Source of the DNA: Lysobacter soli | Lineage (GTDB): Bacteria > Pseudomonadota > Gammaproteobacteria > Xanthomonadales > Xanthomonadaceae | Length of the DNA stretch: 64,000 nt | Assembly: GCF_003382285.1 (NCBI RefSeq) | Contig: NZ_QTJR01000007.1 | Span: forward strand, 62,001 to 126,000 | Direction: 5' to 3' | Part shown: positions 1-64,000 of the stretch, piece by piece | How positions within the stretch are numbered: the first letter of the stretch is position 1 | Layout: the number at the start of each line of letters is the position of its first letter | Translations under genes and position numbers: made by a program | Notes under the pieces: model-generated | What the model was told of the DNA's origin: nothing | The model's input: only the letters and a program-made list of their open reading frames with translations | Databases searched by the model: none

Positions 1-1107
1 TGCGACCGTGGTCCACAGCGCATCGAGCAGGCGCGCCTGCGTCGCGGTGAGCGCGTCGAGATCGGACGCACGGCGATGCTGTAGCACATCCGGCTGGCGA
101 CGCACGATGCCGGTCGCCGAACACGGCGCATCGAGCAGCACCGCATCGAACGGCACGCCGTCCCACCATGCGGCGGTTTCGGCCGCATCGACCGCGGCGA
201 GCTGGATGCTTCCGCCAAGCTTCAACCGCGTCAGGTTTTCCTGCACGCGGACGAGCCGCTGAGCGTCGATGTCGATGGCCGACAGGCGCAACGTCGCGTC
301 GCGTTCGAGCAGGTGCGCGGCCTTGCCACCGGGCGCGACACAGGCGTCGAGCACGCGCGCGCCGGCGCCGGGCGACAGCGCCTCGACGACCAGCTGCGCG
401 GAGGCATCCTGCACAGACACTTCGCCGTCGCTGAAGCCCGGCAACGCGGCGACTGCAACGGGCGAATCCAGACGCAAAGCGTCGGGCGCGTTGTCGTCGG
501 GCTGCGCGGGAATGCCGGCGTCCTGCAGGCGCTGCAGGTACGCCGCGGGCGTGCCGCGGCGGCGGTTCACGCGCAGCCACATCGGCGGCTCGGACACGCT
601 CGCGTCGAGGATCGCGGCTTCATCCTTCGGCCAGTCGGCGGCGATGCGTTCGCGCAGCCACGCCGGCCAGTGCGCGTGCGCGTCGCCGGCCGGAATGCCT
701 TCGCGTTGCGCGCGACGAAGCAGCGCGTTGACCAGCCCGGCCTGGTGCGTGCGGCCGATCGCACGCGCAGCATCCACCGTGGACGCGAGGGCCGCATGCG
801 CCGGCAGTTTCAGTGGATCGAGCTGCGCGAAGCCGGCGAACAGCAACGCCTTGAGTTCGCTATCGCGATAGCCCAGCGGCTTGCTCATCCACGCCGACAG
901 CGCCGATTCGAAACGCGCCGGCTGGCGCAGCACGGCGAAGCAGATCGCTTCCACCAGCGCGCGATCGCGCGGGTCGGGCAACGTCGGCAGCGCCTGGGCA
1001 AGTTCGGCCTTGAGCGAGCGTCCGTGATGGAGCACCGCATCGAGCACGCGCGTGGCGATCACGCGAGGCTGCACGCCGGGCGACTGCATGCGATGGGGAT
1101 GCTTCAT
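1..1107 (-). CDS. rsmB: 16S rRNA (cytosine-967-C5) methyltransferase RsmB, 3' end cut by window edge
   Basis: RsmB methylates C967 of 16S rRNA using S-adenosylmethionine. The reverse strand is open from the ATG at 1107 to the left edge, giving the first 369 residues; the family is about 430 long, so only the C-terminus is missing. The N-terminal part resembles the NusB-like RNA-binding domain. The C-terminal part shows the SAM-binding motif [16 protein letters not shown] and the catalytic-cysteine motif [17 protein letters not shown] just before the edge. It starts 7 bases after the fmt stop, so def, fmt and rsmB look like one operon, the usual arrangement in gammaproteobacteria. Confidence 0.93.
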
Positions 1108-1114
1108 CGGTACC

Positions 1115-2032
1115 TCAGCGGACCAGGTCGCGACGACCGTTAAGGTAATCGGCGGCGGTGATCGCCTTGCCGCCGTCGCGCTGCAGCACGCGGATGCGCA
1201 GCACGCCGACACCGCACGCGATATCGAGCCCGTCGCGCGATGCGCGCAGCAACTTGCCCGGCGCGGCATCGTGCGCTTCGTCCAGTGCGATGGCGCCGTG
1301 CAGGCGCAGGCGTTCGCCGGCGACACTGGCTTCGGCCATCGGCCACGGATTGAACGCGCGCACCTTGTCAGCCAGCGCGCGCGCCGGCTGCGACCAGTCC
1401 AGGCGCGCGTCGTTTTTGTCGAGCTTGTGCGCGTAGGTGACGCCTTCCTCCGGCTGCGGCTGCGGCACCGGATGGATGTCCGCCCGCAGCAGTCCGAGGC
1501 CGTCGGCCAGCACCTGAGCGCCGAGTGCCGAAAGGCGGTCGTGCAGCTGTCCGCCGGTCTCGTGCTCGCTGATGTCGATCGCCTGCGAGAGCAACACCGG
1601 CCCGGTGTCCAGGCCCTTCTCCATCTGCATCAGGCAGACACCGGTACGCGTGTCGCCGGCCTCGATCGCACGCTGGATCGGCGCGGCGCCGCGCCAGCGC
1701 GGCAGCAGCGAGGCGTGCACGTTCCAGCAGCCGTAAGTCGGGATATCGAGCACCGACTGCGGCAGGATCAGGCCGTAGGCGACGACGATCATCAAGTCCG
1801 GCTGCAGCGCGCGCAGCGCTTCCTTCGACGCGGCGGACTTGAAGTTCTCCGGCTGCATCACCGGGATGCCGCGCAACAACGCCTCGCGCTTGACCGGCGA
1901 CGGCGTGAGTTCGCGTCCGCGCCCGGCCGGGCGGTCGGGCTGCGTGTAGACGGCGACGACCTCGCCCTTCTGCGCGGCGGCGCGCAGGCAGGGAACGGCG
2001 AAGTCGGGGGTTCCGGCGAAGACGAGTCTCAT
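1115..2032 (-). CDS. fmt: Methionyl-tRNA formyltransferase
   Basis: Fmt formylates the amino group of initiator Met-tRNA with 10-formyltetrahydrofolate, which allows translation initiation. The 305-residue product has the normal family length. It begins [14 protein letters not shown], the classical N-terminal Rossmann start, and carries [20 protein letters not shown] with the catalytic Asn/His and a later GLDTG with the catalytic Asp. The C-terminal OB-like domain follows from about residue 205. It lies between def (110 bases upstream) and rsmB (7 bases downstream), on the same strand. Formylation and its removal by Def are thus encoded together. Confidence 0.97.
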
Positions 2033-2142
2033 GGGCGCGGTGCGGTGTTCCGGGAGTTATGCGAACGCTGGAAACGAAGAACGCGGGTCGCCCCGCGTTC
2101 GTGTCGTGCATGGCGCCGGCATGCCGCCGGCGCATGGCTCCG

Positions 2143-2658
2143 TCAGGCGGCGGCCTGGCGGCGCTGCTTGGCGAGCTTCTTGCGGACCATCTCGCGCTTG
2201 AGCGGCGAGAGGTAATCGACGAAGAGCTTTCCGGCCAGGTGATCCATCTCGTGCTGGATGCACACGGCCAGCAGGCCGTCGACGTCCAGCTCGCACTCCT
2301 TGGCGGTGCGGTCGAGGTACTTCACGGTGATGCGGTCGGCGCGGGTGACGTCGGCGAAGATGCCGGGCACCGACAGGCAGCCTTCCTGGTACACCTGCTC
2401 GCCATCGCGCGCGACGATCTCCGGATTGATGAAGACCATCGGCTGGCTCTTCTCCTCACTCACGTCGATGACCATGAAACGCTGGTGCACGTCGACCTGG
2501 CTGGCGGCCAGCCCGATGCCCGGCGCTTCGTACATCGTCTCGAACATGTCGTCGATCAGCGACTGGAACTGCGCATCGGCGATGCGCGCGGGATCGACCG
2601 GCGTCGCAACGGTACGCAGGCGCGGATCGGGGAATTCGAGGATGGGAAGCAGGGCCAT
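2143..2658 (-). CDS. def: Peptide deformylase
   Basis: Removes the formyl group from the N-terminal methionine of new proteins in the cytoplasm, using a bound divalent metal. The 171-residue protein carries all three family motifs: GIGLAASQ at residues 47-54, EGCLS at 92-96 with the metal-ligand Cys94, and QHEMDH ending at 140 with two His ligands and the catalytic Glu137. Motif 1 has Ser where many relatives have Pro or Thr, a tolerated position. It is the first gene of the def-fmt-rsmB operon. A TACAAT sequence about 45 bases upstream on the reverse strand could be its -10 box. The gene is divergent from the LysM gene. Confidence 0.97.
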
Positions 2659-2732
2659 GGCGTCGAAATGGGGGCGTGTGTCACAACCGCAAGAAGTACC
2701 GTGATTGTAACCCCGTTACGGGCCTCCAATGC

Positions 2733-2763
2733 TTGCAACCCTGCGGTTCTTCTGGGCTATAGT
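2733..2763 (+). promoter_or_regulatory. Putative sigma-70 promoter of the LysM gene
   Basis: TTGCAA at 2733-2738 and TATAGT at 2758-2763 each match five of six consensus bases. The spacer is 19 bases, longer than the optimal 17, which lowers confidence. It would give a leader of about 90 bases before the start at 2859. Confidence 0.35.
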
Positions 2764-2858
2764 GCCGCGGTGCCCCGCCTTCAGGTGTGGTTTTGGGGAC
2801 GCTGCCGGGGGCAGCGGGGCCGCACAGTATGTTCAGGGGCGGTAAGGGGAATTGCCAG

Positions 2859-4016
2859 ATGGCCTTGATGCTTAAACCGTTGCGCACGGTGATGACCGCT
2901 GCGCTGCTCACGATCGCCACCTACGGCGTCGCCGCGGAACTCGCTGGCGGCCATCCGGACACCTACGTGGTGAAGAAGGGCGACACCCTCTGGGACATCG
3001 CTGGACGCTTCCTCAAGAAGCCGTGGCTGTGGCCGGAAATCTGGCAGGCGAACCCGCAGGTCAAGAACCCGCACCTCATCTTCCCGGGCGACGTCCTGTC
3101 GCTGGCATACCTGGACCGCGTCGCGGTGCAGGAAGGCCCGCGCCAGGAAGCGCCGATCAACGCCATCCCGCTGTCCGAGGTCGAATCCTTCCTCAAGGAC
3201 CTGCGCGTGGTGGACGAATTCGAACACCTGCCCTACGTGGTCGGCCTTGAAGGCGATCGCCTGCGCAGCGCCGGCAACCAGCTGGTGTACGTGAAGGGCC
3301 TCGACGCCGCGCAGCCGGGCCAACGCTACATGGTCGTCCGCCCGAGCCAGCGCTTCCAGACGATGGATCCGGACCGCTGCTGCGAGCCGTCGGGCCGTCG
3401 CGCGCAGACGCTGGACTTCCGTGGCCAGCGCAACTGGGGCACCGAAAGCCTGTGGGCGTACCAGCTCCCGCCGGGCGGCGGCGAATTCCTGGGCTACGAG
3501 CTGGCCAAGGTCAGCACCGCAACCGTTACCCGCGGCATCGTCGGCGACGCCGAGGCCGCCACGCTGCTGGTGGACGACAACGGTCGCGAAGTGCGCGCCG
3601 GCGATCGCCTGATCCCGGTGGAAGCCCAGTCCTACGACCTGCAGTTCTTCCCGCACGCCCCGGCGCAGGAGCCGGCCGTCGAGAAGGCCCGCGTCATCGC
3701 GGTGACCGACATGGTCAGCAGCGGCGGCACGCGTGACGTGGTCGCCCTCTCGGTCGGCGCCGCGGACGGCGTGGACAACGGCACCGTGTTCTCGGTGTGG
3801 CGCCAGGGCAGCATCGAAGTCGACCGCGTGCGCGCAGGCATCGACCGCAGCCCCGACGCGCATACCCGCGGCGAGAAGGTGAAGATGCCCGACGAGTTCG
3901 CCAGCCACGTCATGGTCTTCCGCACGTTCGACAAGGTCAGCTACGGCCTGGTGATGGACGGCGTCGCGCCGACCCGCCTGGGCTACCGTTTGAAGCATCC
4001 GGACGCGACGAACTGA
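2859..4016 (+). CDS. tsaP: LysM-domain secreted protein, likely type IV pilus secretin-associated protein TsaP
   Basis: The 385-residue product has a signal peptide (about residues 1-26), then a LysM peptidoglycan-binding domain (about 36-80, starting YVVKKGDTLWDIAGRFL) and a long C-terminal part resembling the FlgT-like region of TsaP. In Neisseria and Pseudomonas (PA0020) the protein at this locus next to dprA anchors or stabilises the PilQ secretin at the cell wall. That role here is inferred from context and architecture. I chose the ATG at 2859 because AGGGGA lies 8 bases upstream and a hydrophobic signal follows directly; upstream in-frame starts would put a charged stretch before the signal. 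Confidence 0.8.
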   Translation: MALMLKPLRTVMTAALLTIATYGVAAELAGGHPDTYVVKKGDTLWDIAGRFLKKPWLWPEIWQANPQVKNPHLIFPGDVLSLAYLDRVAVQEGPRQEAPINAIPLSEVESFLKDLRVVDEFEHLPYVVGLEGDRLRSAGNQLVYVKGLDAAQPGQRYMVVRPSQRFQTMDPDRCCEPSGRRAQTLDFRGQRNWGTESLWAYQLPPGGGEFLGYELAKVSTATVTRGIVGDAEAATLLVDDNGREVRAGDRLIPVEAQSYDLQFFPHAPAQEPAVEKARVIAVTDMVSSGGTRDVVALSVGAADGVDNGTVFSVWRQGSIEVDRVRAGIDRSPDAHTRGEKVKMPDEFASHVMVFRTFDKVSYGLVMDGVAPTRLGYRLKHPDATN

Positions 4017-4048
4017 CGCCACGTCGGGAAGTTTCCTGATCGAACCAC

Positions 4049-4078
4049 GCGACGGCGCCCTAGGGCGCCGTCGTCGTT
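4049..4078 (+). terminator. Hairpin terminator after the LysM gene
   Basis: GACGGCGCCC at 4051-4060 and GGGCGCCGTC at 4063-4072 form a near-perfect palindrome 35 bases after the stop. The downstream T-tract is poor (TCGTCGTTTG), so termination may be weak or Rho-assisted. Confidence 0.5.
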
Positions 4079-4097
4079 TGCGGGCGATGCTGGCGCG

Positions 4098-5258
4098 ATG
4101 ACCGCCCGATCCGAAGACGCCTCCGACGATATCGAAACCCTCGCGCTGCTGAGGCTGATCGCCGCGGGCGGCAGCAGCCCGGCGCGATGCTCGCTGATCG
4201 AGGGCTTCGGTGGCGCGGCGCAGGCCGTCGCCGCGGGGCCCGCCGGGTGGCGCGAAGCCGGGTGGTCGGACGAACAGGTCTCGGCGCTCTCCTCCGCTGT
4301 CGCGCCGCGGGAAGCGATTGCCTGGCTGCGCGGCCCGTCGCACCACCTCGTCGGCTGGCATCAGGAGGACTATCCGCCGCCACTGCGCAAGTCGCCCAAC
4401 CCGCCGCTCGCGCTGTTCGTCGCGGGCGACCCCTCGCTGCTCTGGCAGCCGTCGGTCGCGGTCGTCGGCAGTCGGGGGCCCACGCCCGGCGGTCGCGACA
4501 ACGCGCGCGACTTCGCCCGCGCATTCGCCGCGTCGGGTCTGGTCGTGGCAAGCGGGTTGGCCGCGGGGATCGACACGGCCGCACACCTGGCCACGCTCGA
4601 CGCAGGCGGCCGCACCATCGCGGTGCTGGGGACGGGCCCCGACGTGCCCTACCCGCGCGCCAACACGGACCTCCACTCCCGCATCGCGGACCCGGCCGTG
4701 GGCGCGATCGTCAGCGAATACCTGCCCGGCACCGGGCCGGTCGCGTTCCACTTCCCCAGCCGGAACCGGATCCTCGCCGGGCTCTCCGTCGCGACGGTGG
4801 TGATCGAGGCCGCCGAGCGCTCGGGCGCCCTGATCACCGCCCGCCTCGCCTCCGAGGCCGGGCGGGAGGTGTTCGCGGTGCCGGGCTCGATCCATAACCC
4901 GCTGGCACGCGGTTGCCATCGACTCATCCGGGACGGCGCGGGGCTGGTCAGCTGCGCAGGGGACGTGATCGATGCCCTCGCGCCGCAGATCGCTGCCCTC
5001 GCCCAGGACTTGCGGCGGCAGCTCGGCGCCCCCATCCACCCCGCTCAGGCGGTCGAGCCGGACGCCCGGGGCGGTTCAGGGGTCCACGACCCCGACTACC
5101 ACACCTTGTGGAACGCCCTGGGCCATGACCCAACCGCTATGGATCAACTGGTGCAGCGGACCGGATTGACGGCCGCGGCAGTGTCCTCCATGCTGCTGCT
5201 CATGGAGCTTGATGGCCGGGTTTTTTCGCAACACGGCCGGTATTTCCGCAGTCGTTGA
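4098..5258 (+). CDS. dprA: DNA-processing protein DprA
   Basis: DprA loads RecA on incoming single-stranded DNA during natural transformation. The 386-residue protein has the expected order: an N-terminal SAM-like region, a Rossmann core starting at [14 protein letters not shown] (about residue 120) with [12 protein letters not shown] and [12 protein letters not shown], and a C-terminal winged-helix domain (about residues 320-386). It follows the TsaP-like gene, and smg starts 87 bases downstream. This local order matches Pseudomonas PA0020-PA0022. A type IV pilus-associated protein beside a transformation protein fits DNA uptake, but competence itself is inference. Confidence 0.95.
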
Positions 5259-5344
5259 AGGCTCCCGTTCAGGGACTCCACGCGGCCCCGCGGGCCTTCC
5301 GCAAGTTCTGCCCACCGCGCCGCGTGCGGCGCAGGCCGAGGGAA

Positions 5345-5833
5345 ATGAAAGAGAGCATCCTGGACGTCCTGCTTTACCTGTTCGAGCACTACTTCACCGA
5401 CGACGCGGATCTCGTCCGCGACCGCGATTCACTCCGCAGCGGCCCCCTCTTCGACGAACTCGGCAAAGCCGGCTTCAGCCCGGCCGAGATCAACAAGGCC
5501 TTCGAATGGCTCGACGCGCTGGCCGAGCAACGGCCCAGTGCGAGCGCCCCGCGCGCGAACGGTCCTGTCCGCGTGTTCTTCGGCCCTGAACTCGACAAGC
5601 TCGACGTCGAATGCCGGGGGTTCCTCCTCTTCCTGGAGCAGCACGGCGTGCTCGATGCCGGCCAGCGCGAGCTGGTGCTCGACCGCGCGATGGCGCTGGA
5701 CCAGGACGAGATCGACCTGGACGACCTGAAGTGGGTCGTGCTGATGGTGCTGTTCAACCAGCCGGGGTCCGAAGCGGCCTACGCCTGGATGGAAACGCAG
5801 ATGTTCGAGGACGAACCCGAGCCGGTGCACTGA
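5345..5833 (+). CDS. smg: Smg family protein (DUF494)
   Basis: The 162-residue protein starts [17 protein letters not shown], the hallmark N-terminus of the Smg/DUF494 family, and is acidic throughout. The family is almost always found next to dprA or topA; its molecular role is not established. The ATG at 5345 follows GAGGGA closely and matches the conserved family start, whereas longer upstream readings add a low-complexity Arg/Pro stretch. Confidence 0.93.
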
Positions 5834-5915
5834 GCATCGCCGGACGTCCGTAGCGCGCCTGGGGAGGCGCAGCCGGTCGGGCCACCATGGCCCGCCGAAC
5901 AATCAGGGGATTCGC

Positions 5916-6836
5916 ATGACGGACTGGTACTACCACCTGCCGGGTCAGGGCCGCGTGGGTCCACTGGGGGCCGACGACGTACGCGAGGCCTACCGCGAAG
6001 GCCGCGTACAGCGCGACACGCTGGCCTGGCACGTCGGGGCGCGCGACTGGCTGCCGCTCGACCGGTTTTCCGATTCCCTGAGCCTCGATGAAATCGCAAT
6101 GCCTTCCCCTGCCTACGCGGCGCCCGCGGCCGTGGCAGGCGACGCCCTTGATCGCACCTCGCCCTATGCGCCGCCACGTGCGGAACTGAGCGAGGCCGGC
6201 GATTACCACGCCGCTGCCGGCGAGGTCGTCTACGCCGGTTTCTGGAAACGCCTGGCGGCGCTGATGATCGACTCGCTCGTCGTCACCCTCGCGTACTACG
6301 TACTGCTGATCGTCGCGGTCATCGCCTTCAGCATCGGCCTCTCGGATGCCCTGAGTGGCAGCCCCGGCTCGGCCGGCGCCGCCCAGCTGATCGGCGTGGT
6401 GGCCGTGTTCGCCTACCCGATCGTCAGCGCGCTTTATTACGTCAGCCTGGAGTCGTCCGCGACGCAGGCCACGCTGGGCAAGATGGCCGTCGGCATCAAG
6501 GTCACCGACGATGCCGGGCGCCGCATGAGCCGCGGGCGCGCGCTTGGCCGCTGGGCCTCGCACCTGCTGTGCTACCTCACGATGTACATCGGCTACTTCA
6601 TGGCCGGGTTCACTGACCGCAAGCGCGGCCTGCACGACATGGTGGCCGGCACGCTGGTGGTCGACCGCTGGGCCTACACGGCGCATCCGGACCGCCAGCG
6701 CCGCGGGCTCGGCACCGTGGCGCTGGTCCTGCTGATCCTCGGCGGCCTGGCGGTCGTGGCGTACGCCGGGATCCTGCTCGCCGTCGCGATCCCGGCCTAC
6801 CAGGAGTACGTCCGCCGGGCCGTCGGCGGAGGCTGA
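5916..6836 (+). CDS. GYF_2-RDD membrane protein with pilin-like C-terminal segment
   Basis: 306 residues. The first 50 form a GYF_2-type domain (WYYHLPGQGRVGPLGADDV and a WHVGARDWLPL end). An RDD domain follows from about residue 108 (AGFWKRLAALMIDSLVV) with three hydrophobic segments; the late basic block SRGRALGRW and the Asp/Arg pair in AGFTDRKRGLHDMVAG are typical. The last 40 residues form another hydrophobic helix ending AVAIPAYQEYVRRAVGGG, which resembles the first helix of type IV pilins. The function is unknown; RDD proteins are often accessory or transport-like. AGGGG lies 7-8 bases before the ATG. Confidence 0.85.
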   Translation: MTDWYYHLPGQGRVGPLGADDVREAYREGRVQRDTLAWHVGARDWLPLDRFSDSLSLDEIAMPSPAYAAPAAVAGDALDRTSPYAPPRAELSEAGDYHAAAGEVVYAGFWKRLAALMIDSLVVTLAYYVLLIVAVIAFSIGLSDALSGSPGSAGAAQLIGVVAVFAYPIVSALYYVSLESSATQATLGKMAVGIKVTDDAGRRMSRGRALGRWASHLLCYLTMYIGYFMAGFTDRKRGLHDMVAGTLVVDRWAYTAHPDRQRRGLGTVALVLLILGGLAVVAYAGILLAVAIPAYQEYVRRAVGGG

Positions 6837-6980
6837 GCCGCACGCTGAACAGGCAGGCCGCAGCGCGGCGCCCATCCCGGCTTCACGCCGCCGCGCTTGA
6901 CAGCGCCCGGCGGCGCGTGGCCTCAATAGAAAAAGAGAAGCCCCCGCACGCCCGCGCCGGATGCCGCGGGCGTAGTCTTC

Positions 6981-7013
6981 TCCCGCCCCCATCCGCCCCC
7001 ATCCGCCCCCATC
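6981..7013 (+). repeat. Short 10-bp tandem repeat upstream of topA
   Basis: The unit ATCCGCCCCC (first copy TCCCGCCCCC) occurs three times in a row plus a partial copy, ending about 30 bases before the topA start. It falls in the topA leader or promoter region. No function is apparent. Confidence 0.7.
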
Positions 7014-7044
7014 GCAGCACCGGGACAGGTCCTGCGGAGCCCCC

Positions 7045-9549
7045 ATGGCCAAGAATCTCCTCATCGTCGAGTCGCCCGCCAAGGCCAAGACGATCAACAA
7101 ATACCTCGGCAAGGACTTCACCGTCCTGGCCTCCTACGGCCACGTCCGCGACCTGGTGCCCAAGGAAGGCGCCGTCGATCCGGAGCGCGGCTTCGCCATG
7201 CGCTACGACCTGATCGACAAGAACGAGAAGCACGTGGACGCCATCGCCAAGGCCGCCAAGGGTGCCGACGCGCTCTATCTGGCGACCGACCCGGACCGTG
7301 AAGGCGAGGCGATCAGCTGGCACATCGCGGAAATCCTGAAGGAGCGCGGCTTGCTCGAAGGCAAGACGCTGCAGCGCGTCGTGTTCACCGAGATCACGCC
7401 GCGCGCGATCAAGGAAGCGATGACGCAACCGCGCGCGATCGCCTCCGACCTCGTCGATGCCCAACAGGCGCGCCGCGCGCTGGACTACCTGGTCGGCTTC
7501 AACCTGAGCCCGGTGTTGTGGCGCAAGGTGCAGCGCGGGCTGTCGGCCGGCCGCGTGCAGTCGCCGGCGCTGCGCATGATCGTCGAGCGCGAGGAGGAGA
7601 TCGAAGCCTTCGTCGCGCGCGAGTACTGGACCATCGAGGCCGAGTGCGCGCATCCGACGCAGGCCTTCACCGCCAAGTTGATCAAGCTGGACGGCAAGAA
7701 GTTCGAGCAGTTCACCGTGACCGACGGCGACACCGCCGAGGACGCCCGCAAGCGCATCACGGCCGCCGCCAACGGCGCGCTGCACGTCACCGACGTCGCA
7801 TCGAAAGAGCGCAAGCGCCGCCCGGCCGCGCCGTTCACCACTTCCACGCTGCAGCAGGAAGCCTCGCGCAAGCTCGGCTTCACGACGCGCAAGACCATGC
7901 AGGTCGCGCAGAAGTTGTACGAAGGCGTGGCGATCGGCGAGGAAGGCACGGTCGGCCTGATCACCTACATGCGTACCGACTCGGTGACGCTGTCGCAGGA
8001 CGCCATCGGCGAGATCCGGGACGTGATCGCCCGCGACTACGGCACGCGCGCGCTGCCCGACAAGCCCAACACGTACCAGAACAAGTCGAAGAACGCGCAG
8101 GAAGCGCACGAAGCCGTGCGCCCGACCTCCGCGCTGCGCACGCCGTCGTCGGTCGCGCGCTACCTCAGCGACGACGAGCGCAAGCTTTACGAGCTGGTGT
8201 GGAAGCGCGCCGTCGCCTCGCAGATGGTGCCGGCCACGCTCAACACCGTGTCGGTCGACCTGGCCGCCGGCAGCGAGCACGCCTTCCGCGCCTCGGGTAC
8301 GACGGTGGTCGATCCGGGCTTCCTCGCCGCATACGAGGAAGGCAAGGACACCAGGACCGCGGACGACGAAGACGAAGGCCGCAAGCTGCCGGCGATGAAG
8401 ACCGGCGACCGCGTGCCGCTGGACCGCATCCACGCCGACCAGCACTTCACCCAGCCGCCGCCGCGCTACACCGAAGCGGCGCTGGTGAAGGCGCTTGAGG
8501 AATACGGCATCGGCCGTCCGTCCACCTACGCCTCGATCATCCAGACGCTGCTGTTCCGCAAGTACGTCGAGATGGAAGGCCGCAGCTTCCGTCCGTCCGA
8601 CGTGGGCCGCGCGGTGTCGAAGTTCCTGTCCTCGCATTTCACGCGCTACGTCGACTACGACTTCACCGCCAAGCTCGAGGACGAACTCGATGCGGTGTCG
8701 CGCGGCGAGGAGGAATGGGTCCCGCTGATGGAGAAGTTCTGGGGCCCGTTCAAGGAACTGGTCGAGGACAAGACCGAATCGGTCGACCGTTCCGAGGCCA
8801 CCGGCGCGCGCGAACTGGGCACCGATCCCAAGAGCGGCAAGCCGGTGAGCGTGCGCCTGGGCCGCTTCGGGCCGTACGCGCAGATCGGCGACAAGGACAC
8901 CGACGAGAAGCTCGAATTCGCGTCGCTGCGTCCGGGCCAGTCGATGCACACCATCACGCTGGAAGACGCGCTGGAGCTGTTCAAGCTGCCGCGCAAGCTC
9001 GGCGAGAACGCGGGCCACGAAGTCAGCGTCGGCATCGGCCGCTTCGGTCCGTTCGCCAAGCGCGGCACGACGTACGCGTCGCTGACCAAGGAAGACGATC
9101 CGTACACGATCGACCTGGCGCGCGCGGTGTTCCTGATCGAGCAGAAGGAAGAGATCGCGCGCAACCGCATCATCCGCCAGTGGGATGGCAGCGACGTGCA
9201 GGTGCTCAACGGCCGCTTCGGGCCGTACATCAGCGACGGCAAGCTCAACGGCAAGATTCCGAAGGATCGCGAGCCGGCCTCGCTCTCGCTGGAGGAAACC
9301 ACGCAGTTCCTCGCCGACACAGGCAAGCCGGTTCGTCGCGGCTTCGGCAAGAAGGCCGCCAAGAAGGAACCGGCGGTGAAGGTGAAGAAGGAAGCCGCCG
9401 CGAAGAAGGCGCCTGCCGCCAAGAAGGCGCCGGCGAAGAAGGCTGCGGCCAAGAAGACCCCCAAGAAGGCTGCGAAGAAGACCACCGCCGCCAAGAAGAC
9501 CGCTGCGAAAACGGCCGCCAAGAAGGTCGTGAAGAAGGCGAAGGCGTAA
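7045..9549 (+). CDS. topA: DNA topoisomerase I with lysine-rich tail
   Basis: Type IA topoisomerase that relaxes negative supercoils. The 834-residue protein starts MAKNLLIVESPAKAKTI (TOPRIM domain, with DPDREGE metal ligands near residue 80) and has the active-site tyrosine in GLITYMRTDS (about residue 310). From about residue 600 come three or four C-terminal repeats marked GRFGPYAQ, GRFGPFAK and GRFGPYIS, instead of the Cys4 zinc ribbons of the E. coli enzyme. The last 70 residues are Lys/Ala repeats of the KKAAKK type, resembling histone H1 tails. A GAAGGCGT/ACGCCTTC hairpin overlaps the stop (9540-9557) and may act as a weak terminator. Confidence 0.97.
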   Translation: MAKNLLIVESPAKAKTINKYLGKDFTVLASYGHVRDLVPKEGAVDPERGFAMRYDLIDKNEKHVDAIAKAAKGADALYLATDPDREGEAISWHIAEILKERGLLEGKTLQRVVFTEITPRAIKEAMTQPRAIASDLVDAQQARRALDYLVGFNLSPVLWRKVQRGLSAGRVQSPALRMIVEREEEIEAFVAREYWTIEAECAHPTQAFTAKLIKLDGKKFEQFTVTDGDTAEDARKRITAAANGALHVTDVASKERKRRPAAPFTTSTLQQEASRKLGFTTRKTMQVAQKLYEGVAIGEEGTVGLITYMRTDSVTLSQDAIGEIRDVIARDYGTRALPDKPNTYQNKSKNAQEAHEAVRPTSALRTPSSVARYLSDDERKLYELVWKRAVASQMVPATLNTVSVDLAAGSEHAFRASGTTVVDPGFLAAYEEGKDTRTADDEDEGRKLPAMKTGDRVPLDRIHADQHFTQPPPRYTEAALVKALEEYGIGRPSTYASIIQTLLFRKYVEMEGRSFRPSDVGRAVSKFLSSHFTRYVDYDFTAKLEDELDAVSRGEEEWVPLMEKFWGPFKELVEDKTESVDRSEATGARELGTDPKSGKPVSVRLGRFGPYAQIGDKDTDEKLEFASLRPGQSMHTITLEDALELFKLPRKLGENAGHEVSVGIGRFGPFAKRGTTYASLTKEDDPYTIDLARAVFLIEQKEEIARNRIIRQWDGSDVQVLNGRFGPYISDGKLNGKIPKDREPASLSLEETTQFLADTGKPVRRGFGKKAAKKEPAVKVKKEAAAKKAPAAKKAPAKKAAAKKTPKKAAKKTTAAKKTAAKTAAKKVVKKAKA

Positions 9550-9582
9550 ACGCCTTCATCTTCTCTGGCTGACCCCCTCTGA

Positions 9583-9611
9583 CGTCATCCCGGCGAAAGC
9601 CGGGATCCAGG
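9583..9611 (+). repeat. Dispersed palindromic repeat, class A (CCCGGCGAAAGCCGGG)
   Basis: CGTCATCCCGGCGAAAGC followed by CGGGATCCAGG. The palindromic core CCCGGC-GAAA-GCCGGG forms a stem with a GAAA loop. The same element recurs at 48377-48404, in variant form at 48523-48549, and inverted at 62263-62290, always between genes. This is REP-like behaviour. Confidence 0.8.
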
Positions 9612-9676
9612 CTGGCAGCGTCGGTGGGGCCGAGGCTGTCCCTGGCGTGTATCGACGCACGCGTTATCCTCGCGCC

Positions 9677-10240
9677 ATGTCCACGCCGCTGACCTTCAAG
9701 GACGCCGCCGCCGCGCTACGCCGGGGCGGCGTCGTCGCGTATCCCACCGAAGCCGTCTGGGGGCTGGGCTGCGACCCGTTCGACGAAGCGGCGGTGACGC
9801 GGCTGCTCGCCATCAAGCAGCGGCCGGTCGACAAGGGCGTCATCCTCATCGCCAGCGCGCGTTCGCAGTTCGACGGGCTGCTCGACTGGGACGCCCTCAC
9901 CGCGCCGCAGCGCGAAACGGTGCTCGCCAGCTGGCCGGGCCCGAACACCTGGATCGTCCCCACGCTGCCGCGCGTGCCGCGCTGGATCACCGGCTCACAC
10001 GACGGCGTCGCCGTGCGCGTGAGCGCGCATCCGGACGTGATCGCGCTCTGCGAGGCGTTCGGCGGGCCGCTGGTGTCGACGAGCGCGAACCTGGCCGGCG
10101 AGCCGCCGGCGTTCACGCGCGAGGCGCTGGATCCACGCGTGCTCGCGCTGCTGGACGGTGTCACGACCGGCGAAACAGGCGGCCTCGCCTCGCCGACCGC
10201 CATCCGCGACGCCCGCACCGGCGCGCAGATCCGCGCCTGA
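9677..10240 (+). CDS. tsaC: Threonylcarbamoyl-AMP synthase (Sua5/YrdC/YciO family)
   Basis: Makes threonylcarbamoyl-AMP from Thr, bicarbonate and ATP, the first step of t6A37 tRNA modification. The 187-residue, single-domain product has the short TsaC length. Motifs: GGVVAYPTEAVWGLGCDP near the N-terminus, the nucleotide-binding KQRPVDKGVILI, and STSANLAGEPP near the C-terminus. I chose the ATG at 9677 (MSTPLTF); an upstream in-frame start would only add a short Arg-rich extension. It follows topA with a REP-like element between, an arrangement common in this family. Confidence 0.93.
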   Translation: MSTPLTFKDAAAALRRGGVVAYPTEAVWGLGCDPFDEAAVTRLLAIKQRPVDKGVILIASARSQFDGLLDWDALTAPQRETVLASWPGPNTWIVPTLPRVPRWITGSHDGVAVRVSAHPDVIALCEAFGGPLVSTSANLAGEPPAFTREALDPRVLALLDGVTTGETGGLASPTAIRDARTGAQIRA

Positions 10241-10316
10241 ACACACGGCAGCGCTGGACCCGCCGCCGCCGCGCATCGCGCTTCCTTCGTCACCCCGGCC
10301 GACGCAAGATGCGCCC

Positions 10317-11057
10317 ATGCGCCCGGCTCTCCGCATCGTGACCCTGTCCTTCCCGCTGCTGCTCGCGACGGTGGCTGCGTCCGCGGCGGAGATCACGATC
10401 TACCGCTGCACCGATGCGAACGGGCAGCTCGCGTTGCGCGACACGCCGTGCAAAAAGGGCGAGACGCAGCAGACCAAGGAAATGCAGCGCCCGAAGGACG
10501 CGCCGCCCGCCGTGCGCCGCGCCGCTTCCGCACCGAAGGCGACGCCGGCCGCGGCGGAGCCCGCGACACGCTATCTCGTCAGCGCGCCCGCGCGGCCGAT
10601 GTACGAATGCGTCACGCCCGACGGCAACCGCTATCTGAGCGACACCAGCGCCGGCAATCCGCGCTGGGTGCCGCTGTGGACGCTGGGCTATCCCGGCTAT
10701 GCGGGCCTGCTGCCGCCGCGCCGCGAGTTCTATCCGGGCAGCGTGCAGGCCAACGTGCAGGGCCAGTTCAACGGTGGCGACGGCCGCTATTCGGTGAGCA
10801 TCGGCGATCGCCCGCCGCCGCGTCCGCCGCACGACGTGCCGCCGCCGGGGTACGCGGTCGATTCCTACGGCGCCGGCACCTGGGTGTACGACGAATGCCA
10901 CGCGCTGCCGCAGGAAGAAGTCTGCGCGCGCCTTCGCGACGAACGCTGGGAACTCGGCCGTCGCTACAACAGCGCGCTGCAGAGCGAACGCGGCGACATC
11001 GATCGCCGGCAGCGCGGCATCGATGCGCGCCTGGCCAGCGACTGCGGGGGCGGTTGA
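10317..11057 (+). CDS. Secreted DUF4124 domain protein
   Basis: 246 residues. A signal peptide (about 1-23, ending ASA) is followed by the DUF4124 signature IYRCTDANGQLALRDTPC, a small domain common in envelope proteins of Xanthomonadales and Pseudomonads. The middle is Pro/Ala-rich; the C-terminal half contains several Cys (YECVTPDG, YDECHALPQEEVCARL) that may form disulfides in the periplasm. Its role is unknown. Its TGA overlaps the ATG of the next gene by one base, so the two are probably translationally coupled paralogs. Confidence 0.85.
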   Translation: MRPALRIVTLSFPLLLATVAASAAEITIYRCTDANGQLALRDTPCKKGETQQTKEMQRPKDAPPAVRRAASAPKATPAAAEPATRYLVSAPARPMYECVTPDGNRYLSDTSAGNPRWVPLWTLGYPGYAGLLPPRREFYPGSVQANVQGQFNGGDGRYSVSIGDRPPPRPPHDVPPPGYAVDSYGAGTWVYDECHALPQEEVCARLRDERWELGRRYNSALQSERGDIDRRQRGIDARLASDCGGG

Positions 11058-11671
11058 TGCGGCGACTGCACATCGGCACGCTCGCGTTGTCGTTCGTCCT
11101 GGCGATGCCCGCCGCGCATGCGCAACTCGTCATCTATCGCTGCACGGATGCGTCTGGCGCCGTCACGCTGCAGAACGGCACGCCCTGCCCCAAAGGCAGC
11201 AAGCAGCAGAAGAAAGTAATGGAGGCGCCGGCGCCCGCTGCGGCGCCCGCGCCGGTCGCGCCGCCCGCGGTTTCGCCGCCACCGCAACCCGCGCCCGTCG
11301 TCGCGCCCGCGCCCGCACCCACGCCACCGCCGCAAGCCGTCGCCACGCCGAAGCAACCGCCGCCGGCGCTGTTCGAATGCCGTACCTGGGACAACACGCG
11401 TTACTTCGGCGAGAACCCGCAACCGCCACCGCGCTGCGCGCCGATGCAGGTGACCGGGCTCGACGGTTCCAATGCGATGGCCGGCGGCGCCGCATGCCAG
11501 ATGATGGACGACCAGTGCCAGCCCGTCGCCGAGACCGCGCTGTGCGACGCGTGGAGGCAGCGCGTGCGCGAGCTCGATGCGCGCGCGACGTTCGGCGGCG
11601 GCGACGCCGTCCCCCCGGAAGAAGCCGAACGCATCCGGCGCGTCCTTGCCGACAGCACCTGCACGCCCTGA
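11057..11671 (+). CDS. Secreted DUF4124 domain protein, paralog of the preceding gene
   Basis: 204 residues with a signal peptide ending AHA (about residue 22), then the DUF4124 core IYRCTDASGAVTLQNGTPC, a long Pro/Ala linker and a Cys-containing C-terminal domain (CRTWDNTRYFGENPQ, ACQMMDDQCQPV). The order of parts matches the upstream neighbour, which points to tandem duplication followed by divergence. The function is unknown; periplasmic location is inferred from the signal. No clear terminator is visible before the next gene. Confidence 0.83.
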   Translation: MRRLHIGTLALSFVLAMPAAHAQLVIYRCTDASGAVTLQNGTPCPKGSKQQKKVMEAPAPAAAPAPVAPPAVSPPPQPAPVVAPAPAPTPPPQAVATPKQPPPALFECRTWDNTRYFGENPQPPPRCAPMQVTGLDGSNAMAGGAACQMMDDQCQPVAETALCDAWRQRVRELDARATFGGGDAVPPEEAERIRRVLADSTCTP

Positions 11672-11805
11672 CGGCGTCGTGACGCCGCAGCGCTGGCCGC
11701 CGGCGCGCCCCGCACGCGTTTGAACTCAGGGCGAAGCGGCGGCCCCGCCGCACGACCGGACGGCCGTCCCGAGGCCGCCACGAGCGCAAGGGAAGACTCT
11801 TGGAG

Positions 11806-13698
11806 ATGGACTTGTCCGCAGTGCGCCCCGCGCTCGGCTGGTGGACGGTGTCGGCCCTGATCGTGGCCGCGCTGCTGCTTGCCGCGCTCGCACTGTTCGT
11901 CCTGCGAGAACGCATTCCCGCGCACTGGCAGCAGCCGGTGCGTGCGCTCGTCTTCGGCGTGAAGATCGACGACGACATCCGCATCGCGATGCCCGACGGC
12001 ACGCACCTGGCCGGCACGCTGTATCGCCCGCGCAACGTCGACGGCCCGCTGCCCACGGTCTACGTCCGCCTCCCCTACGACCGCCGCCGTTACGGCGAGG
12101 CCATCGGCGAAGGCCTGTTCTTCGCGCGCAACGGGTACGCCGTGTTGTTGCAGGACGTACGCGGCAAGTTCGAATCCGAAGGCGACGACTTCCTGCCATG
12201 GCGGCACGCCACCGGCGACGGCGTCGCCACGCTCGACTGGATCGTCCGCCAGCCGTGGTCGAACGGGAAGGTCGGCACGATCGGCTGCTCGGCGCTGGGC
12301 GAACTGCAATACGCGCTCGCGCGAGCGAACCATCCCGCGCATGCGGCGATGATCCCGATTGCCGCCGGCGGCGCGGCCGGCGACGTGGACGGCCAAGCCG
12401 GCTACTTCGGCGCGTTCGAAGGCGGCGTCTTCCAGCTGGCGGGTGCGGCGGGCTGGTTCGCCAAGCACGGGATGAAGGCCGACCACCGCCCGTGGCCGAA
12501 CGACCTCGACATGGCATCGGCGCTGCCGACACTGCCGGCGATCGACGTCGTCAAGCGCGTGCGGCCCGGGGCGAACGGCTTCCAGGACTTCCTGCAGACG
12601 CCGCTCGGCGACGCACGCTGGCGCGCGCTGGACTACGTGTTCTCCGACGACCGCCCGACCACGCCGGCATTGGTGGTCGATACCTGGGGCGATCCCAGCC
12701 TGGCCGGCACGCTCGCGCTGACCGAATCCGTGCGCCGGCATTCGCCCGACGCGGCGCGCGCGCAGCACGTGCTGATTGCGCCGGGAAACCATTGCGAACA
12801 GGAACTCGTCGTCGGCATGGGAAAGTTCGGCGAACTGCCGGTGCGCAACGCGGCGCAGCCGTATCGCGACTACTACCTCGCATGGTTCGACCACTGGCTG
12901 CGCGGGCGCGGCGACGGCCTCAAGGCGCTGCCGCCGTATCGCTATTTCGTGCTCAACGAACAGCGCTGGCTGGACGCGACGCAATGGCCGCCGGCCGAAG
13001 CGCGGCCGCAGTCGTGGTACCTGTCGAGCAACGGCCACGCGAACAGTCGCGACGGCGACGGCGTGCTCGCGCTGGAAGCCGCGCGCGAGATCCGCTCCGA
13101 CGACTTCATCCACGATCCGACGGATCCGGTTCCCTCGCGCGGCGGCCCGCTGTGCTGCACGGGCGATCCGAACCAGCGCGCCGGCCCGGTCGACCAGCGC
13201 GACGTCGAGACGCGCAAGGACGTGCTCGTCTACACCTCCGCGCCGCTGCAGCAGCCGCTGCGCATCGTCGGCAAGCTCAGCGCGCAGCTGGTGGTGTCGT
13301 CGACCGCGCCCGATACCGACTTCGTCGCGCGCCTGGTGCACGTGTGGCCCGACGGCCGCGCGACGAACATCCAGGAAGGCGCGTTGCGCGCACGCTACCG
13401 CGACGGCGTCGAACGCCCGAGCCTGATGACGCCGGGCCAGCGTTACGTGCTGGACGTGCCGATGCGGTCGATCGCCTACCTCGTTCCCCGCGGCCATCGC
13501 ATCCGGCTGGACATCAGCAGCTCCAGCTTCCCGCGACTGGAGCGCAATCTCGGCACGGGCGGTCGCAACTACGACGAAAGCGTCCCGTCGAAAGCGCTGA
13601 ACCGCGTCTTCCACGGCGGCGATGCGGTGAGCTTCGTCGAGATCCCCGTGCTCGACCTTCCGGTGCCGGACGAGAGGACGTTCCCGGGGCCGCGCTAG
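11806..13698 (+). CDS. Membrane-anchored CocE/NonD (X-Pro dipeptidyl-peptidase, S15) family hydrolase
   Basis: About 630 residues: a single N-terminal membrane helix (about 12-36), then an S15-type alpha/beta-hydrolase domain with the nucleophile elbow GTIGCSALGELQYA (Ser at the GxSxxG position), RLPYDRRRYGE, and a later APGNHCEQ that probably supplies the His. A C-terminal jelly-roll part follows (PLRIVGKLSAQLVVSSTAPDTDF and GHRIRLDISSSSFPRLERN). The family includes cocaine esterase and acyl-peptide hydrolases; the substrate cannot be told. A TTG six bases upstream is an alternative start. The stop shares the four bases CTAG with the convergent gene. Confidence 0.87.
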   Translation: MDLSAVRPALGWWTVSALIVAALLLAALALFVLRERIPAHWQQPVRALVFGVKIDDDIRIAMPDGTHLAGTLYRPRNVDGPLPTVYVRLPYDRRRYGEAIGEGLFFARNGYAVLLQDVRGKFESEGDDFLPWRHATGDGVATLDWIVRQPWSNGKVGTIGCSALGELQYALARANHPAHAAMIPIAAGGAAGDVDGQAGYFGAFEGGVFQLAGAAGWFAKHGMKADHRPWPNDLDMASALPTLPAIDVVKRVRPGANGFQDFLQTPLGDARWRALDYVFSDDRPTTPALVVDTWGDPSLAGTLALTESVRRHSPDAARAQHVLIAPGNHCEQELVVGMGKFGELPVRNAAQPYRDYYLAWFDHWLRGRGDGLKALPPYRYFVLNEQRWLDATQWPPAEARPQSWYLSSNGHANSRDGDGVLALEAAREIRSDDFIHDPTDPVPSRGGPLCCTGDPNQRAGPVDQRDVETRKDVLVYTSAPLQQPLRIVGKLSAQLVVSSTAPDTDFVARLVHVWPDGRATNIQEGALRARYRDGVERPSLMTPGQRYVLDVPMRSIAYLVPRGHRIRLDISSSSFPRLERNLGTGGRNYDESVPSKALNRVFHGGDAVSFVEIPVLDLPVPDERTFPGPR

Positions 13699-15689
13699 AC
13701 GCCGAACGGATACGTCTCCGGCACCTGCGTGTCGTCGCGTTCCGGCGCGGCGATCGCATGCACCGCCTGCGTCTTGTCGAACCAGACGTAACCGTCGTAC
13801 TGCCGCGCGAGCGATGCGCGCGCGTAATGGCTTTGCAGCTCGGTGTCGGGGCGGTAGATCACGCCGATGAAGCGCTGCAGGCGCGGTTCGGACAACGCGT
13901 GTCGCAGCGCCTCGCCATGGCCTTCGCGGAGGTCTAGGAGGAAGCGTTCGATGCCGCTGTCGTGGCACAGCCGCTCCACGCTGCCAGCGCGCGACGGACG
14001 TACGTCCATCACTTCCATCTCTTCGCCCCAGTCGTGCGCGGCGGCGACGGTGCCGGCGTGCGTGCCGAAGCCGATCAGCGCCGCTTCGCCTGAATGCCGC
14101 TGGCGAACGAGCTGGCCGATGTTGTGCTCGCCGCGCGACTGGCCCATGTCGGTGTGGCGCGCGTCGCCGATGTGCGAGTTGTGCGCCCACACCACCGCGC
14201 GCGAACGTGGGCCGTGCGCGCGCAGCAGCAGGTCGAGCGTGTCCGCCATGTGCTCGTCGCGCAGGTTCCAGCTTTCCGCGCCGCCGTAGTACATCACGCG
14301 GTAGTAGCGTTCGGCCGAGGCGACCAGGCGCGCGTTCTGCGCGGCGTCGAGATGGTCCGGCTCGAGTTCGTCGATATCGCCCAGTCGTTCGTCGAGCAGG
14401 TCGCGACACTGCCGCACCACCGCTTCCTCGCACATCGCGTGCCCCGCGCGCAGCGCGGCGCGACCGTAGACTTCCGGCGAACTCTGCCAGGGCGTCAGGC
14501 AACCGTAACGTTCGCGCGCGACGGCGGCTGCGTCCGGATCGGTGCGATCGAGGTAGTCGAGCACCGCCTCGATCGATGCATCGAGGCTGTAGATGTCGAG
14601 GCCGTAGAAGCCCACCTGCTCGGTGTATTCGCGTCCCTGGTTGTAGCGGCGCATCCAGCCGGCGAGCGCGGCGACTTCACGGTTGCGCCACATCCACGTC
14701 GGAAAGCGCGCGAACACCGCGCCGTGCGGCCGCGGCGGCAGGTGCCGCACGTGGCGATTCACGACCGATGCGTCGGGCCAGTCGGCTTCCACCGCGACCA
14801 GCGTGAAGCCATGCCGCTCGACCAGCCGCTGCGTGATCGCGGCCCGTGCGGCGTAGAACTCCGATGTGCCATGGCTGCATTCGCCCAGCAGCACGACGCG
14901 CGCGTCGGCGAAACGTTCGAACGCGTCGGCGAAGGCTTCCTCGTCGATAGCGGGCAGCGGGATGGCGTGTTCGGCCACGAGCGATGCGGCATCGTCCGCG
15001 CGCGCTGGGGTTGCGCGACGGCTCGCCGCGCGGCGGCCATCCTCGGCCCAGCCCTGCTCGCCGACCAGCGGAACGAACATCACCGCGCCGAGGTCTTCGC
15101 GTTCGAAGGTGTCCTGGCCGGTACGGACGACCTTCGTCAGCTCCTGCACGTCGCCGTCGTCGCCGACGGGAATGACGAGTCGCCCGCCGATGGCGAGCTG
15201 CGCCTGCAACGCCTGCGGCGGCGCGGGTGCGCCCGCGGCGACGACGATGGCGTCGAATGGCGCGGCGTCGGGCCAGCCGCGACTGCCGTCGCCGGTGTGG
15301 ACGTCGATGTTGTCGTAGCCCAGCTGCGCGAATCGCGCACGCGCTTCGTCGGCGAGCGAGGCATGGCGTTCGATGGTGTGCACCTCGCGCGCGAGGCGCG
15401 ACATCACGGCCGCGGCATACCCCGATCCGGTGCCGACTTCGAGCACGCGATCGCCGGGTTCGATGTGCGCGGCTTCCAGCATCAGCGCGACGATGTACGG
15501 CTGCGAGATCGTCTGGCCCTCGCCGATGGGCAGCGCGCTGTCCTCGTAGGCGAACTCCTCCATGCCGGCCTCGACGAAGCGTTCGCGCGGCACCTCCGCC
15601 ATCGCGGCGAGCACGCGTGCATCGCGCAATCCACGCGCTGCCAGGTGGCTGCGCACCATGCGCATGCGCGCGGCATCGAATGCGGCCAT
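13695..15689 (-). CDS. Fusion: protein-L-isoaspartate O-methyltransferase plus erythromycin esterase domain
   Basis: 664 residues. Residues 1-215 form a PIMT domain: SQPYIVALML, the SAM loop VLEVGTGSGYAAAVMSRLA and GDGSRGWPDAAPFDAIVVAAGA. Residues about 235-650 form an erythromycin-esterase-like domain: VLLGECSHGTSEFYAARA, VAVEADWPDASVVNRH and VVWAHNSHIGDARHTDMG, which hold the Glu and His residues of that family. PIMT repairs isoaspartyl residues in aged proteins. EreA-like domains hydrolyse macrolide lactones, but many homologs are not resistance enzymes. The start at 15689 (MAAFDAARMRMV) has AGGA just upstream and matches PIMT N-termini; an ATG at 15734 lacks a ribosome site. A separate PIMT gene lies at 29049-29822. 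Confidence 0.9.
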   Translation of the reverse strand: MAAFDAARMRMVRSHLAARGLRDARVLAAMAEVPRERFVEAGMEEFAYEDSALPIGEGQTISQPYIVALMLEAAHIEPGDRVLEVGTGSGYAAAVMSRLAREVHTIERHASLADEARARFAQLGYDNIDVHTGDGSRGWPDAAPFDAIVVAAGAPAPPQALQAQLAIGGRLVIPVGDDGDVQELTKVVRTGQDTFEREDLGAVMFVPLVGEQGWAEDGRRAASRRATPARADDAASLVAEHAIPLPAIDEEAFADAFERFADARVVLLGECSHGTSEFYAARAAITQRLVERHGFTLVAVEADWPDASVVNRHVRHLPPRPHGAVFARFPTWMWRNREVAALAGWMRRYNQGREYTEQVGFYGLDIYSLDASIEAVLDYLDRTDPDAAAVARERYGCLTPWQSSPEVYGRAALRAGHAMCEEAVVRQCRDLLDERLGDIDELEPDHLDAAQNARLVASAERYYRVMYYGGAESWNLRDEHMADTLDLLLRAHGPRSRAVVWAHNSHIGDARHTDMGQSRGEHNIGQLVRQRHSGEAALIGFGTHAGTVAAAHDWGEEMEVMDVRPSRAGSVERLCHDSGIERFLLDLREGHGEALRHALSEPRLQRFIGVIYRPDTELQSHYARASLARQYDGYVWFDKTQAVHAIAAPERDDTQVPETYPFGV

Positions 15690-15806
15690 CTCGTCCTGTC
15701 GCGTGTGGGCTGCCCCATTGATGCCCACGCGCATGTTATGCGCCGGTCACGCGCGCGGCGCGAACCCTTCACCTGTTCGTTCCGTCGCACGCGGTAGGCT
15801 ACACGT

Positions 15807-15917
15807 GCCTGGAAAGGAGGTCCCACGAACGAAAGTTCATGATCCTCGACAGGCAACCGACAAGCGTTCCGCTTGTCACGACCGCCAGGCGATTCAGCAC
15901 CGCCTGGCGGTTTTTTT
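15807..15917 (+). ncRNA. Free-standing structured RNA candidate with exposed Shine-Dalgarno-like motif
   Basis: Three consecutive hairpins end in a strong intrinsic terminator. First a GNRA-type hairpin, GAAC-GAAA-GTTC (15827-15838), then GACAAGCG-TTC-CGCTTGTC (15859-15877), then the 11-bp terminator stem. The 5' part contains GGAAAGGAGGT (15811-15821), a full anti-rRNA sequence with CsrA-like GGA motifs. Both flanking genes are on the reverse strand and the next forward gene is 900 bases away, so this is not a leader. TAGGCT at 15795-15800 could be a -10 box; no good -35 was seen. A short frame from ATG 15839 runs through the terminator and is unlikely to be coding. Confidence 0.6.
15881..15917 (+). 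terminator. Strong intrinsic terminator of the RNA candidate
   Basis: ACCGCCAGGCG (15881-15891) pairs perfectly with CGCCTGGCGGT (15901-15911) across a 9-base loop and is followed by a run of T to 15917. It is forward-directed, although the neighbouring genes are on the reverse strand. Confidence 0.9.
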
Positions 15918-15954
15918 ATGCGTGTGTTTTCGGCAGACGCGATGTCGCGCGCAT

Positions 15955-16731
15955 TCAGAAGCCGTAGCGCAGGAAGCCGCCGTCCACGGCGATGCATTCG
16001 CCGGTGATGTAGCCCGCGGCCGGCAGGCACAGGAACGCGATCGCCGCAGCGACTTCCTCCGGTTCGCCGATGCGCCCGAGCGGCGTGCGCAGCAGGACCT
16101 CGTCCAGGTAATCCGGATCGGCGAGCTTGTCCGACGTGCGGCGCGTGCGGATGTACCACGGCGCCACCGCGTTCACGCGCACGCCGTCTTCGGCCCATTC
16201 GACGGCGAGGTTGCGCGTCATCTGGTGCATCGCCGCCTTGCTCATGCCGTACGGCGCGCCGGTTCGCACGTGCGTGGTGCCCGACACGCTGCCGACGTTC
16301 ACGATGCTCGACGACGCATGCCTGGTCAGCAGCGGATGCGCGTAACGCGACAGTTCGAACGCGGAGAACACGTTCACTTCGAACACCTGCCGCCACTCGT
16401 CCTCTGTGTAGTCGGTGGCGGCCTTGGTGAGGTTGCCGCCGGCGTTGTTCACCAGGATGTGCAGGCCTTCGCCGAAATCCTCGACCCAGTCGAGCAGTTC
16501 GCGGCGCTGCTCGTCGTCGGCGACGTCGGCGACGAAGGCCTGCACGTCGCGTTCGGGGAAATCTTCCATGAGCTCGGCGCGCACCGCGTCGAGCCCGGCG
16601 ACATCGCGCGCGGCGAGCAGGACGTCGGCGCCGAAACCCAGCAGCTCGCGTGCGACCGCGCGGCCGATGCCGGCGCTGCCGCCGGTGACCAGGGCCAGCT
16701 GGCCGTCGAGGCGCCAACGCTTGGGATCCAT
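15955..16731 (-). CDS. SDR family oxidoreductase (tropinone reductase-like)
   Basis: 258 residues, classical short-chain dehydrogenase length. The NAD(P)-binding motif is TGGSAGIGRAVARELLGFG near residue 16, then NNAGGN, the active-site Ser in VNVGSVSG and the YGMSK Tyr/Lys pair, ending with the usual ITGECIAVDGGFLRYGF. The Asp/Arg pattern after the second strand (AARDVAG) suggests NADP. The closest family groups include plant-type tropinone reductases and 3-oxoacyl-ACP reductase-like enzymes; the substrate is unknown. The start at 16731 (MDPKRW) is 95 bases from the divergent lipoprotein gene, so the two probably share a promoter region. Confidence 0.9.
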   Translation of the reverse strand: MDPKRWRLDGQLALVTGGSAGIGRAVARELLGFGADVLLAARDVAGLDAVRAELMEDFPERDVQAFVADVADDEQRRELLDWVEDFGEGLHILVNNAGGNLTKAATDYTEDEWRQVFEVNVFSAFELSRYAHPLLTRHASSSIVNVGSVSGTTHVRTGAPYGMSKAAMHQMTRNLAVEWAEDGVRVNAVAPWYIRTRRTSDKLADPDYLDEVLLRTPLGRIGEPEEVAAAIAFLCLPAAGYITGECIAVDGGFLRYGF

Positions 16732-16825
16732 CGCCGTCTCCGTGATTGTGGGCACATGCCGGTCGCTTGCCGCGCGCGGCGGCCGGCGTAGCATAGCCCG
16801 CAGACCCGGCCACGAGGATGCGCGG

Positions 16826-17053
16826 ATGTTGCGGAAGCTGCTGTTGGCAATGACGGTGATGGCGTTGTTCGCGGGTTGCTCCAAACCGCAGCCGCCGGAG
16901 AAGGAACGCCCGGTGGAACCGCAGGCGACGCAGTTGCGCGACGCGATCAAGGCACCGATCGACAAGGCAAAGGACGTCGAGAAGCAGGTGCAGGACGCCG
17001 CCGAGGCGCAACGCGCTGCGATCGACGCGCAGGAGCAGGCCGCGGGCGGTTGA
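16826..17053 (+). CDS. Small lipoprotein
   Basis: 75 residues. MLRKLLLAMTVMALFAGC is a classical lipoprotein signal with a lipobox ending in Cys18. The mature part is a short, highly charged, probably helical segment (LRDAIKAPIDKAKDVEKQVQDAA) that may form a coiled coil. GAGGA lies 7 bases before the ATG. A bidirectional terminator follows after 23 bases, so it is a single-gene unit. No function is recognised; similar small coiled lipoproteins are common near the outer membrane. Confidence 0.85.
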   Translation: MLRKLLLAMTVMALFAGCSKPQPPEKERPVEPQATQLRDAIKAPIDKAKDVEKQVQDAAEAQRAAIDAQEQAAGG

Positions 17054-17075
17054 TCGTCATCTACCACGTGGAAAC

Positions 17076-17103
17076 AAAAAGGCCCGCCATCGGCGGGCCT
17101 TTT
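17076..17103. terminator. Bidirectional terminator between the lipoprotein gene and sppA
   Basis: GGCCCGCC (17081-17088) and GGCGGGCC (17092-17099) form a stem with an ATC loop. It is flanked by an A-run on the left and a T-run on the right, so it can end transcripts from both the forward lipoprotein gene and the reverse sppA gene. Confidence 0.9.
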
Positions 17104-17135
17104 CGTTCACTGCGTCTCTGCGCGAGGTTCGCGGA

Positions 17136-19019
17136 TCAGAACCCGCAGAAGCAGTACGCCAGCGCCTTCACCGGCACGCCACGCGTGGGCGTGATCGAGC
17201 TTTCGAGGAAGCGCAGGTCCTTCGCCGTCTGCGGCGAGGCCTTGGCGATCAGGCTGCGCGCCAGATCCGAATCGCGCATCAGCGCACCGCCGGCGCGGCT
17301 GGCGATGAAGCCGGTGAAGAAACGCTCGAACGGCGTCGCCGCCTTCTCGATGTAACGCACCTGGTAGTCGCCCTGCTGGCCCAGCTCGGCGCGCTTGGCC
17401 GCGAACTCGATCGCCTGGTGCACGCCGCCGAGTTCGTCGACGAGGCCGCGCTCCTTCGCCTGCGCGCCGGTCCACACGCGGCCGCGTGCGATGGCGTCGA
17501 CCTGCTCGACCGGCTTCTTGCGCGCCGTGGCGACGCGGCCGGTGAAATCGCGGTAGCCCTTCTCGATCACCGACTGGATCACCTGCCCGACTTCGGGCTG
17601 CAGCGGTCGCGTGATGTCGAACGCGCCGGCGAACCGCGTCGTGCCCACGCCGTCGCTGCGCACGCCGATCTTCTCCAGCGCGCGCGGGATCGTCGGGATC
17701 AGACCGAAGATGCCGATGGAGCCGGTGATCGTCGAAGCGTCGGCGTAGATGCGGTCGGCGTCCATCGAGATCCAGTAACCGCCCGATGCGGCGAGGTCGC
17801 CCATCGACACGGCGACCGGCTTGCCGGCCTTCTTCAGGCCGACGATTTCGCGGCGGATCTGCTCGGAGGCGAACACTTCGCCGCCCGGTGAATCCACGCG
17901 CAGCACGACCGCCTTGACGTTGTCGTCGTCGCGCGCTTCGCGCAGCAGCTCGGCGGTGGACACGCCGCCGACGGTGCCCGGCGGCTGCTCGCCGCCACGG
18001 ATCTCGCCTTCGGCCACGACCACGGCGACCTGCGGGCGTGGATCGACCGCGCTCAGACCGCTGTCGATCTGCGTGAGGTACTCGTCGAACGACGCCTGGC
18101 GATAGCCGCCCGGCGCGTCGTCGTCGGCGACGCCGCGCTGCCGCAGCAGGTCGTCGACTTCCTCGTGCGTCTTCAGGCCGTCCACCAGCTTCGTTGCGAC
18201 GGCGAACTTCGCCAGGTCGCCGTTGGCGGCCTCGATGCCTTCAGGCATCTGGTCGATCTGCTGCGACAGCTTCGCCGCGTCGAGCTTGCGCGCCTTCGCC
18301 ACGTCGGCGAGGTAGCGCTGCCACACGTCGTTCATCCAGTACAGGTCGGCTTCCTTCGCCTCCGGCGAAGCCGCATCGAGCACGTAGGGCTCCGCCGCAG
18401 ACTTGTACTCGCCGACCTTGAACAGGTGCACGTCGACGCCGAGCTTGTCCTGCAGGCCTTCGCGGTAATACGTGCGATAGCGGCCGAGGCCTTCCAGCAG
18501 CATCCCGCCCATCGGATCGAGATAGACCTCGCTCGCCTGCGAGGCGAGCAGGTATTGCTTCTGGTCCATCATTTCGGAGAACGCGACGACCTGCTTGCCG
18601 CTGGCTTTCACGCGCGCGATCGCGCCGGCGGTCTCGCGCAGCGACGCCATGCCGGCGGCCTGCAGCTTGTCGAGGTTGAGCACCACGCGTTCGACGCGCT
18701 TGTCCTTGGCGGCGGCATCCAGCGCGCGCACCAGGTCGCGCAGCTGCACTTCGCCGCCCTTCTCGCCCAGGGCGCGTTCCAGCGCGCGGGTCAGAGGATC
18801 GCTGCTGAACTGCTCGACCAGGTTGCCTTCGGGCGCGATCACCAGCGTCGTGCGATCCAGCAGCGGCTTGTTGCGGGGGCCGGCCATGAGGATGGCGAGG
18901 AACACGAACAGCAGCAGCAGGAACAGCAGGTTGAGGATCAGACGGCGGGTGAAGTTCATCGCATCCCACACGCCCACGAAGAAGCGGGCGATGGGGCCGC
19001 GACGCGGCATGTCGTTCAT
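17136..19019 (-). CDS. sppA: Signal peptide peptidase SppA, 67 kDa type
   Basis: Inner-membrane protease that degrades cleaved signal peptides. The 627-residue protein has the double-domain length of the E. coli type. An N-terminal membrane anchor (about residues 22-46) is followed by two S49 domains; the second has the nucleophile region GDLAASGGYWISMDADRIYA, and the first carries the region expected to provide the catalytic Lys (around GMASLRETAGAIARVKASGKQ). The ATG at 19019 has CCAGGAG 5 bases upstream. It shares its downstream terminator with the convergent lipoprotein gene. Confidence 0.95.
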   Translation of the reverse strand: MNDMPRRGPIARFFVGVWDAMNFTRRLILNLLFLLLLFVFLAILMAGPRNKPLLDRTTLVIAPEGNLVEQFSSDPLTRALERALGEKGGEVQLRDLVRALDAAAKDKRVERVVLNLDKLQAAGMASLRETAGAIARVKASGKQVVAFSEMMDQKQYLLASQASEVYLDPMGGMLLEGLGRYRTYYREGLQDKLGVDVHLFKVGEYKSAAEPYVLDAASPEAKEADLYWMNDVWQRYLADVAKARKLDAAKLSQQIDQMPEGIEAANGDLAKFAVATKLVDGLKTHEEVDDLLRQRGVADDDAPGGYRQASFDEYLTQIDSGLSAVDPRPQVAVVVAEGEIRGGEQPPGTVGGVSTAELLREARDDDNVKAVVLRVDSPGGEVFASEQIRREIVGLKKAGKPVAVSMGDLAASGGYWISMDADRIYADASTITGSIGIFGLIPTIPRALEKIGVRSDGVGTTRFAGAFDITRPLQPEVGQVIQSVIEKGYRDFTGRVATARKKPVEQVDAIARGRVWTGAQAKERGLVDELGGVHQAIEFAAKRAELGQQGDYQVRYIEKAATPFERFFTGFIASRAGGALMRDSDLARSLIAKASPQTAKDLRFLESSITPTRGVPVKALAYCFCGF

Positions 19020-19139
19020 ACGTTCTCCTGGATCACGCGGCCAGCCTAAACGCGGGCGGGCGTGGAATCACCCGCCATTCGTAACACGGACCGTATGGCG
19101 GGTTCGTGATCCGCGGGACCGGACAGGGCGGCTCGCGAC

Positions 19140-20516
19140 CTACGGTCCCCGCATCATCAGGCGGTCCGGATGGCTCGACCGGACGAACCGCACGCACAGC
19201 AGCACCGAGGCGAAGGTCAGGCCGGCGATCAGGCCGATCCACATCCCGCGCGGGCCCCAGCCCAGGCCCAGTCCGAGCCCGGCGCCCAGCGGCATGCCGA
19301 TGCCCCAGTAGGCGACGGCCGCCAGCAGCATCGGCACGCGCGTGTCCTTCAGCCCGCGCAGCGCGCCGGCGGAGAGCACCTGCACGCCGTCGGGGAACTG
19401 GAACGCCGCGGCGTACAGCAGCAACGAGGCCGCCAGCGTCGCGACCGCCGCATCGCGCGTGTAGAAGCCGACCAGCAGGTCGTTGCAGGTCAGCAGCACG
19501 ATGCCGGAGAACAGCTGCGTACCGATCACGATCGCGTAGCCGGCCTTTGCCGCGCGGCGCACGCCGTGGAAGTCCGCGCGACCCAGCGCATGCCCGACGC
19601 GCACGGTCGTCGCCTCGGCCAGGCCCATCGGCACCATGAAGCACAGCGCCGAGAGGTTGATGGCGATCTGGTGCGCCGCCGCCGGCACCTGGCCCAGGCG
19701 ACCCATCAGCAGCGCGGTGGCGATGAACAGCCCGCCTTCCATCAGCACCGTCACCCCGATCGGCAGGCCGGTCGCGAGCAGCCCGCGGATCGTAGGCCAG
19801 TGCGGCGCGTCGAAGCGCTCGAACAGCTTCAGGTCGGCAAAGCGACGCGACCGCTTGAGCACGATGAAGAAGCCGATCGCCTGCGCCCACAGCATGATCG
19901 CCGACGCGATGCCGAGCCCGCCGGCACCCATTTCCGGGAAGCCGAACTTGCCGAACGTCAGCGTGTAACCGATGGGCAGCAGGATCAGCAGACCGCCCGC
20001 GCTCAGCACCAGCGTCGGCAGGGTCCAGTGCAGTCCCTCGCTGAGGTAGCGCATGCAGAAGAACAGCGTCAGCGCGATCACGCCCCACCGGATGCCGTGC
20101 AGGAAATCGGTCGCGCCCGGGATGATCTCCGGCGCGATGCCCATCGGCCCGAGTGCGTGCGGGATCAGCGTGAGGAAGGCGAACAGCACCAGCCCGAGGC
20201 CCAGCGCGAGCCACAACGCCTGGCGGAACAGGCCGCCGATGTCCTCACGGCGACCGGCACCATCCAGCTGCGACACCGACGGCGGCACCGACAGCAGCGT
20301 GCCGATCGGCACCATCATCGGCAGCCACCACAGCGCGGTGCCGATGGTGACCGAGGCGAGCGTCGTCGTGCCGTGGTGCCCGGCGAGCACGTTGTCGACG
20401 AAGCCGATCAGGCCCGTGGACACATGCCCGCCCACCAGCGGCGCGGCGAGGATGGCGGTGGTGCGGATTTCGCCGGACAGGCCGTTGCGGCCGGGCGAGA
20501 CGGAGGAAAGGGACAT
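19140..20516 (-). CDS. MATE family multidrug exporter (NorM-like)
   Basis: 458 residues with about 12 hydrophobic segments, the standard MATE length. Starts MSLSSVSPGRNGLSGEIRTT; the segment VGGHVSTGLIGFVDNVLAG in the first helices and the mirror segment RGLLATGLPIGVTVLMEGG plus ALRGLKDTRVP in the second half fit the two-lobed MATE fold. These proteins export cationic compounds using sodium or proton gradients; the substrate here is unknown. An ATG further upstream would add a Pro/Arg-rich stretch unlike a membrane N-terminus, so 20516 was preferred. Confidence 0.92.
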   Translation of the reverse strand: MSLSSVSPGRNGLSGEIRTTAILAAPLVGGHVSTGLIGFVDNVLAGHHGTTTLASVTIGTALWWLPMMVPIGTLLSVPPSVSQLDGAGRREDIGGLFRQALWLALGLGLVLFAFLTLIPHALGPMGIAPEIIPGATDFLHGIRWGVIALTLFFCMRYLSEGLHWTLPTLVLSAGGLLILLPIGYTLTFGKFGFPEMGAGGLGIASAIMLWAQAIGFFIVLKRSRRFADLKLFERFDAPHWPTIRGLLATGLPIGVTVLMEGGLFIATALLMGRLGQVPAAAHQIAINLSALCFMVPMGLAEATTVRVGHALGRADFHGVRRAAKAGYAIVIGTQLFSGIVLLTCNDLLVGFYTRDAAVATLAASLLLYAAAFQFPDGVQVLSAGALRGLKDTRVPMLLAAVAYWGIGMPLGAGLGLGLGWGPRGMWIGLIAGLTFASVLLCVRFVRSSHPDRLMMRGP

Positions 20517-20652
20517 CGTGGAAACCAGACGTACGACTGCGGCCGCGCGACCGCATCCAATGTCGGGCGCTGGCGCCGGGTCGCGGCGGCCCGTTATCTT
20601 AACCCCTTGAAATGAACCGACTGTCGTCGTGCGCCGGGGAGAGCGTTGACAC

Positions 20653-22170
20653 ATGAGTTCCAGCACCGGCCACGCGTCGCACGACGTCCATCCGACTCAT
20701 TGCGAGAACTGCGGCGCCGCGCTGCAGGGGCACTACTGCCACGACTGCGGCCAGTCGGTGGTGAACCCGATCCGCCACGCCGCGCACGCGATGGAGGAAG
20801 TGTTCGAGGCGTTCTGGCACCTGGACGGCCGCATCTTCCGCACGTTGCGCGACCTCGTCTCGCCGGGCCGCGTGGCCATCAACTACCTCTCCGGCCAGCG
20901 CGCTAAGTACGTCGCGCCGCTGCGCCTGTTCGTGGTGCTGAGCGTGCTGACCTTCTTCGTCGCGCAGCTGGTGATCCACGTCGAATCGCAGGACACGACG
21001 GTCGAACTGCTCGACGAGGGCGTGGGCAATCCCGGCCGCACGCAGAACGTCAATCGCGAGAACAAGCGCTTCGCAACGGCAACGACGATCGAACAGGTCG
21101 AACGCATCCGCGCCACGCAACTGGCCGAGCTCGCCGAAGGTCGCGATGCGGTGTCCACGATGCTGCCGCACGTGCGCAAGCCGTTCGAGGTCGCGATGGT
21201 CGACGTCAACACGGCCGCCGACAAGCGCATCCAGCAACTGGTGAAGACGCAGGACCTCACTGCCAACGAGGTCGAGAAGGAAAAGGCCGCGGCGCGGAAG
21301 GAAATCGAGGCCGAGCGCAGCGAGACGAAGTCGACGCCCGAGATGGACAAGGCGAAGACGCTGGCAGAGGTCGAAACGCTTCGCGACGAGCAGGTGCGCA
21401 AGCAGCAGGCGGAACTCGCGGCGCTGAAGCCGACGCAGACGGCCGAGCGCCGCCGCTTGCAGGTCGAGATCCGCGAAACCAACGAAGCGGCCGGCTGCCG
21501 CGCCGCGCAGCTGCAGATCGCCGCCGCGCGCGGCAGCGAAGGCATGCGCACGCGAAAGGCCGCCGCCGAGGCGCGCATCTACGGCGAAACCAATTGCGAT
21601 GGGCGCCTGACGCTGTTCGGCAGCGACGAACCGTGGGATGAGGAACTCAACCCGCTGGTGGTCTCGTGGGTGCCGGACTTCGTCAACAAGTGGATCAACC
21701 GGCAGATCGCGCACGGCAAGGACAACGTCGCGCGGCTGCAGCACGATCCCGGCCTGTTCGTGAAGGCGATGCTCGGCGCGGTGCCGTCGGCGCTGTTCCT
21801 GCTGGTGCCGGTGTTCGCGCTGCTGCTCAAGCTGGCGTACGTCGGATCGAAGCGGCTGTACCTGGAGCACCTGGTCGTCGCGCTCTACAGCCACGCCTAC
21901 TTGTGCCTGGCGATCCTGACGTTCTTCCTGCTGATGGCGCTGGACAACGCGATCACGCCGAAGTGGGCCGGTTTCGGCTGGATCACCGGCACGCTGGAAT
22001 TCCTGATCTGGATGTGGATGCCGATCTACCTGTGGATCATGCAGAAGCGCGTGTACGGCAACGGCTGGCTGCTGACGTCGCTGCGCTACTTCGTGATCGG
22101 CAATCTCTACTTCGTGCTGCTCGGCTTCGCGGTGGTGTTCATCACGATCGCGAGCATCGTGCGGATGTGA
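20653..22170 (+). CDS. DUF3667 membrane protein with N-terminal zinc ribbon and coiled coil
   Basis: 505 residues. The N-terminus has a zinc-ribbon pattern, CENCGAALQGHYCHDCGQ (two CxxC knuckles), then the DUF3667 conserved block with FRTLRDLVSPGRVAINYLSG. One membrane helix follows, then about 200 residues rich in Glu/Lys/Ala (likely coiled coil; EKEKAAARKEIEAERSETK), and at the end four hydrophobic helices. The role is unknown. The ATG at 20653 directly follows a promoter-poor gap of 136 bases to the divergent MATE gene. Confidence 0.83.
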   Translation: MSSSTGHASHDVHPTHCENCGAALQGHYCHDCGQSVVNPIRHAAHAMEEVFEAFWHLDGRIFRTLRDLVSPGRVAINYLSGQRAKYVAPLRLFVVLSVLTFFVAQLVIHVESQDTTVELLDEGVGNPGRTQNVNRENKRFATATTIEQVERIRATQLAELAEGRDAVSTMLPHVRKPFEVAMVDVNTAADKRIQQLVKTQDLTANEVEKEKAAARKEIEAERSETKSTPEMDKAKTLAEVETLRDEQVRKQQAELAALKPTQTAERRRLQVEIRETNEAAGCRAAQLQIAAARGSEGMRTRKAAAEARIYGETNCDGRLTLFGSDEPWDEELNPLVVSWVPDFVNKWINRQIAHGKDNVARLQHDPGLFVKAMLGAVPSALFLLVPVFALLLKLAYVGSKRLYLEHLVVALYSHAYLCLAILTFFLLMALDNAITPKWAGFGWITGTLEFLIWMWMPIYLWIMQKRVYGNGWLLTSLRYFVIGNLYFVLLGFAVVFITIASIVRM

Positions 22171-22189
22171 CGCAGTCAGCCGCTCGCCC

Positions 22190-22214
22190 ACTGGGAGAGG
22201 GGTTGGGGTGACGG
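22190..22214 (+). repeat. Half copy of dispersed repeat class B (GGGAGAGGGGTTGGGGTGA)
   Basis: The string GGGAGAGGGGTTGGGGTGA follows the DUF3667 gene without its left palindromic arm. Complete copies are at 48467-48515, 48583-48632 and 57829-57866. Confidence 0.6.
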
Positions 22215-22294
22215 GTAACGAAGGGAAGGCGACGAACGGCCCGGCAGTGATGGAGAGGCGTCGACCCTGCCCTTTAGCGGCGCCCTTTAGCGGC

Positions 22295-22930
22295 TTAGTG
22301 CTGCAGCCGCCGCCACAACCAGTCGCCGCGCTCCTGCGCGCTGACCGACACCAGTTCGCGGCGCAGCGCCGCACGCGCATCCGGCGGCGTGCGCTGCGCG
22401 AGCACGCCCAGGTCGCGCCGCTGCTGCGGCGTCATCGAACGCAGCGTGCGCAGCATCGCGGCGTGTTCGGCTTCGGGGACCTGCGCCAGCAACGGCTGGA
22501 GGATCGCGTAGTCGGCACCGAGCGTCGGGCCGAGCAGCCAGCCGCGACGTTCGCTGCGATCCATCGCGTTGAACTGCGCGCGCCATGCGCCTTGCAGGTC
22601 CGGCGGCATCGACGCGTACTGCACGGCGGCCGACTGCGCCAGCGCGCGTTCGCCCGGCGACAGCGCCTGCCAGGCGAGCCAGCGCTCGCGGCGTTCGTCG
22701 CGTTCGGCGCGCGGCAGGGCATCCCACTGCGCGGCGCGCTCGCGGAACAGCTTCTGCTCCGCGGGCGACCACGCGTCCCAGCGCTGCGCGTTGGCCCGCA
22801 GCGTCGCCTGCGTGGCGGGCGGCAGGCGTTCGAGCAGGTCCGCCAGTTCCGGCGACGTCGAGCCCGCGACGGCGGCGATCATCGCCAGCGACAGGAGCAT
22901 CCAGCGCGAGCGGCTCGCGTTACGGCGCAT
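22295..22930 (-). CDS. DUF3106 domain protein
   Basis: 211 residues. A short hydrophobic N-terminal signal or anchor (RWMLLSLAMIAAVAGS) precedes a string of helical repeats with Trp motifs (RWDAWSPAEQKLFRERAAQWDALPRAERDERRERWLAW), characteristic of DUF3106. The start overlaps the end of the upstream sigma-like gene by 11 bases, which implies co-expression. DUF3106 genes commonly follow ECF-sigma-like genes in Xanthomonadaceae. Function unknown; a periplasmic helical protein that senses or binds something is only a guess. Confidence 0.82.
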   Translation of the reverse strand: MRRNASRSRWMLLSLAMIAAVAGSTSPELADLLERLPPATQATLRANAQRWDAWSPAEQKLFRERAAQWDALPRAERDERRERWLAWQALSPGERALAQSAAVQYASMPPDLQGAWRAQFNAMDRSERRGWLLGPTLGADYAILQPLLAQVPEAEHAAMLRTLRSMTPQQRRDLGVLAQRTPPDARAALRRELVSVSAQERGDWLWRRLQH

Positions 22931-23912
22931 CTTCGGTCTCCGCCTGCGTTTCGGCTGCGATGCCGTGCGCCACCGGCGACGGCGCGACGTCCTCCTGCAC
23001 CGGGATATCCGGCGGCGGAGTCGGCGCGGTCACGCCGGCGGCCTGCTGCGCGGCCAGCCAGCTGTTGAATTCCATGTCCTGCGCCGCGGCCTCGCCGTGG
23101 GGGTCGGCCAGCAGCGCGAAGTCGCGGTGCGTGACCATCGCGGCCTCGTCGCCGTAGGTCGAGGCGGGCGAATCGGCCTCGGGCAGCGGTTCGACGTCGA
23201 CCCGGCGATTGCTTCCAACGCCATCGACGTTCCCGCGCCCGAAGGGGAGGAAGGTCGCGGCCATCGCGAGCACGCACAGCGCGAGCAGGCCCCACAGCAG
23301 CGGCATCAGCCAGCGCGGGCGCGCCGTCGTGCCGGAGGCGACTTCGGCAGACGCGGCGGCCCCGTCGCCGCGCAGCACGGCCTCGCGGGCCGAGCTCAGG
23401 CGGACGAGGCGGTCGGGCGGCAGGGTCTTGATGCGGCGGTGGATCTGCTCGCGCAGCTGCTGCCAGGCGAGCGGGTCGGCGCGACCGTCGGCATGGTGCG
23501 GGAGTGCCCGCTGCAGGGCGAGCCGGTAACCGGTCAGGCTGACGCCAAGCACGCCCGCCGCATCCTCCTCGGACAGGCCGGCGGCGACCCGCAGCAGCAA
23601 GGCCGCGCGAGGCCCACTGCCGAGCTCGCCAAGGCGATCGGTGGCCTCGATCGGAACCGCCACCGCGGTGCGCTGCCCGAGGCGCGGCTGTGCGAGCAGG
23701 AGCGCCCAGAAGCGCCTCGGCCAGTCGGCCATCGGCAGGCTCCCGGCCTCGGGACGGAACTGGCGCATCGCCTCGGTCAGGGCGGCGTCGCCGGCGGCGG
23801 CATCACCCGCCTGGAGTTCGGCCAGGACCGCCCCGCGGCGTTCGACACCGCGCAGGAAGGCGGACAGCGCGGGGGGCCCGGAAGGGCGTGAAGAAGCGGT
23901 CGGAACGCTCAT
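22920..23912 (-). CDS. Sigma-factor-like protein with a transmembrane helix
   Basis: 330 residues. Residues about 20-150 resemble ECF sigma regions 2 and 4; the segment LSEEDAAGVLGVSLTGYRLALQRAL has the pattern of a region-4 helix-turn-helix. A single hydrophobic helix follows (LMPLLWGLLALCVLAMAATFL, about residues 205-225), then an acidic, Pro-rich tail predicted outside the membrane. A sigma-like part tethered to the membrane resembles a sigma/anti-sigma fusion. The region-2 match is weak, so it may not bind core polymerase. It overlaps the DUF3106 gene and is divergent from priA. Confidence 0.6.
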   Translation of the reverse strand: MSVPTASSRPSGPPALSAFLRGVERRGAVLAELQAGDAAAGDAALTEAMRQFRPEAGSLPMADWPRRFWALLLAQPRLGQRTAVAVPIEATDRLGELGSGPRAALLLRVAAGLSEEDAAGVLGVSLTGYRLALQRALPHHADGRADPLAWQQLREQIHRRIKTLPPDRLVRLSSAREAVLRGDGAAASAEVASGTTARPRWLMPLLWGLLALCVLAMAATFLPFGRGNVDGVGSNRRVDVEPLPEADSPASTYGDEAAMVTHRDFALLADPHGEAAAQDMEFNSWLAAQQAAGVTAPTPPPDIPVQEDVAPSPVAHGIAAETQAETEDAP

Positions 23913-24356
23913 CGGAACTGCATCACCATGCGCCGCATGATAGCGAGGCAGATCCGTGAAAAAGCCCTTGACAACGCTGAGTCACGTGCTCCGCCAAGCG
24001 GGACGCGGCCTGCACCGGAAAACCGGTTGTGCACAGCAGTAACGCCGCCGTCATGCAGGGCTTCCTGAACGCGCCCTTCAGCCGGGTGACAACTGTGTTT
24101 CACGCACAAGTGCATGATCTGAAAGGGAATATAGGCTTTGGCACTTTTTTCACCAACCTAGCTGGGAGGCCTTATTTCCTGCGATGGGACCCTGCTCGCA
24201 ACACGCCATGCACAGATTTATCCACAGCTCGTGTGGATAAGGACGTTTTCCCAATGCGGCCGGGCACTTGCGTGATTTTTGTCACAGATGGGGCAGCAAT
24301 GCGCGGCAAGCTCATCGGCCGCTTTCGTGCCACCGGACGCCCGGTAGACTTCGCCG
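23913..24356. other. 444-bp non-coding region between the sigma-like gene and priA
   Basis: Less GC-rich than the neighbours, with AT-rich stretches (around 24121-24155 and 24281-24292). It holds two perfect DnaA boxes (24218-24240), a weaker TTGTGCACA at 24027-24035 and an isolated TTGACA at 23968-23973 without a matching -10. A forward reading frame across it overlaps priA and has no family features, so I treat the region as regulatory. Confidence 0.6.
24218..24240. promoter_or_regulatory. Pair of inverted consensus DnaA boxes
   Basis: TTATCCACA (24218-24226) and its reverse complement TGTGGATAA (24232-24240) are separated by five bases. Both are perfect matches to the strong DnaA box. They lie 117 bases before the priA start. 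The arms could also fold into a 9-bp stem. Chance occurrence of two perfect inverted boxes in this GC-rich sequence is low. Confidence 0.7.
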
Positions 24357-26555
24357 ATGCCCGACGCCTTTCCGACCCCGCCCGCCGTCTGGCGGGTGGC
24401 CCTCCCCTTGCCGCTGCCGCGCCTGTTCGACTACCGGCCGCCGGTCGGCGAGGCGGTCGAGACGGGCGACGTTGGCCTGCGGGTGCGGGTGCCGTTCGGC
24501 AGCCGTGAACTCATCGGGATCGTCGTCGAAACCAGGCCCGCCGACCCCGACGCGCCCGAAGCGAAACCCGCCCTCGCCCGCCTCGACCTTGAGCCCGTCT
24601 TGGAAGGCGAACTGCTCGAATCCCTCCACTGGCTCGCCCGCTACACCCACGCGCCGCTCGGCGAGGTGCTGGCGACGGCGCTGCCGGCCTCGCTGCGCCG
24701 TGGCGAGCCGCTGCCGGATACCCACGCCTGGGCCTGGCGGCTGACCGAAGCCGGGCAGACCGGTCGCGAACGCCTGCGCGCCGGCAAGCCGCGTAGGCTG
24801 GCGGACCTGCTCCACGCGGGCCCACTGGACGAAGACCGCCTGGACCTCGAGCTCGATGACTGGCGCGCCGGCGCCCGGGCGCTGGCCAAGCGCGAGCTGG
24901 CCGAACGCGTCGCCATCCCCGCCGTCGCCCACGCCATCGACCCGCGCCCCGGGCCGGCGCTCCACGCCGAACAGCAGGCCGCCGTCGACGCGATCCTCGC
25001 CGCCCGCGACGGCTTCGCCGCGCTGCTGGTCGACGGCGTCACCGGCAGCGGCAAGACCGAGGTCTACCTGCACGCCATCGCCGACTGCCTCGCGCGCGGC
25101 AGGCAGGCGCTGGTGCTGGTGCCGGAGATCGGCCTGACGCCGCAGACGCTGGCGCGCTTCCGGGCGCGCCTGGGCGTGCCGGTCCACGCGCTGCATTCGG
25201 GGCTCAGCGACGGCGAGCGCGCCCGCACCTGGACGGCCTTCGCGCGCGGCGAGGCGCGCGTCGTCGTCGGCACACGATCGGCCGTGTTCCTGCCGCTGCC
25301 CGAGGCCGGGCTCATCGTGATCGACGAGGAACACGACGGCAGCTTCAAGCAGCTCGATGGCATCCGCTACCACGCGCGCGACTTCGCGCTGGTGCGCGGC
25401 AAGGCGCTCGGCGTGCCCGTGCTGCTGGGCAGCGCGACCCCCTCGCTCGAATCGCTGCGCAACGCGCAGGCAGGACGCTACGAACACCTGCGCCTGCAGC
25501 AGCGCGCGGGCAACGCGCAGCCGCCGTCGGTGCGCGTGTGCGACGTGCGCAAGCGGCCGCTCGAGGCCGGATTGTCGCCGGAGATGCTCGACACCATCGG
25601 CCACGCGCTCGACGCGGGCGGCCAGGTGCTGGTCTTCAAGAATAGGCGTGGCTACGCGCCGGTGCTGCTGTGCCACGACTGCGGCTGGAGCGCGCAATGC
25701 CAGCGCTGCGACGCCCCGATGACCGTGCATGCCGGCGGCCGTCGCCTGCAATGCCATCACTGCGGCGCGCGACGCCCCGCGCCGAATGCCTGCCCCGACT
25801 GCGGCGGCCTCGCGCTGCAACCGCAGGGCGCCGGCACCGAACGCATCGAGGAAGTGCTCGCCGCGCGCTTTCCTGACGTGCCAGTGATGCGCATCGACCG
25901 CGGCACGACGCAGCGGCGCGATGCGCTGGAGCACGCGCTGGCGAAGTTCGGCACGCAGCGCGGCATCCTGGTCGGCACGCAGATGCTGGCGAAGGGGCAC
26001 GATCTTCCGAACCTGACGCTGGTGGCCGTGGTTGGCGTCGACGAAGGCCTGTTTTCGGCCGATTTCCGCGCGCCGGAGAAGCTTGCGCAGTTGCTGATCC
26101 AGGTCGCCGGCCGCGCCGGACGCGCGCAGCGCAAGGGCGAAGTGCTGCTGCAGACGCACCATCCGGGTCATCCGCTGCTGGCGACGCTGCTTGCCGGCGG
26201 CTACCACGCCTTTGCCGAAGCGGAACTCGAACAGCGCGAAATCGCGGGCTTCCCGCCGTTCGCGCACATGGCGATGTTCCGCGCCGAAGCGCAGCACGTA
26301 GATGCCTGCGACGCCTTCCTGCGCATGGCACGCGATGCGCTGCGCGACGTGCACGCGCCGCTCGACCTGCACGGCCCACTGCCGGCGCCGATGCCGCGCC
26401 GCGCCGGCTACCAGCGCATGCAGCTGCTGCTGTCCGCCGCCGATCGCCGAAGCCTGCACGCGGCGCTCGACGCCGCGCTGCCGGCCATCCATGCGTCCGC
26501 CGAGGCGCGCAAGGTGCGCTGGTCGCTGGATGTGGATCCGGTGGATCTGTACTGA
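24357..26555 (+). CDS. priA: Primosomal protein N' (replication restart helicase PriA)
   Basis: PriA recognises stalled forks and reloads the replisome. 732 residues, normal length. N-terminal 3'-DNA-binding domain (VALPLPLPRLFDYRPP), Walker A GVTGSGKTEVYLHA, DEEH box VIDEEHDGSFKQ, LLGSATPSLES, and the zinc-binding loops with eight Cys (CHDCGWSAQCQRC through CHHCGARRPAPNACPDCG). The C-terminus follows the helicase core normally. The upstream DnaA boxes suggest coupling to the replication cycle, an inference. It ends one base before the stop of a convergent gene. Confidence 0.97.
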   Translation: MPDAFPTPPAVWRVALPLPLPRLFDYRPPVGEAVETGDVGLRVRVPFGSRELIGIVVETRPADPDAPEAKPALARLDLEPVLEGELLESLHWLARYTHAPLGEVLATALPASLRRGEPLPDTHAWAWRLTEAGQTGRERLRAGKPRRLADLLHAGPLDEDRLDLELDDWRAGARALAKRELAERVAIPAVAHAIDPRPGPALHAEQQAAVDAILAARDGFAALLVDGVTGSGKTEVYLHAIADCLARGRQALVLVPEIGLTPQTLARFRARLGVPVHALHSGLSDGERARTWTAFARGEARVVVGTRSAVFLPLPEAGLIVIDEEHDGSFKQLDGIRYHARDFALVRGKALGVPVLLGSATPSLESLRNAQAGRYEHLRLQQRAGNAQPPSVRVCDVRKRPLEAGLSPEMLDTIGHALDAGGQVLVFKNRRGYAPVLLCHDCGWSAQCQRCDAPMTVHAGGRRLQCHHCGARRPAPNACPDCGGLALQPQGAGTERIEEVLAARFPDVPVMRIDRGTTQRRDALEHALAKFGTQRGILVGTQMLAKGHDLPNLTLVAVVGVDEGLFSADFRAPEKLAQLLIQVAGRAGRAQRKGEVLLQTHHPGHPLLATLLAGGYHAFAEAELEQREIAGFPPFAHMAMFRAEAQHVDACDAFLRMARDALRDVHAPLDLHGPLPAPMPRRAGYQRMQLLLSAADRRSLHAALDAALPAIHASAEARKVRWSLDVDPVDLY

Positions 26556-26556
26556 T

Positions 26557-29052
26557 TCAACGCGCCGACGGCGACCGCCACACCCACGCCGCGAACACGT
26601 ACAACGCCAGCGCGATCACCAGCGTCGCGCGCAGGCCGACCTCGATCGCCAACAGCAGCGCGAGGATCGCTGCCACCACCGACGCGCAACCGTTGAGTCC
26701 CCACGCCCACGGCACGAATGCCGGCGCGCTGCGCGACAGGCGCGCGAGGCCGAGCGGAAACGGCATGCCCATTGCGAATGCCAGTGGCGCGATACCGATG
26801 AATCCGACGAACGCGCGCCACGCCAGCGGCCACGATGCGGTCATCGCATGCGCTCCCACCAGCACGACGAATTGCCACGCGAGGCCGAGCACGATCGCGC
26901 GGACGGCCCATGCGATGCGCCTGTCGAGCGCGGCATCGTCCACGTTTGACGCCGATACCCACCGCTGGGCGTGCAGACTTCCCAGCCCTGCGCACAGCAG
27001 CATCGCCGCGAGCCCCACGTTCGCCGCGATCCACGGATGCCCCAGCAGCAGCGTCAGGCGTGACAGCATCGCGATCTCGATCAGCAGGAACGCCAGTCCG
27101 AGCGAGACGAAGTACGCGCCAATGCGAAGACTGGAGTGCGATGAACCGCGATCTCCGCGCCCGAGCGCGCGCAACGGCAGCAGCACGAGCACAAGCGCGA
27201 GGACGACGGCCTGCACCAGCGTCGCCACGAGCACGAGATAACCCGAATCCAGCAGCACGGCGCCGCCCTGCGCGCGCAGCCGCCACAGTTCGGGCAGGCT
27301 GCGCCAGCGGAAGAAGTGCCCGAAATACGGGCGGTCGTCGCTCACCGGCTCGATGTCGAACTGGTAAGCCCGAACGTATTCCCGCGACTGCGGCGACAGC
27401 AGCGCCTGCACGCCGTCGTACACCGTCGGCGGATCGAGTTGATGGAAGCGCTCATGCGTGCCGGCACGCGCACCCGGCGCATGCACGACATCGAAGCCGC
27501 GGCGCTCGGCGAAGCGCGTCAACGCGGCCACGGCGTGCGCATCGAACGCGGAACGCGCGAACAGCCAGGTGCTCGCGTCCCAGTTGCGGATCGCCGCGAC
27601 GTTGCGCGCCGGATCGCGCACGCCTTCGGCGCGCAACGCCTCCACCGCCGTCGCGAAGAGTTTCAGTTCATCGCGCGGCGGCTGCTTGCTCCACTGCGTC
27701 ACCACGAGCATGCCGCGCGGCGAGAGCGTACGCAGGTAGTCGCGCAAGGCTTCGACCGTTACCGCGTACTGCTCGCTCGCCGACTGCACGCCCGCGCCGC
27801 CACTGGCGAAGGACTCGCCGCCGGCGAGCACGATCAGGTCGTACCGGTCGGCCGTCGCGCGTACGAATGCGCGGGGATCGGCGATGAAACTGTTCACGCG
27901 TCGATCGTCGAGCAGGTGGCCCGAGTACGCGCCGAAATCGTCTCGCGCCCATCGCGCGCGCAGCGCGGACTGTTCGACCGCATCGACGCGCCGTGCGCCC
28001 AGCGTGAGCGCCTGCAGCACGTCCAGCCCGCCGCCCGTGCCGAGCACCAGCACGCGATCGGGCAGTCGCAGGCGATATGGAAGCGCCGAGGTCATGTCGT
28101 CGAGCCATTGCCAGTTCGCGTGGCCGTCGTCGCGCACGATGGGCGACATCGCGTCACCGTCGGTGTAGATGGCCAGCTGCTGCGGCAGCTCATCCGTGTG
28201 CGACAGGCTCAAGCCCGGTGCGAATCGCAGCGGAACGCGCGCGCTTTCGACCAGCGTGAAACTTCCGTACGGATCGGCGCCATGCGCGATCACGCGCGCG
28301 CCCGGGAGCAGCAACGTCTTGCTCAAGCCCTTGAACTCGTTCGCACGCGGTGCGAATACCTGCGTTGGCCAGAGCATCGCCAGTGCGATGGCGACGATGA
28401 TGCACGCGACGCGGTATGGCGCGCGACGCGTTACCAGCCAAGCGGCGATCGGCCCGCATATCGCTGCGAGCAGGAGGCCGCGATGCACGGGTAACGCACT
28501 CGCAGCCAAGGCGGCAAGTGCGCCCATCGCCGCGCCGATCAGGTCCGCGCCATACAACGCGGGAATGCGCGCGCCGTGCCGCGCGAACGCTAGGCCGAAG
28601 CACGCCGCCGCGAAGAAGAACGGGATCGACAACGTGAGATACAGCAGCGCGAGCCACAGGACCTGGCGCGGATTCCACACCAGCTCCAGCCCGTTGAACG
28701 GAATGTCGCGCGCGATCAGGAGCGTCGCGGCGGCACTGATCGCGAACAGCAGCGCGCACGTCGCGAAGGCAGCATCGAAATCGCGTGCGAGGCGCGCCTG
28801 TCGTTCGCCGCGCACCCACAGGCTGAGCCACGTGCCACTCGCGCCGTGGCCCAGCAACGCGAGGCTGATGATCATCACCGCGAAGGGATGCCAGTGCGCG
28901 ATGGCCAGCCACCGCATCAGCAGCAACTGCCACGCGAGCGCGGCGGCGGAGACGAGCGCGATCGCGACCGGCAGCGCGACAGCGTGCATCGCGCTCGATG
29001 TTTCGCGCGCCGATGGCGCGTGTTCGACCGCGTCCGGGTCGGCCACGCTCAC
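26557..29052 (-). CDS. Polytopic membrane protein with embedded spermidine-synthase-like domain
   Basis: 831 residues from a GTG. The N-terminal third has about seven hydrophobic helices; the centre (about residues 300-530) is a Rossmann domain with the SAM-binding-like loop VLVLGTGGGLDVLQALTLGA followed by VDAVEQS, as in spermidine synthases and methyltransferases; the C-terminal third has about six more helices. Fused membrane/spermidine-synthase-like proteins of this type are widespread and uncharacterised. The catalytic Asp pair of true polyamine synthases is not obvious, so polyamine synthesis is doubtful. The GTG overlaps the upstream pcm stop as GTGA, so the two are translationally coupled. 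Confidence 0.8.
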   Translation of the reverse strand: MSVADPDAVEHAPSARETSSAMHAVALPVAIALVSAAALAWQLLLMRWLAIAHWHPFAVMIISLALLGHGASGTWLSLWVRGERQARLARDFDAAFATCALLFAISAAATLLIARDIPFNGLELVWNPRQVLWLALLYLTLSIPFFFAAACFGLAFARHGARIPALYGADLIGAAMGALAALAASALPVHRGLLLAAICGPIAAWLVTRRAPYRVACIIVAIALAMLWPTQVFAPRANEFKGLSKTLLLPGARVIAHGADPYGSFTLVESARVPLRFAPGLSLSHTDELPQQLAIYTDGDAMSPIVRDDGHANWQWLDDMTSALPYRLRLPDRVLVLGTGGGLDVLQALTLGARRVDAVEQSALRARWARDDFGAYSGHLLDDRRVNSFIADPRAFVRATADRYDLIVLAGGESFASGGAGVQSASEQYAVTVEALRDYLRTLSPRGMLVVTQWSKQPPRDELKLFATAVEALRAEGVRDPARNVAAIRNWDASTWLFARSAFDAHAVAALTRFAERRGFDVVHAPGARAGTHERFHQLDPPTVYDGVQALLSPQSREYVRAYQFDIEPVSDDRPYFGHFFRWRSLPELWRLRAQGGAVLLDSGYLVLVATLVQAVVLALVLVLLPLRALGRGDRGSSHSSLRIGAYFVSLGLAFLLIEIAMLSRLTLLLGHPWIAANVGLAAMLLCAGLGSLHAQRWVSASNVDDAALDRRIAWAVRAIVLGLAWQFVVLVGAHAMTASWPLAWRAFVGFIGIAPLAFAMGMPFPLGLARLSRSAPAFVPWAWGLNGCASVVAAILALLLAIEVGLRATLVIALALYVFAAWVWRSPSAR

Positions 29053-29822
29053 GGCCCACCCGTCAGCGGCACGAACCGGACCGGCAACACCTGGCGCGTA
29101 CGCACGCGGCCATCGGCGTCCTTGTCCACCAGCAGCAGCGTCTGCGTGAAGAAGCTGCTGCCGACGGGAATCACCATGCGCCCGCCCGGCATCAGCTGCG
29201 CCACCAGCGGCGGCGGGATCGACGATGCCGCCGCGGTGACGACGATCGCATCGAACGGCGCGTGCTCCTTCCAGCCGTAGTAACCGTCGCCAATCCGCGC
29301 CTGCACGTTGGAATAGCGACGAAGGCGCAGCGCCGCCTGTTTCGCGAGCGGTTCGACGATCTCGATCGTGTAGACCTTCGCCTGCGCCTCGGCGAGCACC
29401 GCGGCCTGGTAGCCCGAGCCGGTGCCTATTTCGAGGATTTTCTGCCCCGCACGCGGCGCCGCCAGCGTCGTCATCAGCGCGACGATGTACGGCTGCGAGA
29501 TCGTCTGGCCATGGCCGATGCCGAGCGGCCGGTTCTCGTAGGCGTTGCCGCGCTCGGAGGCGGGCACGTACTCGTGGCGCGGCACGCGCGCGAGGATCGA
29601 CAACACGGCGGGGTCGAGTTGCCTCGAGGTTCCGGCGTCGTCGCGCGACTGCGCGCGCAACTCGGCGACCAGTGCGGCGCGCGGTGTCGCGTAAACGTCG
29701 CCGCGTGGCTGAGTCTGTCGCGCAGCGACCACGAGCGGCAGGGTGAGCCCGGGCGACAGGACGATCGCCTCCACGATCGCGCGACGATGCATGAAGCCTG
29801 CACGGGCGTCGGCGCCGGACAT
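29049..29822 (-). CDS. pcm: Protein-L-isoaspartate O-methyltransferase, putatively exported
   Basis: 257 residues. The PIMT core is clear: RHEYVPASERGNAYENRPLG, GHGQTISQPYIVALMT, the SAM loop ILEIGTGSGYQAAVLAEAQ and GDGYYGWKEHAPFDAIVVTAA. The first 35 residues contain a hydrophobic stretch (IVEAIVLSPGLTLPLVVAA) that looks like a signal or anchor, so the enzyme may act in the periplasm. The ATG at 29792 is an equally good start for that signal. The stop overlaps the next gene. This is the second PIMT of the window; the first is fused to an esterase domain. Confidence 0.9.
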   Translation of the reverse strand: MSGADARAGFMHRRAIVEAIVLSPGLTLPLVVAARQTQPRGDVYATPRAALVAELRAQSRDDAGTSRQLDPAVLSILARVPRHEYVPASERGNAYENRPLGIGHGQTISQPYIVALMTTLAAPRAGQKILEIGTGSGYQAAVLAEAQAKVYTIEIVEPLAKQAALRLRRYSNVQARIGDGYYGWKEHAPFDAIVVTAAASSIPPPLVAQLMPGGRMVIPVGSSFFTQTLLLVDKDADGRVRTRQVLPVRFVPLTGGP

Positions 29823-29870
29823 GCCGGCGAGTGTAGGAGAGCCGGCGTTACGGCGCGGGCAACGGAACGG

Positions 29871-30638
29871 CTAGCCGGCGGCCTTTTTCGCCGCCTTCTT
29901 CGCCGCTTTCTTGGTACCGGACCTGGGCGGGTTGCGGACCCAGATGTTCAGGTTCTCGCGGCGGCTCTCGAACAGGCCGATGGCCTCGACCAGGTCGCTG
30001 AGTTTCCCGTAGCCGTAGTTGCGCGGATCGAACGAGGCCTGGTTGCCGATCTGGCTGCCCACCGTGCTCAGGCGCGCCCAGCCGTCCTCGTCGCTGGCCG
30101 CTTCCACCGCGCTGCGCAGCATCTGCAGCAGGCGCGTGTCGTTGCGGAGCTCCTGCGACGTCTTCGGCCGGGTCGCCGCGGCGCTGTCGGGCAGCGCCTC
30201 GCCACCGAGCGCTTCCAGGTAGGTGAACTTCGAGCACGCGTTGCGGAAGGCCTCGGGCGTCTTCTTCTCGCCGAAGCCGTAGACCTTCATGCCGTCGGTC
30301 AGCAGGCGCATCACCAGCGGCGTGAAGTCGGCATCGCTGGAGACGATGGCGAAGCCGTCCAGGTTGCGCGCATACAGCAGGTCCATCGCGTCGATGACCA
30401 TCGCCATGTCGGACGCGTTCTTGCCGGTGCTGTAGGCGAACTGCTGCATGGGCCGGATCGCGTACTCGTGCAGCGTCGCTTCCCAGCCTTTCAGGTGCGG
30501 GCTCTTCCAGTTGCCGTAGGCGCGCCGGACGTTGGCGATGCCGTGTCGGGCGACCTCGGCCAGGATGACGTCGATCTTCGCGGCGGGCGCGTTGTCGGCG
30601 TCGATGAGCAGGGCAATGCGGCGCTCGGGTTCGGACAT
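29871..30638 (-). CDS. NYN domain (PIN-like) protein with C-terminal OST-HTH/LOTUS domain
   Basis: 255 residues. The NYN part has the acidic clusters [11 protein letters not shown], the central [16 protein letters not shown] and [14 protein letters not shown] that form the metal site of PIN-like nucleases. The C-terminal part (about residues 165-235) matches an OST-HTH/LOTUS domain, known to bind RNA. The last 15 residues are a Lys/Ala tail ([13 protein letters not shown]), like that of TopA here. It is probably an RNA-processing or RNA-binding protein; specific targets are unknown. Single gene, divergent from tal. Confidence 0.88.
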
Positions 30639-30808
30639 GGCGGCTCCGGAAGCGGCTCTCGGCAGGTTCGCCGAGCCTAGCGCAGGCGGCCCGCGCGGGC
30701 ATGACGACCGCTAGGGGCGCCGACGTGCGAGCCCCGGTTAGCGCTACCCCGTACACGCCCGATCCTCCACAATGGGGCGGCATTCACGACGAAACCGACG
30801 AACCCCAC

Positions 30809-31759
30809 ATGACCAGCCAGCTCGAACAACTCCGCGCCTATTCGGCGGTCGTCGCCGACACGGGCGACATCGACGCCATCGCACGTTTCCACCCGCTCGA
30901 CGCCACGACCAATCCGTCGCTGCTGCTCAAGGCCGCCTCGCTGCCGCGCTACGCGCCGCTGATCGATTCGGCGATCTCGCAGGCCCGCGGCACCGACCTC
31001 ACCGCGCGCGTCGCCGACGCCGCCGACCTGCTCGCCGTCACGGTGGGCGTGGAAATCCTCAAGCTCATCCCGGGCCGCGTCTCCACCGAAGTGGACGCGC
31101 GCCACAGCTTCGACACGCAGGCCACGCTCGCACAGGCGCGCAAGCTGGTCGCGCTGTACGAACAGGTCGGCATCGGTCGCGAGCGGCTGCTGATCAAGAT
31201 CGCCTCGACGTGGGAAGGCATCCGCGCCGCCGAGCAGCTCGAGCGCGAGGGCGTCAATTGCAACCTCACCCTGCTGTTCTCCTTCGCCCAGGCCGTGGCG
31301 TGCGCGGAAGCGGGTGTGTTCCTGATCTCGCCGTTCGTGGGCCGCATCCTCGACTGGCACCTGGCCAACGGCGCCGAGAAGCCGGCGACGCCGCAGGACG
31401 ACCCGGGCGTGCAGTCGGTCACGCGCATCTGGCACCACTACAAGCGTCACGGCTTCAATACCGTCGTGATGGGCGCGAGCTTCCGTAACACCGGACAGGT
31501 GCTGGCGCTGGCCGGTTGCGACCGCCTGACGATCTCGCCGGACCTGCTGCAGGCGCTGGCCGAAGGCACCGGCGATGTGCCGCGTGCGCTGGTCGACACC
31601 GGCGAACGCGCGCCGGCTCCGGCCCGCATGGACGAGCCCGTCTTCCGCTGGGAGCACAACGAGGACGCGATGGCGACCGACAAGCTCGCCGACGGCATCC
31701 GCAAGTTCGCCGCCGACCAGCGCAAGCTGGAGGCGATGCTGGCGGCGCGACTGGGGTAA
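30809..31759 (+). CDS. tal: Transaldolase
   Basis: Transfers a dihydroxyacetone unit between sugar phosphates in the non-oxidative pentose phosphate pathway. 316 residues. [13 protein letters not shown] is the N-terminal signature, and the Schiff-base Lys is in [34 protein letters not shown] and [11 protein letters not shown] follow as in subfamily 1. The ATG at 30809 directly begins the conserved [12 protein letters not shown] sequence. A strong terminator follows 30 bases after the stop. Confidence 0.97.
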
Positions 31760-31788
31760 GCAGGTCCGCCTGCGGCCTGCGTTGCAAC

Positions 31789-31820
31789 GAAGCCCGGCAT
31801 TGGCCGGGCTTCTTGTTTTT
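31789..31820 (+). terminator. Intrinsic terminator of tal
   Basis: GAAGCCCGGC (31789-31798) pairs with GCCGGGCTTC (31803-31812) over an ATTG loop, followed by TTGTTTTT. Confidence 0.93.
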
Positions 31821-31861
31821 GCGGACGCGTCAACGCGCGATTCCACCGCTTCGGGCAGACT

Positions 31862-33193
31862 ATGCGCATGGATGCCACCGCCCCGATGACACCCACCCAG
31901 CGCCTGCGCAGCATCTTCAGCGGTTCGGTCGGCAACCTGGTCGAGTGGTACGACTGGTACGCCTACTCCGCCTTCGCGATCTATTTCGCGCCGCACTTCT
32001 TCCCCAAGGGCGACACCACGGCGCAGCTGCTCGACACCGCGGCCGTGTTCGCGGTGGGCTTCCTGATGCGCCCGGTCGGCGGTTGGCTCATGGGCCTGTA
32101 CGCCGATCGCCATGGCCGCAAGGCCGCATTGATGCTGTCCGTGCTGCTGATGTGCGCCGGATCGCTGCTGATCGCGGTGGCGCCCGGCTACGAGCGCATC
32201 GGCATCGCGGCGCCGGCGCTGCTGGTGTTCGCGCGATTGCTGCAAGGCTTGAGTGTCGGCGGGGAATACGGCACGTCGGCGACGTACCTGAGCGAGATGG
32301 CGCAATCGAAGCATCGCGGCTTCTGGTCGAGCTTCCAGTACGTGACGCTCGTGATGGGCCAGCTGCTCGCGCTCGCGCTGCTGGTCCTGTTGCAGCGCGC
32401 GTTGCTCACCGAAGAACAGCTGCACGACTGGGGCTGGCGCATTCCGTTCGTCGTCGGCGCACTGTGCGCGGTGACGGCGCTGTGGCTGCGGCGCGGCATG
32501 CAGGAAACCGAATCCTTCGCGGTCGCCCGCACACGCGACACGAAGCAGCGTGGGAGCCTGCGCGTGCTGATGCAGCATCCGCGCGAAGTGCTCACGGTGA
32601 TCGGCCTGACCATGGGCGGCACGCTGTCGTTCTACACGTTCACGACGTACCCGCAGAAATTCCTGGTGAACACCGGCGGTTTCAGCAAGGCCGACGCGAC
32701 GCTCATATCCGCAGTGTCGCTGTTCGTGTTCATGCTGCTGCAGCCGATCGTGGGCGCGCTGTCCGACCGCACCGGACGCCGGCCGATCCTGATCGCCTTC
32801 GGCGTGCTCGGCACGCTGTTCACCTACACCATCCTGAGCGGCATCGCCGCGTCGCGCACGGTGATGGATGCGTTCGTCTGGGTGATGTCGGGCCTGTTGA
32901 TTGTCAGCGGCTACACCTCGATCAATGCGGTGGTGAAGGCCGAACTCTTCCCCGCGCACATCCGCGCGCTCGGCGTCGGGCTGCCGTACGCGCTGACCGT
33001 GTCGGTATTCGGGGGCACGGCCGAGTACATCGCGCTGTGGTTCAAGCAGATCGGCCACGAATCGTGGTTCTACGTCTACGTGACCGCGTGCGTCGCGGTC
33101 TCGCTGGGCGTGTATGCGCTGATGCGCGATACGAAGCTGCATTCGCGCATCGATCGCGACCACGACATTCCCAACGCCGGAGAACACGCATGA
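31862..33193 (+). CDS. MFS transporter, metabolite:H+ symporter (MHS) family, KgtP-like
   Basis: 443 residues with 12 hydrophobic helices. GNLVEWYDWYAYSAFAIYFAP in helix 1 and GGWLMGLYADRHGRKAAL in loop 2-3 are the MHS signatures; LLQGLSVGGEYGTSATYLSEMA and the later GALSDRTGRRPILIAFG complete the family pattern. The nearest known members carry alpha-ketoglutarate, citrate, proline/betaine or shikimate, so the substrate is a dicarboxylate-type guess. The TGA overlaps the start of the NADH dehydrogenase gene (ATGA), so the two form an operon. An ATG at 31868 is an alternative start. Confidence 0.9.
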   Translation: MRMDATAPMTPTQRLRSIFSGSVGNLVEWYDWYAYSAFAIYFAPHFFPKGDTTAQLLDTAAVFAVGFLMRPVGGWLMGLYADRHGRKAALMLSVLLMCAGSLLIAVAPGYERIGIAAPALLVFARLLQGLSVGGEYGTSATYLSEMAQSKHRGFWSSFQYVTLVMGQLLALALLVLLQRALLTEEQLHDWGWRIPFVVGALCAVTALWLRRGMQETESFAVARTRDTKQRGSLRVLMQHPREVLTVIGLTMGGTLSFYTFTTYPQKFLVNTGGFSKADATLISAVSLFVFMLLQPIVGALSDRTGRRPILIAFGVLGTLFTYTILSGIAASRTVMDAFVWVMSGLLIVSGYTSINAVVKAELFPAHIRALGVGLPYALTVSVFGGTAEYIALWFKQIGHESWFYVYVTACVAVSLGVYALMRDTKLHSRIDRDHDIPNAGEHA

Positions 33194-34473
33194 CCTCGCC
33201 CGATCCGCGCCCGCACGTGATCATCGTCGGCGGCGGATTTGGCGGCCTGTGGGCAACGCGCGCGCTCGCCGGCAGCAACGTGCGCATCACGCTGATCGAT
33301 CGCCGCAACCACCACCTCTTCCAGCCGTTGCTGTACCAGGTCGCGACCGCGGGTTTGTCGTCGCCCGACATCGCCGCGCCGCTGCGCCACATCCTGCGCA
33401 ACCAGCGCAATGTCGAAGTGCGGCTGGGCGAAGTGGTCGGCATCGACACGCATGCGCGCACGGTGTCGTTGGCCGATGGCGACGCGATGTCGTACGACTA
33501 TCTGTTGCTCGCGAGCGGCGCGACGCATGCGTACTTCGGCCACGACGAATGGAGCGCCGACGCACCCGGGCTGAAGACGCTGGACGATGCGCTCGCGATC
33601 CGTCGCCGCCTGCTGCTCGCGTTCGAACGCGCCGAAGCCTGCGACGATCCCGCCGAACGCGATGCATGGCTGAACTTCGCCGTCGTCGGCGGCGGTCCGA
33701 CCGGCGTCGAACTTGCCGGCACACTCGCCGAGATCGCGCGCCACACGCTCACGCGCGAGTTCCGCAACATCGATCCGTCGCACGCACGCGTGCGCTTGAT
33801 CGAGGCCGGGCCGCGCGTGCTGGCGTCGTTCCCCGAATCGCTGTCGGAGAAGGCGCGCCGGCAGTTGCAGAAACTCGGCGTCGAGGTCGTCACCGGCACG
33901 CCCGTCAACGCCATCGACGCGAACGGCTACACGCTAGGCGACACCTTCGTGCCATCGCGCACGGTGCTATGGGCAGCGGGTGTCGCCGCGTCGCCGCTGG
34001 GCGCGCTGCTGGGCGTGCCGCGCGATCGCGCCGGGCGTGTACCGGTCGAAGCCGACCTGAGCGTGCCCGGGCACCCGGAAATATTCGTCGCCGGCGACCT
34101 CGCCAGCGTGCAGCAGGACGGCAAGCCCGTGCCCGGCGTCGCGCCGGCGGCGAAGCAGATGGGCGCGCACGTGGCGGCGGCGATCAAGGCGCGGCTTGCC
34201 GGCAAGCCGACGCCCACGTTCCGCTATCGCGACTTCGGCAACCTCGCGACGATCGGCCGCATGGCGGCCGTCGTCGACCTGCACGGCTTCAAGATCTCGG
34301 GTCTGCTCGCGTGGTGGTTCTGGCTCGCCGCGCACGTGTTCTTCCTGATCGGCTTCCGCAACCGCCTGATCGTGCTGCTCAACTGGGCATGGTCGTACTG
34401 GAGCTACCAGCGCCACGCGCGGATCATCCTGGGTCGCGATTCACCGCGCGGAGCGGTCAGCCCGCGCGAGTGA
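33190..34473 (+). CDS. ndh: Type II NADH dehydrogenase (NAD(P)/FAD-dependent oxidoreductase)
   Basis: Oxidises NADH and feeds quinone without pumping protons. 427 residues. FAD motif IIVGGGFGGLWATRAL near residue 12, the NAD motif FAVVGGGPTGVELAGTLAEI near residue 158, and the C-terminal FAD segment PEIFVAGDLASVQ. The last 60 residues contain an amphipathic or hydrophobic membrane-binding segment (KISGLLAWWFWLAAHVFFLIGF). It is translationally coupled to the MFS gene upstream. It converges with the DUF1203 gene, with a 17-base overlap. Confidence 0.92.
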   Translation: MTSPDPRPHVIIVGGGFGGLWATRALAGSNVRITLIDRRNHHLFQPLLYQVATAGLSSPDIAAPLRHILRNQRNVEVRLGEVVGIDTHARTVSLADGDAMSYDYLLLASGATHAYFGHDEWSADAPGLKTLDDALAIRRRLLLAFERAEACDDPAERDAWLNFAVVGGGPTGVELAGTLAEIARHTLTREFRNIDPSHARVRLIEAGPRVLASFPESLSEKARRQLQKLGVEVVTGTPVNAIDANGYTLGDTFVPSRTVLWAAGVAASPLGALLGVPRDRAGRVPVEADLSVPGHPEIFVAGDLASVQQDGKPVPGVAPAAKQMGAHVAAAIKARLAGKPTPTFRYRDFGNLATIGRMAAVVDLHGFKISGLLAWWFWLAAHVFFLIGFRNRLIVLLNWAWSYWSYQRHARIILGRDSPRGAVSPRE

Positions 34474-34921
34474 TGCGGCACGCGTAGCAGCCGTAGCGCG
34501 CGAAGTGCACGTGCAGCGTGTCGACGTCGGGCCGCGCGAGGAACTTCGCCACGAGCGTCTCGATCTCCTTGCCTTCGACCACGTCGGCGATGCGCATCAG
34601 GCCGTCTCCGTACGCACGGACCGACAGCAGGCGGCGACGCAGCTGGTCCGGCACTTCGCCGACGTCGAAGACCGCGTCGGTGGCGGCTTCGCGTACGAAG
34701 ATCGGACCTGATGCGCGATAGGGCGTCGCCACCGCGTGGTGTTCGTACGGCAGCAGGAGCAGGCGCTCGCCGGGCTCGGCATCGCGCAGGCTCACGCGAC
34801 ACGGGAACGAATGCGCTTCGTCGGCGACGACGGAACGGATGTCGCGCGTTGCGAGCGCATCGTCGGACAACGCGAACAAGGGCTGGAACTGCGCGGCTGG
34901 CAGCGCGTGGATGCGGAACAT
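34457..34921 (-). CDS. DUF1203 domain protein
   Basis: 154 residues. The whole protein is a DUF1203 domain: FRIHALPAAQFQPLFALSDD, then FPCRVSLRDAEPGERLLLL and YASGPIFVREA-like blocks, and a conserved HFARYGCYACRITRAG end with two Cys. Function unknown; cytoplasmic. I used the ATG at 34921, which has GGGAG about eight bases upstream, rather than the in-frame ATG at 34948. The 3' end overlaps the convergent ndh gene by 17 bases. Confidence 0.88.
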   Translation of the reverse strand: MFRIHALPAAQFQPLFALSDDALATRDIRSVVADEAHSFPCRVSLRDAEPGERLLLLPYEHHAVATPYRASGPIFVREAATDAVFDVGEVPDQLRRRLLSVRAYGDGLMRIADVVEGKEIETLVAKFLARPDVDTLHVHFARYGCYACRITRAG

Positions 34922-35016
34922 GGCAGGGCTCCCGGTGGATGCGGCCATGTTCGGCGCGTCGCGCGCGGCTCGATATCCGATCCTTGTGGCGAGCGGCGCT
35001 TGTCGGCGCGGAAAAG

Positions 35017-35043
35017 AAAACGGCCCGGTTTCCCGGGCCGTTT
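35017..35043 (-). terminator. Intrinsic terminator of rpoH
   Basis: CGGCCCGG (35021-35028) and CCGGGCCG (35033-35040) form a stem with a four-base loop. On the reverse strand it is followed by TTTTCTTTTCC, so it ends the rpoH transcript. Confidence 0.92.
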
Positions 35044-35066
35044 CGATGCATCGTGTCGCTGGAGGC

Positions 35067-35951
<885 letters not shown>

Positions 35952-35952
35952 C

Positions 35953-35979
35953 TTAGCAGTCGAAATAGGGCTCTGCTAA
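35953..35979 (-). promoter_or_regulatory. Inverted repeat immediately before rpoH start
   Basis: TTAGCAG (35973-35979 on the reverse strand) and CTGCTAA (35953-35959) flank a 13-base loop and end two bases before the first rpoH ATG. It could be an operator or an RNA hairpin covering the weak ribosome site. In E. coli, rpoH translation is controlled by an mRNA thermometer, but this element is not homologous to that structure as far as can be seen. Confidence 0.45.
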
Positions 35980-36209
35980 AGGTCGAAAGGGCCTCAGTGT
36001 TTCATGGGTGGGACAAACCCCGGACGGGCTCAATCGTCGAGCGCGCGCCATGCAAGGCTTGCAAATCAATCACTTGGTGCGTGAGCGGAGTGTCTGGATT
36101 GCATGACCGGAACGTTCCCGCGCACCGGTTCATAGACCCGAACGAGCCTCGGAAGTTCATTGGGCCGAAATCGTTTTCCGCAAGACCGATGAGGCCGCCC
36201 AGCCGGCGT

Positions 36210-36929
36210 TCAGGGGGCCAGGCCGGCCCGCCCGGGCAGGGACCAGTCGATGGGCGTCTTGCCGTGGCGGACGAGGTACTCGTTGGCGGCCGAGAAATGG
36301 CCGGAGCCGATGAAGCCCCGGTAGGCCGACAGGGGCGAGGGGTGCGGCGCCTTCAGCACCCTGTGCCGGCGCGGGTCGATGACCTTGCCCTTGGCCTGCG
36401 CGTAGCTGCCCCAGAGCATGAAGACCAGGCCGTCGCGCTCGCGGTTGAGCACGTCGACTACGTGGTCGGTGAAGCCTTCCCAGCCCTTGCCCTGATGCGC
36501 GCCGGCGCGGCCCTCCTCGACGGTCAGCACGGCGTTGAGCATCAGCACGCCCTGCCGCGCCCAAGGCAACAGGCAGCCGTGGTCCGGGCGGGCGACACCG
36601 AGGTCGCGCTCGATTTCCTTGAAGATGTTGTCCAGCGACGGCGGCACGGGTACGCCCGGCTGCACCGAGAAGCACAGCCCGTGGGCCTGCCCGGCCCCGT
36701 GGTACGGGTCCTGGCCGAGGATCACCACCTTCACCTCGTCGAACGGCGTGGCGTCGAAGGCGGCGAAGATGTTCGGCCCCGGCGGGAAGATCCGCGCGCC
36801 GGCGGCCTTGCGGTCGCGCAGGAAGCCCGACAGCTGCTGCATGTCCGGACGTTGCAGGTAATCGCCGACTTTCGCCTTCCATGACGGGTCCAGCCGGATG
36901 CGATCGCCGCTTTCCGCCGCGTCGTTCAT
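36210..36929 (-). CDS. ung: Uracil-DNA glycosylase
   Basis: Removes uracil from DNA to start base-excision repair. 239 residues. [18 protein letters not shown] carries the catalytic Asp and uracil-binding residues; [19 protein letters not shown] and the DNA-intercalating loop [18 protein letters not shown] with the catalytic His complete the family-1 pattern. The ATG at 36929 overlaps the end of the response regulator as ATGA, so translation is coupled. It is the last gene of the ftsE-ftsX-regulator-ung unit. Confidence 0.97.
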
Positions 36930-37765
36930 GCGTCCAGCGTCGTCGGCTCGGGCAGCCGCGCCAGCCGTAGCTGGAACAGCGTCTTGGTGACCAGCAGGCG
37001 CTCTTCGATCGGCTTGAGCACCAGGTCGTTGGCGCCGGCGCGGATCAGCGCGCTCTGGTTGTCGGCATTGCCGTCGCCGGTCATCACCAGCACGGGCAGG
37101 CGGCGCTTGCCGTAGCCGAAGTCTTCGCGCAGCCGGGCGAGCAGGTCGTTGCCGCTCAGCGCGCCCTTGAGGTACACGTCGGTCAGCACGAGATCGCAAC
37201 CGACATCGTCCTGCCCACGGCGCGCTTCAAGGAATTCCAGCGCCTCTTCCACGCCGACGAAGTGCAGCACCGTCAGGCCATGGCGTTCAAGCATGCGCTT
37301 GGTCGCCAGCGCGACGACCTTGCTGTCTTCGACGTAGAGCACACGGGCGCCCGGGATCGGCTGCGGCTGCACGTAGCCTCGGATGAACGCCGCCAGCGCC
37401 GTGTGGCCCAGCGCCTTGTCGAAGTAGTCGGTGACGTCTTCGGTGAAACGGCGCGATTCCAGGTGCGACTGCGCGTCGCCGGAGACGACGATGATCGGCA
37501 CGTACGCCTGCCCCGCCGATTCGCGCACGGCGCGCGCCAGCGCGATGCCGTCGCCGTCGGGCAGCACGAGCGACGTGGTGACCAGGTCGACCGCGCCACT
37601 GGCGAGCGCGGCTCGCGCTTCGGCGATACCGGCGCAGGGCACGACGACGGCGTCGCTCAGCTCGCGCGTCAGCACGTCGCCGATGAGCTTGCGCACCAGC
37701 TTGGAGCCGTCGACCACCATGATCCGGGGCGCGGCGTTGGCGAGATGGCGAAGGTCCTGGCTCAT
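36926..37765 (-). CDS. Tandem-receiver response regulator, first receiver degenerate
   Basis: 279 residues made only of two receiver domains. The second (about 140-265) is complete: [20 protein letters not shown], phosphoacceptor [11 protein letters not shown], Thr in VLVMTGDG, Lys in DLVLKPIE. The first (about 12-130) keeps a Lys (DYFDKAL) and one acidic residue (VVDGSK), but the phosphoacceptor position reads [14 protein letters not shown], with Ser in place of Asp. It therefore cannot be phosphorylated in the usual way. There is no output domain. It overlaps ftsX (4 bases) upstream and ung downstream. Partner kinase and target are unknown. Confidence 0.9.
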
Positions 37766-38711
37766 GTCGTCGGGCGCGTCTGGCGCAGGTAGTGGCCGGC
37801 GACGAGGCCGGCGCCGATCCAGCCGAGCACGCCCGAGCCGATCACGATAGCCGCGGCGTCGAGCAGGTCGAAGCCGTGCAGCGCGAACTGGCTTCCATAG
37901 CTCTGCGCGAGCGCCGCGAGCGGTTCGCGCAGCGCGCGGTCGGCGGCGGTCAGCAGGCCGAGCGCGATCAGGCCTGCGGCCAGTCCGTAGCTCAGGCCCA
38001 AATAGAGGAACGGGCGGCGGATGAAGCCGTCGGTGGCGCCGAGCTGCTGCAGCACCGCGATTTCATCGCGACGCGACTGGATGTCGAGCCGGACGGTATT
38101 GCCGACCACGAGCAGCGCGCCCACACCGAGCAGCGCCGCCAGCACCCACGCCAGCCGGACGCCGAAGCGCAGCCACTGGTCCAGGCGCTGGCGCCATGCG
38201 GCGTCGTGCTGCACGACATCGACGTCCGGCAACGTGCGCAGCGATTCGGCGAGCATCGTTTCGTCGCCCTTCGGCGTCACGACCAGCACGCTCGGCAGCG
38301 GATTGCCGTCCACCGCGCTGATCGCTTCGCCCAGGCCGCTGCTGCGGCGCAGTTCTTCCATGCCCTGTTCGGGCGTGCGCAGGTCGAGCGTGGCGATGTC
38401 GCCGCGGCCGCGGAGTTGCTCGGCGAGCGCGCGGGCGCGATCGACCGTCACCTGCGGCTTGAGGAACAGGCTGATCTGTCGCGACTGCTCCACCGTTCCG
38501 GTGAATCGTTCGACGTTGCCGAGCGCGGCCCACAGCCCGAGCGGGAGCGTGATCGCGACCGCCATCACGCCGATGGTCAGCGCGGTCGCCCACGGCTTGC
38601 GCAGCATGCGGCCGACGCTGGCGACGAGGCTGTAGACGTGGTGGTCGAACCATGTGCCAAGACGCGAGTTCGGACGCGCCGGGCGGGTCGAGGCGTTGGC
38701 GGTCGGCGCGC

Positions 38712-38715
<4 letters not shown>
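37762..38715 (-). CDS. ftsX: Cell division protein FtsX
   Basis: Membrane partner of FtsE at the division septum; FtsEX activates peptidoglycan hydrolases through EnvC-type proteins. 317 residues from a GTG. A cytoplasmic N-terminus is followed by a membrane helix (about 38-60, AITLPLGLWAAL), a large periplasmic domain and three C-terminal helices, the ABC3/FtsX topology. The start overlaps the ftsE stop (GTGA), and its stop overlaps the regulator ATG, so three genes are translationally chained. Confidence 0.95.
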
Positions 38716-39398
<683 letters not shown>

Positions 39399-39537
39399 CG
39401 CTCACCGTGTACCCACTCGTGCCGCCCAGTATCGGCGGCACGGGCGGCGCTGGCTAGGGCGAAATCCGCGGCAGGCGCGCAAACCGCGACGCGGTTCGCG
39501 AGGCTGGCGCCGGATGCGTGCGGCGCCAGCGCGGAAC

Positions 39538-41268
39538 TCAGTGCTGGCTGCGCGGCGAACGCGAGATCAGCGACTTCAGGCCGCGGCCGATGCGATGGAG
39601 CAGGCCGAGCTTGTCGCCGTCCTTCGCAGCGGCCTTGGCGGCCTTCTGCGCGTGGACCTGGGTCGGCGCCTTCGGTGCGGCCTGTGCGGGCGCGGCGCCC
39701 TGCGTGGCGGCTTCGGCACCCTCGATGCGGCGACCACCACGACGGCGACGGCGCTTGCGCGGCGCGCGTTCGGCATCGCCGGTCGGCGGCGTCGCGGCCT
39801 CTACGGCCTGGTGCGCCTGCGCGGCGGCATCGACCACCGGCTGCGGGCGCGGCTTGCGCTCGCCGCGCGGCGCGCCGTCGCGGCTTTCCGCACGGCCACC
39901 TTCACGACGACCGCCTTCACGACGGCCCTCGCTGCGACCGCCGCCCGGCTTGCCGCCACGGTTGCGGCCACCGCCACGACGCTCTTCGTCGGCCGCACGC
40001 TGTTCGCGCGCTTCCTTGAAGATCGAACCGATGCTTTCGTTCTCGCCCTCGCCTTCAGCGCCTTCCGGCACTTCGCGCGGCGGGCGCGGAATCGCGACCA
40101 GCAGGTCGGCCTCGACCGCCGCCACAGGCAGCTTCTGCTCGATGTAGGCCTCGATGTCCGGCAGCGACATCGCATAGCGCTCGCAGGCGAAGCTGATCGC
40201 GTCGCCTTCCGCGCCCAGGCGCGCCGTGCGGCCGATGCGGTGGACGTAGTCTTCCGCGTCGAACGGCAGGTCGTAGTTGTAGACGTGCGAGACGCCGTCG
40301 ATGTGCAGGCCGCGCGCGGCCACGTCGGTGGCGACGAGGATTTCCAGCTGGCCCTTCTGGAAGCGGTTGAGCAGCGTCTCGCGCTTCTTCTGCGGCACGT
40401 CGCCGGACAGCACGCCGACGCGGTAACCGCCCTTTTCCAGCGCACGCGCGACGCGTTCGACGAACGCCTTGGTGTTGACGAACACCATCGTCCGCGCGCC
40501 CTCGCTGCGCGAGAGCAGGCCGAGCAGCAGCGGGATCTTCTCGTCGTCGGCCGGGAAGAACACCTTCTGGCGCACGCGCGCCGCGGTGACGGTCTCGGCC
40601 TCGACGACGAGCTTCTCCGGCTCGTTCATGTGCTCGTACGCGAGCTCCAGCACGCGATGGCTAAGCGTCGCGCTGAACAGCAGCGTCTGGCGCTCGGTGC
40701 GGATCGGCATGCGGCGCAGCAGGAAGCGGATGTCCTTGATGAAGCCCAGGTCGAACATGCGGTCGGCTTCGTCGAGCACGCAGATCTCGCAGGCGTGCAG
40801 CGACACGACCTTGTGCTGCTTGACGTAGTCGATCAGGCGGCCGGGCGTGGCGATGATGATGTCGGCGCCCTTCTGCAGCAGCTCGCGCTGCTTGTCGTAG
40901 TCGACGCCGCCGTAGACCAGGGCGAACTTCAGGCCGAGGTCGGAACCGAACTTCACCGCGTCCTTGTGGATCTGGATGGCGAGTTCGCGCGTCGGCGCCA
41001 GGATCAGCGCGCGCGGGTCTTCGGGCTTGCGCTCGGCCAGCGCCGGACGCGTCAGCAGGCGGTTCATCACCGCGACCAGGAAGGCCAGCGTCTTGCCCGT
41101 GCCGGTCTGCGCCTGGCCGGCGACATCGCGGCCCTGCAGCGCGATGGGAAGCGTCAGCGCCTGGATCGGCGTGCAGCGGGTGAAGCCGGCGGCTTCGAGC
41201 CCGGCCAGCAGGCTCGGATGCAGGTCGAAAGAAGAAAAGGAAACGTCGGTTAGAGGCTTGTCGCTCAT
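39538..41268 (-). CDS. rhlB: ATP-dependent RNA helicase RhlB (DEAD-box)
   Basis: 576 residues. The helicase core (about 1-420) has [40 protein letters not shown] and [10 protein letters not shown] motifs. RhlB works with RNase E in the degradosome. The C-terminal 150 residues are an Arg/Gly-rich and Ala/Pro-rich tail ([24 protein letters not shown]), longer than in E. coli (421 residues) and typical of Xanthomonadaceae. The ATG at 41268 follows AATCTG on the reverse strand, matching the known [11 protein letters not shown] start. It is divergent from trxA; a 297-base gap holds both promoters. Confidence 0.95.
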
Positions 41269-41565
41269 CAGATTCGAAGTCCGCGCGCGCCGTGCAGTTG
41301 CAGCATGCAATGTTGCGTTGGCGCGCTTGCGTGGGTGGCGTCCGCATCGCAGACTGCCGGGGCCGGGCCCGCTCGGGCGCCGGCTCGGAAAGGGGTCGGG
41401 AACCGGCCGATCGGACCGCTGGTCCGGGCTTGAAGTCCCCGCGAAACGCCCCAGTTTACCGTAACGACCGATCCGGCACGCCCGCGGGCCCCGCCGGGTC
41501 GTTCACCCGTCCGTGGGACGGCCCTCCGGGGGTCGTCCGCCATGCCCCATCCGCAGGAGAGTCCC

Positions 41566-41892
41566 GTGAGCGAGAAAATTTTGCACGTTGGCGATGCCGA
41601 CTTCGACGCCGCCGTGCTGCAGTCGTCCGAACCGGTGCTGGTCGATTTCTGGGCCGAATGGTGCGGTCCCTGCAAGATGATCGCCCCCGCGCTGGACGAA
41701 CTGGCCGCCGCGTACGACGGCAAGGTCAAGATCGCCAAGGTCAACGTGGACCACAACCGCGCCACGGCGATGAAGTACCACGTGCGCTCGATCCCGATGC
41801 TGCTGCTGTTCAAGAACGGCCAGGTCCAGGCGACCCAGATCGGCGCCGTCGGCAAGGCCCAGCTGAGCCAGATGATCGACAAGGCGATCTGA
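41566..41892 (+). CDS. trxA: Thioredoxin
   Basis: Reduces disulfides in cytoplasmic proteins. 108 residues with the WCGPCK active site at residues 32-37 and the cis-Pro in RSIPMLLLF. The GTG start (MSEKILHV in frame) fits the TrxA N-terminus and has CAGGAGAG 5-12 bases upstream; an in-frame ATG at 41542 would add eight residues without family support. It sits before rho, as in E. coli and most gammaproteobacteria. Confidence 0.96.
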   Translation: MSEKILHVGDADFDAAVLQSSEPVLVDFWAEWCGPCKMIAPALDELAAAYDGKVKIAKVNVDHNRATAMKYHVRSIPMLLLFKNGQVQATQIGAVGKAQLSQMIDKAI

Positions 41893-42195
41893 CGCCTGTC
41901 GCATCGCCCTCTCCCGCCCGGGAGGGGGTTCGCGGGACGCTTCCATTCCCGCCCGTCCTGCCCCAAAGGCCTGTCGCCGCACGGTTTCCCGCCGGCCCCG
42001 GCCATCTGAACCAGCCCTGTCCCGGCGCTTGCCGCCGCGCGATGGCAGTGCTAGTTTCATTCCACCCGGCGTTGCTGACCTTCCGCGACCTCACCATCCG
42101 GACCCGTCTGCCGCCGCACCCCACTTTCGAAACCATCGTCCCTGACGTTCCGCTCGCCCTCTGCGAGCGCTCGCCGCTTAGCGAGGATTCCCTGC
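41893..42195 (+). other. trxA-rho intergenic leader region
   Basis: 303 bases. A short palindrome (CTCCCGCCCGGGAG) lies near 41912-41925, and a putative rho promoter at 42029-42057. A small frame from ATG 42042 to 42206 would overlap the rho start, but it has no ribosome site and I do not call it. rho leaders in E. coli carry a leader peptide; that is not supported here. Confidence 0.5.
42029..42057 (+). promoter_or_regulatory. Putative promoter of rho
   Basis: TTGCCG (42029-42034) and TAGTTT (42052-42057) are spaced exactly 17 bases apart. The matches are moderate (4 and 3 of 6). It would give an untranslated leader of about 130 bases, the length at which Rho autoregulation acts in E. coli. 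Confidence 0.35.
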
Positions 42196-43863
42196 TTGTC
42201 CGATAACACCCCTGACGCCGGCGAAGTCGCCGAGAAGCGCGTGCGCAAGGCACGCGTGAGCAAGGCCGCCGACAACGCGCCGGCCGCCGACTCCGCACCG
42301 GCTCCCACCCAGGCACCCGCGCCGCGCGCCGAAGCGCCGGCCCCGGCCGCCGAAGCGCCTGCCTCCTCCTCTTCCGAACCGCGCGCCGAAGGCGCCGCCG
42401 CCCAGGGCGGCGAAGGCGGCCAGCACCGCGAGGGCCGCGACGACAACCGTGGCGGCAACAACCGTCGCGATCGTTTCCGCAACCGCCGCGAGCGCCAGCG
42501 CGAGCGCTACCGCGACCAGAACGGCGGCATGCAGGACGACGGCGGCAACGGCGAGAACTTCGTTCCCCGTCCGCACCCGCAGGTTCCGGAAGGCTTCCCG
42601 CAGTACTCGCTGGGCGACCTCAAGCGCATGCCCACGCCGAAGCTGCTGGACGTGGCCGACCAGCTGCAGATCCAGGAAGGCGTCGCCCGCGCCCGCAAGC
42701 AGGACGTCATCTTCGCCGTCCTGAAGGTGCTGACCCGCCATGGCGAAGGCGTCGCCGCCGACGGCGTGCTGGAAATCCTCCCCGACGGCTTCGGCTTCCT
42801 GCGCGCCGCCGAGGCCAGCTACCTGGCCGGCCCGGACGACGTGTACATCTCGCCCAGCCAGATCCGCCGCTTCAACCTGCGCACCGGCGACCACCTGTCC
42901 GGCCGCATCCGCTGGCCGAAGGACGGCGAACGCTACTTCGCGCTGGCCGTGGTCGACACGATCAACGGCGAGCCGCTGGAAGCGTCGAAGAACAAGGTCC
43001 TGTTCGAGAACCTGACCCCGCTGTTCCCGCGCAAGCGCTTCCGCCTGGAACGCGGCGACGGTTCGACCGAAGACATCACCGGCCGCATCCTCGACCTCAT
43101 GGCGCCGCAGGGCAAAGGCCAGCGCGCGCTGATCGTTTCGCCGCCCAAGGCGGGCAAGACGATGATGATGCAGCAGGTGGCCACGGCCATCACCAGCAAT
43201 CATCCGGACGTCCACCTGATCGTGCTGCTCGTCGATGAGCGCCCGGAAGAAGTGACCGAAATGCAGCGCACCGTGCGCGGCGAAGTGGTCTCCTCGACCT
43301 TCGATGAACCCGCCGGCCGCCACGTGCAGGTCGCCGAAATGGTGATCGAGCGCGCCAAGCGCCTGGTCGAGCACAAGAAGGACGTCGTGATCCTGCTCGA
43401 CTCCATCACCCGTCTGGCGCGCGCGTACAACAACGTCGTGCCGTCCTCGGGCAAGGTGCTCACCGGCGGTGTCGACGCGAACGCGCTGCATCGTCCGAAG
43501 CGTTTCTTCGGCGCCGCGCGTAACGTGGAGGAAGGCGGTTCGCTGACCATCATCGCCACCGCGCTGATCGACACCGGCAGCAAGATGGACGAGGTGATCT
43601 ACGAAGAGTTCAAGGGCACCGGCAACTCCGAAGTGCACCTGGACCGCCGCATCGCCGAGAAGCGCGTCTATCCGGCCATCAACATCAACCGCTCCGGCAC
43701 GCGTCGCGAAGACCTGCTGATCGAGCCGGAACTGCTGCAGAAGATCTGGATCCTGCGCAAGCTGCTGCACGGCATGGACGAGATCGGTGCGATGGAGTTC
43801 CTGCTGGACAAGATGAAGACGACCAAGTCGAACGACGAGTTCTTCAGCTCGATGAAGCGCTGA
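42196..43863 (+). CDS. rho: Transcription termination factor Rho
   Basis: Hexameric RNA-translocating ATPase that ends transcription. 555 residues from a TTG start (GAGGA 9 bases upstream). Residues about 5-115 are a disordered Ala/Pro/Arg-rich insertion absent from E. coli Rho (419 residues). Then come the RNA-binding cold-shock-like domain ([21 protein letters not shown]), Walker [14 protein letters not shown], Walker [18 protein letters not shown], and the Q/R-loop region [23 protein letters not shown]. Its last 101 bases are repeated 1463 bp downstream because a mobile element has inserted there; the protein stays intact. Confidence 0.97.
43763..43863 (+). repeat. attL-side copy of rho 3' end direct repeat
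   Basis: The last 101 bases of rho, including the stop. An almost identical copy is at 45226-45326 with one C/T difference (43836 versus 45299), synonymous at an Asp codon. This is the left boundary of an integrated element. Confidence 0.9.
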
Positions 43864-43937
43864 GGCCCACGGGCCAAGGCTTTCGGGCCCTCCGCCGCAT
43901 CGCGAGGGCCCGGACCATCGAAGGGGTCAGACCGGAG

Positions 43938-43961
43938 TTTGACCCCCAGGTTTGACCACCA
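43938..43961 (+). repeat. Left-end pair of arm-type-like repeats
   Basis: TTTGACCCCCA (43938-43948) and TTTGACCACCA (43951-43961), direct repeats with a 13-bp period, 75 bases inside the left boundary. The same motif pair, also with a 13-bp period and the same orientation, occurs at the right end. Confidence 0.7.
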
Positions 43962-44232
43962 AGCAGCCAAAAGCCCCCTAACCGTGACGGTGGGGCAAAT
44001 GAGCAAGACCCAGTACCTCCAGCGCCTGGGGCAATCTTGGTATCTGCGGGTGAAGGTCCCCCGAGCGCTGCAAGGGCGCGTCGGGAACACCCATATACGA
44101 CGCGCGCTGGGCACCCGAGACCTGGATGAGGCCGTGCGCCGGAAGTGGAGCGCGCTGGCACAGGTTCGCGCATACCTTGAAGGGCTATCGGCGGTTGCTA
44201 CCGCTCTTCCAATCTCGCCAACTCCCAGCGCG

Positions 44233-44250
44233 ATTGCAATTAATTGCAAT
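44233..44250. repeat. 18-bp AT-rich perfect palindrome, copy 1
   Basis: ATTGCAATTAATTGCAAT, inside the linker of the integrase gene. It shares the 16-base core TTGCAATTAATTGCAA with copy 2; the centres are 35 bases apart. Confidence 0.85.
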
Positions 44251-44267
44251 CCAATCCCCTCGCTCGA

Positions 44268-44285
44268 TTTGCAATTAATTGCAAA
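44268..44285. repeat. 18-bp AT-rich perfect palindrome, copy 2
   Basis: TTTGCAATTAATTGCAAA. A third, imperfect version (TGCAATTGATTGCAAA) is at 45033-45048 near the right end of the element. Confidence 0.85.
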
Positions 44286-45157
44286 CGCCGATGCTCGCCC
44301 GGCTGCCTGCTTGGACTCTCTACTAGAGCAGTGGTTGGACAGCACAGCCTGCCTGAAGACGACCCACTTCCAGCGACAGCAAGCGTATCGAGAGCTGCGC
44401 GCGTTCTTAGGCGGTGACCGCCAACCCCAAGTCGTCACCGAGGCCCTGGCAGCTGAATACGTGGATGAGCGGCTGAAGCAGTCCCCCGATAGCCCGAGCA
44501 CGCGACGGCGTAAGTTGAGCGCGCTGGGCGCGTTCTGGGGGTGGATGGCCTCCCGGCGCTTCGTCGCCAAAGGTGTGAACCCATGGAAGGGCTTCCGGCT
44601 CAGCACCAGGGATGAGCGCATGGGAGGTAAGAAGCGCCCCTACGCCATGGCGGAGTTGGTCCGCCTGTTCTCCGGCGCTCCGACCTACCCTGCCCTGCGC
44701 GAGGTCATGGCACTCGGCCTGTACACCGGCGCTCGCATTGATGAGCTCTGCTCCCTAACCCAAGGTGACATCCGCTGGGATCGGAACGCCGCCTTCGTGC
44801 GCATCGCGAAGAGCAAGACGTATGCAGGTGCGCGCACCCTGGCCGTCCTTCATCCCATACCCGTCGCGGTCTTGCGTGCACGGTGGCGCAAGAGCATCGC
44901 AGCGACCTCCCCACTCTTTCCCGAACTCAAGGGTGGTGGCTACCCCAGGCAGAATCGCTTTGCGGGGGCACTGGGGGGGCTAATGACCGGGCGCGGCGAC
45001 AGCCTGTGCGCATGGGGCGGCTGGGATGCGCGTGCAATTGATTGCAAATCCGACAGAACCCGACGAAAGCCGACACAGGCTGGCGGGAGCCAGCGGAACT
45101 ATCCCCGTCCCGGAGTCACGGAAGAGAGGGTTGACCGGAGGAGGACGAGAGCAGATT

Positions 45158-45181
45158 CTTGACCCCCAACCTTGACCCCCA
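45158..45181 (+). repeat. Right-end pair of arm-type-like repeats
   Basis: CTTGACCCCCA at 45158-45168 and again at 45171-45181, 13-bp period, 44 bases before the right boundary. They match the left-end pair in sequence, spacing and orientation. Confidence 0.7.
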
Positions 45182-45225
45182 TGTGGGGCAAGGAATTTGG
45201 AAACCCTTCAAAAACAAGGGCTTTT

Positions 45226-45326
45226 TGCTGCACGGCATGGACGAGATCGGTGCGATGGAGTTCCTGCTGGACAAGATGAAGACGACCAAGTCGAACGATG
45301 AGTTCTTCAGCTCGATGAAGCGCTGA
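45226..45326 (+). repeat. attR-side copy of rho 3' end direct repeat
   Basis: 101 bases identical to the rho end apart from one base. Probably the displaced original end of the host rho gene, since the matching terminator follows directly. Confidence 0.9.
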
Positions 45327-45351
45327 TCGCAATCGCAGGTCGCATCAACGG

Positions 45352-45377
45352 AACGCCCCGCATTGCGGGGCGTTTTT
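45352..45377 (+). terminator. Original rho terminator, displaced by the element
   Basis: ACGCCCCGC (45353-45361) pairs with GCGGGGCGT (45365-45373) over an ATT loop, followed by T's. It is forward-oriented and just after the duplicated rho end. Confidence 0.92.
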
Positions 45378-45400
45378 GTTTTGCGCGTCCTGTGCGCGAA

Positions 45401-46258
45401 TCATCCGTCGATGTTCGTCAGCAGGCGCGGGCCATCGGGTTGATCGCGATAGACGCCGTCCGACGCGAACGCGTCCGGCGACTGCAGGCTCGCATCCCAG
45501 TTGCGCCACGGCACGCCCTGCCGCGGACCGGGCACGTACGCGTTCCATTTGCCTGCCGCCTCCAGCCGCGTATCCGGCGCGATGAAATCCACCGGAACCC
45601 TAAGCGACATGAAAGGCGCATCGGCATCCTCGCCCTCCGTGGGGAAGACGAATTTCCACTTCCGCGCCGTCTTGATGGCGCTGCTGGCCAGCCACTCGCG
45701 GTAGGTCGCCATCTCGCGCTCGTTTCCAAGGATGCGCAGGTTTACCTGCTCGGCGACCACGTCTTCGACCGCGCCGTTCCGGCCGACCCGGAGCACGAGG
45801 TACACCGTACCGCCCACGCCCTTGTAGACGGCCTCCGACGGGTATTTGGGCGGTTGCAGCTTGCCGCGCGCGAAGGATCCCTCGCCCTTCTTGCCGTAGA
45901 AGGTCACGCCCGAAATTCGAAGCTGGTAATTCTCGCCCTCCTGCTGGGCCACCAGCCGCATCTGCATCGGCGAACGCACGGGCACGGCCTTGCCATCGAT
46001 CACGACCGGTTCGAAACGCCATCCACGGATGCGTCTATCCACGACCTCGAGCACAGCCTTGGGCAATGCTTCCGTCTGATTGAACGTGTACGTCGAGACG
46101 ACGCCATCGGCGTCGATGTCCAGCGAGCCGGTCAACAGCATCGTGGCCTCGACCTGCTTGCGCACTTCGGCCCGACTGTCGGCTGCATTCGCGACCCCAT
46201 GGCCGGCGGACAACGCCAGCGCCATTGCCACGATCCATCCATGCCTGCCCATTTCCAT
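45401..46258 (-). CDS. Periplasmic protein with TonB C-terminal-like domain
   Basis: 285 residues with a signal peptide ending ANA (about residue 25). The region GKLQPPKYPSEAVYKGVGGTVYLVLRVGRNGAVEDVVAEQVNL continuing to KTARKWKFVFPTEG (about residues 135-215) resembles the TonB_C fold: PxYPxxA, G.V.L...V...G.V and the A...W.F end. It lacks the N-terminal membrane anchor and Pro-rich spacer of true TonB. It probably binds an outer-membrane or periplasmic partner; the role is unknown. Its 3' end faces the rho terminator. Confidence 0.75.
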   Translation of the reverse strand: MEMGRHGWIVAMALALSAGHGVANAADSRAEVRKQVEATMLLTGSLDIDADGVVSTYTFNQTEALPKAVLEVVDRRIRGWRFEPVVIDGKAVPVRSPMQMRLVAQQEGENYQLRISGVTFYGKKGEGSFARGKLQPPKYPSEAVYKGVGGTVYLVLRVGRNGAVEDVVAEQVNLRILGNEREMATYREWLASSAIKTARKWKFVFPTEGEDADAPFMSLRVPVDFIAPDTRLEAAGKWNAYVPGPRQGVPWRNWDASLQSPDAFASDGVYRDQPDGPRLLTNIDG

Positions 46259-46489
46259 CCCCTTCCCTGGCGCCCCCTTGGCGCTGATGGGGCAAGCCTA
46301 GCGCACTCCCGGGTGTGACCGGATATGGCAGCTCCTCCGGCGGCGCACGTGGCACCTCGCGCCCCTCGCGGCACCGTTCCGACCGATCGACAGCGACGCG
46401 CGTGGGCACCGATCGCATCGCTGTGTCGCCCGCGCGGCACCGATGAGGCCACGGATCGGCGTGCATAATCCGGGAAACGGAGGCGTTTC

Positions 46490-48319
46490 ATGCACGGCGG
46501 CGGTCTCGAACTCGCACTGGTCTTCCTGCTGGCCGCGGTGATCGCGGTGCCGGTGTTCCGTCGTTTCGGCCTGGGCGCCGTGCTGGGCTATCTCGCCGCG
46601 GGCGTGACGCTCGGGCCGTACGGCCTTCGTTTCGTCGCCAATGCCGAGCCGGTGCTGACCGCGGCGGAAATCGGCGTGGTGATGCTGCTGTTCGTGATCG
46701 GGCTGGAACTGTCGCCGGCGCGCCTGCGCGTCATGCGCAAGCCGATCTTCGGCGCGGGCGGCGCGCAGGTCGCGTTGAGCGCGCTCGCCATCGGCGCCGC
46801 GGCGATGATCGCCGGCGCGTCGTGGCAGGCGGCCTTGGTGATCGGCATGGGCCTGGCGTTCTCGTCCACGGCCATCGGCCTGCAGCTGCTGTCCGAACGC
46901 AAGGCGATGACGACCGACCACGGTCGCCTCGGCTTCGCGATCCTGCTGTTCCAGGATCTCGCGGCGATCCCGCTGCTGGCGGCGATTCCGCTGCTCGGCC
47001 GCGCCGGCGCCGCGGACAACCTCGGCTGGGACGAGGTCGCCAAGGCGCTCGGCGCGATCGCCGTGGTGGTGATCGGCGGCCGCTTCGCGCTGCGTCAGGT
47101 GTTCCGCGTCATCGCGCGCGTGCAGATGCCTGAAGTCTTCACCGGCGCGGCGCTGCTGGTGGTGCTCGGCACCGCGTGGATCATGCAGGGCGCCGGGCTG
47201 TCGGCGGGCCTGGGCGCGTTCCTCGCGGGCGTGCTGCTGGCCGATTCGGAATTCCGCCACGAACTCGAAGCGCAGATCGATCCGTTCAAGGGATTGCTGC
47301 TCGGCCTGTTCTTCATGGCCGTGGGCATGAGCATCGACCTGGACCGCGTGCTGTCCGAACCGGTGCTCATCACCGGGCTCGCCATCGCGCTGCTGATGGT
47401 GAAGTTCTCGATCCTGTACTTCGTCGGCCGAATACCCGGCGGGCTGGACACGCGCGAATCGCTGCGGCTGGGCGCGGTGCTCGCGCTCGGCGGCGAGTTC
47501 GCGTTCGTGATCTTCAACGAAGCGGTGAAATCCGGCCTGATCGACGATCCCACGCGCGACCGGCTCGTCGCCGCGGTCGGCATCTCGATGGCGCTCACGC
47601 CGTTGCTGGTGATCGCCATCGCGCGCCTGCTGTCGGCGACGCCGCGGAAACAGGAACGCGCGTTCGACACGATTCCCAACGACCAGCCGGAAGTGCTGAT
47701 CGCCGGCTTCGGCCGCTTCGGCCAGATCGTCGCCCGACTGCTGCTGGCGCAGCACACGCGCTTCATCGCGATCGAGCACAGCGCCGACCAGGTCGATTTC
47801 GTGCGCCGCTTCGGCAATCCCGTGTACTACGGCGATCCGGCGAAGCCCGAGCTTCTGCGCTCCTGCGGCGCGGACCAGGTGAAGGTGTTCGTCGTCGCCA
47901 TCGATGGCGTGGAGGAAAGCCTGCGCACGGTGGAAACGATGCGGCGGATGTACCCCGATGCGACGATCTTCGCCCGCGCACGCGACCGTCGCCACGCGTG
48001 GGAGCTGATGGACCTGGGCGCGCGCGCGATCCGCGAGACGTTCTACAGCAGCCTGAAGATGGGCGAGAAGGTGCTGGTAGAGCTGGGCATCGCCGAGGAC
48101 GTCGCGCGCAGCCATGCCGAGCAGTTCCGCGACCACGACTTGCGCTTGCTGCATGCGCAGTCGCTGATCCGCGACGACGAAGACGCGCTGCTGCAATCCA
48201 CGCAGGATGCGCGCCGCGAGCTGGAAGAACTGTTCAACGCCGACAGCGGCACCGGCGTGCTCAACGAGATTGCCGACGCCACGCGCAAGGACATGGCGTC
48301 GGTGGATGAGGAGGAGTGA
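46490..48319 (+). CDS. CPA2-family cation:proton antiporter, KefB/KefC-like
   Basis: 609 residues. Residues 1-390 have about 12 membrane helices (LGAVLGYLAAGVTLGPYGL, GMGLAFSSTAIGLQLL, LFQDLAAIPLLAAIPLLG are the KefBC signatures). Residues about 405-520 form a RCK/TrkA-N NAD-binding domain (EVLIAGFGRFGQIVARLLL). A C-terminal acidic tail follows. KefB/C are glutathione-gated potassium efflux systems; the gating residues here were not checked. GGAGG lies 7 bases before the ATG. No KefF/KefG-like partner is adjacent. Confidence 0.92.
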   Translation: MHGGGLELALVFLLAAVIAVPVFRRFGLGAVLGYLAAGVTLGPYGLRFVANAEPVLTAAEIGVVMLLFVIGLELSPARLRVMRKPIFGAGGAQVALSALAIGAAAMIAGASWQAALVIGMGLAFSSTAIGLQLLSERKAMTTDHGRLGFAILLFQDLAAIPLLAAIPLLGRAGAADNLGWDEVAKALGAIAVVVIGGRFALRQVFRVIARVQMPEVFTGAALLVVLGTAWIMQGAGLSAGLGAFLAGVLLADSEFRHELEAQIDPFKGLLLGLFFMAVGMSIDLDRVLSEPVLITGLAIALLMVKFSILYFVGRIPGGLDTRESLRLGAVLALGGEFAFVIFNEAVKSGLIDDPTRDRLVAAVGISMALTPLLVIAIARLLSATPRKQERAFDTIPNDQPEVLIAGFGRFGQIVARLLLAQHTRFIAIEHSADQVDFVRRFGNPVYYGDPAKPELLRSCGADQVKVFVVAIDGVEESLRTVETMRRMYPDATIFARARDRRHAWELMDLGARAIRETFYSSLKMGEKVLVELGIAEDVARSHAEQFRDHDLRLLHAQSLIRDDEDALLQSTQDARRELEELFNADSGTGVLNEIADATRKDMASVDEEE

Positions 48320-48663
48320 GGGGGGCTCGCGCCTTATGTCGCCGGCGTTCCGTATCGTCGGTCGCCTCGAACTCCCGTCGTCCCGGCGAAAGCCGGGACC
48401 CAGGCCATCACGCGGTCCGGCTCGCCTCGGGCTCTGAACGCAGGCATCGCGCGCGCCACCGCGATCGCACGCCCCGACCCTCACCCCAACCCCTCTCCCG
48501 GAGGGAGAGGGGCTCAAACGCTCGTCATCCAGCGAAAGCTGGAATCCAGTCTGATTTCGGGCTCAGCGCGCTTCAGCGCGATCGCACGCCCCGACCCTCA
48601 CCCCAACCCCTCTCCCGTCGGGAGAGGGGCTCGATACCTGGTGTGAAGCCACAATCGAACGAA
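48320..48663. repeat. Repeat-filled intergenic region (two class A, two class B copies)
   Basis: 344 bases without a gene. It contains a class A palindrome (48377-48404) and a class A variant (48523-48549), and two class B elements, ACCCTCACCCCAACCCCTCT followed by a CCC/GGGAGAGGGG stem (48467-48515 and 48583-48632). The two class B copies are embedded in longer duplicated blocks (GCGATCGCACGCCCCGACCC). Such clusters between genes are typical of Xanthomonadaceae REP-type sequences. Confidence 0.8.
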
Positions 48664-51600
48664 TCAACGCGGCTCGCGCAGGAACCTCGCCATCGACAGG
48701 TTCTGCCCCGGCGTCGCCGGTGCGAATTCCGCCGCGATGTCGATGAAGCCGCGCATCACCGCGATCTCGCGCGGCGTGCGGTTGAGGGCGTCACGCAGGT
48801 CCGGGTCGGCGCCGGCGCGCAGCAGGAACTGCACCACGCGTGGCAGGCCATGCAGCGCCGCCAGATGCAGCGGGCCGAAGCCGCGCGGGTCCTTGGCGTC
48901 GAGCGAGGCGTCGTGATCGATCAGCAATTGCAGCCCGGCGACCAGCACATCCTCGTCGGCATCGCTGCCCGGTTCGGCGCGCGCGCCCAGCAACAGCAGC
49001 AGCGGCGTGGCGCCGGCGGCCAGCTGGTCGGCATCGACGCCGGCCAGCAGCAGCGTGTCGAACAACGCGACCAGGCGCGAACGCTCGCGCGCGTTGAAGC
49101 CGTACATCGCCGCGCAATGCAGCGCCTGGCGACCCTGCGCATCGCAGGCCTGCACGTCGGCGCCCGCGGCGAGCAGCCGCGCGGCCAGGTCGGTCAGGCC
49201 CAGCGCGCAGGCGACCATCAGCACGGTGAGATCGCCCGGCAGGCGCTGCTCGAGCGGCGCGCCCGCGGCGAGCAGGCGGTCGACGATGTCGGCGTGGCGC
49301 ATGCTCACCGCCGCCGACAGCGGCGTCGCGCCCGAGTTCGCGGTGCGCTCCGGATCCGCGCCGCGCGCGAGCAGCAGGTCGACGACGGCGCGATGTCCAC
49401 CGCCGGCCGCACGCAGCAGCGCGGTGCAGCCCTGCGCGTCGGTGGCGTCCACGGGCAGGCCGAGGTCGAGCAGGCGACGCACCGCGTCCGCATCGCCGAC
49501 GATCGCCGCCGCGGGAATGTCCTGCGCCTGCAGCGGACGACGCGGCAGCGGCCAGCCGCGCCAGTCTAGCCAGTCGGCGAGGTCGCGTCGGCCGGACGAC
49601 AGCGCGACGCCGAGCGGCGTCTGGCCGTCGGCGGCGAGCAGGTCCGGCGCCGCGCCGTGCGCGACCAGCCGCTTCAGCATGCCGTCGCGTCCGAGCGCGG
49701 CGGCGAGGTGCAGCGCGCTCATGCCATGGCTGTCGCGGGCGTTGAGGTCGACGCCGATCGCGAGCAGGCGATCGAGCAGGCGCGCCCAGCCGAGGCGGAC
49801 GGCGAGTGCGAGCGGCGGATCGCCCGCGGGCGAACGCGCGAACGGATCGGCGCCGCGTTCCAGCAGTTCGAGCGCGAGGGCTTCCAGCGATGCGGAATCG
49901 CCCGCACTGCCCTGCGCCGAGGCGAGGAAGCGCGCCAGACCGCCGGCACCGGCCGGGGACACCGCGCGTTCCAGCAGTGCGCGCAATGACGTTTCCGCTT
50001 CCGGCATGCGCGAGAGCATCGCGTGCACCGGCGTGTCGCCCTGCTGCGGATCGCGCACTTCCGGATCCGCGCCCTGCGCGAGCAGCCAGCGCACGCGCTC
50101 CGCCGAGCCGATCGCATCTTCGTCGTGCAGCAGCGCGCCACGTTCCTTCGCGCTGAGCAGTTGCGCGAGACCGCCGAGTTCGTCCGCACGACCATCGCGC
50201 AGGCCATCGCGCAGTAGCACGGTCGGGGCGCGATCGGGCAGCGGCGCGTCGTCGTCGGCGTCCTCGCTGAGCGCGGCCGGCAGCGGGTACGCGCGATCGA
50301 GCGCAGCGACCAGCGACCAGCGCCCGGCTTCGGCGGCGCGGTCGATCGCGCGCTTGCCGTCGGCGTCGCGGTGTTCGGCATCGCTGCCCAGGTCGAGGAG
50401 CTTCTGCACCAGCGTCGGCGACGGCGAATCGGCCATGCACGCCAGGATCAGCGCGGTGCGGCCGCGCGCGTCGGCGCTGGTGGCGGCATCGGCGCCGCCC
50501 CGCGGCAGGTGCTGCAGCAGCTTGTCGAGCAGCGATTCGCGCGAGGCGCGCGCGGCTTCGAGGAACGGGGTGCGGCCGTCGTGGTCGCGGATCGACGGAT
50601 CGGCGTGCGCGGCGAGCAGCGTCGCGGCGATGTCCACGTGCCCGGCGAACGCGGCCTCATGCAGCGCAGTGCGGCCGCGGCGATCGCGCGCGTCCACCTT
50701 CGCCTTGTGCTTGAGCAGCAGCGCGACGCCGGCCGCGTCGTCCTCTTCGCCACCGGCGGCGGCGAGCAGCGCCGGCTGGCCGTCGACGGGCTCCGGACGC
50801 GCGCCGCGCTCCAGCAGGAATTTCGCCAGGCGCCAGTTGCCGACCGCGCAGGCCATGCCGAGCGGGGAGACGCCGTCGCGGTTGAGCGGATCCAGTTCGG
50901 CGGCCGCATCGCGCAGCAGCGCGGCGACGCCCGGATCGGAACTGCGCGCGGCGTGATGCAGCGGCGTGTTGCCTTCGTTGTCGGTCAGGCGCGGGTCGGC
51001 GCCGTTGGCCAGCAGCGTCATCACCGCGTCGGGGCGCCCGTGCCAGCTGTCGCGCGTGGCGGCCAGCAGCGGCGTCATGCCGGCGTGACTCGCGTTGAGA
51101 TCGGCGCCGTTGGCGATCAGCGCGCGCAGCAGGCGCAGGTCAGGCAACACCGCGGCGAGCACGGCGAGGCTGCGCTGGTCGCGATCGTCGGCCGGCGGCG
51201 GCGCGGTGACGTCGGCGCCCAGCTCGATCAACTCCAGCGCGCGCTCCACGCGGCCGGCGCGCGCGGCGGCGTACAGCAGCGGCGCGAGCGGTTCGCCCTC
51301 GGTCAGTGCGACGGGTTCGTCGAGTTCGACCTCGTCCTCGTCGGCATCGAACGCGAAGCCCGGCAGCGGGTCGGCCGGTTCGATCTGCTGGAGCAGCGCA
51401 TGCAGCGCGGGAGCGCCGAGCGCCAGCAGCGCCGCAAGCGTCCAGCGGACGCCACCGCCGAGCAGCTGCGGCCAGGCCAGGGCGACGACGATCACCGCCA
51501 TCGCCAGCACGATCGCCGCGACGCCGAGTCCGCGCCAGGCGCCCAGTTCGAGTTCGCCCAGCGCGTGCCAGTGCTCGCGAATCGGACCGCCGTCGCGCTC

Positions 51601-51996
51601 CAGGCCGAGCCACAGCGGCCACACGCGCCACAGGCCGAGCAGCGCGAGGCCGACGACGGCGCTCACGCCGAGCGCGGCGCCCAGCGAGCCGCTGGAAAGC
51701 AGCGAGGACAGCGGCCACGCCAGCAACGCGGCGAGCACGGCGACGGCGCCGCCCCAGACCAGCGCGAGCGCGATGCCGTCGCGGATGGCCTCGCGGCGCG
51801 CGGGCAGGCCGCCATCGCGCCAGGCGCGTACGGCGAGTGCGTTCAACGGCTGCGCGAGGACGCCCGCGATCGCGGCAACGAGGCCGCCGACGCCCGCAAT
51901 CAGGCCCAGCAGGACACCACCGGCCAGCACGCCGCCGATGCGCAGCGGCATCGACGCGGTGCGGGCGGCCCGGACGGGAGGCGTGGACTCAGGCAT
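48664..51996 (-). CDS. Giant membrane-anchored ankyrin-repeat protein
   Basis: 1110 residues. The first 215 have about five hydrophobic helices ([20 protein letters not shown] and others), followed by an acidic linker ([14 protein letters not shown]). From about residue 235 to the end it is an array of roughly 18-20 ankyrin repeats, e.g. [55 protein letters not shown]. Ankyrins bind proteins; being anchored, this one would scaffold at the inner membrane. No enzyme domain is visible. The start overlaps the ycgL gene by 8 bases. Confidence 0.9.
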
Positions 51997-52258
51997 CGGT
52001 GCCCCAGTCCTCCAGCATCGGGTCTTCGACCTTCGGCGGGAATTGCAGGTGGAAACCGCGCAGCGCGAGGTTCTCGCGCACGACGGCGGCGTCCTCGCGG
52101 GCCAGCTTGCGTTCGGGGGTCAGTGCGACTTCCAGCACGAAATGCAGCGTGCCCAGCTGCGTGCGCAGCGGTTCGGGCAGGCGCGCGAAGTCGTCGCGCT
52201 GCGCGAGGTAAACGTAGGTGTCGGGCTTGCGGAGGCTCTTGTAGACGTAGGCTTGCAT
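51989..52258 (-). CDS. ycgL: YcgL domain protein
   Basis: 89 residues starting [19 protein letters not shown], the YcgL/DUF709 signature, and ending with the conserved [15 protein letters not shown]. Function unknown; conserved across gammaproteobacteria. The ATG at 52258 matches homologs; a longer reading would add an unrelated Arg-rich stretch. The 3' end overlaps the ankyrin gene start by 8 bases, so they may be co-translated. Confidence 0.92.
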
Positions 52259-52460
52259 CGGTTCCGGCGGCAGGCGCGCGCGGGGGACGGCGCGGCGAGA
52301 TTTTCGCCACAGCATAACGTCGCAAAGCGTGGATTCGGGATTCCTGGTTCCGGTTTTATAAAGCGCGCGTGTGAAGGCGGCAGAACCCTCGCGTGCCCGG
52401 ACCGCACGCGCCGGGAGGCTTGATCCGCCCTACGAGGCGCACGCCCCGCGCTTCGCGATC

Positions 52461-52795
52461 GACGCTCCGGGCTGGAGCCCGACGGCCCGAGCTTTGAGCT
52501 CGGCGTCCCGAGCTTTGAGCTCGACGCTCCGGGCTTTGAGCTCGGCGTCCCGAGCTTTGAGCTCGACGCTCCGAGGTTGGAGCTCAGCGTCCCGGGCTTC
52601 GAGCTCCGCATCCCGAGCTTGGAACTCGGCATTCCGGGCTTTGAGCTCGACGCTCCGAGCTTTGAGCTCCGCGTCCCGAGCTTCGAACTCGACGTTCCGG
52701 GCTTTGAGCTCGACCCTCCGAGCTCCAATCTCGACGCTCCGAGCTTTGAGCCCGACGTTTCGGACTCAGAGCTCGGCGTGCCGAGCTTCAAGTCC
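52461..52795. repeat. 21-bp minisatellite, 16 imperfect units
   Basis: Consensus about GACGCTCCGAGCTTTGAGCT plus C. The first unit is 20 bases, the other fifteen exactly 21. The period is a multiple of three and each frame stays open, giving heptads such as PSFELDV on the forward strand and SSKLGTP on the reverse. No start with a ribosome site was found for either, so coding is doubtful. It lies after the cydB stop. Confidence 0.85.
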
Positions 52796-52820
52796 CGGGC
52801 GCCGGGCCCCGAATCCCAAT

Positions 52821-53834
52821 TCAGTGATACCCCGCGTCCGCCGCGACCTTCCCCTTGAACACGCTGTAGGACCAGTACGTGTAGCCCAGGATCGCGGGCA
52901 GCAGCACGATCAGGCCCACCAGCACGAAGCCCTGCGACGACGGCGGCGAGGCGGCGTCCCAGATCGTCAGGCCGGGCGGCACGATGTTCGGCCAGATGCC
53001 GAGCACCAGCCCGGCGAAGCCCAGCGCGAAGAAGCACAGCGTCAGCACGAACGGCTTCGCATCGCGCCCGCGGCGCATCGCCGCGCGCCACAGCGCGAAG
53101 GCGTTGGCCAGCGCCAGCAGCGGCACCGGCGCCAGCCACCAGAAATTCCCGTCCTCGAACCAGCGCGCCATCACCCGCGAGTCCAGGAACGGCAGCCACG
53201 CGCTCACCAGCCCCATGAACGCGACGACCACCAGCACCAGTGGTCGCGTCAGGCCGCGTGCGATGTCCTGCATGCGGCCTTCGGTTTTCAGGATCAGCCA
53301 CGTCGATCCCAACAGCGCGTAGCCGAACAGCACCGCGATGCCGGTCAGCATCGAGAACGGGCTGAACCAGCCGAACGCGCCGGCCATGTACTTGCCGTCC
53401 TGCAGCGGCATGCCTTCCACCAGCGCGCCGAGGATCACGCCCTGCGCGAACGCGCACACCATCGAACCCAGCGAGAACGCGAGCCCCCACGCGAACTTCG
53501 CGCGATTGGCCTTGAAGCGGAATTCGAACGCGACGCCACGGAACACCAGCGCGATGAGCATCAGCAGCACCGGCAAATAGAGCGCCGACAGCACCACGGC
53601 GTACGCCTTCGGGAACGCCGCGAGCAGGCCCGCGCCGCCGAGCACCAGCCAGGTTTCGTTGCCGTCCCAGATGGGCGCGGCGGTGTTCATCATGTGATCG
53701 AGCTGCGCTTCGGTTTCGGCGAACGGCGCGAGGATGCCGAGCCCCAGCACGAAACCGTCGAGCACGACGTACATCAGCACGCCGAAGCCGATCACGCCGA
53801 ACCAGATCACGGGCAGCACGGTGGCCATGTCCAT
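52821..53834 (-). CDS. cydB: Cytochrome bd ubiquinol oxidase subunit II
   Basis: 337 residues with about nine hydrophobic helices, starting with the family sequence VLPVIWFGVIGFGVLMYVVLDG. The region NTAAPIWDGNETWLVLGGAGLLAAFP is the classical CydB motif, and the protein ends VFKGKVAADAGYH. Its ATG overlaps the cydA stop by one base. No small CydX-type subunit is visible after it; instead a 21-bp minisatellite begins 25 bases further. Confidence 0.96.
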   Translation of the reverse strand: MDMATVLPVIWFGVIGFGVLMYVVLDGFVLGLGILAPFAETEAQLDHMMNTAAPIWDGNETWLVLGGAGLLAAFPKAYAVVLSALYLPVLLMLIALVFRGVAFEFRFKANRAKFAWGLAFSLGSMVCAFAQGVILGALVEGMPLQDGKYMAGAFGWFSPFSMLTGIAVLFGYALLGSTWLILKTEGRMQDIARGLTRPLVLVVVAFMGLVSAWLPFLDSRVMARWFEDGNFWWLAPVPLLALANAFALWRAAMRRGRDAKPFVLTLCFFALGFAGLVLGIWPNIVPPGLTIWDAASPPSSQGFVLVGLIVLLPAILGYTYWSYSVFKGKVAADAGYH

Positions 53835-55237
53835 CACACGCCCTCCTCGAGATCCTCGCCTGCGGCGGACAGCGGACGCGCCGGCGTCTTGTCGCCGCCG
53901 CGCGTGTGCTGCGGCGGTTCGTGCGGTAGCGGTCCCTTCTTCACCAGGCGCGTGAGGTACCACATGCCCGAGCCGAACACGATCGAGTACACGACCATGT
54001 AGACGATCAGCGACGTCAGCACGGCCGCCGCCGCGAGCGTCGGGCTCACCGCGTCCGCCGTGCGCAGCAGGCCGTAGATCACGTACGGCTGGCGGCCGAT
54101 CTCGGTGACGTACCAGCCGGCGAGCATGCAGACGAAGCCCGCGAGCGTCAGCAGGCGCCAGCCGCGCAGCGCCAGGCGCGATTCGTACAGGCGTCCGCGC
54201 CAGAACTGGTAGAGCGAATACAGCGTGAGGATCAGCATCAGCGTGCCGAGCCCGACCATGACGCGGAACGCATAGAACACCGGTTTCACCGGCGGACGCT
54301 CGCTGGCCGGCACGGATTTCAGCGGCGGGATCTCGCCGTTCCACGAATGCGTGAGGATGATGCTGCCCGCGCGCGGAATGGCGAACTCGAAATCGTTGCG
54401 TTCGGCGCGTTCGTTCGGCACCGCGAACACCACGAACGGCATCCCTTCGCCCTCGGGCTCGCTTTCCCAGTGGCCTTCGAGCGCGGCGACCTTCGTCGGC
54501 TGGTGTTCGAGCGCGTTCAGGCCGTGCAGGTCGCCGACGATCACCTGCGCCGGCACCGTGATCGCCGCGAACAACACGGCGGCCTTGAGCATCCGCTTGC
54601 CGGCATCGACATGCACGCCGCGCAGCAGGTACGACGCACCGACGCCGCCGATGACGAAGCACGTCGTGATGAACGCGGCGAGCACCATGTGCGCCAGCCG
54701 CACCGGGAACGACGGGTTGAAGATGATCGCGAACCAGTCGTCCGGGTGGAACACGCCGTCGACGATGCTGTAGCCCTGCGGCGTCTGCATCCAGCTATTG
54801 GCCGAGATGATCCAGAACGTGGAAATCAGCGTGCCCAGCGCGACCATCGAGGTGCTGAGGAAGTGCAGCTTCTCGCTCACGCGACCCCAGCCGAACAGCA
54901 TCACGCCGAGGAACGTCGCTTCCAGGAAGAACGCCGTGAGCACTTCGTAGCTCAGCAGCGGCCCGAGGATGTTGCCTGCCTGTTCGCTCAGCGTCGCCCA
55001 GTTCGTGCCGAACTGGAAACTCATGACGATGCCCGACACCACGCCCATGCCGAAGGACACGGCGAAGATCTTGATCCAGAAGAAATACAGATCGCGCCAG
55101 AGCGTGTCGCGCGTGCGCAGCCAGCGCCATTCGACGAAGGCCAGCCAGCTCGCGAGGCCGATGGTGAAGGCCGGGAACAGGATGTGGAACGAAATGACGA
55201 ATCCGAACTGGATGCGCGACAGCAGCAGCGGGTCCAC
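53834..55237 (-). CDS. cydA: Cytochrome bd ubiquinol oxidase subunit I
   Basis: 467 residues from a GTG (GAGGAG upstream). High-affinity quinol oxidase that reduces oxygen without pumping protons. His18 (SRIQFGFVISFHILF) is the expected haem b595/d ligand; the VRLAHMVLAAFITTCF segment holds the b558 His; GRQPYVIYGLLRTADAVSP is the conserved quinol motif. The short length and short Q-loop place it with the CIO (cyanide-insensitive-type) branch rather than E. coli CydA (522 residues). First gene of cydAB, with overlap to cydB. Confidence 0.96.
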   Translation of the reverse strand: MDPLLLSRIQFGFVISFHILFPAFTIGLASWLAFVEWRWLRTRDTLWRDLYFFWIKIFAVSFGMGVVSGIVMSFQFGTNWATLSEQAGNILGPLLSYEVLTAFFLEATFLGVMLFGWGRVSEKLHFLSTSMVALGTLISTFWIISANSWMQTPQGYSIVDGVFHPDDWFAIIFNPSFPVRLAHMVLAAFITTCFVIGGVGASYLLRGVHVDAGKRMLKAAVLFAAITVPAQVIVGDLHGLNALEHQPTKVAALEGHWESEPEGEGMPFVVFAVPNERAERNDFEFAIPRAGSIILTHSWNGEIPPLKSVPASERPPVKPVFYAFRVMVGLGTLMLILTLYSLYQFWRGRLYESRLALRGWRLLTLAGFVCMLAGWYVTEIGRQPYVIYGLLRTADAVSPTLAAAAVLTSLIVYMVVYSIVFGSGMWYLTRLVKKGPLPHEPPQHTRGGDKTPARPLSAAGEDLEEGV

Positions 55238-55394
55238 GGCTCAGCTCCTCGGGTGGGGCCGGGCACGAAGTGTGTGCCGCCTCGCGCAGGCTGTCTTCGG
55301 CCAAATCGTCCCACCCATGACGCATGACCCGATCCGGCGAAGCGGCGGGCTGCTAGGCTGCGGGGGTTTTGTCCAACCGTGCCGGTACGACCTC

Positions 55395-57809
55395 ATGCCA
55401 TCGCGTCCCATCCGCCTTACTTCCCTTGCGCGCCTGACTTCCCTTGCCGCCGTCCTTTCGACCGGCGCCTTCCTGGCGAGCGCGGCCTGCGCGCAGACGC
55501 CGGTCACCTTGACCGAGGCCATGGCCGATCCCGACTGGATCGGTCCGCCGGTCGAACAGGCCTGGTGGGCCTGGGACGGCCAACGTGTTCAGTACCAACT
55601 CAAGCGTGAAGGGGCTGCGATCCGCGACACGTACCAGCAAGCCATTGCAGGCGGCAACGGCGCCGTGCTCGACGGTGCCGCGCGCGCCGACCTCGACGCG
55701 CCGCGCGCCGTGTACGACGCATCGCGCCAGCGCATGGCGTTCGTCCGCAACGGCGATGTCTTCGTGCGCGACCTGCGCACCGGCGCGCTGACGCAGGTCA
55801 CGCGCACCAATGCCGATGAAGCCACGCCGCAGTGGAGCAGCGACGGCAACCTCGTCTTCCGCCAGGCCAACGACTGGTACCAGTGGCGCGCCGGTCGCGG
55901 CGTGAGCCAGGCCGCGGTGGTGAAGGCCGAAAAGGATCCCGCCGCGCCGCCGAAGGCCGACGATCTCCGCGAACGCCAGCTGGCGATGATCGCCACGCTG
56001 AAGAAGGACAAGGAACTGCGCGACGGCGCGCGCGACCAGAACGAAGCCTGGCGTCGCGCCGATCCCACGCGCGCACCCGCGCCGACGTACCTGGGCACCG
56101 ACGTCGTCGTCGCCGACAGCGCGCTGTCGCCGGATGGCCGATGGCTGCTCGTCGTCACCACCGCCAAGGGAGCCGACGAGGGCCAGGCCGGCAAGATGCC
56201 GAAGTACGTGACCGAATCGGGTTACGAGGAATTCGAGGACGCGCGCACGCGCGTGGGCCGCAACGATCCGCTGCCGCATCGCCTGTGGCTGGTGGACGTC
56301 AATGCATCGAAGGCGACCGAACTGAAGTTCGATTCGCTGCCGGGCATCAAGGACGATCCGCTCGCCGCGATGCGCAAGGCCGCCAAGCAGGATCCGCTGA
56401 AGGGCGATCGTCCGGTCCGCATCGAGAGCGACGGCGATGGTTCGGGCCCTGCGATCCACTGGAGCGACGACTCGCGCAATGTCGCGATGCTCGTGCGCGC
56501 GGTCGACAACAAGGATCGCTGGATCGTGTCGCTCTCGCCCGCGAGCGGCGACGCGGCGAACACCAAGCTTGTCACGCGCGACCGCCTCACCGACAAGGCG
56601 TGGATCAACTGGGGCTTCAACGATTTCGGCTGGACCGGCGACGGCGCGCTGTGGTTCCTGTCCGAACGCAGCGGCTATTCGCACCTGTACGTGAACGACG
56701 GCGGCAAGTCGCGCCAGCTCACCAGCGGCAAGTGGGAGGTCTCGGCGCCGACGCTCTCGGCCGATGGCGCATCGTTCTTCTTCACCTGCAACCGCAAGTG
56801 GCCGGGCGATTACGAAGTCTGCGCCGTGCCGGTCGCCGGTGGCGACGTGCGCGAAGTGACCTCGCTCGACGGCGTCGAAGACTTCGCGCTTTCGCCGGAC
56901 GGCAGCAAGGTGCTCGTGCGCCATTCGTCGAGCTACATGCCGCCGCAGCTGTCCGTGGTGAATGCCGCCGGCGGCAACGCGACGCAGCTGACCGACACGC
57001 GCAAGCCTGAATTCAAGGGCCGCCAGTGGATCCAGCCCGAGTACGTGCAGGTGCCGAGCAAGCATGGCGCGGGCGTGGTGTGGGGCAAGTTCTACGGTCC
57101 GAAGAACTACGAGCCGGGCCGCAAGTATCCGGTCGTGATGTTCGTGCATGGTGCCGGTTACCTGCAGAACGTGTCGGAGCGATATCCGAACTACTTCCGC
57201 GAGCAGATGTTCCACAACCTGCTCGTGCAGCAGGGTTACGTCGTGCTCGACCTGGATTACCGCGCATCCGAAGGCTACGGCCGCGACTGGCGCACGGCGA
57301 TCTATCGCCAGATGGGCCATCCGGAACTGGAGGATTACCTGGACGGCCTGGACTGGCTGGTCGCCAACAAGCAGGGCGACAAGGACCGCGCCGGCATCTA
57401 CGGCGGTTCGTACGGCGGCTTCATGACGTTCATGGCGCTGTTCCGCTCGCCGGGCACGTTCAAGGCCGGCGCGGCGCTGCGCCCGGTGGCCGACTGGTCG
57501 CAGTACAACCACGAATACACCAGCAACATCCTCAACACACCGGAACTCGATCCGGAGGCCTACCAGGTCTCCTCGCCGATCAACTTCGCCGACAAGCTGC
57601 AGGACAACCTGCTGATCGCCCACGGCATGATCGACGACAACGTGTTCTTCAAGGATTCGGTGATGCTGAGCCAGCGCCTGATCGAACTGCGCAAGGACAA
57701 GTGGGAAATCGCGCCGTACCCGCTGGAGCGCCACAGCTTCACGCGTTCGGACAGCTGGTACGACGAGTACCGCCGCATCTACGAGCTGTTCGAGCGGACG
57801 TTGAAGTAA
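55395..57809 (+). CDS. Prolyl oligopeptidase family (S9) peptidase
   Basis: 804 residues with a signal peptide ending ACA (about residue 34). A beta-propeller-like half (repeats of the LSPDGRWLLVV and WSDDSRNVAMLV type) is followed by the catalytic S9 domain: nucleophile GIYGGSYGGFMTFM, Asp in HGMIDDNVFF and His in LERHSFTRSD. This order matches secreted DPP-IV-like enzymes of Xanthomonadaceae, which cut peptides after Pro or Ala. The product is probably periplasmic or secreted. The ATG at 55395 was chosen because the signal starts there. Confidence 0.93.
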   Translation: MPSRPIRLTSLARLTSLAAVLSTGAFLASAACAQTPVTLTEAMADPDWIGPPVEQAWWAWDGQRVQYQLKREGAAIRDTYQQAIAGGNGAVLDGAARADLDAPRAVYDASRQRMAFVRNGDVFVRDLRTGALTQVTRTNADEATPQWSSDGNLVFRQANDWYQWRAGRGVSQAAVVKAEKDPAAPPKADDLRERQLAMIATLKKDKELRDGARDQNEAWRRADPTRAPAPTYLGTDVVVADSALSPDGRWLLVVTTAKGADEGQAGKMPKYVTESGYEEFEDARTRVGRNDPLPHRLWLVDVNASKATELKFDSLPGIKDDPLAAMRKAAKQDPLKGDRPVRIESDGDGSGPAIHWSDDSRNVAMLVRAVDNKDRWIVSLSPASGDAANTKLVTRDRLTDKAWINWGFNDFGWTGDGALWFLSERSGYSHLYVNDGGKSRQLTSGKWEVSAPTLSADGASFFFTCNRKWPGDYEVCAVPVAGGDVREVTSLDGVEDFALSPDGSKVLVRHSSSYMPPQLSVVNAAGGNATQLTDTRKPEFKGRQWIQPEYVQVPSKHGAGVVWGKFYGPKNYEPGRKYPVVMFVHGAGYLQNVSERYPNYFREQMFHNLLVQQGYVVLDLDYRASEGYGRDWRTAIYRQMGHPELEDYLDGLDWLVANKQGDKDRAGIYGGSYGGFMTFMALFRSPGTFKAGAALRPVADWSQYNHEYTSNILNTPELDPEAYQVSSPINFADKLQDNLLIAHGMIDDNVFFKDSVMLSQRLIELRKDKWEIAPYPLERHSFTRSDSWYDEYRRIYELFERTLK

Positions 57810-57827
57810 GCGGCAGGGATGTCTCTA

Positions 57828-57981
57828 GCCCCTCTCCCGCCTGCGGGAGAGGGGTTGGGGTGAGGGCAAGCGAAGCGACAACACCGCCCTGCCCTCATCC
57901 GCCCTCCGGGCACCTTCTCCCGCAAGCGGGAGAAGGGATGACCGGCATGGAAGGATGGATGCCCGCTTTCGCGGGAATGAC
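57828..57981. repeat. Repeat cluster after the S9 peptidase gene
   Basis: Class B element in inverted orientation (57829-57866, CCCCTCTCCC-GGGAGAGGGG with a TTGGGGTGAGGG end), then a related CTTCTCCC-GGGAGAAGG palindrome (57912-57936) and a class A relative with a GCTTTCGC core (57962-57980). No gene lies between 57810 and 58020. Confidence 0.75.
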
Positions 57982-58020
57982 AGCAAGCAACCGGCAGACA
58001 TCACCGGAATCCCGCCCGCA

Positions 58021-58917
58021 TCACCGCGTCGCCGCAGCCTCCACCGCCGGCATCTTCGCCTCGCTCCAGCTCGAATCCGGATCGAAGCCCTTCATCGCCT
58101 TCGCGATCGCTTCGCCGCCCGGCCCGAGATCCTTCTCGAACACCTGTCCGTCCGGGCCGATCATGAAGCTCATCACGCCGGTATCGCCGTATTTCGCCGG
58201 CCATGCGACGAGCGCGAAGCCGCGCGTCATGCGTCCGTCGACGAGGTAGTTGCGCGCGCCGCCCGGCGCCGAGGCGCCCTGCGAGGTCAGGATGCGATAG
58301 CGGTAGCCGAGGTAATCGCCCTTCGGCAGGTCGTCGCCGAAGAGCGGGCCGAGCGGGCTCACGTCCGCGCTGCCGTCTTCGGGCCAGTAGAGCCCGTCGT
58401 GCTTTCCGTCGCTGCTGAGGATGTGCTGCGCGTATTCGAGCACCCCGTCGCCATCGTGGTCGTTCTCGGCGTAATCCAGCTGCGCGTCGCGGTAGGCCTG
58501 CACCGCCTGCAGCACGGCAAGCTCATTGCGACCGATGCGTCGCACGCGCATCTCCTCGCCGCCGGCCTTCGGATCGAAGCGCCAGCCGCTCTTGTCCTGT
58601 TTCAGCGGAATGGGCAGGGTCCAGCCACCGTCGCCCACGGCCAGCTTCGCCGTCGCGCCCTCGGCGAGGATGCGATGCGACTGCTTCCACATCGCGAGGA
58701 ACGCGTCGACGTCCTCGCGATCGATGCCTTCCATCGGGATGTAGTCGCGCCACTGCGCACCGAGCACCTTCTGCAACGCGGCCTGGTCGTGTTTCTCGAC
58801 CGCAGCGACGAACGCGTCGGCTGCGGCGTCCGCCGTGGGATAGGCGCTCTGCGCGAAGGCCGGCGAAACGCACAGCGCGACCAGCAAGGCCAGCAGCAAG
58901 GGGTTTGCAAGTTTCAT
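58021..58917 (-). CDS. DUF2950 domain secreted protein
   Basis: 298 residues. A signal peptide (about 1-22, ending AFA) is followed by the DUF2950 fold: YPTADAAADAFVAAVEKHDQ, the NDHDGDGVLEYAQHILSSDGKHDGLYWP Asp-rich block, and GMRGFALVAWPAKYGDTGVMSFM-like end. The Asp-rich part resembles a calcium-binding loop. Genes of this family are commonly adjacent to DUF3300 genes, as here (28 bases apart, same strand), which suggests a shared but unknown envelope function. Confidence 0.87.
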   Translation of the reverse strand: MKLANPLLLALLVALCVSPAFAQSAYPTADAAADAFVAAVEKHDQAALQKVLGAQWRDYIPMEGIDREDVDAFLAMWKQSHRILAEGATAKLAVGDGGWTLPIPLKQDKSGWRFDPKAGGEEMRVRRIGRNELAVLQAVQAYRDAQLDYAENDHDGDGVLEYAQHILSSDGKHDGLYWPEDGSADVSPLGPLFGDDLPKGDYLGYRYRILTSQGASAPGGARNYLVDGRMTRGFALVAWPAKYGDTGVMSFMIGPDGQVFEKDLGPGGEAIAKAMKGFDPDSSWSEAKMPAVEAAATR

Positions 58918-58945
58918 CGAAGGACTCCTCCTCGAACCTGCGCGA

Positions 58946-60625
58946 TCAACCGCGACGACGCGCGCCACCGCCGCCGTGCGACGGGCGCGACTGCCGCTGC
59001 ACCTGGTGCCCGCCCGAGCGCTGCGATTGCGGCCGCTGCTGCATCTGCCGGCTCTGCTGCCCGCGTTCGAGCTGCTGGCGCGATTGCTGCGGGTGCCGCG
59101 CGCCCTCGAATGCGTTGTTGCGCGAGACCTCGTGCGTCTGCCGCTGCTGCGCGTGGTCCTGCAGGCGCGGCTGGTTCGCCTGCGAGCGTTGCATGTGCTG
59201 CGCCTGCGCACCGCGCGCCTCGTTGCGGGCATGGTCGCGCTGCTGGGCGTTGGCGTGCGTGGTGCGCGGGCCGGCATCGCGATGCGTGCCTGCCTGCGCG
59301 CGATCGCCGCGCTGCTGCGCGACCTCGCGCGCATGGTCGCGTGACACGTCGCGTTGCGATGCGTCGCGTGTGCGGGCCTGCGCGGTCTCGCGGGCGCGTT
59401 CGCGCGACGGATCGCGCTGCACACCGGCGCCGCCCTGCCCGGGACGCGAATCGAGCCCGCCGGGTCGATTCTGGATATCGCGTCCTGCTTCGCGCGCGCG
59501 CTCCTGCGCCTGGCGGTTGCTGGCCGCGGGTGCTTCGAAGCCGCGACGTTCCATCTCCTGCCGCGCGCGATCGCGATTGGCCTGGTGCGCCGCGTCGTTG
59601 CCGCGGAACTGCTGGCGCTGGTCGGCGCCGGGCAGTCGCTGCTGGCCGAACTGTTCGCGGCTGCGCGCATCGCGATACGGCACGTCGCCGCGGAAATTCG
59701 CGTCGTGCCGCCACGTGCTGCGGCTCGCGTCGATCTGCCGGTTGACGTTGATGTTGTTGTAGCGGTTCACGTCGATGTCGACGTCGCCGCCGTGCCAGTC
59801 CCAGTCGCCCCACAGCGCATCGGCGACGGCGACGCCGGTGCCGAACGCGAGGCCGGCCGCGAGCACGCTGCCCGGATACCACGCCGGCGCCGGCGGGTAG
59901 TACGCGGGCGGATACGACGGATACGGCCACGACCCGTACACGGTGGTCGGGTTGTAGCTGGGCACGTAGACGACTTCGGGATTGGCCGGCTCGATCTGGA
60001 TGATCTGCGTCGGCGGGGGCGGAGGTGGCGCCTGGCCTTCGACCACGACCGGCGCCGGTGCGGATGGTGCCGCCACGACCGTGACCTTCTGCTGTTCCGA
60101 ACTCTGCAGATTGCCGGCGGCCTGCGCGGCGCGACGCAGCCGCTGCACGGCGTCCATCACGTCGCCCGGCTGCGCGAGGAACGCATCGCCCAGACGCTGC
60201 ACCCAGCCCGGATCCTGCGAAAGCGTCGACATCACAGGCGGGAAGGCGACCAGCGACTGCACGCTCGGATCCCACGGCTGGTCCGCGACCAGCTTCACCG
60301 CGGCATCGCCCTTCGCGTCGGGATGCGCCTTCGACCACGCGACGGCGTCGGCGACGTTGCCGGGATACGTCGCCGCCATCAGCACCTGCGTCAGCAGCGA
60401 ATCGGGATACAGCGCGATCGGCGCGACCATCTGGTCGAGCTCTTCCTGCGCGAACACACGCTGCGCCGGCGCTGCGGTCATCGCGGCCGGTGTCGTGGCG
60501 GCGGGCGCGGGAGCGGCGGGTGCCGGCGCAGTGGTGGCCGCGGGCGCGGCCTCGCGCTTGCACGAGGTCGCCGACAGCGCGGCGACGAGAACGGCGGACA
60601 GCACACACGGGCGGAGCATGCGCAT
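58946..60625 (-). CDS. DUF3300 lipoprotein-like envelope protein with Gln/Arg/His-rich tail
   Basis: 559 residues. A signal with a possible lipobox (SATSC) is followed by the DUF3300 core: ELDQMVAPIALYPDSLLTQVLMAATYP, WSKAHPDAKGDAAVKLVADQPWDPSVQSLVAFP (in part) and VVYVPSYNPTTVYGSWPYP. The last 250 residues are low complexity, rich in Gln, Arg, His and Ala. Putatively exported; function unknown. Directly upstream of the DUF2950 gene in the same direction. The start at 60625 (MRMLRPCVLSA) marks the signal. Confidence 0.88.
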   Translation of the reverse strand: MRMLRPCVLSAVLVAALSATSCKREAAPAATTAPAPAAPAPAATTPAAMTAAPAQRVFAQEELDQMVAPIALYPDSLLTQVLMAATYPGNVADAVAWSKAHPDAKGDAAVKLVADQPWDPSVQSLVAFPPVMSTLSQDPGWVQRLGDAFLAQPGDVMDAVQRLRRAAQAAGNLQSSEQQKVTVVAAPSAPAPVVVEGQAPPPPPPTQIIQIEPANPEVVYVPSYNPTTVYGSWPYPSYPPAYYPPAPAWYPGSVLAAGLAFGTGVAVADALWGDWDWHGGDVDIDVNRYNNINVNRQIDASRSTWRHDANFRGDVPYRDARSREQFGQQRLPGADQRQQFRGNDAAHQANRDRARQEMERRGFEAPAASNRQAQERAREAGRDIQNRPGGLDSRPGQGGAGVQRDPSRERARETAQARTRDASQRDVSRDHAREVAQQRGDRAQAGTHRDAGPRTTHANAQQRDHARNEARGAQAQHMQRSQANQPRLQDHAQQRQTHEVSRNNAFEGARHPQQSRQQLERGQQSRQMQQRPQSQRSGGHQVQRQSRPSHGGGGARRRG

Positions 60626-60742
60626 CACACACCTCCCACACCTGAAGAGCGTCGATGGCCCCGGCGCAACGCCGGTCCTTCGACGGCCCCCTGAACGGGC
60701 GGCGGCTATCATGCGCGCCTGCCCCGCTATGTCCCTGTGAAC

Positions 60743-61666
60743 ATGAGCTCGCCTGCCCCGGCCTTCGACGACGTCCGCGCCTACCTCACCGACCTGCAGG
60801 ACCGCATCTGCGCCGCGATCGAGCACGCAGACGGCGGCGCGCGCTTCCGCGAGGACGTGTGGCAGCGCCCGGAAGGCGGCGGGGGCCGCACGCGCATCCT
60901 TCGCGACGGCGCGGTGTTCGAACAGGCGGGCATCGGCTTTTCCGACGTCTCCGGCACGAAGCTGCCGCCCTCGGCCACCGCCGCGCGGCCGGAACTGGCC
61001 GGCGCGTCGTGGCGCGCGGTTGGTGTCTCGCTCGTGTTCCATCCACGCAATCCGCACCTACCGACCACGCACGCGAACGTGCGCCATTTCCGCGCCGTGC
61101 GGGACGGCGAGACGGTGGCGTGGTGGTTCGGTGGCGGCTTCGATCTCACGCCGTTCTATCCCGTGGACGAGGACGTGCTGCACTGGCACCACACCGCGCG
61201 CGAACTGTGCGAACCCTTCGGCGGCCAGGCGCGCTACGAGAAGCACAAGCACTGGTGCGACGAGTATTTCTTCCTGAAGCACCGCAACGAAACGCGCGGC
61301 GTCGGCGGCCTGTTCTTCGACGACCTGCATGAGGATGCCCATGCCGACTTCGCCTACCTGCGCGCCGTGGGCGACGGTTTCCTCGATGCGTACCTGCCCA
61401 TCGTCGAGCGCCGCAAGGACACGCCGCACGGCGAACGCGAGCGCCAGTTCCAGCTGTATCGCCGTGGCCGCTACGTCGAGTTCAACCTGGTCTTCGATCG
61501 CGGCACGCTGTTCGGCCTGCAATCGGGCGGACGCACCGAATCGATCCTCATGAGCCTGCCGCCGCTGGTGCGATGGGAATACGGTTTCGAGCCCGAAGAC
61601 GGCAGCCCCGAGGCGCGCCTGGCCGATTACCTGCGCCCGCGCGACTGGCTCGCCGAGCTGGGCTGA
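60743..61666 (+). CDS. hemF: Oxygen-dependent coproporphyrinogen III oxidase
   Basis: Converts coproporphyrinogen III to protoporphyrinogen IX in haem synthesis. About 307 residues, normal length. Motifs: [35 protein letters not shown] and [20 protein letters not shown] two codons before the ATG (60737) is an alternative start; neither has a clear ribosome site. It is divergent from the DUF3300 gene. It converges with the DUF421 gene, nine bases between the stops. Confidence 0.97.
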
Positions 61667-61675
61667 TCGCGCAGG

Positions 61676-62167
61676 TCAGACGTCCTCGTCGCCATTGCCC
61701 GGGGGCTCGCGCAACAGGATGGTGATGCGACCGTCGGTTTCCAGCAGCGCGAGGTGGATGCGGTCCACGTCGTTGCAGCCGGCCTCGCGCATGGCCTTGG
61801 AAAAGTCGTAGCGGCTGACCAGCTCGCGACGCAGCACGTCGCGATAGACGTTCCCGTTGTGCGCGAGCACGACCGGCACCCCTTCGAGCAGGCGCTCCAT
61901 CTTGCGGCTGCGAGAAGTGAGCAGGCCCACCGACCAGTTCAGCACGATGAGCGTGGCCGCGAGCAGCAGCCCGCCCGTCATCGAGGTGTCCTTGCCGAGC
62001 AGCGCGTTCTGCACCGCATTGCCGAGCAGCACGATCAGCAGCATGTCGAACGCGGTGAACTGCCCCATCGTCCGCTTGCCCGAGATCCGGATCATCCCCA
62101 GCAGCACGACGTACACCGCCACCGCGCGCAGGATGAACTCCCACCACGGCATCGACATCTCGAACAT
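61676..62167 (-). CDS. DUF421 (YetF-like) membrane protein
   Basis: 163 residues. Three N-terminal hydrophobic helices (WEFILRAVAVYVVLLGMIRISGK, FDMLLIVLLGNAVQNALLG, GLLLAATLIVLNWSVGLL) precede a soluble C-terminal domain (VVLAHNGNVYRDVLRRELVSRYD). The pattern is that of the DUF421/YetF family, inner-membrane proteins without a settled role. The gene stands alone on its strand. Confidence 0.9.
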   Translation of the reverse strand: MFEMSMPWWEFILRAVAVYVVLLGMIRISGKRTMGQFTAFDMLLIVLLGNAVQNALLGKDTSMTGGLLLAATLIVLNWSVGLLTSRSRKMERLLEGVPVVLAHNGNVYRDVLRRELVSRYDFSKAMREAGCNDVDRIHLALLETDGRITILLREPPGNGDEDV

Positions 62168-62449
62168 GGCCGCCTCCGCTTCCGCGATGCGGGAACGCTA
62201 GCGGTAATTCGAGGGGAGGAAAACTCGCGCCGCCACGTCGGGCGAGCGGATGGCGTGACGGCCTGGGTCCCGGCTTTCGCCGGGATGACGGAAGTGAATG
62301 GCTGACGGCCACTGCGTCCTGACCGGAGCGGGGAGCTCCCCTTAGTAAGGGGAGCGCGGCGGCAGCCGCAGGGGATTGGAAGGCGCGAGCGTGGGGCCCG
62401 AGTTTTCGCGCAGCGAAAATTTGGGTTTTATTTTCCGCGGCGCGGAAAA
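62168..62449. other. Non-coding region between the DUF421 gene and the sX13-like RNA
   Basis: Contains an inverted class A palindrome (62263-62290), a GCTCCCCTT/AAGGGGAGC hairpin (62336-62356), a TTTTCGC/GCGAAAA hairpin (62403-62419), and the left arm of a 13-bp A/T-rich stem (62426-62454) merging into the terminator tract. No gene found. Confidence 0.6.
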
Positions 62450-62569
62450 TAAAAAGCCCCGCAGGCAGGGGGGGCCGGCGGGGCTGGGGAGCGGGACCTG
62501 GGGAGGGGCCTTCGCTCCGGGATCACTCCAGGGGAGGGAGAGATCGGCGACAGGCGTTGCACCTGTCGC
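62450..62569 (-). ncRNA. sX13-like C-rich small RNA downstream of polA
   Basis: On the reverse strand: TATAGG (62577-62572) as a plausible -10, then a GCGACAGG/CCTGTCGC hairpin (62569-62547), C-rich unpaired stretches (CTCTCCCTCCCC, GGCCCCTCCCC) and a terminator. Length about 115 nucleotides. Location after polA, in the same direction, matches Spot 42 in E. coli and ErsA in Pseudomonas. The C-rich loops and size fit Xanthomonas sX13, a Hfq-independent virulence regulator, as I remember it. The identity is inferred. Confidence 0.65.
62451..62485 (-). terminator. Terminator of the sX13-like RNA
   Basis: AGCCCCGC (62455-62462) pairs with GCGGGGCT (62478-62485) and is followed on the reverse strand by TTTTTATTTT. 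Confidence 0.85.
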
Positions 62570-62740
62570 GACCTATATGACCATTCCGTACATGGATGGT
62601 TCGTGAAGATCCGGGTTAACAATTCGTTGGATTCAGGAGGCATTCACCGAATTGGAAACGTTTTTCCCCGCGTTCCGCGCGAAATCCGCCTCCCGGCGGT
62701 CGTGGCACGAAAACTGCCGGATCCGGCTTCCGACGAACGG

Positions 62741-64000
62741 TCAGTGGGCCTCGTCCCAGTTCGCGCCGATACCGCTGTCGACCAGCAGCGGAACCCGCAA
62801 TCCGGCCACCCGGGACATGCGGTCGCGCGCCTCGTTCACCAGGGTGTCGACGAAACCGGTCTCGACCTCGAACACCAGTTCGTCGTGCACCTGCAGCACC
62901 ATCAGCGCGCGGTCGCGGTGATCGGCCAGCCAGCCATCGATGGAGATCATCGCCAGCTTGATGATATCCGCGGCGGTGCCCTGCATCGGCGCGTTGATCG
63001 CCGCTCGCTCCGCGCCCGCGCGCAGGCCCTGGTTCCGCGCGTGGATGTTGTCCAGGTACAGGCGGCGGCCGAATACGGTTTCCACGTACCCCTGCTCGCG
63101 CGCCTGCTGGCGCGTGCGCTCCATGAAATCGCGCACGCCCGGATACCGGCTGAAATACAGCGCGATGTAATCCTGCGCCTCGCCGCGCGAGATGTTCAGC
63201 TGCCGCGCCAGGCCGAAGGCGCCCATGCCGTACATCAGGCCGAAGTTGATGGCCTTCGCGGCGCGGCGCTCGTTGTTGCTGACCTCGTCGAACGGCTTGC
63301 CGAAGACTTCGGCCGCCGTCGCGCGGTGGATGTCGGCGCCGGATTCGAACGCACGCAGCAGGCTCGGATCCTCCGACAGGTGCGCCATGATCCGCAGCTC
63401 GATCTGCGAGTAGTCGCACGCGACGATGCAGCGCCCTTCCGGCGCGACGAACGCCTGCCGGATGCGGCGGCCGTCGTCGGTGCGGATCGGGATGTTCTGC
63501 AGGTTCGGATCGCTCGACGCGAGCCGTCCCGTCGCCGCGCCGGCCTGGTGGTAGCTGGTGTGCACGCGGCCGGTGTCGCGGTTCACCATCTCCGGCAACT
63601 TGTCGGTGTACGTGCTCCGCAGCTTCGACAAGCCGCGGTATTCCAGGATCACCCGCGGCAATTCGTGCTGGTCGGCGATCGCTTCCAGCGCTTCCTCATT
63701 TGTCGACGGCGCACCGGACGGCGTCTTCACCAGCGCCGGCAGTTTCAGTTCGTCGAACAGCAATTGCCCGAGCTGCTTGGGCGAATCCAGGTTGAAGGTG
63801 CGACCAGCCAGCTCCGTCGCCTTCTGCTGCGCGGCGAGCATGCGCTTGCCGAGGTCGGCCGATTGCCGGCGCAGTTCGTCGGCATCGACCATCACGCCGT
63901 TGGCTTCGACGCGTTCGAGCACCTGCACCAGCGGCATTTCGATCTCGTGGTACACGTGCGCCAGGCCCGGCACCGCTTCGACCTTCGGCGAAAGCACGCG
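62741..64000 (-). CDS. polA: DNA polymerase I, C-terminal part (5' end beyond window)
   Basis: The last 420 residues of DNA polymerase I. Polymerase motif A is in [19 protein letters not shown], motif B is [21 protein letters not shown], and motif C is [10 protein letters not shown]. The protein ends [10 protein letters not shown]. The part with the 5'-nuclease and 3'-exonuclease domains lies outside the right edge. Repair and Okazaki-fragment processing enzyme. A GC palindrome (GCCGGATCCGGC) follows the stop, then the sX13-like RNA. Confidence 0.97.

Follow-up and report, generated by a model that had tools for sequence, protein, structure and literature searches.

Introduction

Decoy RNAs of the CsrB/RsmX/Y/Z type are intergenic, structured RNAs with repeated ANGGA motifs, and Qrr and OmrA/OmrB are families of sibling small RNAs (sRNAs). 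For sX13 (RF02232), a published study reports that its C-rich loops repress mRNAs and that Hfq is not required (PMC3771888). RsmU (sRX061) of Xanthomonas campestris is described as an RsmA-binding sRNA that is processed from the comEA 3′UTR and is reported to be limited to Xanthomonas (PMC7694677). No paper about Lysobacter sRNAs was found in the open-access literature, as represented by titles and the starts of abstracts, with subscription journals and preprints mostly outside that coverage.

Here we analyze an RNA encoded on the plus strand at positions 15807-15917 of a 64-kb window, the whole stretch of Lysobacter DNA under study. Comparison of its relatives makes it very likely that this RNA represents a real, new sRNA family that is limited to the genus and is of a familiar kind. 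It resembles sX13 in its length of about 110 nt, in its three stable stems with apical loops, the third of which is a terminator, and in being a stand-alone gene; it differs from sX13 in having no Rfam match and no CCCC loops, in its genomic place and in its narrower range. RsmU is found in the same bacterial family and is reported to have GGA motifs, whereas the Lysobacter RNA lacks conserved GGA and comes with a promoter of its own. With the CsrB/RsmX/Y/Z decoys the RNA shares an intergenic location, a structured fold and some GGA, but not the repeated ANGGA, and no decoy family in Rfam matches it. The presence of three diverged copies in one genome (designated G005), two of them with the same promoter plan, recalls Qrr and OmrA/OmrB, although the G005 copies are much more diverged and are seen in one genome only.

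Predicted Structure of the RNA

A three-hairpin unit had been noted at 15807-15917 in a preliminary description of this DNA, and the predicted fold agrees with these coordinates. It has a hairpin with a GAAA loop, an 8-bp hairpin, and a terminator with a 12-bp stem and seven T. The minimum free energy (MFE) of the segment is -55.3 kcal/mol, compared with -31.3 kcal/mol (sd 3.6) for shuffled sequences (z -6.6; 0 of 200 shuffles were as good). The unit opens with the outer strand of stem 1, and its last element is the run of seven T.

Stem 1 (15807-15854) is formed, in both the MFE and the centroid fold, by an outer pairing of GCCUG with CAGGC and an inner pairing of GAGG (15817-15820) with CCUC (15844-15847), and its apex reads GAAC-GAAA-GUUC (15827-15838). 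The 5′ segment GGAAAGGAGG, which had been described as exposed, is so in part: GAAAG is predicted to be free, while GCCUG and GAGG are paired within stem 1. Stem 2 (15859-15877) has 8 bp and reads GACAAGCG-UUC-CGCUUGUC. Stem 3 (15880-15917) is the terminator hairpin, with the 12-bp stem and the T run; its conserved, unpaired apical loop AUUCAGCAC (15892-15900) is a candidate site of contact with targets. A simple terminator scan returned one site, a shorter alternative hairpin of stem 3 at 15899-15911 (0.4 sites expected by chance). The U run of the terminator, the one feature considered with regard to a possible Hfq dependence, is interrupted in the G003, G007, G008 and G009 copies, a point against the sRNA reading favoured below.

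As described before, both flanking genes lie on the minus strand. One encodes a protein-L-isoaspartate methyltransferase (PCMT) fused to an erythromycin-esterase domain (13695-15734), and the other a short-chain dehydrogenase (SDR; 15955-16731) that is convergent with the RNA.

Distribution among Relatives

When 99 relatives were searched at the DNA level, 11 gave matches: the genome of origin, eight further genomes of its genus, and G076 and G017, whose short hits were judged to be due to chance after inspection. Since G004 and G011 are identical at the RNA locus, the nine syntenic copies comprise eight distinct sequences, and these eight were used to build covariance model R1; a second model, R2, was built from ten sequences, two of them from G005. 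When 395 genomes of the family were scanned, R1 matched ten of the 12 genomes in the genus, plus three others weakly, while R2 retrieved the same ten genomes, a third G005 copy and seven weak matches elsewhere (E 0.002 to 0.04). Most strong matches are the very sequences from which the models were built; the exceptions, which played no part in building the model that detected them, are copies a and b of G005 for R1 and copy c for R2. In nine of the ten carrier genomes, the RNA lies beside the same SDR gene, and in the tenth, G005, three diverged copies are found on three other contigs.

Under the strict filters used, neither model revealed a convincing copy in the 383 family genomes outside the genus; distant copies could be missed in these two large scans because of that stringency. 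The weak matches outside the genus resembled, at the loci inspected, coding DNA or plain terminators, and the promoter described below was absent from those in family genomes. Laxer model scans of the 12 genus genomes and 39 relatives gave no further accepted copy, and none was found in the genus genomes G006 and G010. Candidates for a second copy elsewhere in the genus (L032, L033 and L042-L050) were rejected because the promoter is missing from all of them, L032 having no more of it than a CNTCAC at -36. In 25 further genomes, including G005, G006 and G010, no copy lies next to the SDR gene (R2 gave 11 matches there, the best with 14.4 bits and E 0.075), and nothing in the plasmid and phage collections matched the RNA. 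A search of a named-genome collection with the terminator pattern retrieved L. arvi, L. changpingensis, Lysobacter sp. MMG2 and Lysobacteraceae bacterium P, four Lysobacter-type contigs that are not counted beyond the ten genus genomes, as well as a Citromicrobium match that was judged to be a chance one after inspection.

No match to 15807-15917 was obtained in Rfam 15 at the gathering score. When positions 15700-16000 were compared with Rfam at E up to 10, NsiR1, STnc310 and RT-15 appeared, all at chance level and below their cut-offs. Membership in the sX families, raised in the preliminary description, is thus not borne out by comparison with the Rfam covariance models: the sX13 model has its sole match in the window at 62450-62558 and none at 15807-15917, and the loops of our RNA (GAAA, UUC and AUUCAGCAC) are not the C-rich apical loops that are a feature of sX13. 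The sX13 gene of the window lies on the minus strand (74.9 bits) and is present in 12 of 12 genus genomes; upstream of it, the stretch TCTTCACGAACCATCCATGT is invariant in 11 aligned sequences, with G011 left out.

Compensatory Changes in the Stems

Of the 34 pairs, 10 are changed on both sides among the eight distinct syntenic copies, compared with a mean of 4.4 after shuffling (0 of 500 shuffles as high) and with at most 3 in slid controls. When two G005 copies were added (10 sequences), 16 of 34 pairs were changed on both sides (shuffled mean 6.9; 0 of 500 shuffles as high; slid controls at most 4). Kinship among the alignment rows inflates the shuffle test, and two further points favour the structure: the pairs counted were derived in part from the same sequences, and the second alignment had been adjusted to the model. 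Such double changes are found at some pairs of stem 1, at 4 of the 8 pairs of stem 2 and at 5 of the 12 pairs of stem 3. Further pair types do not stand out, either in the eight sequences (18 vs 17.5 after shuffling; 256 of 500 shuffles reach 18) or in the ten (26 vs 23.2; 62 of 500 reach 26). RNAalifold, predicting freely, gave 30 pairs, 6 of which were changed on both sides, and its covariation term was small (-1.08 of -35.19 kcal/mol). The least well supported region is the inner portion of stem 1: it has other tops in G003 and G007, the register of GAGG/CCUC slips between species, and, by eye, G007 has GAAG/CUUC in its place. Judged from the aligned relatives, the three-hairpin fold is maintained by compensatory changes, the very check that had been proposed for it.

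A Conserved Promoter Upstream of the RNA

The RNA is preceded by a 66-bp promoter, GTTA-N8-TCA-N17-CNTCACC-N21-TANNCT. From GTTA through the -10 element, the nine syntenic copies align over 66 bp without gaps, and 26 of the 66 columns are invariant in the eight distinct sequences (GTTA.G......TCA.GC..G...CG......CTTCACC......T..........G...TA..CT). On the plus strand of the window, the upstream box GTTA-N8-TCA occupies 15735-15749 (GTTA at 15735-15738, TCA at 15747-15749) and the element CTTCACC, 21 bp 5′ of the -10, occupies 15767-15773; both are invariant in 9 of 9 syntenic copies. They are followed by a -10-like hexamer, TAGGCT (15795-15800; consensus TANNCT), whose T, A, C and T are invariant. 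The 5′ end of the RNA would lie about 7 nt past this hexamer. No sigma-70 consensus promoter was found by a simple scan.

The 395 family genomes were searched with the promoter pattern, which had been written after G005 copies b and c had been seen. With at most one mismatch allowed, the pattern was found at 11 places in 10 genomes, all of them RNA loci and two of them G005 copies; a control search with the backward pattern found 0. The upstream neighbour varies among genomes while the promoter stays. The PCMT fusion precedes the RNA in G000, G001 and G002, and another minus-strand ORF, then the fusion, does so in G007; in G003, G004, G009 and G011, a plus-strand S15-type hydrolase stops 14 to 27 nt before the promoter, and in G008 it stops about 66 nt before it. 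These changes mark the 5′ border. Neither neighbour, therefore, explains the conservation. The PCMT fusion is near the RNA in 4 of 9 syntenic genomes and so was gained or lost beside it. Since the promoter is both conserved and specific to RNA loci, it follows that the sRNA gene is self-contained rather than a leader, a tail or a 3′UTR product.

The promoter probably lacks a good -35 element and would depend on an activator for which the GTTA/TCA and CTTCACC boxes are the binding sites. The boxes stand at 11-bp steps, which suggests, by analogy, an activator of the OmpR/PhoB type; this phasing would presumably suit a response regulator of that kind. An activator shared with sX13, whose promoter has an invariant CTTCACG, was considered and rejected, as CTTCAC is common in the window and the GTTA spacing differs. 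The 64-kb window has 51 CTTCAC, compared with 20.8 expected from shuffles.

Three Diverged Copies in G005

The G005 copies a, b and c (loci L022, L026 and L061) lie on three contigs, none of them at the usual place; the SDR orthologue is on a fourth contig, apart from all three. R1 detected copy a with E 3.0e-8 and copy b with E 2.1e-4, and R2 detected copy c with E 3.0e-6. Their neighbours are a DUF1232 gene, one for a glycine-rich protein that lacks any Pfam match, and one for a CBS-domain protein; a further gene of the SDR type is about 0.8 kb away from copy b. Copies b and c could be linked, because both are near contig ends (10.8 and 10.1 kb away, respectively).

Of the 26 invariant promoter columns, 19 and 20 are matched at copies b and c, compared with 15 and 14 at the next best positions in the 600-nt flanks. 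The GTTA/TCA boxes are present at the same spacing in these two copies, one of which has TCG for TCA, and the counterpart of CTTCACC is CATCACC in both. At copy a, it is CTTCACA, 21 bp 5′ of CACGCT, and no promoter match rises over background there (13 of 26 columns near the right place, 14 elsewhere). The promoter match lies 71 nt before the model start in copy b and 93 nt before it in copy c; in the latter, the model match begins 23 nt inside stem 1, of which a 9-bp stem can be read by eye from the copy's own letters, so the promoter is about 70 nt before stem 1 as read. Inspection by eye also indicates that in the G005 copies the stems are kept and the apical loops differ. As far as these matches go, the promoter and the RNA recur together at other G005 loci.

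Discussion

The arrangement of a stand-alone, intrinsically terminated sRNA, in which a conserved structured RNA is flanked by a promoter and a terminator of its own, is seen here in sequence conservation. We are highly confident that 15807-15917 is a genuine non-coding RNA gene, and the compensatory changes, the conserved promoter and the terminator lend good support, at the sequence level, to the earlier proposal of a stand-alone small RNA.

A trans-acting RNA is the likeliest reading, because the copies share no short ORF, the window copy has no same-strand gene to lead, and the G005 copies are on three contigs. The RNA would act by loop-mediated base pairing, as sX13 does, and the 9-nt terminator loop AUUCAGCAC would be the likeliest contact site. 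This loop is identical in 8 of 9 syntenic copies (G008 has one inserted C) and is predicted to be unpaired in all 8 distinct syntenic sequences. All three G005 copies carry other letters in this loop and may act on different targets. Counting the RNA's own locus, the genome has nine matches to the 9-nt complement of the loop. In an approximate reading of ORFs, none of the eight others was recognized immediately ahead of a start codon; one is about 93 nt inside a gene that we take to be mreB-like, and another (L116) is where no ORF was called. Targets may use seeds shorter than 9 nt. On balance, we consider it probable, with some reservation, that the locus is an independent, intrinsically terminated sRNA gene acting by base pairing in trans.

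An alternative is that a protein, such as a ProQ-like chaperone or another regulator, is held or titrated by the conserved stems and not through a seed loop. The maintenance of stems with different loops in G005 would fit this, as would the GC-rich, highly structured nature of the RNA and the short U tail of several copies; the terminator loop, however, is near-invariant in the syntenic copies though unpaired, a constancy that binding through stems alone would not call for, and we regard a protein-binding role as unlikely, if the strongest of the alternatives. It is less probable still that the element acts in cis, as an antisense RNA or terminator for its neighbours (the SDR 3′ end, the PCMT 5′ region or, in relatives, the S15-type hydrolase 3′ end). 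The RNA is indeed opposite the SDR-PCMT gap, and the same-strand hydrolase ends shortly before the promoter in the four relatives named above. Yet PCMT is not within 1.5 kb at 5 of 9 syntenic loci, the promoter is itself conserved, and the G005 copies are beside other genes and on contigs other than that of the SDR orthologue, the SDR-type gene near copy b notwithstanding.

Sequestration of RsmA, proposed in the preliminary description, is not supported, and we consider a RsmA/CsrA decoy quite improbable. The window copy has two GGA, one of them as ANGGA, in keeping with such a role; the second is predicted to be about two-thirds paired, and GAGG is paired in stem 1. GGA occurs 0 to 4 times per copy (2, 2, 3, 2, 2, 1, 2, 0 and 1 in the nine syntenic copies, the G003 copy having none; 1, 1 and 4 in the G005 copies), and ANGGA 0 times or once in each of 11 sequences (8 distinct syntenic and 3 from G005), none of which has the several conserved ANGGA motifs in loops that would be expected of a CsrA/RsmA-sequestering RNA. 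GGA counts alone are not decisive against RsmA binding, because a RsmU mutant with all four GGA changed is reported to have still bound RsmA (PMC7694677). Beyond the GGA in some copies, we see nothing in the sequences that would favour RsmA binding. The suggested leader-like peptide can be dismissed with near certainty: ATG 15839 has GGAGG upstream and opens a 42-codon frame in the window, but it is present in only 4 of 9 orthologues (G000, G001, G002 and G009) and gone in G004, G011, G008, G003 and G007, its frame reads through the terminator, no closed ORF of at least 9 codons is common to the copies, and the next gene downstream is not on the same strand, so that the conserved short ORF and same-strand downstream gene of a leader peptide or attenuator are both lacking.

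Returning to the sRNA acting by base pairing, its most interesting part, which lies beyond the coordinates first noted, is the set of three diverged copies in one species, two with a shared promoter plan. One might speculate that this is a young sRNA family in which a cassette of promoter and RNA moves and duplicates under one dedicated activator, the stems staying and the apical loops changing after duplication, with the result that a single scaffold gives rise to new sets of targets; we put this forward tentatively, as a possibility rather than an expectation.

The RNA adds to Lysobacter an sRNA family that has a well-marked promoter and no counterpart in Rfam 15 at the gathering score. Its narrow range, with copies at the same spot in nine genomes, none found in G006 and G010, and three diverged copies in G005, makes up a small natural series, which could show how sRNA genes arise, duplicate and change their contacts.
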